A DNA stretch of 21,865 bases from positions 1 through 21,865 of the IMG/VR virus record IMGVR_UViG_3300042465_003123, one strand, 5' to 3'. Below are positions 1-21,865 of this stretch, piece by piece. How positions within the stretch are numbered: the first letter of the stretch is position 1; each line of letters opens with the position of its first letter. The position numbers and the translations under genes are program-made. The stretch comes from a virus. The notes below the pieces were generated by a model that made no database searches, had not been told where the DNA came from, and saw nothing but the letters and a program-made list of their open reading frames with translations.

Positions 1-1
1 T

Positions 2-298
2 GAAAAGCTAGAGATACAGATAATAGCTATGTATTATTTTATCTTTTTAAATAACGGTGCTTTCTTATGGAATGGTGGAGTAATTACTCCTAGAGATTAT
101 GTAGCACAATTCACAGCTGAGCTAAACGCTGCAGGGATTACTGCTGAAATATATGCTCAGTATACTGAGTGGCTTACTAAGAGATTTCCTATACTAGATG
201 TGGTGGAAGTATTAGAAAAAAACCAAAGGATAGTTTATACATTTGAAGCACTAGATCCTCCTGCAGGATTTACTCCAGGCTTCCCTCTAGATGTCTAA
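2..298 (+). CDS. unknown small phage protein, start uncertain (possibly 5'-partial)
   Basis: I do not recognise this protein. From the ATG at 29 it is 89 residues long. The frame stays open to the window edge (codons from position 2 with no stop), so the true start may lie outside the window; the ATG at 29 is the only in-window ATG start candidate and has an AT-rich upstream stretch typical of this genome. The sequence has a hydrophobic N-terminus (YYFIFLNNG), no cysteines and a Pro/Gly-rich C-terminus. Its stop overlaps the 3' end of the minus-strand gene that follows, so the two genes converge with a 12-base overlap. The position beside chaperone-like genes and upstream of the head module suggests a virion or tail protein, but nothing in the sequence proves that. 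Confidence 0.6.
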   Translation, partial: EKLEIQIIAMYYFIFLNNGAFLWNGGVITPRDYVAQFTAELNAAGITAEIYAQYTEWLTKRFPILDVVEVLEKNQRIVYTFEALDPPAGFTPGFPLDV

Positions 299-1024
299 TT
301 CTTTTTTCATACCCATCATATTAAATACGTAGGTAAGGGGTAGCCCTCCTATCTTATCAGATTTAGTAAGATCATTATTACACAGGCCGTATATCATACG
401 CTCCCAGCTCCACTTACTATCTTTCTTTTCTGCTTCCTCCTCTTTCAGCTCCTCAGGTGTTAGCTCTGCTTTGGCTTCTGGTGTTAGCTCAGGTGGCTCC
501 TCCCCTTGGAATAAGTTTTTATAGGTGTTAAGAAAGTTATCTCTGAACTTTAAGAACTCACTAATGATACCATACACATCTGTGATTGGTAGGTCTAGGA
601 ACTTATCTGCTCTGATAGTACAGTCATATTCATACGGCTCTATTATCTCCTCACCCCACTCATTAACTTTACTTTGCCTGTAAAGGATACCACAAATATT
701 TGCTAGATTGCTTATGTAGTTATTAGTGAAATAATAGTCTAGATCTATATACTCATAGAGGCACAGCTTATTAAAGGGCTTAACCTTCATACCTAGAAGC
801 TCTGATTTATAATTATTAGATGGCTGTGATAGTGCCCATTTGCACTGCTTAACTATCTTTACCATATCATCCACATCTATATCATCTATCACCTCAGTAG
901 ACTCATTACAAATGATAGATAGTATCTCAGTATTATAGTAGTAGGATCCCTGTGATTTATCTATCTCAGATATCTCTATGAACTGCTCTACAGTTATCTC
1001 ACTCCACTGCTTCGGTAGATACAT
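287..1024 (-). CDS. putative tail-assembly chaperone, second (GT-like) protein
   Basis: A 245-residue minus-strand protein. Residues 8-19 (SEITVEQFIEIS) match residues 14-25 of the adjacent upstream protein (EELTIEQFEAIT), and the similarity seems to continue to an acidic IDDIDVDD segment near residues 46-53. This pattern (WxEITxxQF, then an acidic helix) is the kind seen in tail-assembly chaperones of many tailed phages. The C-terminus has a Pro/Glu linker with a doubled ELTPE unit (179-194), followed by a W-x-W...IYGLCNNDL...D segment (205-224) reminiscent of gpT-type extensions. The start overlaps the end of the upstream gene by 26 bases in another frame, so translation is probably coupled. 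No tape-measure gene follows it in the window, which is unusual for this family. The family call is inference from pattern memory. Confidence 0.5.
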   Translation of the reverse strand: MYLPKQWSEITVEQFIEISEIDKSQGSYYYNTEILSIICNESTEVIDDIDVDDMVKIVKQCKWALSQPSNNYKSELLGMKVKPFNKLCLYEYIDLDYYFTNNYISNLANICGILYRQSKVNEWGEEIIEPYEYDCTIRADKFLDLPITDVYGIISEFLKFRDNFLNTYKNLFQGEEPPELTPEAKAELTPEELKEEEAEKKDSKWSWERMIYGLCNNDLTKSDKIGGLPLTYVFNMMGMKKELDI

Positions 1025-1541
1025 TCTCCACTTGGTTTTTTACCTTGTTAGCCACAAACATAATGTAAGGGATGCAGATCTCTGCTTTCAATTTTCTTAT
1101 GTGCTTAGACTTTAACTTAAGGTGAGCCTCAGAATAATGCTCTGCAGTAGTAAGGTGATCTGCTTTAAACATTACTGCCATCATATCTGAGATGTATCCC
1201 TTCTGCTTATGGATGGCAATTTTTTCTATTAGCTTAGTTTCTCTTACTGTTAGTTTTAGCTCTGCTGTATATGTAAAGCCATCTAGCTCTAATGTACCTA
1301 CAGGCTCCATGTTATTAGTAAGCTCTGGTGCTGTATTAAACTCTTTAACAATATCAATAAAATCTGAGATATCAAAGTCAAAAAATTCCTTCTCAGGTAT
1401 TCCTAGATACTCAAAGATTTGCAGATGCCTGTCTACAGGATCTATCTCTTTATTATTATTGATGTCTGTAATTGCTTCAAACTGCTCAATAGTCAGCTCT
1501 TCAATTTTGTTGGGAATCTCCCTTCCTAAAATAGTTACCAT
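999..1541 (-). CDS. putative tail-assembly chaperone, first (G-like) protein
   Basis: A 180-residue minus-strand protein, first gene of a two-gene minus-strand operon. The N-terminal motif EELTIEQFEAIT (14-25) and the acidic stretch FDFDISDFIDIV (about 54-65) are shared in order and spacing with the next gene, so the two look like paralogues from a duplication. The C-terminal half is helical and Lys-rich. The start codon at 1541 lies 15 bases downstream of a TATATTTG box (minus strand, 1564-1557), a good match to the Bacteroidota -7 element. The 43-base gap to the plus-strand protease gene therefore holds divergent control signals. A shift from this frame into the next gene's frame would have to be +1 or -2, and I see no obvious slippery run in the 26-base overlap. 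Function as a tail chaperone is inferred, not proven. Confidence 0.5.
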   Translation of the reverse strand: MVTILGREIPNKIEELTIEQFEAITDINNNKEIDPVDRHLQIFEYLGIPEKEFFDFDISDFIDIVKEFNTAPELTNNMEPVGTLELDGFTYTAELKLTVRETKLIEKIAIHKQKGYISDMMAVMFKADHLTTAEHYSEAHLKLKSKHIRKLKAEICIPYIMFVANKVKNQVENVSTEAVE

Positions 1542-1584
1542 AGTTTATTTTTTTTACAAATATATGAATAATTATAATATAGGT
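1542..1584. promoter_or_regulatory. divergent promoter region between chaperone-like operon and head module
   Basis: This 43-base AT-rich gap separates two divergent genes. On the minus strand TATATTTG (1564-1557) matches the Bacteroidota TAnnTTTG -7 box; a TTTTG lies 24 bases upstream at about 1593-1589, slightly beyond the usual spacing. On the plus strand TATAATATAGGT (1573-1584) directly precedes the ATG and is repeated exactly at 4172-4183. The minus-strand -7 box overlaps the ACA (1556-1558) that sits at the same distance before the start in all three copies of the plus-strand element, so binding at one promoter could exclude the other. Confidence 0.55.
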
Positions 1585-2550
1585 ATGGCAAAAGATAAAC
1601 TACCTGTTTACAAGATTACTATAGATCCTGAATACTCTGAAAATGGGGAGGACTTAGGTATAGAACAAATTGCTTTTACATCCACTCCTGCTATCAAAGT
1701 AATGGGTATGGCTTTCAATAGCCAGGTTAAGCCTATGATATTTACAGATGATCTTAAGTATCGCATAGTAGCACCTGCTCTTATCCCTATGGAGATCTAT
1801 AGGAAGGATGATGAGGATGGTAAAGAGTACTATGTTAAATTTTCAATTGAGGAGATAGAGAAGATACATTCAAAGTTCATGCGTGACATGTCTAATAAAG
1901 ACTTGTTTAACCTAGAGCATGATACTGAGAAGACTGTACCTGCTTATGTACTTGAGGCATGGATAGTAGATACACCCAAAGAGGATAAGGCTTACTCAAG
2001 TTTTGGGATAGAGGTACCTGAAGGTACACTAATGGTTACGGCCCAGGTAACAGATAAAGAATACTATGCACAACTGGTAGCAGATGGGCAGGTAGGTTTC
2101 AGCATAGAAGGATATCTAGGCATGAAGCTCAAAGAACAGCAACAACTAAAATTAAATAATATGAACAAATTACCTGATGGTGAACACTTAATTGACGGCA
2201 AGATCTACGTTGTAGTTGATGGTGAAATCACTGAAATTAGAGAAAAAGAAGAAGAAGAAGTAGTAGTAGTAGAAGAAGAGGCAATGTCTGATACAGTAGT
2301 AGAAGAGGAGGAAGTAGTAGAAGAGGAAACTATGGCTGTAGATCCTGCTATGGATGCAGAAGCAATACTAGAAATAGTACGCCCATTGATTACTGAGCAA
2401 GTGGATGCTCTTGTGGCTATGATAGCCGATTTGAAAAATCAATTAGAAGAGTCTCTAGTTACTGAAACAGAAGAGGAGACAATGGAAGAGGCTGTAAAGA
2501 TGAGCGTACAGCAAAAATTAAGTAAATTCAATAAATTTAACAACCAATAA
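1585..2550 (+). CDS. XkdF-like prohead protease fused to scaffold
   Basis: A 321-residue protein joining a capsid maturation protease to a scaffold-like tail. Residues 1-180 resemble the XkdF/Peptidase_S78_2 group: a candidate catalytic His in NLEHD (H112), a following VTAQVTD strand (151-157) and a candidate nucleophile Ser in GFSIEGYL (S173). From about 218 the protein is strongly acidic with runs of Glu and Val, encoded by GAA/GTA triplet repeats, and 255-310 look like a coiled coil ending in a basic segment, as expected of a scaffold. The frame is open upstream to 1192, but that part is antisense to the chaperone gene; the ATG at 1585 with the TATAATATAGGT leader is the better start. An in-frame ATG at 2161 could start a separate scaffold. 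It lies directly upstream of the capsid gene. Confidence 0.8.
   Translation: MAKDKLPVYKITIDPEYSENGEDLGIEQIAFTSTPAIKVMGMAFNSQVKPMIFTDDLKYRIVAPALIPMEIYRKDDEDGKEYYVKFSIEEIEKIHSKFMRDMSNKDLFNLEHDTEKTVPAYVLEAWIVDTPKEDKAYSSFGIEVPEGTLMVTAQVTDKEYYAQLVADGQVGFSIEGYLGMKLKEQQQLKLNNMNKLPDGEHLIDGKIYVVVDGEITEIREKEEEEVVVVEEEAMSDTVVEEEEVVEEETMAVDPAMDAEAILEIVRPLITEQVDALVAMIADLKNQLEESLVTETEEETMEEAVKMSVQQKLSKFNKFNNQ
2161..2550 (+). CDS. possible nested scaffold protein (internal in-frame start)
   Basis: An in-frame ATG (M193 of the fusion) begins exactly where the protease-like domain ends. It is preceded by an A-rich stretch (ACTAAAATTAAATAAT) much like leaders of separate genes here, for example the A-rich leader of the capsid gene at 2566. 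The resulting 129-residue product starts MNKLPDGEHLIDGKIYVVVDG, continues through the acidic Glu/Val-rich region and coiled coil, and would be a free scaffold. The arrangement copies the known lambda C/Nu3 and related phage pattern, where scaffold is made from an internal start in the protease gene. No sequence feature proves that it is used. Confidence 0.4.
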   Translation: MNKLPDGEHLIDGKIYVVVDGEITEIREKEEEEVVVVEEEAMSDTVVEEEEVVEEETMAVDPAMDAEAILEIVRPLITEQVDALVAMIADLKNQLEESLVTETEEETMEEAVKMSVQQKLSKFNKFNNQ

Positions 2551-2565
2551 AAACAAACAAACACA

Positions 2566-3510
2566 ATGAGAAAACTAAGATTTGATTTAAACATTGATGC
2601 TTCTGCATTATTAGCACCCAATGCTGATGCGTTTTACGCACAGGCTTACCTTTCAGGTAGTGAAATTCCTGATAACTTCCGTACTTTACCTGGTATCAAG
2701 TACAAAACTAAAATCGGTACAGTTACTTTTGGTTCTGGCTTACTAGCTACTAGCCCTTGTAACTTCCCTAACCTTAACACTGATGACTTAAGCTCTCATG
2801 AAGTAGACGTATGTGCTCTTTCTGCTATGGCTCAGGTTTGTCAATTTGACTTAGAGCAGTCTTTTGTATCTTTACAAATGGCAGCAGGATCTAATGGAGA
2901 TTTCACAGTAGCTTCTTTCTTTAGCTTCTACTGGTCTGAGATGGCTAACGCTATTGCAGGTCAAATTGAAGAGTTACGATGGAGAGGTGATGTATTATCT
3001 GTTAACCCACAACTTGCTTTGTGTGATGGTTATGAAAAACAATTAGCTGCTTCTGAGTTAGCTGGTGATGTTATCAATGGTGGTGGTGGTGCTATCACTA
3101 CATTCTCAGGTGTTGGTGGATTAGGTGCAAAATTAGAAGCTGCTTTCGCTTTGGTTCCTGCAGCTATTGCTTCACGTACTGCTGACTTGCGTATCTACAT
3201 GCCTACTCAATTGGTTAATATCTACCGATTAGGTGTAGCTTCAGGTAACACTAATGCTTATATCACTCAGGATCTATCTTTGACTTACTTAGGTATCAAA
3301 ATAGTACTTTGTCCAGGGATGTCAAACAACAAATTTGTAATCACTTTGAAAGACAACCTTATCTATGCATTTGATGGTGAGGGTGATTCTTCTGACTTAC
3401 GTGCTGTGAACTTAGCAGATACTGTTGCTGAGCCAGTTATCAGAACACGTGCTAACATGAAAGTAGGTTTCAGCTTTGTTAATCCAACTGACATCGTTTA
3501 CTACGCATAA
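2566..3510 (+). CDS. major capsid protein
   Basis: A 314-residue protein lying immediately after the protease-scaffold gene, the usual place for the capsid subunit. It has the composition of an HK97-fold capsid protein: Ala/Gly-rich, few charged runs, a long helix-rich middle (SFFSFYWSEMANAIAGQIEELRWRGD, about 119-144) and a C-terminal beta-rich part. Codon choice differs from most neighbours: arginine is largely CGT/CGA rather than AGA/AGG, and Gly/Ala codons end mostly in T, which fits very high expression. It ends in three in-frame TAA stops, followed by a GC-rich hairpin at 3528-3549. I infer the role from position, size and composition; there is no diagnostic short motif. Confidence 0.8.
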   Translation: MRKLRFDLNIDASALLAPNADAFYAQAYLSGSEIPDNFRTLPGIKYKTKIGTVTFGSGLLATSPCNFPNLNTDDLSSHEVDVCALSAMAQVCQFDLEQSFVSLQMAAGSNGDFTVASFFSFYWSEMANAIAGQIEELRWRGDVLSVNPQLALCDGYEKQLAASELAGDVINGGGGAITTFSGVGGLGAKLEAAFALVPAAIASRTADLRIYMPTQLVNIYRLGVASGNTNAYITQDLSLTYLGIKIVLCPGMSNNKFVITLKDNLIYAFDGEGDSSDLRAVNLADTVAEPVIRTRANMKVGFSFVNPTDIVYYA

Positions 3511-3527
3511 TAATAATTATTAATTCA

Positions 3528-3549
3528 TAGAGGGGGGCAACCCCCTTTA
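3528..3549 (+). terminator. GNRA-capped hairpin after capsid gene
   Basis: A run of G (3532-3536) pairs with a run of C (3541-3545) around a GCAA tetraloop (3537-3540). The stem extends through A3531-T3546, G3530-T3547, A3529-T3548 and T3528-A3549, giving nine pairs. Only TTTA follows, with no long T run, so it may be a partial terminator, or an RNA-stabilising or processing hairpin that sets capsid mRNA levels above those of downstream genes. Confidence 0.6.
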
Positions 3550-3566
3550 TATAAAACATATAAATC

Positions 3567-4097
3567 ATGCCAACAACATGCCAGGCCCTAGAGGCCATTT
3601 TAAAAAGTTGTGATAACAACAGTGGAGGTATCTATGGTATATGGATAACCCCTCAAGATAACATCACATCCATCACTCCTACAGATCCATCTGCAGGTTT
3701 AGGATGGCAGATTACAGGTATCACTTTAGCAACTCCTACTTTATTTGAGAACTATTATATCCGTAGAAATACATCTAGCTTTACAGAAGAGGCTGCTATT
3801 GATTTAATCAATGGTTCATCTTATGTTACTGCTACTATTAACTTAATGTTTCAACGAAGAGAAGCTGATAAGTCTAGAGCTATCAAGATTTTAGGATCAG
3901 GACAGCAGTATCTTACTGCTATTGTTTTGGATGCTAATGGTATCTATTGGTACTTCCCTTACTTACAAGTTACAGGTGTAGCTGAAGGTTCGGGCACAGC
4001 TCGTGCGGATGGTTCTAAATATGCCGTTACTTTGCTATCTGAAAATGAATACTTGGCCTATACAATAGATCCAGCTATCATCGGTTCATTGACTTAA
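3567..4097 (+). CDS. virion protein, possible tail tube/major tail protein
   Basis: A 176-residue protein without transmembrane or signal segments, rich in beta-forming and small polar residues. The C-terminal part (about 125-170: GIYWYFPYLQVTG, then GTARADGSKYAVTLLSENE) has the strand pattern of phage tail-tube proteins that end in a repeated beta-sandwich. It is bracketed by the capsid hairpin upstream and a strong terminator downstream, so it is likely co-transcribed with the capsid gene, and like it uses many T-ending codons. Placement between capsid and portal is unusual for a tail tube, so a capsid decoration or completion protein remains possible. Confidence 0.5.
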   Translation: MPTTCQALEAILKSCDNNSGGIYGIWITPQDNITSITPTDPSAGLGWQITGITLATPTLFENYYIRRNTSSFTEEAAIDLINGSSYVTATINLMFQRREADKSRAIKILGSGQQYLTAIVLDANGIYWYFPYLQVTGVAEGSGTARADGSKYAVTLLSENEYLAYTIDPAIIGSLT

Positions 4098-4113
4098 TAC
4101 ATTTAACATGCTT

Positions 4114-4147
4114 AAAATTAGCCCTGCAATTAGTGGGGCTTTTTTTA
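4114..4147 (+). terminator. rho-independent terminator
   Basis: AGCCCT (4120-4125) pairs with GGGGCT (4135-4140) around a nine-base loop and is followed by TTTTTTT (4141-4147). The upstream AAAA can pair partly with the T run. It ends the capsid transcription unit, so the genes from 4184 onward need read-through or their own promoter. Confidence 0.8.
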
Positions 4148-4154
4148 TTTCTAA

Positions 4155-4183
4155 ACATTTGACTAACATCATATAATATAGGT
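4155..4183 (+). promoter_or_regulatory. putative late promoter/leader element
   Basis: TATAATATAGGT (4172-4183) runs directly into the ATG at 4184 and is identical to 1573-1584; a 12-base core (AATATAGGTATG) recurs at 18667-18678. All three copies have ACA at positions -29 to -27 from the start codon. The site lies just after a terminator, where a new promoter is expected. It could alternatively be a translation-initiation leader. Confidence 0.45.
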
Positions 4184-4534
4184 ATGATATACATTGAACA
4201 GGGAACTATTAACCAGGTAGTGCTAACCTTAACAGAGGTTACTACTGTATCTACCCCTCACTATCTCTTTGCTTTTACTAATGAAATGAATACTACTAGT
4301 GTACCTCAGTTATTTACTACTGCAGATACTAGCTTATGGCCTGAAAGGTACAATCTTTTTGTACTTAATGAGCCTGTAGATATTACTTTGTTACAAGGGC
4401 AGTTTATATATCAAATTTATGAGAGCTCAGTACCCTATGTACTACCTTTAACTATTGCACAAACCACAGGTGTGGTAATAGAAGAGGGTAGAATGGTGGT
4501 AAGTGGGCCAGTAGGCACCTCAATATACGATTAA
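4184..4534 (+). CDS. small structural protein of unknown role
   Basis: A 116-residue, beta-rich protein with no membrane segment or cysteine. It is rich in Thr, Val and aromatic residues and ends in a GxxVVSGPVG-like strand. I recall similar short proteins placed just before the portal in flavobacterial phages, but I know of no assigned function. It stops two bases before the portal start, and its own start follows the repeated TATAATATAGGT leader, making it the first gene of the portal-connector-lysis unit. A head-surface, neck or accessory virion protein is plausible; this is inference from position only. Confidence 0.6.
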   Translation: MIYIEQGTINQVVLTLTEVTTVSTPHYLFAFTNEMNTTSVPQLFTTADTSLWPERYNLFVLNEPVDITLLQGQFIYQIYESSVPYVLPLTIAQTTGVVIEEGRMVVSGPVGTSIYD

Positions 4535-4536
4535 CT

Positions 4537-5874
4537 ATGGCATGGTATAATAATTTTTTTAAGAAAGAAAGCACAGGGCCAGAAATGGTGGAAGGATATC
4601 AATCTTTCAGCACTCCATTCCTACCGGTAGGTAAAGGTGATTTATCCCTGCCCTATGTTAATGGTAGATATGCCACTAATATGTGGGTGAGATTTGGTAA
4701 TGATAACCTATACCCTCAGCTCCTTAACCAGATGTACTTTTCTAGTCCCTTACATGGTGCCATAGTAGATTATAAGACTAATGCAGTGATAGGTGGTGGC
4801 TTTGCTTTGGCTACTGACAAACTAACTACCCCTGAGAAACTAGAGCTTTATATGTTTGAAAGGAAAACTAAATTAAAGCATATAGTTAAAGCTGTTACAC
4901 GTCAATTAATTGTGCACAATAGAATTTATTTTAAACTTTATTTTGACAGCACTAAGAAATTAGTTAAGATAGAAAATGTATCACCTGAGAAAGTAAGGAT
5001 ATCTAGATTTAAAGATATGTACTATCTATGTGAGGACTGGTCCACAAATATAGATGTAAAAGAAATTAAACCTTATCACGTAGCATGCTCTGATTATGAG
5101 CAGTTATATTGCTATGAGATTAAATCACTAGGGCAGGATTACTACTCACTACCACAATACACCTCAGCTCTTAACTTTGCTTTCTTATCAGGTGAGCTTA
5201 GCTACTTTGCTAAATCTAATATCCAAAATAGTGTTTTTCCTAGCTTTGCTATGATGTTTCCTAAGAGGCCACAATCAGAAGAGGAGAAGCATATGATTAA
5301 GGAAACTATTGATCGTATGAAAGGTGCTGCTAATGCAGGTAAAGCTGTTGCATTTTTTGCTAACTCACAGGATCAGCTACCTAAGATAGAAAGCTTACCT
5401 ACCAATGGTAACGATAGCCTCTTTCAGGAAGCCTCACAGCTTAACACAGAACAGATTTGCTTTGCTCACACTATAGATCCTATCTTAATGGGAGTACGTA
5501 CTACAGGTAGCTTAGGAGGTGGTGCAGATATTAAGCAGGCTTATGTGATATTTGAAAAGAATGTAGTAATGGAGTTAAGAGGATGTGTTATGGCTATCTT
5601 TAATGAGCTATTAACCATCTCCAAAATCCCTGCAGAATTTACTATCAATAACTTCCAGATAATTAATGAGAATATAGTAGAGCTAGAGGGTGATACATCC
5701 AAAACTAATGATGCACTTAACTCACTTAGCCCATTGGTAGCTACTAAAGTATTAGAGACAATGACTATCAATGAGGTGAGAGCTTTAGCTTCCCTTCCTC
5801 CTATAGAGGGTGGTGATGTAACACAAAGAGCAGCAGATGCTATAGTAGTAACCGAAACAACAACCCCTGTATAA
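4537..5874 (+). CDS. portal protein
   Basis: A 445-residue protein of the usual portal size. It has the order expected of the HK97/PBSX-like portal group: an N-terminal part with FGNDNLYPQLLNQMYFSSPLHGAIVD-type sequence (about 50-75; entry helix and start of the wing), a central basic/beta section (about 100-200), a helical stretch (SYFAKSNIQNS) and a late HTIDPILMGVRTTGSLGGGADIKQAY-like segment (about 309-334) that resembles the portal stem/crown-adjacent region in which the nucleic acid channel is built. The acidic C-terminus follows a short NEVRALASLPPIEGGD segment, common in portals. Twelve portal subunits would form the ring at the capsid vertex where the terminase docks. It lies downstream of the capsid gene rather than upstream, a reversed order. 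The last base of the stop overlaps the next start. Confidence 0.85.
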   Translation: MAWYNNFFKKESTGPEMVEGYQSFSTPFLPVGKGDLSLPYVNGRYATNMWVRFGNDNLYPQLLNQMYFSSPLHGAIVDYKTNAVIGGGFALATDKLTTPEKLELYMFERKTKLKHIVKAVTRQLIVHNRIYFKLYFDSTKKLVKIENVSPEKVRISRFKDMYYLCEDWSTNIDVKEIKPYHVACSDYEQLYCYEIKSLGQDYYSLPQYTSALNFAFLSGELSYFAKSNIQNSVFPSFAMMFPKRPQSEEEKHMIKETIDRMKGAANAGKAVAFFANSQDQLPKIESLPTNGNDSLFQEASQLNTEQICFAHTIDPILMGVRTTGSLGGGADIKQAYVIFEKNVVMELRGCVMAIFNELLTISKIPAEFTINNFQIINENIVELEGDTSKTNDALNSLSPLVATKVLETMTINEVRALASLPPIEGGDVTQRAADAIVVTETTTPV

Positions 5875-6440
5875 TGCTATACTTCATAACAGAAACATAC
5901 TTAAAAGTTAATACACCTATTACTGCTAATGTGGATGTAACAGATGTTACCCCTTACATAGCTACTCAGGCAGCACTAAGAGTACAGCCTATTTTAGGCA
6001 CCACTTTTTACAATCACATGCTAACAGCTTACAATGCTCAGACGCTTACACCTGATGAGATAGATCTAGTGGAGTTTATACAGCCAGTGATAGCTTGGAG
6101 ATCTGCAGAGGATGCAGTTTTTGGATTAACCTACCAACTTAAAAACAAGGGATTACAAACACAATCAGGAGATTACTCTGCTAGTGTATCTAGATCAGAG
6201 GTAGCCTTTGGGATGGAGCACTATGCACAGAAAGCTAGCTTTTTTGAGCAGAGACTTATCAGATGGCTACTAGCTAACAAAAATCTATTCCCTATATTCA
6301 TATCTACCACTAACATGGATACTGATCTACGGCCTATGTTCAACAACTGTAGCTGTATCACTCAATGGCAAAATGTATGCACTGGTATGTGTGGTAACCT
6401 TAGAGAGAATGGCTATAATAACAGCATACTAATACTATGA
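5874..6440 (+). CDS. putative head-tail connector/completion protein
   Basis: A 188-residue protein immediately after the portal, with a one-base overlap. The first 130 residues look helical (YIATQAALRVQPILGTTFY, then DEIDLVEFIQPVIAWRSAEDA), as in gp6/gp15-type adaptor proteins that bind beneath the portal. The C-terminus is unusual: five Cys between about 157 and 173 (NNCSCITQWQNVCTGMCGN), spaced as C-x-C-x7-C-x3-C with another nearby, suggesting metal binding or disulphides. The stop overlaps the holin start as ATGA. The adaptor role is inferred from position and helical pattern. Confidence 0.6.
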   Translation: MLYFITETYLKVNTPITANVDVTDVTPYIATQAALRVQPILGTTFYNHMLTAYNAQTLTPDEIDLVEFIQPVIAWRSAEDAVFGLTYQLKNKGLQTQSGDYSASVSRSEVAFGMEHYAQKASFFEQRLIRWLLANKNLFPIFISTTNMDTDLRPMFNNCSCITQWQNVCTGMCGNLRENGYNNSILIL

Positions 6441-6928
6441 GACTACAGCTAGCCATCTTATTAACCACAATTAAACAATCAATAACACAATTACTAACAG
6501 TGATAGGAGCTTTCTTTTTACCTATATCAGGGATACTATTTTTAATTGGTTTTGCTATAGTGGTAGATACCATCACAGGGATATGGAAGGCTAGAAAATT
6601 AAAGATACCTATTACATCTAGGAAGCTATCCACTATCATATCCAAAATGATGCTTTATGAGGTGGCTGTAATTGGTTTCTATCTTATAGACTTTTGGATA
6701 CTTAATGATATCATCATGAAATTCTTTTCTGTACCATTAATGCTCACAAAAATCTTATCCCTAGTGCTTTGTAGTATAGAGGTTATCTCCATTAATGAGA
6801 ACATAAAAGCTGTAAAAGGCATCGACATATGGTCCGCTTTTAAGCAGTTACTACAAAGATCTAAAGAAATTAAAACCGATATAGATGGAGTTAGATATAA
6901 CAAAGATAATACAACACCGATTATCTAA
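6437..6928 (+). CDS. holin (phage holin family 4-like)
   Basis: A 163-residue membrane protein with hydrophobic segments at about 17-44, 73-90 and 97-118, and a charged C-terminal tail. The segment VDTITGIWKARKLKIPITSRKL (about 43-64), with an Asp inside the membrane followed by a TGxxKA turn, is characteristic of the toxin-secretion/lysis holin family (Phage_holin_4). Holins accumulate in the inner membrane and open it at a set time to release or activate the endolysin. Its start overlaps the connector stop (ATGA) and its end overlaps the amidase start by 44 bases, giving a compact lysis cassette. Confidence 0.85.
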   Translation: MRLQLAILLTTIKQSITQLLTVIGAFFLPISGILFLIGFAIVVDTITGIWKARKLKIPITSRKLSTIISKMMLYEVAVIGFYLIDFWILNDIIMKFFSVPLMLTKILSLVLCSIEVISINENIKAVKGIDIWSAFKQLLQRSKEIKTDIDGVRYNKDNTTPII

Positions 6929-7532
6929 AGATCAATACGTAGATGAGCTTACTGACAAGAGACAAATCTATTTGCACCATACTGCAGGTGGACCAGATGC
7001 CCTATCTGTAGCTAAATTCTTTAATCAGAAAGTAGGTAAGGTAGCAACTGCTTTTATCATAGGTTCCAAAGGTACAATAGTGCAGTGCTTCAGCTCCAAA
7101 AATTGGGCTTACCACCTAGGATTAAAACAGGAAGTATTTAGTGAGGTAGGAGTAACTTACAGAGGCTTAGATAGATTATCTGTAGGGATAGAGATCTGCA
7201 ACTATGGCCCATTAACTAAAAGAAACGGCTACTACTATAACTATGTAGGTGGCAAAGTAGATTATACTCAGATAACAATCTTAGACAAACCATACAAAGG
7301 GCATATCTATTGGCAGGCTTATACAGATGCACAAATAGAGAGCACAAGACAGCTTCTAGTGTACCTTTGTGATCAGTATAATATCCCTAGAGATTACTAT
7401 GCTAGCATCTTTGATATTGATAAACGTGCATTGAGGGGAGAAAATGGTATATTTACACACAATAGTGTGAGAAAAGATAAGAGTGATATCTATCCCTGCC
7501 CACGTATGATAGCAATGCTGCAGAACTTATGA
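6885..7532 (+). CDS. N-acetylmuramoyl-L-alanine amidase endolysin
   Basis: A 215-residue Amidase_2/PGRP-type enzyme that cleaves the bond between muramic acid and the peptide stem. Visible landmarks: the first zinc ligand in YLHHTAGG (H31 or H32), AYHLG (77), a conserved Glu in IEICNYG (E103) and the C-terminal ligand block THNSVRKDKSD (H192, D201), with C205 as an alternative third ligand. No signal peptide is seen, so export depends on the holin. The domain fills the whole protein with no separate wall-binding module, as is usual for endolysins of Gram-negative hosts. The start overlaps the holin gene by 44 bases; the stop overlaps the spanin-like gene as ATGA. Confidence 0.9.
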   Translation: MELDITKIIQHRLSKDQYVDELTDKRQIYLHHTAGGPDALSVAKFFNQKVGKVATAFIIGSKGTIVQCFSSKNWAYHLGLKQEVFSEVGVTYRGLDRLSVGIEICNYGPLTKRNGYYYNYVGGKVDYTQITILDKPYKGHIYWQAYTDAQIESTRQLLVYLCDQYNIPRDYYASIFDIDKRALRGENGIFTHNSVRKDKSDIYPCPRMIAMLQNL

Positions 7533-7984
7533 GATACATCCTCCCAATTATAGCACTATGCCTCTTAGGCTCCTGCTCTGATGCTAAAAAAGCACAGTAT
7601 CACTATAAGAAAGCTGTGAGATTTGGCTTAAGCATAGCAAATGATACCATAAAGATTAACACTATAGATAGTGTGGCTGTAATAGTTAATGATACTATTG
7701 TATGGGAGAAATTTATCACCACTAAAGATACTATTATTCAGATCCTAGAGATGCCTAAGACCAGGTATCAGACCAGGATAGAATACAGATACAAAACTAA
7801 GGTCCTAAAACAGGATGTGCTTAAGTATAAGTACATATATAAGGAAGCTAAAGAGCAGCGTAAAGAGGTACAGCTAACTAAGGCTAAGACCAGCTGGAGA
7901 TTATTCTTTATAGGATTTGGCTGTGGGATAGCTCTATTCTTTATTCTTAGATTACTAGATAAACTATACAACCCCTTTAAATAA
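7529..7984 (+). CDS. putative unimolecular spanin (lipoprotein with C-terminal membrane anchor)
   Basis: A 151-residue protein with an N-terminal lipoprotein signal (short charged start, hydrophobic IIALCLL, lipobox LGSC with C16), a soluble periplasmic middle that looks helical and highly charged (about 75-120), and a single transmembrane segment near the C-terminus (about 123-143: WRLFFIGFGCGIALFFILRLL) followed by a short basic tail. This is the outer-membrane lipid anchor plus inner-membrane anchor topology of u-spanins such as T1 gp11, which span the periplasm and fuse the membranes in the last lysis step. It follows holin and endolysin directly (ATGA coupling). No sequence similarity to a known spanin is claimed; the assignment rests on topology and place. 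Confidence 0.75.
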   Translation: MRYILPIIALCLLGSCSDAKKAQYHYKKAVRFGLSIANDTIKINTIDSVAVIVNDTIVWEKFITTKDTIIQILEMPKTRYQTRIEYRYKTKVLKQDVLKYKYIYKEAKEQRKEVQLTKAKTSWRLFFIGFGCGIALFFILRLLDKLYNPFK

Positions 7985-7988
7985 CTTT

Positions 7989-8861
7989 ATGATTAGACAT
8001 GGTAAGAATGTTCACGAACTTGTGTTAACAGGTAGTGAAGTAAAAGTAGCTATTCTTAGTGATTTGCACTGGGATAATCCTCACACTGATAGAGAGCTAA
8101 TTAAGAGGCACCTGGACTACTGTCTAAAAGAGGATATACCTGTGATGATTAATGGTGATATGTTCTGTTTAATGCAGGGGAGGGGAGATAACAGGAGAAA
8201 TAAATCTGATATAAGACCTGAGCACAATAACGCTAGGTATTTAGACTCTATAGTAGAGACAGCTGTAGAGTGGTTCCTACCATACGCTCACATCATTAAA
8301 TTGATAGGATATGGTAACCATGAAACTGCTATAATTAAATTTCAAGAGACTGACATCCTGCAGAGATTTGTAGATATCCTAAACTTTAAAGCAGGATCTA
8401 ATGTGCAGGTAGGAGGTTATGGTGGATGGCTAATAATAAAGCAATCATTAGAGAGCACTACCTCATCTTTTTGCACTAAGATTAAATACTTTCATGGATC
8501 AGGTGGTGGTGGTATAGTTACCAAAGGTGCTATCAATTTAACCAGGGCATTAGAACTATATGAAGGTTTTGATGTATTTGTTATGGGCCATATCCATGAG
8601 AACAGCTGCAGAAATGATGTAAGGGATACAGTAGATCATCACCCACAATCAGGCTATACACTTAAACAAAAACAATTACATCTAATGCTCACAGGAACTT
8701 ATAAAGAGGAGTACGGAGATGGATCTCATGGATGGCATGTAGAGAGAGGTGCACCCATTAAGCCATTAGGTGGTAGAATACTTACTATTAAATGTGTGAG
8801 AGACTCTACCAAAGAAAGAAAAAGTACCAAGTATATAGATAGTATCAAATTTAATATGTAA
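7989..8861 (+). CDS. calcineurin-like metallophosphoesterase
   Basis: A 290-residue enzyme carrying the full metallophosphoesterase motif set: DLH (D25, H27), GD (D57), GNHE (N110, H111), a His in YFHGSGGGG (H169) and GHIH (H201, H203). These residues bind two metal ions that hydrolyse phosphodiester or phosphomonoester bonds. The substrate cannot be told; DNA-end processing (SbcD/Mre11 kin) and cyclic or capped nucleotide hydrolysis (anti-defence) are both open. It lies four bases after the spanin-like gene and before the terminator, so it belongs to the late unit rather than the replication unit, which is noteworthy for a nuclease-like enzyme. No membrane segment or signal peptide is seen. 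Confidence 0.85.
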   Translation: MIRHGKNVHELVLTGSEVKVAILSDLHWDNPHTDRELIKRHLDYCLKEDIPVMINGDMFCLMQGRGDNRRNKSDIRPEHNNARYLDSIVETAVEWFLPYAHIIKLIGYGNHETAIIKFQETDILQRFVDILNFKAGSNVQVGGYGGWLIIKQSLESTTSSFCTKIKYFHGSGGGGIVTKGAINLTRALELYEGFDVFVMGHIHENSCRNDVRDTVDHHPQSGYTLKQKQLHLMLTGTYKEEYGDGSHGWHVERGAPIKPLGGRILTIKCVRDSTKERKSTKYIDSIKFNM

Positions 8862-8896
8862 GTTTGCACTAGGTTAATACGCCCAATGTGTTACCT

Positions 8897-8939
8897 AAGC
8901 CCTCTGCACCTTTGGTTAGTTTAGCAGGGGGTTTTTTTT
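8897..8939 (+). terminator. strong rho-independent terminator ending the late unit
   Basis: AAGCCCTCTGC (8897-8907) pairs with GCAGGGGGTTT (8924-8934), an 11-pair stem with two G-T wobbles and a 16-base loop, followed by eight T (8932-8939). It closes the head-lysis transcription unit and insulates the early control region. Confidence 0.85.
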
Positions 8940-9014
8940 GTCCTAATTATACAAAGATTTGTGACATAATTTTACGGTAAAAGCTAACCACTACCGTAGA
9001 TTTGTAATGTTGCT

Positions 9015-9075
9015 TATAACTAACATAGTAGCTAGAATGGTGGCATAATGTATAATATAACTAACATAATAGCTA
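9015..9075 (+). repeat. direct repeat pair, 20 bases
   Basis: Two copies of TATAACTAACATARTAGCTA, at 9015-9034 (R=G) and 9056-9075 (R=A), with starts 41 bases apart, close to four helical turns, so both copies face the same side of the DNA. They lie upstream of the early promoter, consistent with paired operator sites. Confidence 0.7.
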
Positions 9076-9165
9076 TTTTTTGTCAAGTATATTTAAGGTT
9101 ATCATGTATAAATTCAGGCTATTCCTTTACATTGTTATTTAGAATGATTATAAATTACACTAAAG

Positions 9166-9198
9166 TTGTATACATTTAATTGTTTGTTCGTATATTTG
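9166..9198 (+). promoter_or_regulatory. Bacteroidota-type promoter for the early operon
   Basis: TTG at 9166-9168 and TATATTTG at 9191-9198 with a 22-base spacer fit the Flavobacterium consensus TTG-N17-23-TAnnTTTG. The leader that follows contains AACTAACCA (9212-9220) just before the ATG at 9224, a string shared with the leaders at 12021 and 15890. Confidence 0.7.
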
Positions 9199-9223
9199 CT
9201 TCACTAATTAAAACTAACCAATT

Positions 9224-9403
9224 ATGAACGATCAAAAACAAACAGCTGTTGAGTACCTACTCCAGCAAATTAACTCAGGCACATCCTTTACAGAAGAGAA
9301 ATGGAAGTGCATCTGTGATGTGGCTCTAGCCATGGAGAAATCACAGTTAATATCTGCAGAAATCAAAGCAGTAACACAAATCTACAAAATTCAAAAAAAA
9401 TGA
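9224..9403 (+). CDS. small conserved phage protein, TAVxWL family (early)
   Basis: A 59-residue protein, the first gene of the early operon, with a clear promoter and AACTAACCAA leader. It begins MNDQKQTAVEYLLQQI and has a later AMEKSQLISAEIKAV helix. The paired motifs TAVxxL near the start and (A/I)EKxQI about 30 residues later also occur in the protein at 10032, so the two are probably related. Short proteins of this form are widespread in Bacteroidota phages, with no assigned function that I know of. Helical, soluble, with two Cys (KCIC). Stop and next start overlap (ATGA). Confidence 0.75.
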   Translation: MNDQKQTAVEYLLQQINSGTSFTEEKWKCICDVALAMEKSQLISAEIKAVTQIYKIQKK

Positions 9404-9537
9404 GAAAGAAACTAACCGACCTTGTGTATTACTTTACACCCCTCACAGATGAGCATAGAGACATTTTAAGCACATCTGCTGTGTTTATATTGTTTTGGGT
9501 GAGTGTTTATACCTTAGCTTATATTACTAACCTTTAA
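9400..9537 (+). CDS. very small membrane protein
   Basis: A 45-residue protein with a charged N-terminal half and one hydrophobic segment at about 24-45 (STSAVFILFWVSVYTLAYI). Its start overlaps the previous stop (ATGA), which supports real translation. Function unknown; one of several tiny membrane proteins in this window, which in other phages act in superinfection exclusion or host takeover (inference). Confidence 0.6.
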   Translation: MRKKLTDLVYYFTPLTDEHRDILSTSAVFILFWVSVYTLAYITNL

Positions 9538-9548
9538 AACGCCTTAAA

Positions 9549-9881
9549 ATGGACTTAAGAGATTTAGAAGTACAGAAGTACACAGCATCCTTATGGTATG
9601 AGATTGACCACATTGAATTTATCTTAGATTTTGAGTGGAATTTTGTATCCTATGACATGGAGACAGGTGAGTGCGTAGTAGATGTATCCCTGGAGAAAGG
9701 TGAGCAGTGGTGTAATAACGTATGCCATCCCTTCACCCCTAACAAAGATGAGCTAAAAGAAATAATAACAGCTATTGAGGATTATATCCTAGAGGATCCT
9801 GAGAGATTTAATGTATTAGAATGGGAGGAAGACAATAAAGATTATTGGAACGAACTAAATAACGATAGAGATGACAGATAA
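9549..9881 (+). CDS. early protein of unknown function
   Basis: A 110-residue, very acidic soluble protein rich in Trp, Asp and Glu. It contains alternating strands (HIEFILDFEWNFVSYDMETGECVVDVSLEKGEQW, about 20-53) and a C-terminal helix (DELKEIITAIEDYILED). The acidic composition could mimic DNA or target a host protein, but nothing specific is seen. It is part of the early operon: 11 bases after the previous gene, and overlapping the next by 11 bases in another frame. Confidence 0.65.
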   Translation: MDLRDLEVQKYTASLWYEIDHIEFILDFEWNFVSYDMETGECVVDVSLEKGEQWCNNVCHPFTPNKDELKEIITAIEDYILEDPERFNVLEWEEDNKDYWNELNNDRDDR

Positions 9882-10035
9882 CACAGCACCAGTACCTACC
9901 AACTTTAGCCTACAGACTAAGATGGATTGGTGGAAAAATAAAAAGAGTGAGGGAGATAAAGGGGGGAGCTTCAACTTACAACTTTACCTAGACTACCTCA
10001 GCACATTAGATAATCAAATAAAAAAAGACAAATGA
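9871..10035 (+). CDS. small early protein of unknown function
   Basis: A 54-residue protein starting inside the end of the previous gene and overlapping the next start as ATGA. It has the sequence KMDWWKNKKSEGDKGGSFNLQLYLDYL (about 17-43): a Trp/Lys-rich patch, then an amphipathic helix. No membrane segment. The tight overlaps on both sides and a G-rich Gly-Gly turn support a real gene. Unrecognised. Confidence 0.55.
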   Translation: MTDNTAPVPTNFSLQTKMDWWKNKKSEGDKGGSFNLQLYLDYLSTLDNQIKKDK

Positions 10036-10289
10036 AAACAGCAGTACAATGGTTAAGAAAGGAACTTGAAGAAATACCTAATTATTCAGCTTTTTATACT
10101 AACAATTATGATTGGGTAGATTCAATAATGAATGAGGCTTCAGCAATAGAGAAAGAGCAGATTAAAAGTGCATTCACAAAAGGTGATTTATTTGCAGAAG
10201 ATTACTTTTATCCTGAAAAACCTAACATTTACTGTTCAGAAAATTACTACAACGAAACCTATAAACCTGAAAGCAATGAATCAGTATAG
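10032..10289 (+). CDS. small conserved phage protein, TAVxWL family (second copy)
   Basis: An 85-residue protein starting MKTAVQWLRKELEEI, with ASAIEKEQIKSAF at about 36-48. The TAVxWL and EKEQI motifs match the form seen in the protein at 9224, so this is probably a diverged relative. The C-terminal third is Tyr/Asn/Glu-rich (EDYFYPEKPN..YCSENYYNETY). It uses GAA more than GAG and looks more A/T-rich than neighbouring genes, which may point to separate acquisition. Its stop lies inside the start of the HTH gene. Confidence 0.7.
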   Translation: MKTAVQWLRKELEEIPNYSAFYTNNYDWVDSIMNEASAIEKEQIKSAFTKGDLFAEDYFYPEKPNIYCSENYYNETYKPESNESV

Positions 10290-10473
10290 GATGATGAGAG
10301 TGATAAAGCTGATACAGTTTTTAAAAGTAAAGCCTAGGCCTGTACACTCAATGGCTAGATACTTAGGCATAAGCACTAGATCAGTTTACAGATACTTAAA
10401 GATGTATGAGAAAATTGGCTATGATGTGCAGAGAGATGATAACTATAAATACTACATAAATGAAACGCTTTAA
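10276..10473 (+). CDS. helix-turn-helix DNA-binding protein
   Basis: A 65-residue protein with a winged-helix/HTH_11-like pattern: helix KLIQFLKVK, turn, helix SMARYLGIS, recognition helix TRSVYRYLKMYEKIG, then a short wing YDVQRDDNYKYYI. The frame stays open upstream to 10168, but those codons overlap the previous gene and look non-coding; the ATG at 10276 (or MMR at 10291) fits the domain. It may regulate the early operon or bind the repeats in the control region upstream, which would make it the main candidate for an early repressor. This role is inferred. Confidence 0.7.
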   Translation: MNQYRMMRVIKLIQFLKVKPRPVHSMARYLGISTRSVYRYLKMYEKIGYDVQRDDNYKYYINETL

Positions 10474-10621
10474 AGTAACCTATAACTATTTTGATGGTGG
10501 CAAAAAAAGGATAGCTGTCAGAATACTAGAAGCCCTGGATAGAGACCATGCAATAATGTTAATGGCTATGTGGCCAAAACTAATCTTAAAAGTAGAACAA
10601 TATGAAAGCAGAAGTAATTAG
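10460..10621 (+). CDS. small early protein of unknown function
   Basis: A 53-residue basic protein. It starts in the last codons of the HTH gene and ends 20 bases inside the HNH-like gene, so it fills the gap between them exactly. The pattern VTYNYFDGGKKRIAVRILEALDRDHAIMLM looks like a beta hairpin followed by a helix, a compact fold. No known family is recognised. Confidence 0.6.
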   Translation: MKRFKVTYNYFDGGKKRIAVRILEALDRDHAIMLMAMWPKLILKVEQYESRSN

Positions 10622-11216
10622 AAGGTACCCATTTGAAAGCACTGCTCTAATAGCTAAGGAATTAGGCCTAACAATATCACAGGTGTATAACATAGCTTAT
10701 AGGTATAAGCTGCTAAAGGATCCTCAATATCTAAAGACTGCAGCAAGTGGTAGATATAAGGAAGGGATGAGAAATGGTGAGGCTTTTCAATTTAAAGCAG
10801 GGCATACACCCTACAACAAAGGTAAAAAGATGCCTGCAGAAACTTATGAGAAGGTAAAAAAGGCAATGTTTAAGAAAGGTAATAAGCCTCATAACACTAA
10901 GCCTGAAGGCACCATTAACTTAAGAGCAGATAAGACAGGTAGATTTTACCAATATATCAAAATTAAAGATAGCCACTGGGAGCTCCTGCAGAGATATATA
11001 TGGACTCAGGCTAATGGAGAAATACCAAAAGGATCTGTAGTAAATTTTATAGATGGCAACTATATGAATTGTGATCTAAGCAATTTGCAGTTAAAGACCA
11101 GGGGAGAAATGGCAGTAATGAATAGCATACACAGGTACCCTGCAGAGGTTAGGGATCTAATTAAATTAAACAATAAACTAAAAGCAAAAACAAATGGCAA
11201 ACAACAAACTAAGTGA
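10602..11216 (+). CDS. HNH-like endonuclease/DNA-binding protein with altered HNH motif
   Basis: A 204-residue protein with three parts. Residues 1-40 form an HTH (ALIAKELGLTISQVYNIAYRYKLL). Residues 65-105 carry a Lys/Asn/Gly-rich NUMOD3-like stretch (FKAGHTPYNKGKKM, then FKKGNKPHN). Residues 115-165 match an HNH_3-like core: HWELLQRYIWTQANGEIPKG, then VVNFIDGNYMNCDLSNLQL. The position that is normally the first His of the HNH motif (VVHxxDGN) is Asn (N148), while D151, N153 and N161 are present. It may therefore be a weakened nickase, a DNA-binding remnant or a homing-type enzyme with another metal ligand. It belongs to the early operon. Confidence 0.7.
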   Translation: MKAEVIRRYPFESTALIAKELGLTISQVYNIAYRYKLLKDPQYLKTAASGRYKEGMRNGEAFQFKAGHTPYNKGKKMPAETYEKVKKAMFKKGNKPHNTKPEGTINLRADKTGRFYQYIKIKDSHWELLQRYIWTQANGEIPKGSVVNFIDGNYMNCDLSNLQLKTRGEMAVMNSIHRYPAEVRDLIKLNNKLKAKTNGKQQTK

Positions 11217-11436
11217 TCTAAGAGATCATATTTTCATGGCATTAGAAAGATTAAGTGATGAGGGATTAACAACAGAGCAGGTAATACAAGAGGTGGATAA
11301 GGCAAAAGCAATAGCACAACTCAGTGCTTCTATCATAGCCAGTGCTAAGGTAGAGATAGATTATATAAATGCAGTAGGATTAGTGGATAGTCAAAGTGAG
11401 CTATTCAAATCAGTTAACCCTAAGCTATTATCATGA
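11194..11436 (+). CDS. conserved small phage protein, helical
   Basis: An 80-residue, all-helical protein. The pattern LSDLRDHIFMALERLSDE, then DKAKAIAQLSASIIASAKVEIDYINAVG recurs in many phages next to replication genes, but I know no assigned function. No membrane segment. It overlaps the HNH-like gene by 23 bases and the DnaA-IV-like gene as ATGA. By place it may assist the replication origin; that is inference. Confidence 0.75.
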   Translation: MANNKLSDLRDHIFMALERLSDEGLTTEQVIQEVDKAKAIAQLSASIIASAKVEIDYINAVGLVDSQSELFKSVNPKLLS

Positions 11437-11795
11437 CTAGACTAGAAGAGGTACAATACATCATAGATAAATTTGATCTTAAAGAAAAATGCAGGTATAT
11501 GCCTATACTATATCGGAGATATTACCTATATCATGTACTCCAAAAGGATGGCATGACACTATCTCAGATAGGTAGGCTGTTTAATCAGAGCCATGCAACA
11601 GTTATCAATGGTATGACTAAGCACAATATATACACAAAGCAAAAAGATCCTGCTTATATGCTGCACACAAAAGAGCTCAGAGAGCAGTTTGTACTACCAC
11701 AATATTATAAGCCACTTAAACAGCGTGTTTTGGAGTGCTACACTATTGATAAATTAGAGAAACTTAAAGAGCAGATCAGATGCAATTACTATTAA
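11433..11795 (+). CDS. DnaA domain IV-like DNA-binding protein, candidate origin binder
   Basis: A 120-residue protein with a DnaA C-terminal (domain IV)-like segment at about 30-64: YYLYHVLQKDGMTLSQIGRLFNQSHATVINGMTK. The signature LSxIGxxFxxxHxTV matches that of DnaA (family pattern: LxxIGxxFxRxHxTVxxA), with the recognition helix around NQSHATVINGM. There is no AAA+ domain, so it is only the DNA-contact part. It is the last early gene, and about 10 bases after its stop lies the first (inverted) copy of the origin-like iterons. It may bind those repeats, recruit the replicase or repress the next promoter. The fold call is strong; the target is inferred. Confidence 0.75.
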   Translation: MTRLEEVQYIIDKFDLKEKCRYMPILYRRYYLYHVLQKDGMTLSQIGRLFNQSHATVINGMTKHNIYTKQKDPAYMLHTKELREQFVLPQYYKPLKQRVLECYTIDKLEKLKEQIRCNYY

Positions 11796-11805
11796 AAAAT
11801 GACGC

Positions 11806-11991
11806 TATGACAAATTCTCTTATTAGGGGAGGTTGGGAAACATTTGAAAATTCAAATAATTTTTTTCGTTTTATTTCTCGTCATCTTGTCATAAAATCGC
11901 TAATACTCAATAGCAGTGCGGATTTTGCTAAAAAAAACTTGTCATAAACTTGTCATAAACCCGTCATAAAATACCCTAAACTTGTCATGAT
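11806..11991. other. putative replication origin with 11-base iterons
   Basis: Between the DnaA-IV-like gene and the primase-helicase lies a 238-base gap full of TTGTCATAAA-type repeats. Three copies stand in perfect tandem: CTTGTCATAAA (11938-11948), CTTGTCATAAA (11949-11959), CCCGTCATAAA (11960-11970). Another is at 11885-11895 with a partial copy TCGTCAT at 11878-11884, a fifth CTTGTCATGA at 11981-11990, and an inverted copy TATGACAA at 11806-11813. The 11-base period is about one helical turn. An A/T-rich stretch (AATTCAAATAATTTTTTT, 11850-11867) could serve as an unwinding element. Iterons next to a replicase gene are a standard origin layout. Confidence 0.7.
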
Positions 11992-12013
11992 TAAGAATAA
12001 ATGTGTATATTTA
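11982..12013 (+). promoter_or_regulatory. promoter of the replicase gene, overlapping the last iteron
   Basis: TTG at 11982-11984 sits inside the fifth iteron copy, and TATATTTA at 12006-12013 follows after 21 bases, one base off the TAnnTTTG box. The leader carries AACTAACCAA (12021-12030) just before the ATG. Overlap of the -33 element with an iteron suggests autoregulation by whatever binds the repeats. Confidence 0.6.
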
Positions 12014-12033
12014 CAGCCTAAACTAACCAATAT

Positions 12034-14358
12034 ATGAACATATCAGTATTTAAATCCCTCTTCAATTCTAAAGAAACACCCTACACTCAAGATGTGGTGG
12101 ATGTGTACAATAGAATTAAGGAAGGGTACCCAGAATTAATAGAAAAGATTACAGCCCTTAGAGGGATGGATGAGGATGATCCTGCATACAGCAGCTTAAA
12201 GAATAGCCTAAGAGCTATCATGTTTAATGGCACCTTTAATGAACGTAATGATAACGGCCTAATAGAGCACTCAGGGCTTTGTATCTTAGATTTTGATGAT
12301 TACCCTAGCGCTGAGGTGATGGAAGCTGAGAAGGTAAGGCTAATGAACTGTACTAATGTCTTTATGATATTTGTATCACCATCAGGTAAAGGCTTAAAGT
12401 GCGTGATTAAGATACCACCATCTGATAAATTCACCCATAAGAGAAGGTTTAAAGCTTTTGAGGAGTTTATTGATAGTGATTACTTTGATGCATCCAGCTG
12501 TAATGTTAGCAGGGTATGTTTTGAGTCCTACGATCCTACTGCTTATATCAATTTAGATGCTGAGGTATTTAATCTTATAGAAGAGGAGAAAGGGCATAGC
12601 TCTTTTGAGAGAGTGCCAGTGCTACCCATGACTAATGAAGGTAAGATTATTGAGAACATCATGAAGTTTAATCATGGAGATATATCTAATGGTAGAAATA
12701 ATTGGGTATTTAAAGTAGCTAGCTGTTTTGCGGAGTATGGCATAAGTGAGAATACTGCTAAGCTATACCTGCACCAATTTAGTGATAAAGGATTTAGCCA
12801 AATAGAAATTAATACCTGTGTAGGATCTGCTTACAAGAGAAGCAATAAAAACACTAAGTACTTTGAGGATAAAGAAACTATCTTAAAGGTTAAATCTAAA
12901 CTTAAGGAAGGGATTACACCTGGTGATATCTCTAAGCAGTTAGATATTAAGCCTGATGTGATAGAGGATGTAAAAAAAGAGGTAGCTAATAGTGAGGATA
13001 CATTCTGGGCTATTAGTGATAAGAAAGTTATCTCTGTGGATCCTATGAAGTATAGAGATTTCCTGAATAAATACGGCTTCCAAAAATACTACCCTGAAAG
13101 AGCAGAACGTTCTACATTTGTGAGGGTGGTAGAGAACAAAGTTAACCTCAGCTCAGTGGATCAGATAAAGGATTTTGTGCTAGGGCATCTAATGAAGCAG
13201 AAGCAGGTGGATGTATGGAACTACTGTAGCAAATCACCCTACCTCTTTACAGATGGGCACCTTTCAATGCTAGATCCTATTGAGCTAATGATGCTACAGG
13301 ATACTAAGGATGTGAGCTTTATCCCTTATCGTAATGGAGTAGTTAAGATTACTAAGAATAAGGTGGATATAGTACCGTACATAGATATAGATGGTTATAT
13401 CTGGGATAGGCAAATTATAGACAGGAACTATAAGCCAACTAAGACCATTCAAAATGATTTCAAGAGCTTTGTATCCAAAGTATCTGCAGATGATGAGCAG
13501 AGGGTAAACGCTTTAGAGACTACCCTAGGTTATTTACTGCATACCTACAAAGATAAAACAGATCAGAAGGCAATAATCTTTAATGATCAGGAGATAGATG
13601 ATAATCCTAATGGAGGTAGTGGTAAGAGCTTAGTGCTAACTGCTATTGGTAAGATTAGAAATATAGTAAAGATAGATGGTAAGAGCTTCAACCCACAGAA
13701 GAGTGATTTCGTATATCAGAGGGTAAATTTAGATAGTCAGATCCTAGCCTTTGATGATGTAAAAAAGAATTTTGATTTTGAGCAGTTATTCTCACTGATC
13801 TCAGAAGGAATTACAGTGAATAGAAAAAACAAAGATGAGATCTTTATCCCATTTGAACGCTCCCCTAAGATTGTGATTACTACCAACTATGTGATAAGTG
13901 GTGCAGGTGGTAGCCATGATAGGAGAAGGCATGAGATAGAGTTTAATCAGTACTTTAATGCTCAGAGGAGCCCACTAGATGAGTATGGGAGGTTATTATT
14001 TGATCACTGGACTGCATTAGATTGGTTAATCTTTGATAATTACATGATAAGTAACCTGCAGAAATTCCTTTCAATGGGCTTAGTTAAATCAATAGCTATC
14101 AATGCTGATCACAAAAGGTTTATTTCAGCTACTAACAAGGAGTTTTATGATTACGCTATAGAGGGTAATATCACAAATGATGTGGTACACTATAACAATG
14201 CATCCATTCAGGACTTTCAGGCTTACACAGGTGGATGGAGTGATCTTAATGCTCAGACTTATCTACGTATGATTAGTGAGTACTGTAAGTTTAAGAAATT
14301 CAAATTAGAGAAGGGTAGAAGTGCAGGAGGGAGGTATTTTAAAATTACTAAGGTATGA
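12034..14358 (+). CDS. primase-helicase (VirE_N/BT4734-like primase fused to SF3-type helicase)
   Basis: A 774-residue replication protein. The N-terminal ~180 residues match the BT4734-like/VirE_N primase domain: ILDFDDY (D86, D88) and VSPSGKGLK (about 112-120), followed by a helical linker (NWVFKVASCFAEYGI). The C-terminal ~300 residues are a helicase: Walker A NGGSGKS (G527-S532), Walker B LAFDDVK (D574, D575), a sensor-like KIVITTNY (about 612-619) and a charged DRRRHEIEF arginine-finger candidate just after. This form is common in Bacteroidota mobile elements and phages and would prime and unwind DNA at the neighbouring iterons. Its stop overlaps the next start (ATGA). Confidence 0.85.
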   Translation: MNISVFKSLFNSKETPYTQDVVDVYNRIKEGYPELIEKITALRGMDEDDPAYSSLKNSLRAIMFNGTFNERNDNGLIEHSGLCILDFDDYPSAEVMEAEKVRLMNCTNVFMIFVSPSGKGLKCVIKIPPSDKFTHKRRFKAFEEFIDSDYFDASSCNVSRVCFESYDPTAYINLDAEVFNLIEEEKGHSSFERVPVLPMTNEGKIIENIMKFNHGDISNGRNNWVFKVASCFAEYGISENTAKLYLHQFSDKGFSQIEINTCVGSAYKRSNKNTKYFEDKETILKVKSKLKEGITPGDISKQLDIKPDVIEDVKKEVANSEDTFWAISDKKVISVDPMKYRDFLNKYGFQKYYPERAERSTFVRVVENKVNLSSVDQIKDFVLGHLMKQKQVDVWNYCSKSPYLFTDGHLSMLDPIELMMLQDTKDVSFIPYRNGVVKITKNKVDIVPYIDIDGYIWDRQIIDRNYKPTKTIQNDFKSFVSKVSADDEQRVNALETTLGYLLHTYKDKTDQKAIIFNDQEIDDNPNGGSGKSLVLTAIGKIRNIVKIDGKSFNPQKSDFVYQRVNLDSQILAFDDVKKNFDFEQLFSLISEGITVNRKNKDEIFIPFERSPKIVITTNYVISGAGGSHDRRRHEIEFNQYFNAQRSPLDEYGRLLFDHWTALDWLIFDNYMISNLQKFLSMGLVKSIAINADHKRFISATNKEFYDYAIEGNITNDVVHYNNASIQDFQAYTGGWSDLNAQTYLRMISEYCKFKKFKLEKGRSAGGRYFKITKV

Positions 14359-15095
14359 TACAGATACAATATGCTTTTAAAGATGGCATCAGATATGATA
14401 TTAACGATCCACTGGTAGAGACAGGGCAAAGGTATTTATTGATAGATGGTGCAATTGAATATCAAGTATATCCTGCAAAAGGTGATAAAAATAATCATCA
14501 CTTTAGATCAATGCCAGGTGAACTAATAGAAGTTGATAGAATTTTTCATTTGAACTGCCAGTACTATATTCAGGATAATAAAAAAGTAGAGCTAGATAAT
14601 TTAACAATTAAATGTGATAAGGTATTGCTAGAAGCTGAGGCTGCTAGATATATAAAAGTAAAGATACCTGATTACTCTATGAGACCTGATTGTTTATTTT
14701 TAGATAGTGATGGTGAGATCATGTGCATAGTGGAGGTAAATGTAACACATGCAAAAAGTTATGAGGATATAGAAAAAATTGAACAGTATAAAATACCAAC
14801 TATAGAACTAACATATGGAAAAAGAAAAGATAATTATAAGCAACCTATCAGAACTGAATGGTTATATTTTAGAGAAGAAGAAAGCTACGAAATTGAGATT
14901 AGAAACCGAATTGCAGCAGGTCATATATCAATACAACAAGCATATGCTAAATACAAAGAAACTGATAAACACATACGAGCTTTTAACACCAGAGTTAGAC
15001 CAAGCAGAACTATTGAACAGCTTAGAGAACAAATTGATTTTACTACAGGAAGAATTAAATTCATTGATGCCTGCTTTCAAGAAGTATTGGGATAA
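14355..15095 (+). CDS. putative PD-(D/E)XK-type nuclease (CoiA-like), unassigned
   Basis: A 246-residue protein of uncertain identity. Residues 45-155 resemble CoiA-like proteins: HHFRS (48-52), then IFHLNCQYYI (63-72), and a nuclease-like core IPDYSMRPDCLFLDSDGE...IVEVNVTH (104-132), where D112 and E127 could be catalytic; the expected Lys after the Glu is replaced (VEVN), so activity is uncertain. From about 155 onward the sequence is a charged helical tail. Nucleotides 14815-15095 are also open in another frame on the same strand. Codon use here (GAA, AGA, A-rich) differs from the flanking genes, suggesting separate origin. It may act on DNA ends during replication or recombination; that is inference. 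Confidence 0.5.
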   Translation: MIQIQYAFKDGIRYDINDPLVETGQRYLLIDGAIEYQVYPAKGDKNNHHFRSMPGELIEVDRIFHLNCQYYIQDNKKVELDNLTIKCDKVLLEAEAARYIKVKIPDYSMRPDCLFLDSDGEIMCIVEVNVTHAKSYEDIEKIEQYKIPTIELTYGKRKDNYKQPIRTEWLYFREEESYEIEIRNRIAAGHISIQQAYAKYKETDKHIRAFNTRVRPSRTIEQLREQIDFTTGRIKFIDACFQEVLG

Positions 15096-15168
15096 TCCTA
15101 AAAGACAACTTAAATATTCAGAACATATAAAACAGAAAAATGAACAAAGAAAACAAACAACGACTTAA
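14815..15168 (+). CDS. possible overprinted coiled-coil protein
   Basis: A 117-residue protein read in a different frame over the last 281 bases of the preceding gene, then beyond it. It starts at an ATG after ACAT and is rich in Lys, Glu, Leu and Gln with a long coiled-coil pattern (LRLETELQQVIYQY, then LENKLILLQEELNSLMPAF) and a basic tail (NPKRQLKYSEHIKQ). It overlaps the next gene start by 29 bases, which fits the local packing. Both overlapping frames are free of stops and show ordinary codon use, so either both genes are real or one is a chance opening; I cannot decide from sequence alone. No function is recognised. Confidence 0.45.
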   Translation: MEKEKIIISNLSELNGYILEKKKATKLRLETELQQVIYQYNKHMLNTKKLINTYELLTPELDQAELLNSLENKLILLQEELNSLMPAFKKYWDNPKRQLKYSEHIKQKNEQRKQTTT

Positions 15169-15598
15169 GGACCTAGAGGAAAAGTACATGTCCTACAGGT
15201 ACCCTTCAGCACCAGGGCACATTATCCCCTTCACCAAGTACTCAGATGCTACGGCTAATGGGCTTACTAAATGTGTTAAGGACTTCCTAAACTTCTCACA
15301 GCATCAAGCTGAAAGAATTAATACAATGGGAGTATTCAGGCAGTCATATAGAACAGATGGCACTAAGACTGCAGGGCAGTGGACCAAGAGCACAGGCACT
15401 CCAGGATCTGCAGATATCTCTGCTACTATTTATGGGAGATCTGTAAAGATAGAGGTAAAGATTGGGAAGGATAAGCAGTCAGTGGTGCAGAAAGAATATC
15501 AGCAGATGATAGAAGCTGCAGGAGGAGTATATATAATTACTAAGACCTTTGATGATTTCGTAATCTGGTATGATAACTTTTGCCTGGATAAAGTATAG
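15140..15598 (+). CDS. VRR-NUC/PD-(D/E)XK nuclease
   Basis: A 152-residue nuclease of the VRR-NUC type. The core GTPGSADISATIYGRSVKIEVKIGKDKQS (86-114) gives the usual order GxxGxxD (D92), then E-V-K (E105, K107), followed by Q117 and Y120. Small stand-alone proteins of this type in phages act as structure-selective endonucleases, for example Holliday-junction or flap resolution. The N-terminal 80 residues are helical and Ser/Arg-rich. It sits between replicase and recombination genes, in line with resolving intermediates before packaging. Confidence 0.8.
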   Translation: MNKENKQRLKDLEEKYMSYRYPSAPGHIIPFTKYSDATANGLTKCVKDFLNFSQHQAERINTMGVFRQSYRTDGTKTAGQWTKSTGTPGSADISATIYGRSVKIEVKIGKDKQSVVQKEYQQMIEAAGGVYIITKTFDDFVIWYDNFCLDKV

Positions 15599-15643
15599 AA
15601 TGACAAATTGATAAAGGATAAGGGGTAAAAGTTACCACATATA

Positions 15644-15862
15644 ATGAATAGAAATGATATGAAAGCAAAACTAATATTTAACCTACCTGAGGACCAGGAG
15701 AACTTTAACCACGCTAACAATGGCTTCAACTATTACATGGCACTTGTGGAGATGGATCAGTGGCTAAGAGCTGAGTACAAATACAATGGTAAAGAGAATA
15801 TGTATGAGGTAAGGGAGATGCTAAGACAAATAATTTTAGATAATAATGTTAAAATAGATTAA
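15644..15862 (+). CDS. small conserved phage protein
   Basis: A 72-residue protein beginning MNRNDMKAKLIFNLPEDQENF and continuing with YYMALVEMDQWLRAEYKYNG and an EVREMLRQIIL helix. The pattern LIFxLPED.E...A.....Y..A...MD.WLR is familiar from many phages, placed near recombination genes, with no proven function. A second in-frame ATG at 15659 (MKAK) is an equally possible start. It is followed by a promoter-like box at 15870. Confidence 0.75.
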   Translation: MNRNDMKAKLIFNLPEDQENFNHANNGFNYYMALVEMDQWLRAEYKYNGKENMYEVREMLRQIILDNNVKID

Positions 15863-15869
15863 TAAGTAG

Positions 15870-15877
15870 TATATTTG
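15870..15877 (+). promoter_or_regulatory. -7 box and leader of the recombination operon
   Basis: TATATTTG (15870-15877) is an exact TAnnTTTG -7 box. No TTG is found 17-23 bases upstream, so the -33 element is weak or absent. The leader ends in AACTAACCA (15890-15898), placed directly on the ATG at 15899, the same string as before 9224 and 12034. Confidence 0.6.
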
Positions 15878-15898
15878 TAAACAATTAATAACTAACCA

Positions 15899-16450
15899 AT
15901 GGAAAAAACAACTACAAGGGCTGCAAAGCCTAAGGAGGTTGAGCAGCAGCCTGCTCCCTTCTATGTGAGGCTTCACCAAGCTAAACAACTTATCGGTAAA
16001 GTACATAAGAATGCTACTAACCCCCATTTTAAAAAGTCCTATGCAGATATCAATAGTATCTTAGAAACTGTTGAGCCTATTTTATTACAGCATGATCTAC
16101 TTTTGCTACAGCCTATAGAAGGTGGTAGTGTGTGTACTCAGATTGTATGCATATACACTGGCTTTAGTATCTCTAGCTGTATGACTTTAGATCTTAGCTT
16201 GGATGCTCAGAAGCAGGGCTCACAGATTAGCTACTTCAGAAGGTACACTATTCAAAGCTTACTTACTTTACAAGCTACAGATGATGATGGGCATATAGCA
16301 GCAACTGCAAAGCCTAAGATGGATAACAAAAGATTTGCTGAGGCAGTGAAAGCTATAGCAGATGGTAAGTATACTGTAGATAAGTTAAAGGATAGCTTTG
16401 ATCTTACAGATGTGCAGATTAATTCACTACTATTAATACCTGTAATATGA
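15899..16450 (+). CDS. erf: ERF-family single-strand annealing protein
   Basis: A 183-residue recombinase. Typical ERF landmarks: NPHFKKSYADINSILETVEPILLQHDLLLLQP (41-72) and QGSQISYFRRYTIQSLLTLQATDDDG (106-131), matching the family pattern GSxITYxRRYxxxxLLxLxxxDDDG. It would coat single strands and anneal homologous DNA during phage recombination, probably with the exonuclease encoded immediately downstream (ATGA overlap) and the SSB-like protein at 17477. The Pro/Gln-rich N-terminus (1-20) is likely flexible. The gene starts a new transcription unit behind the 15870 promoter. Confidence 0.85.
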   Translation: MEKTTTRAAKPKEVEQQPAPFYVRLHQAKQLIGKVHKNATNPHFKKSYADINSILETVEPILLQHDLLLLQPIEGGSVCTQIVCIYTGFSISSCMTLDLSLDAQKQGSQISYFRRYTIQSLLTLQATDDDGHIAATAKPKMDNKRFAEAVKAIADGKYTVDKLKDSFDLTDVQINSLLLIPVI

Positions 16451-17118
16451 AAATAAGATGTTCAGCTATAGGTAAGATAATGACTTCACCAAAAACTAAA
16501 GGGGAGGTGCTATCACAAACAACAAAGACGTATATCCAGGGCTTAGCCCTGGCACACGTTTATGGTATCAGAAAGGAGTTTACCTCTAAGTATACTGATA
16601 AGGGTAATGAGTGCGAGGATATGTGCTTGAGCTTTGTAATGGATGTAATTGATAAAGGCTTTATCTTTAAGAACGAAGAGCACTTTAGTAATGAATGGCT
16701 AACAGGTACTCCTGATGTAATTACAGACCAGGTGCTAGTGGATGTGAAAAATTCATGGAGTGGCAGCACGTTCCCATGGTTCGATACTGAGTGCCCTAAT
16801 AAAGATTACTACTATCAGTTGCAAGGGTATATGTTTTTATGTGATAAGCAAGAGGCACTGTTATGTTACTGCCTTACCAATACACCACATGCCATAGTAG
16901 AGCAGGAGGTAAAGAGTGCACACTACAAGCTAGGACTAATGGAGGAGAGCCTGGACTTAAGAGACCAGGTGCAGAAGCAACACAGCTTTGACCACATCCC
17001 TGATGCTAAGAGAGTGAAGACCTTTGTAATCAAAAGAGATGAGGAGGTGATAGAGCAGATCAAGGTGAGGGTAGAACAATGTAGGGAGTATTTTAACCAA
17101 TTAATAACACAGTTATGA
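16447..17118 (+). CDS. YqaJ/lambda-type exonuclease
   Basis: A 223-residue PD-(D/E)XK exonuclease, partner of the ERF protein. Motifs in order: KGNECED (E55 or E57), LTGTPDVI (D90), LVDVKNS (D99, K101) and YYYQLQGYM (Q124), the set of the YqaJ/lambda Exo/RecB family that resects DNA ends. A Cys-rich stretch near 139-142 (LLCYCL) is buried. Gene order annealing protein then exonuclease is a known phage two-component recombination module. Both boundaries are ATGA overlaps. Confidence 0.85.
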   Translation: MKIRCSAIGKIMTSPKTKGEVLSQTTKTYIQGLALAHVYGIRKEFTSKYTDKGNECEDMCLSFVMDVIDKGFIFKNEEHFSNEWLTGTPDVITDQVLVDVKNSWSGSTFPWFDTECPNKDYYYQLQGYMFLCDKQEALLCYCLTNTPHAIVEQEVKSAHYKLGLMEESLDLRDQVQKQHSFDHIPDAKRVKTFVIKRDEEVIEQIKVRVEQCREYFNQLITQL

Positions 17119-17345
17119 GCGCAAAAGAGAAAGCAAAGGAGTTAATCGAAAAATATCAAAAACTTGATATTGAAATAGGTGGTCAATATGATGGCTATCT
17201 TACAATGAAAATACACGATGCTAAACAATGTGCTTTGATTGCAGTAGATGAGATGCTAGATTTTCGCAATGGACTTTATATGAATGAAGGTAGTATAGTT
17301 CACCAATACTTAATGGATGTTAAACAAGAAATAGAAAAACTATGA
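17115..17345 (+). CDS. conserved small phage protein
   Basis: A 76-residue helical protein: KEKAKELIEKYQKLD, then KIHDAKQCALIAVDEMLDF and YLMDVKQEIEKL. The AKQCALIAVDE core recurs in Bacteroidota phages; function is unknown to me. No membrane segment. It is coupled to both neighbours (ATGA overlaps). It uses more GAA and AAA than the recombination genes before it. Confidence 0.75.
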   Translation: MSAKEKAKELIEKYQKLDIEIGGQYDGYLTMKIHDAKQCALIAVDEMLDFRNGLYMNEGSIVHQYLMDVKQEIEKL

Positions 17346-17440
17346 TAACACTTTTAGCAATACTACTAGCCCCTGCTATAATTTGGGGGTGGACAGCTAC
17401 CATATGGTACATAGTAGATTTTTTTAATGATGAACACTAA
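17342..17440 (+). CDS. tiny membrane protein
   Basis: A 32-residue protein with one hydrophobic segment (2-25: ITLLAILLAPAIIWGWTATIWYIV) and an acidic tail (DFFNDEH). Start and previous stop overlap as ATGA, which supports translation. Unknown role; too short for a confident call. Confidence 0.45.
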   Translation: MITLLAILLAPAIIWGWTATIWYIVDFFNDEH

Positions 17441-17476
17441 ACAATAGTTATTAACAATTTAAAACAGTAATAAACA

Positions 17477-17719
17477 ATGGAAACAAAGAACAACACAGGA
17501 GCTATCTTTAAAAATGATAAAAAGACAAGCGAAAATCACCCTGACTACAAAGGGAAGGTAAATGTAAACGGTAAAGATATGGAGGTAGCTCTATGGCTTA
17601 AGACATCACATGCAGGTATAAAGTACTTTAGTACTACATTTCAAGAGCCATACGTGAAGCCAGTGCATACAGAGATACCACTAATGCCAGATGATGCAGA
17701 TGATGATTTGCCATTCTAA
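17477..17719 (+). CDS. SSB-like small protein with acidic DDDLPF tail
   Basis: An 80-residue protein. The N-terminal part GAIFKNDKK...HPDYKGKVNVNGKDMEVALWLKTSHAGIKYFS (8-52) is beta-rich, with patterns like those of small phage DNA-binding OB-type proteins. The C-terminus, DDADDDLPF (72-80), closely matches the acidic tip of bacterial SSB (DDDIPF), which recruits replication and recombination enzymes. A typical OB-fold SSB is longer (about 110 residues), so this may be a minimal phage SSB or a mimic of the SSB tip. It follows ERF and exonuclease genes, fitting a single-strand DNA role. Confidence 0.65.
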   Translation: METKNNTGAIFKNDKKTSENHPDYKGKVNVNGKDMEVALWLKTSHAGIKYFSTTFQEPYVKPVHTEIPLMPDDADDDLPF

Positions 17720-17741
17720 ATAATATTACTATATTTGAGCT
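17707..17741 (+). promoter_or_regulatory. well-formed Bacteroidota promoter with likely leaderless start
   Basis: TTTG at 17707-17710 and TATATTTG at 17730-17737 with a 19-base spacer fit the consensus very well. The ATG at 17742 is only four bases after the -7 box, so a start point at the usual distance would fall on or next to it, implying a leaderless transcript. The -33 box lies in the end of the SSB-like gene. Confidence 0.65.
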
Positions 17742-17990
17742 ATGATATTATTAGCTCTTATACCTTTAGCTTGGTGGTTTGTTAATTTTGAACCTTTACA
17801 GGCAACTATAGACTATTTTTTTAAGTATAATACCAGGTACCCAATAGCCATACATATACACTCTGCACTAGGATGTATTAAATGTGTGGCTTTTTGGCTT
17901 ACTTTACTTTTTACCTTTGATTTTATCCTGGCTTGTCAGGCTGCACTGCTTGCTTTTATACTAGATGAATGTTTGAACAAACTGAGATAG
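17742..17990 (+). CDS. small membrane protein with GCIKC motif
   Basis: An 82-residue, strongly hydrophobic protein with membrane segments at about 1-16 and 47-75, joined by a polar loop (NFEPLQATIDYFFKYNTRYP). The motif LGCIKCVAFW (43-52) has a CxxC pair at the membrane edge, possibly for metal or disulphide. I recall similar proteins with GCIKC in Bacteroidota phages, without known function. It is the first gene after a strong promoter and overlaps the next gene by 22 bases, so it likely shares a transcript with the sigma-like gene. Confidence 0.7.
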   Translation: MILLALIPLAWWFVNFEPLQATIDYFFKYNTRYPIAIHIHSALGCIKCVAFWLTLLFTFDFILACQAALLAFILDECLNKLR

Positions 17991-18184
17991 ATCTTATTGC
18001 TGAAATAGAGTTACTACCTGAGAATATTAGGTACTCTAAGCACTCATGTGTAGCTTTATTAAAGATTAGAATAAAGTATGATGGGGTGCAACCTAGGGAG
18101 TGCTTCTGTGCATCTGTACGCAGGAGGATATGGTACAAGGATTTTATGATATGGTATGAAAAAGCTCTTAGACAACTACATTAG
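17969..18184 (+). CDS. small conserved protein, Cys/Arg-rich
   Basis: A 71-residue protein with three Cys (27, 45, 47) and a basic aromatic C-terminus (CFCASVRRRIWYKDFMIWYE). No membrane segment. I do not recognise it firmly, though the type sits beside sigma-like genes in related phages. It overlaps the preceding gene by 22 bases and the sigma-like gene by 29 bases. Confidence 0.6.
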   Translation: MFEQTEIDLIAEIELLPENIRYSKHSCVALLKIRIKYDGVQPRECFCASVRRRIWYKDFMIWYEKALRQLH

Positions 18185-18698
18185 TAGGGCATACCCTGAA
18201 GTAAGGGCATACACTGCCTACTTTCTATCTAAGATGGGGAGCTACATAGACGCTGATACAGTCATAAACAACAGTTACATCCATGTACTTACTATAAATG
18301 ATTACACAGCAGATGAGGATAAGGTTAAAAGCTACCTTTTAAACACTATTAAATACCAAATCCTATGGAGTACATCTAAAAGCCACAAAGATGATCGCAT
18401 AACGGCTATAATTGATAACTCAGGGGATAGAATAGAGGATGATGAGCTAGCAGATAAGATAAGGGAGGATAAGATGTATTCTTTTAACAAGGGATTAATA
18501 GAAATTTATAGATCAGAGATTAAAGACCAGGTGCAGAGGATAGTATTTGAGGCATACATTGACAAAGGGTACATCACAAGCAGAGCACTGGCTACCTATT
18601 TTGGTATTACCCATACCTCAGCTTACTACCTGATCAAAGAATTAAAACAAAATCTAAACAAATTACAATATAGGTATGAAGTGGAGCCATGTTATTAG
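18156..18698 (+). CDS. sigma-70-like transcription factor
   Basis: A 180-residue protein with an ECF-like two-domain layout. Residues 15-75 resemble sigma region 2 (AYFLSKMGSYIDADTVINNSYIHV, then DEDKVKSYLLNTIKYQIL), and residues 128-165 hold a region 4-type HTH (GYITSRALATYFGITHTSAYYLIKELKQNL). An acidic linker (DRIEDDELAD) joins them. Such proteins redirect host RNA polymerase. The gene lies immediately before the terminase block, and the promoter-like AATATAGGT element before 18676 is inside its 3' end, making it the best candidate for reading that element. Sequence support for region 2 is moderate. Confidence 0.75.
   Translation: MKKLLDNYISRAYPEVRAYTAYFLSKMGSYIDADTVINNSYIHVLTINDYTADEDKVKSYLLNTIKYQILWSTSKSHKDDRITAIIDNSGDRIEDDELADKIREDKMYSFNKGLIEIYRSEIKDQVQRIVFEAYIDKGYITSRALATYFGITHTSAYYLIKELKQNLNKLQYRYEVEPCY
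18647..18675 (+). promoter_or_regulatory. third copy of the putative late promoter/leader element
   Basis: ACAATATAGGT (18665-18675) runs into the ATG at 18676, matching the 12-base core AATATAGGTATG of the elements at 1573 and 4172, with ACA again at -29 to -27. It lies inside the end of the sigma-like gene, upstream of the terminase genes. Confidence 0.4.
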
Positions 18699-18852
18699 TA
18701 TCTTTAGCCTATTAATTGCTTTGAGCTGCGGCTTAGCTTTGTTCACACTAGATTATGTGTGGGCTAGTAGGGCAGCAGGATTATGGATAGCATTTTATTA
18801 CACATTTTTAATTATAACCGAATATGAAAACAAAGACGGAACACCTAGGTAA
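18676..18852 (+). CDS. small membrane protein
   Basis: A 58-residue protein with two hydrophobic segments (about 5-25 and 32-48) and a charged tail (EYENKDGTPR). It starts within the sigma-like gene's last codons behind an AATATAGGT element and overlaps the next gene by 29 bases. No family recognised. The correct-frame start and dense overlaps make it a likely gene, despite its small size. Confidence 0.6.
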   Translation: MKWSHVISIFSLLIALSCGLALFTLDYVWASRAAGLWIAFYYTFLIITEYENKDGTPR

Positions 18853-19012
18853 GTATATTACTATGTATAATGGTAATTTTGAGACCAGCTTTACAGTAAC
18901 AGAAGAGACTGCTAAGGATCATAAGTATTACACCTCTAAAGGATTAGGCTATCTATTTGAAGAGAGCACTCCTAAGGCAAAGTATAAAGGGGTAGATAAC
19001 GAAGAGAAATGA
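18824..19012 (+). CDS. small hypothetical protein
   Basis: A 62-residue charged protein: MKTKTEHLGKYITMYNGNF, then TVTEETAKDHKYYTSKGLGYLFEE and a basic/acidic tail. It looks like a short beta-helix fold without membrane segment or cysteines. It ends four bases into the small terminase gene (ATGA-type overlap at 19009), so it is probably co-translated with the packaging genes. Unrecognised. Confidence 0.65.
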   Translation: MKTKTEHLGKYITMYNGNFETSFTVTEETAKDHKYYTSKGLGYLFEESTPKAKYKGVDNEEK

Positions 19013-19419
19013 GACCTAAGCATATAGAAACTCCTGAGAAAATGTGGGAGCTATTTGAGGGATATAGATCCTGGTGTAAGTCTACACCTAGATACTCTTA
19101 CAGCTTATCTACTAAAACAGGTGAGGCTACAGCTATCCCATTAGAGAGACCTTTAACTCAGGTAGGATTTAGGACTTATGCTGCTGATAAAGAGTGTAGT
19201 GTGCAGGATTACTTTGCTAATACTGATGGGCGATATTCTGAGTATGCGACAATCTGCTCACGCATAGAGGAAGCAATTAGAATGGATCAGATAGAAGGTG
19301 GAATGGTGGGGCAATATAATGCATCCATCACCCAAAGAATAAACGCACTGAAAGAACATACAGATGTTACCAGTGGTGATGAGAAGATATCTGCTATAAC
19401 TGTTACTATAGTTAAGTAG
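19009..19419 (+). CDS. terS: terminase small subunit (P22 gp3-like)
   Basis: A 136-residue protein. The end, MVGQYNASITQRINALKEHTDV (99-120), closely resembles the gp3-type DNA-packaging motif (QYNxxIxxRxLGLxDxT). The N-terminal half starts with TPEKMWELFEGYRSWCKSTP, typical of this family. It would bind the packaging start site and load the large subunit. The gene stops at 19417 with six further in-frame TAA codons, then a hairpin before the large subunit gene. Confidence 0.8.
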   Translation: MRPKHIETPEKMWELFEGYRSWCKSTPRYSYSLSTKTGEATAIPLERPLTQVGFRTYAADKECSVQDYFANTDGRYSEYATICSRIEEAIRMDQIEGGMVGQYNASITQRINALKEHTDVTSGDEKISAITVTIVK

Positions 19420-19437
19420 TAATAATAATAATAATAA
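19417..19437 (+). repeat. tandem in-frame stop codons (TAA triplet repeat)
   Basis: TAG followed by six in-frame TAA codons gives seven consecutive stops at the end of the small terminase gene. This is also a TAA microsatellite. A milder case, three TAA, ends the capsid gene at 3508-3516. Confidence 0.85.
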
Positions 19438-19442
19438 CTATA

Positions 19443-19462
19443 TAGTATCTAACTAGGTACTA
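19443..19462 (+). promoter_or_regulatory. hairpin before the large terminase gene
   Basis: TAGTATCT (19443-19450) pairs with AGGTACTA (19455-19462) around a four-base loop, with one G-T wobble. It ends eight bases before the ATG at 19471, so it could control translation of the large subunit or mark a packaging site. Confidence 0.45.
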
Positions 19463-19470
19463 GCTTTGCT

Positions 19471-20619
19471 ATGGATATAAAAGCGACTGCCATCTTTGAG
19501 AAAAACTATGAGGCCATCTTAAGTGATAAGAGGTTCATTATAAATGAGGGTGGTAGTAGAAGCTCTAAGACCTACAGCTTGTGCCAGCTCATGATCATCT
19601 ACTGCCTGCAGAATAATAATAAGGTGGTGTCAGTGATACGCAAGACCTTCCCTGCCCTACGTGCTACAGTGCTCAGGGACTTCATAGAGATCCTTAAGGA
19701 TATAGGGCTGTATAAAGATGAGAGCCACAATAAGAGTGAGCAGATATATACCTTCGCTAATGGATCTATGGTGGAGTTTTTCTCAGTAGATAATGAGCAA
19801 AAAATAAGGGGCCGTAAAAGGGATATAGCCTGGTGCAATGAAGCTAATGAGCTGTACTTTGATGACTTCACTCAGCTTAACATGAGAACAGAGGACAAGC
19901 TCATCTTTGACTACAACCCATCTGATAGTGTATCGTGGCTGTATGAGCTCCCTGCTGAGGAGAGCACCCTGATAAAGTCTACCTACAAAGATAACCCCTT
20001 CCTACCTGATAGCATCAAGGCACAGATAGAGGACCTTAAGAGAACAGATGAGGCACTGTATCAGATCTATGCCCTAGGTGAGAAGGCAACAAGCAAGAGT
20101 AACATCTACAGCAACTGGTCCTTTGTAGCTCATAGGCCTGCTAAGTTTGTCAAGTATGTATATGGCTTAGACTTTGGTTATAATCACCCCACAGCTCTGA
20201 TGAGGGTATACTACTGTGATAATGATATCTACATAGAGCCTGTGATATATGAGAGCTACCTAACCACTACTATGCTCATAGAGAAGCTAGGCACCCTAGG
20301 CATAGAGCAGACGGTTACCATCCTAGCAGATTACTCACGTCCAGAAATCATCCAAGAGATGAACATAGCAGGCTATGATGTCCAGAACGCAAACAAGGTG
20401 GTTAAGAAAGGCATAGACAACCTTAAGACCTTTGGTGTAATATGCCAGGATGATAAGGCAGTGAAGAGAGAGTATGAGAATTACAAATGGAAAAAGATAG
20501 GGGACTTCATAACAGATGAGCCTGTCAAATTATTTGATGATGCTATGGATGCAATAAGATATGCCACTACTCACATAAGGCAGGAGTACTACACTGATGA
20601 TAGTTACTATGCATTCTGA
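19471..20619 (+). CDS. terL: terminase large subunit (PBSX-like)
   Basis: A 382-residue packaging motor and nuclease. ATPase: Walker A GGSRSSKT (27-34) and Walker B RDIAWCNEA (D118, E124), with the coupling segment FDYNPSD (146-152). Nuclease: RNase H-like acidic residues in YGLDFGYNHP (D234), ILADYSRPEI (D287) and KLFDDAMDAIRYA (D357/D360). Domain order and length are those of the Terminase_3/PBSX type. It cuts concatemeric DNA and pumps it through the portal at 4537. It overlaps the following small gene by 11-23 bases depending on its start. Confidence 0.93.
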   Translation: MDIKATAIFEKNYEAILSDKRFIINEGGSRSSKTYSLCQLMIIYCLQNNNKVVSVIRKTFPALRATVLRDFIEILKDIGLYKDESHNKSEQIYTFANGSMVEFFSVDNEQKIRGRKRDIAWCNEANELYFDDFTQLNMRTEDKLIFDYNPSDSVSWLYELPAEESTLIKSTYKDNPFLPDSIKAQIEDLKRTDEALYQIYALGEKATSKSNIYSNWSFVAHRPAKFVKYVYGLDFGYNHPTALMRVYYCDNDIYIEPVIYESYLTTTMLIEKLGTLGIEQTVTILADYSRPEIIQEMNIAGYDVQNANKVVKKGIDNLKTFGVICQDDKAVKREYENYKWKKIGDFITDEPVKLFDDAMDAIRYATTHIRQEYYTDDSYYAF

Positions 20620-20809
20620 TACGCTACATAAGATACAGGTGGTCCAGGCATACATCCATCATAAGACAGGCAAGAGTGTACGGATAGTATTCAATAGACC
20701 TGATAGGATGCAACAGCACATGATGATGCTAGATCATGCCTACCTCATCGCTATGGGTGGCTTTAAAAACAATAATAGTAATGAAGCTAATATAGGTAAA
20801 GACAAGTAA
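20597..20809 (+). CDS. small conserved phage protein
   Basis: A 70-residue protein (66 if it starts at the ATG at 20609). It begins HSDTLHKIQVVQAYIHHKTGKSVRIVFNRPDRMQQHMMM, with a helix-strand pattern and many His and Met, and ends in a polar NNNSNEANIGKDK tail. It overlaps the terminase stop and shares its stop TAA with the next ATG (TAATG). No family assignment. Its place between terminase and a large virion gene is typical of tiny packaging-associated genes. Confidence 0.65.
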   Translation: MIVTMHSDTLHKIQVVQAYIHHKTGKSVRIVFNRPDRMQQHMMMLDHAYLIAMGGFKNNNSNEANIGKDK

Positions 20810-21865
20810 TGGCATTAGTAGCACAAGCAACCCCACAAGTAATAGTCCCTGCATACAACCCTGTTAAGTACATCTACAGCAGTAGCAATGTAAACCTTCA
20901 GGGCTTTAAGTTTATCTATGATATATATCAGAGTGGTACCCTAAATAAGATAGCAGAGTACAGGGTGCTCCCAACTTATGCCACTGGCTTTGGTGAGATA
21001 GATCTATCGAAGCTGTTACAGGCTAAGGTAAGCTATGACCTGAACTTGAATAACACCTCAGCATACAACGCCACTAACAGTCACTACAAATATGATGTAA
21101 GGATAGGGGAGGAGTACTTGACTACCACTCTGTACACTGCAGCACTTACTCAATGGGTAACAGCTCCCTATGCAGGAAGGGTGAGAATAAACGTAGCTAA
21201 TACATTTTTGTTAGGTGATCAGATTAACATCACACAAGCAGATCTAGGTGTAGCCAATCCCAACTTAGAAGGACTCTTCACTGTGCTAGTAGCTAACCCT
21301 GCTTACATAGTTGTTAACAGCTTATGGTCTTTGGTAACTGATATCACTATAGATGGTGCCATCACCTATGCAGATGGGAGAAAGACAGTCAACAGAAACC
21401 TAGCCCAACAGCTTAACAAGTATGTGTTCAATGGTGCTATCAATTGGGCTCAATGGCCTAGCTATAACTATCAGGACTTCATGCTAAATGGCATCTTTGA
21501 TAGGTTCCTAACTAACTATCCTGCAGGTAACAAAAATATGTACGCTACCCTATCTCAGGATATGTGGGTGAACTGCATAGCTAATGGATCCCCAACGGCA
21601 CCAGATACCATGGTGTTTAGTAATGATGGTGGTAACATCTTTGAGAAGAACGTAACAGCTATAGATCATCTTAGTGGTGTATCAGTAGGGCCTAATAACT
21701 TTGGAGCTCTTACCCTAGTCTTTGGATCAGGTAACTTAATAGAGCCTACCACTGAGTACTATGACTTCCACTATGAACGTAATGGGGTGATAAGCTCAGC
21801 AAGATACAGGGTAACCCTAGATAGAAGGATCCGCACCACTGAGTACAGCATCTTATTCCTAGACA
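20809..21865 (+). CDS. large virion structural protein, 3' end outside the window
   Basis: At least 352 residues, truncated by the window end. It starts MALVAQATPQVIVPAYNPVKYIYSS and continues as a long beta-rich, Asn/Thr/Tyr-rich chain without membrane segments: INVANTFLLGDQINIT (about 125-140), repeated strand-turn units, and a late VGPNNFGALTLVFGSGN. Composition and place after the terminase fit a tail or baseplate protein, as seen in flavobacterial phages where such genes begin the tail module. Start codon: ATG overlapping the previous stop. Exact function cannot be told. Confidence 0.6.
   Translation, partial: MALVAQATPQVIVPAYNPVKYIYSSSNVNLQGFKFIYDIYQSGTLNKIAEYRVLPTYATGFGEIDLSKLLQAKVSYDLNLNNTSAYNATNSHYKYDVRIGEEYLTTTLYTAALTQWVTAPYAGRVRINVANTFLLGDQINITQADLGVANPNLEGLFTVLVANPAYIVVNSLWSLVTDITIDGAITYADGRKTVNRNLAQQLNKYVFNGAINWAQWPSYNYQDFMLNGIFDRFLTNYPAGNKNMYATLSQDMWVNCIANGSPTAPDTMVFSNDGGNIFEKNVTAIDHLSGVSVGPNNFGALTLVFGSGNLIEPTTEYYDFHYERNGVISSARYRVTLDRRIRTTEYSILFLD

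Follow-up and report, generated by a model that had tools for sequence, protein, structure and literature searches.

The window, 21,865 bases in length, is the entire IMG/VR record IMGVR_UViG_3300042465_003123, and all positions are given in its coordinates. Inspection of its letters revealed an array of eight GTCAT sites (span 11799-11988) between a gene for a small protein resembling domain IV of DnaA (hereafter DnaA-IV) and the gene for a primase-helicase (hereafter the replicase; Table 1). The sites are ordered as an inverted pair (11799 and 11807), a direct pair (11880 and 11888), three tandem cores (11941, 11952 and 11963) and a promoter site (11984), and the 8-base spacing GTCAT-N3-GTCAT is common to the inverted pair and the two leftmost direct sites. 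The preliminary description of this DNA had listed tandem, further direct and partial copies together with one inverted copy; all of these were found again, at correct coordinates, on re-reading the sequence, but one inverted copy had been overlooked. Since this second inverted site, ATGAC, lies directly 3′ of the DnaA-IV stop codon, we place the start of the array at 11799. The array is real, its density being far above chance: the eight GTCAT sites within 200 bp compare with at most five in any of 300 shuffles of the whole window that preserved dinucleotides, and the five copies of the top 7-mer within 238 bp were matched in none of 5,000 shuffles of the region. Folded as a single strand, the window's array gave no hairpin signal (z 0.31), and an Rfam search with the window and five loci returned no match up to E 0.5.

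Table 1. Coordinates of the genes, repeat sites and other elements at the array locus of the window.
Feature	Position	Strand	Evidence
DnaA domain IV-only protein, 120 aa	11433-11795	+	Bac_DnaA_C profile, structure comparisons
Inverted site 1, ATGAC	11799-11803	-	ATGAC-N3-ATGAC pair kept in many relatives
Inverted site 2, TTGTCATAGC on the minus strand	11804-11813	-	Sequence inspection
TTCTCTTATTAG element adjoining the inverted pair	11815-11826	+	Similar sequence in most class A/B and some other relatives
T-rich stretch, candidate unwinding region	11858-11877	+	Position conserved among relatives
Direct pair GTCAT-N3-GTCATAAA, 8-base spacing (partial copy with GTCAT at 11880; TTGTCATAAA at 11886-11895)	11880-11895	+	Repeat search, alignment
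31-bp core element	11900-11930	+	Weight-matrix score 10.4 in the window
Three tandem 11-bp repeats: CTTGTCATAAA (11938-11948), CTTGTCATAAA (11949-11959), CCCGTCATAAA (11960-11970)	11938-11970	+	Sequence inspection
Last repeat CTTGTCAT; includes TTG 11982-11984, candidate -33 element	11981-11988	+	Sequence/promoter comparison
TATATTTA, candidate Bacteroidota-type -7 element	12006-12013	+	TAnnTTT(A/G) here in many relatives
Primase-helicase, 774 aa, proposed repeat reader	12034-14358	+	BT4734-like_N (AEP), PriCT_1, SF3-like helicase
Winged-helix-like domain, C-terminal, residues 702-773; candidate origin-binding domain	14137-14352	+	AF2

Both neighbours are of the kind named in the preliminary description. 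The left protein matches Bac_DnaA_C with an E value of 1.8e-5, under the Pfam cut-off, and the solved structures closest to it are DNA-binding domains of DnaA: its profile matches 1j1v and 3pvp, and the top Foldseek match of its AF2 model (pLDDT 88.5) is the DNA-binding domain of Mycobacterium tuberculosis DnaA, with a probability of 0.97 but an E value of 0.5. It consists of domain IV only, without the AAA+ ATPase domain. The right protein has Pfam matches to BT4734-like_N (PF08800) and PriCT_1 and carries Walker A/B helicase motifs; among relatives, the residues of its GGSGKS, FDD and TTN motifs are invariant or nearly so. A sequence-profile search of solved structures found no match for the replicase. 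Its model was matched best by the SaPI5 primase-helicase (7ola, E 9e-10) in Foldseek, with AsfvPrimPol, monkeypox virus (MPXV) E5 and the C-terminal region of NrS-1 also among the closest matches. The C-terminal domain, with the AF2 order H-E-H-H-E-E and a block pLDDT of about 83-94, is predicted to be winged-helix-like.

The TTG inside the last repeat lies 21 bases before TATATTTA, and the two together make a plausible Bacteroidota-type promoter of the replicase; the hosts of these environmental phages are probably Bacteroidota. As claimed previously, the repeats are not DnaA boxes. Indeed, matches to TTATNCACA with at most one mismatch numbered 32 over the loci, versus 62 expected, and a DnaA/oriC-type origin is contradicted both by this deficit and by the missing AAA+ domain of the left protein.

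Conservation of the array among related phages

From four scans over viral contigs and a search of a phage collection we obtained 105 non-redundant loci, 84 of them above 50% replicase identity. An array upstream of the same primase-helicase, which the preliminary description had proposed to look for in relatives, occupies the corresponding place in each of the 84. The repeat word is TTGTCAT in 10 of these loci, GCGTCAT in 19, TCGTCAT in 8, ATCGTCAC in 16, TGTCGCG/TGTAACG in 23, GTAGTGAT in 3 and ATCGTCTT in 2, and is mixed in 3. Words are thus specific to lineages (GTCAT, GTCAC, GTCGC/GTAAC, GTGAT, GTCTT), while the layout is one and the same. Within an array all sites change word together, as expected if one protein reads them. 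In the larger records, each scanned with its own word, the densest cluster of the word was the array.

An alignment of 22 representatives gave the usual order as inverted pair, T-/G-rich stretch, direct pair about 8 bp apart and 31-bp core, followed in most of them by an inverted site, direct sites and the promoter. In the window's class no inverted site follows the core, and additional tandem repeats stand there instead; in class E and in L178/L269 the T-rich stretch is partly replaced by a G-tract. The core (consensus AAAnTCAAT-N5-ATTGAnTTT-like, with weak dyad symmetry) is present in nearly all loci above 50% identity and in most classes, whatever the repeat word. A hairpin in the core was considered and rejected: the consensus is symmetric but covariation is absent.

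In 77 of the 84 loci a DnaA-IV gene encoding 80 residues or more lies upstream. Five of the other seven are on contigs that end in or before this gene; the remaining two, L172 and L173, gave no DnaA-IV match anywhere in their records of 35 and 16 kb. These two loci have kept the array (ATCGTCTT) and lost the 31-bp core, which is weak in L163/L165 as well; in L173 an HTH-like ORF lies upstream. In a distant clade (36-41% replicase identity) there was neither an array upstream of the replicase nor an adjacent DnaA-IV gene; the missing array counts against the origin reading set out below. In two of the three records of that clade examined the DnaA-IV gene lies about 2 kb downstream of the replicase, and no convincing array was seen near it. 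Relatives sought in GTDB genomes gave 14 pattern matches, none of which was confirmed.

The repeat word matches the replicase

The preliminary description had suggested a private initiator-site pair, with the 11433 protein as the implied partner. The pair itself is borne out by sequence comparison; its partner is not, as natural swaps and trees show the word tracking the 12034 protein instead. In L046 and L025 the DnaA-IV proteins are 99.2% identical, while the words differ (GTAGTGAT versus GCGTCAT) and the replicases are 67% identical. L009, L028 and L034 present the reverse case when compared with L011: the DnaA-IV proteins are 28-29% identical, the array word is the same and the replicases are 97-98% identical. 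At the DNA level, L046/L047 and L025 share 94-100% identity over most of the DnaA-IV gene, about 50% over the array and about 48-91% per block of the replicase; past the replaced segment, starting at the next shared gene, most blocks are again 90-100% identical, and L047 and L025 agree at 99.4% over 2.3 kb. An equal break after the DnaA-IV gene recurs in L045 and L051, on other backgrounds and from other metagenomes, so that a single assembly error is unlikely.

On quick, partly unresolved trees the word must have changed at least four times along the replicase tree and six times along the DnaA-IV tree, and the correlation with the array word is 0.75 for replicase identity and 0.56 for DnaA-IV identity. 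The DnaA-IV proteins of L009/L021/L028/L034, whose word is GTCAT, group with those of L063/L067 (GTCAC) with 98% support. The gene after the replicase varies freely among GTCAT loci (methyltransferase-like, none or an unrelated ORF) and is therefore not the word's partner. In these comparisons the repeat word matches the replicase and not DnaA-IV, and by elimination its partner, as judged from sequence, is the replicase.

That the DnaA-IV-like protein reads the repeats in the manner of DnaA boxes and recruits the replicase is thus very unlikely. The almost constant adjacency of its gene to the array, its domain IV fold and the loss of the core in the sole lineage without it would suit such a role, but not the near-identical DnaA-IV proteins beside different words, those of 29% identity beside the same word, the well-supported grouping of GTCAT- with GTCAC-locus proteins, or the persistence of the array in L172/L173. 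We consider it highly improbable that a host factor, or a phage protein encoded elsewhere, reads the sites. Host proteins could contribute, and the phage genes compared are a subset of all phage genes; however, L047 and L025 are near-identical outside the swap, both beyond it and in the DnaA-IV gene, and so probably share a host and similar other genes, yet their arrays differ.

The DnaA domain IV protein sits beside a predicted origin that is apparently not read by it, which turns its role into a testable question. A possible, though rather doubtful, answer is an origin with two readers, in which the replicase would read the fast-changing word and DnaA-IV would read the core and help opening or loading. 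On the same arrangement, which we offer just as tentatively, array and replicase would move between phages as a specificity cassette and DnaA-IV would stay behind. Binding of DnaA-IV to the core is a prediction from one lineage, L172/L173.

Within the replicase, a class-association scan of segments against the repeat word singled out no DNA-binding region or single domain. No residues separated the TTGTCAT from the GCGTCAT subclass, which suggests that discrimination extends to the pentamer core at most. The pairs L046/L025 and L009/L011 offer natural specificity swaps with which the origin-binding domain of a BT4734-like primase-helicase could be located.

A predicted iteron-type origin

The preliminary description had taken the array for the phage replication origin, and this is still its best reading, given that all 84 loci share the position and that the word tracks the replicase. 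Comparative sequence and analogy make it likely that the array is an origin of iteron type to which the phage's own AEP primase/SF3-like helicase (12034-14358) binds. The pentamer-core sites, direct and inverted, flank the T-rich stretch and the 31-bp core. We infer that the replicase would bind these sites, probably through its modelled C-terminal winged-helix domain, that the bound protein would assemble as helicase rings and open the DNA, and that the fused primase domain would then start synthesis. In the window and its close relatives, where the last site lies over the replicase promoter, the same binding may also limit replicase synthesis.

The window's pattern, in which a primase-helicase is linked to iterons beside it, is also that of SaPI Rep, Cch2 and P4 alpha. 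Cch2 of SCCmec reads the pentamer AAGTG via its C-terminal domain, and SaPI Rep likewise reads short iterons C-terminally (PMC7581432); P4 alpha binds its origin repeats through a winged helix (PMC4234260). Features of this type seen in the window are primase and helicase domains, multiple short repeats adjoining the initiator gene and, as far as comparative sequence can indicate, a repeat specific to the cognate initiator. SaPI Rep and Cch2 resemble the window's system in combining a D5/SF3-type primase-helicase or helicase with short iterons next to its gene, and SaPI5 Rep is also the best fold match. However, the SaPI origin lies downstream of rep, whereas the window's array is upstream, at the replicase's own promoter region and next to a separate DnaA-IV gene. 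P4 alpha shares the union of primase and helicase in one protein, and the winged-helix domain (here a candidate from the model), but its primase is of TOPRIM type rather than AEP. Fusions of the AEP-PriCT-helicase kind are characteristic of mobile elements (PMC5862659), and the replicase resembles their BT4734-like primases in the fusion of PF08800 to PriCT_1; in the papers searched we came across no account of an origin for this family of primases. The presence of a DnaA domain IV gene beside the array recalls bacterial oriC, from which the window differs in that its repeats neither correspond to DnaA boxes nor follow DnaA-IV, and in the missing AAA+ domain. The iteron-origin type itself is thus known; what is new is a family of such origins in which a BT4734-like primase-helicase has a separate DnaA-IV gene as neighbour, and we found no description of it in open-access papers. 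An environmental phage family thereby gains a concrete predicted origin, with an initiator named from natural recombination and not by guess.

It had also been proposed that the minimum of GC skew might fall at the array. Neither in the window nor in eight larger records was there a minimum or turning point there; across whole records, two of them with end repeats of 123 bases, skew is nearly monotonic, so this test is uninformative and gives no origin signal.

Array and promoter overlap, as previously noted, in classes A, B and F; in C and E they do not, the sites being well upstream of the promoter and a structured leader following it. Promoter occlusion is therefore not the conserved function, and an origin is a better explanation than an operator alone. 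In the latter case the replicase, or a linked product, would repress the replicase promoter through the sites and the origin would be elsewhere. Phages commonly have direct and inverted operators, and the last site does cover the promoter in three classes; but with the arrangement in classes C/E, and with a T-rich stretch and a conserved core set among sites that extend over about 190 bp, we judge this unlikely. Short direct and inverted sites surrounding a core of some 30 bp also recall the layout of attP, in which the repeats would be arm-type sites for an integrase. This reading is contradicted, to the point of being next to impossible, by the absence of tyrosine integrase (PF00589) matches from all 11 records of 21.9-36.8 kb and by the link of the word to the replicase.

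Other features around the array

The class C/E leader, absent from the window, occupies the gap between array and replicase (L053:2975-3060, L079:4275-4362 and others). It forms a hairpin with a GAGTA/GAAA internal loop (loop E-like), whose loop can base-pair with an arm lying upstream (GATGCAG/CTGCATC or ATGGCGC/GCGCCAT), and a T run comes after it. The inner stems differ in sequence but remain paired (CCG/CGG, GCG/CGC, AACG/CGTT, AGCA/TGCT, AACA/TGTT, AATC/GATT, AACC/GGTT). L053 and L079 had no Rfam match up to E 0.5, and the element is possibly an undescribed attenuator of the replicase.

In class B (for example, L010:4762-4998) an ORF of 69-78 codons spans the whole array and in most such loci stops 3 bases short of the replicase start; in the window (11780-11947) the frame is interrupted, and outside class B it is not kept. 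The slot after the replicase is hypervariable: in the window (14355-15095) it holds a 246-aa ORF without a Pfam match, in L025 a methyltransferase-like ORF (DPPYG), in L047 a 53-aa ORF and in L009 apparently nothing. Finally, contig IMGVR_UViG_3300027754_000223 (37,405 bp) carries the replicase locus twice (L014 and L015), about 27.8 kb apart; these coordinates suggest a unit genome near 28 kb and a contig assembled past one genome length.
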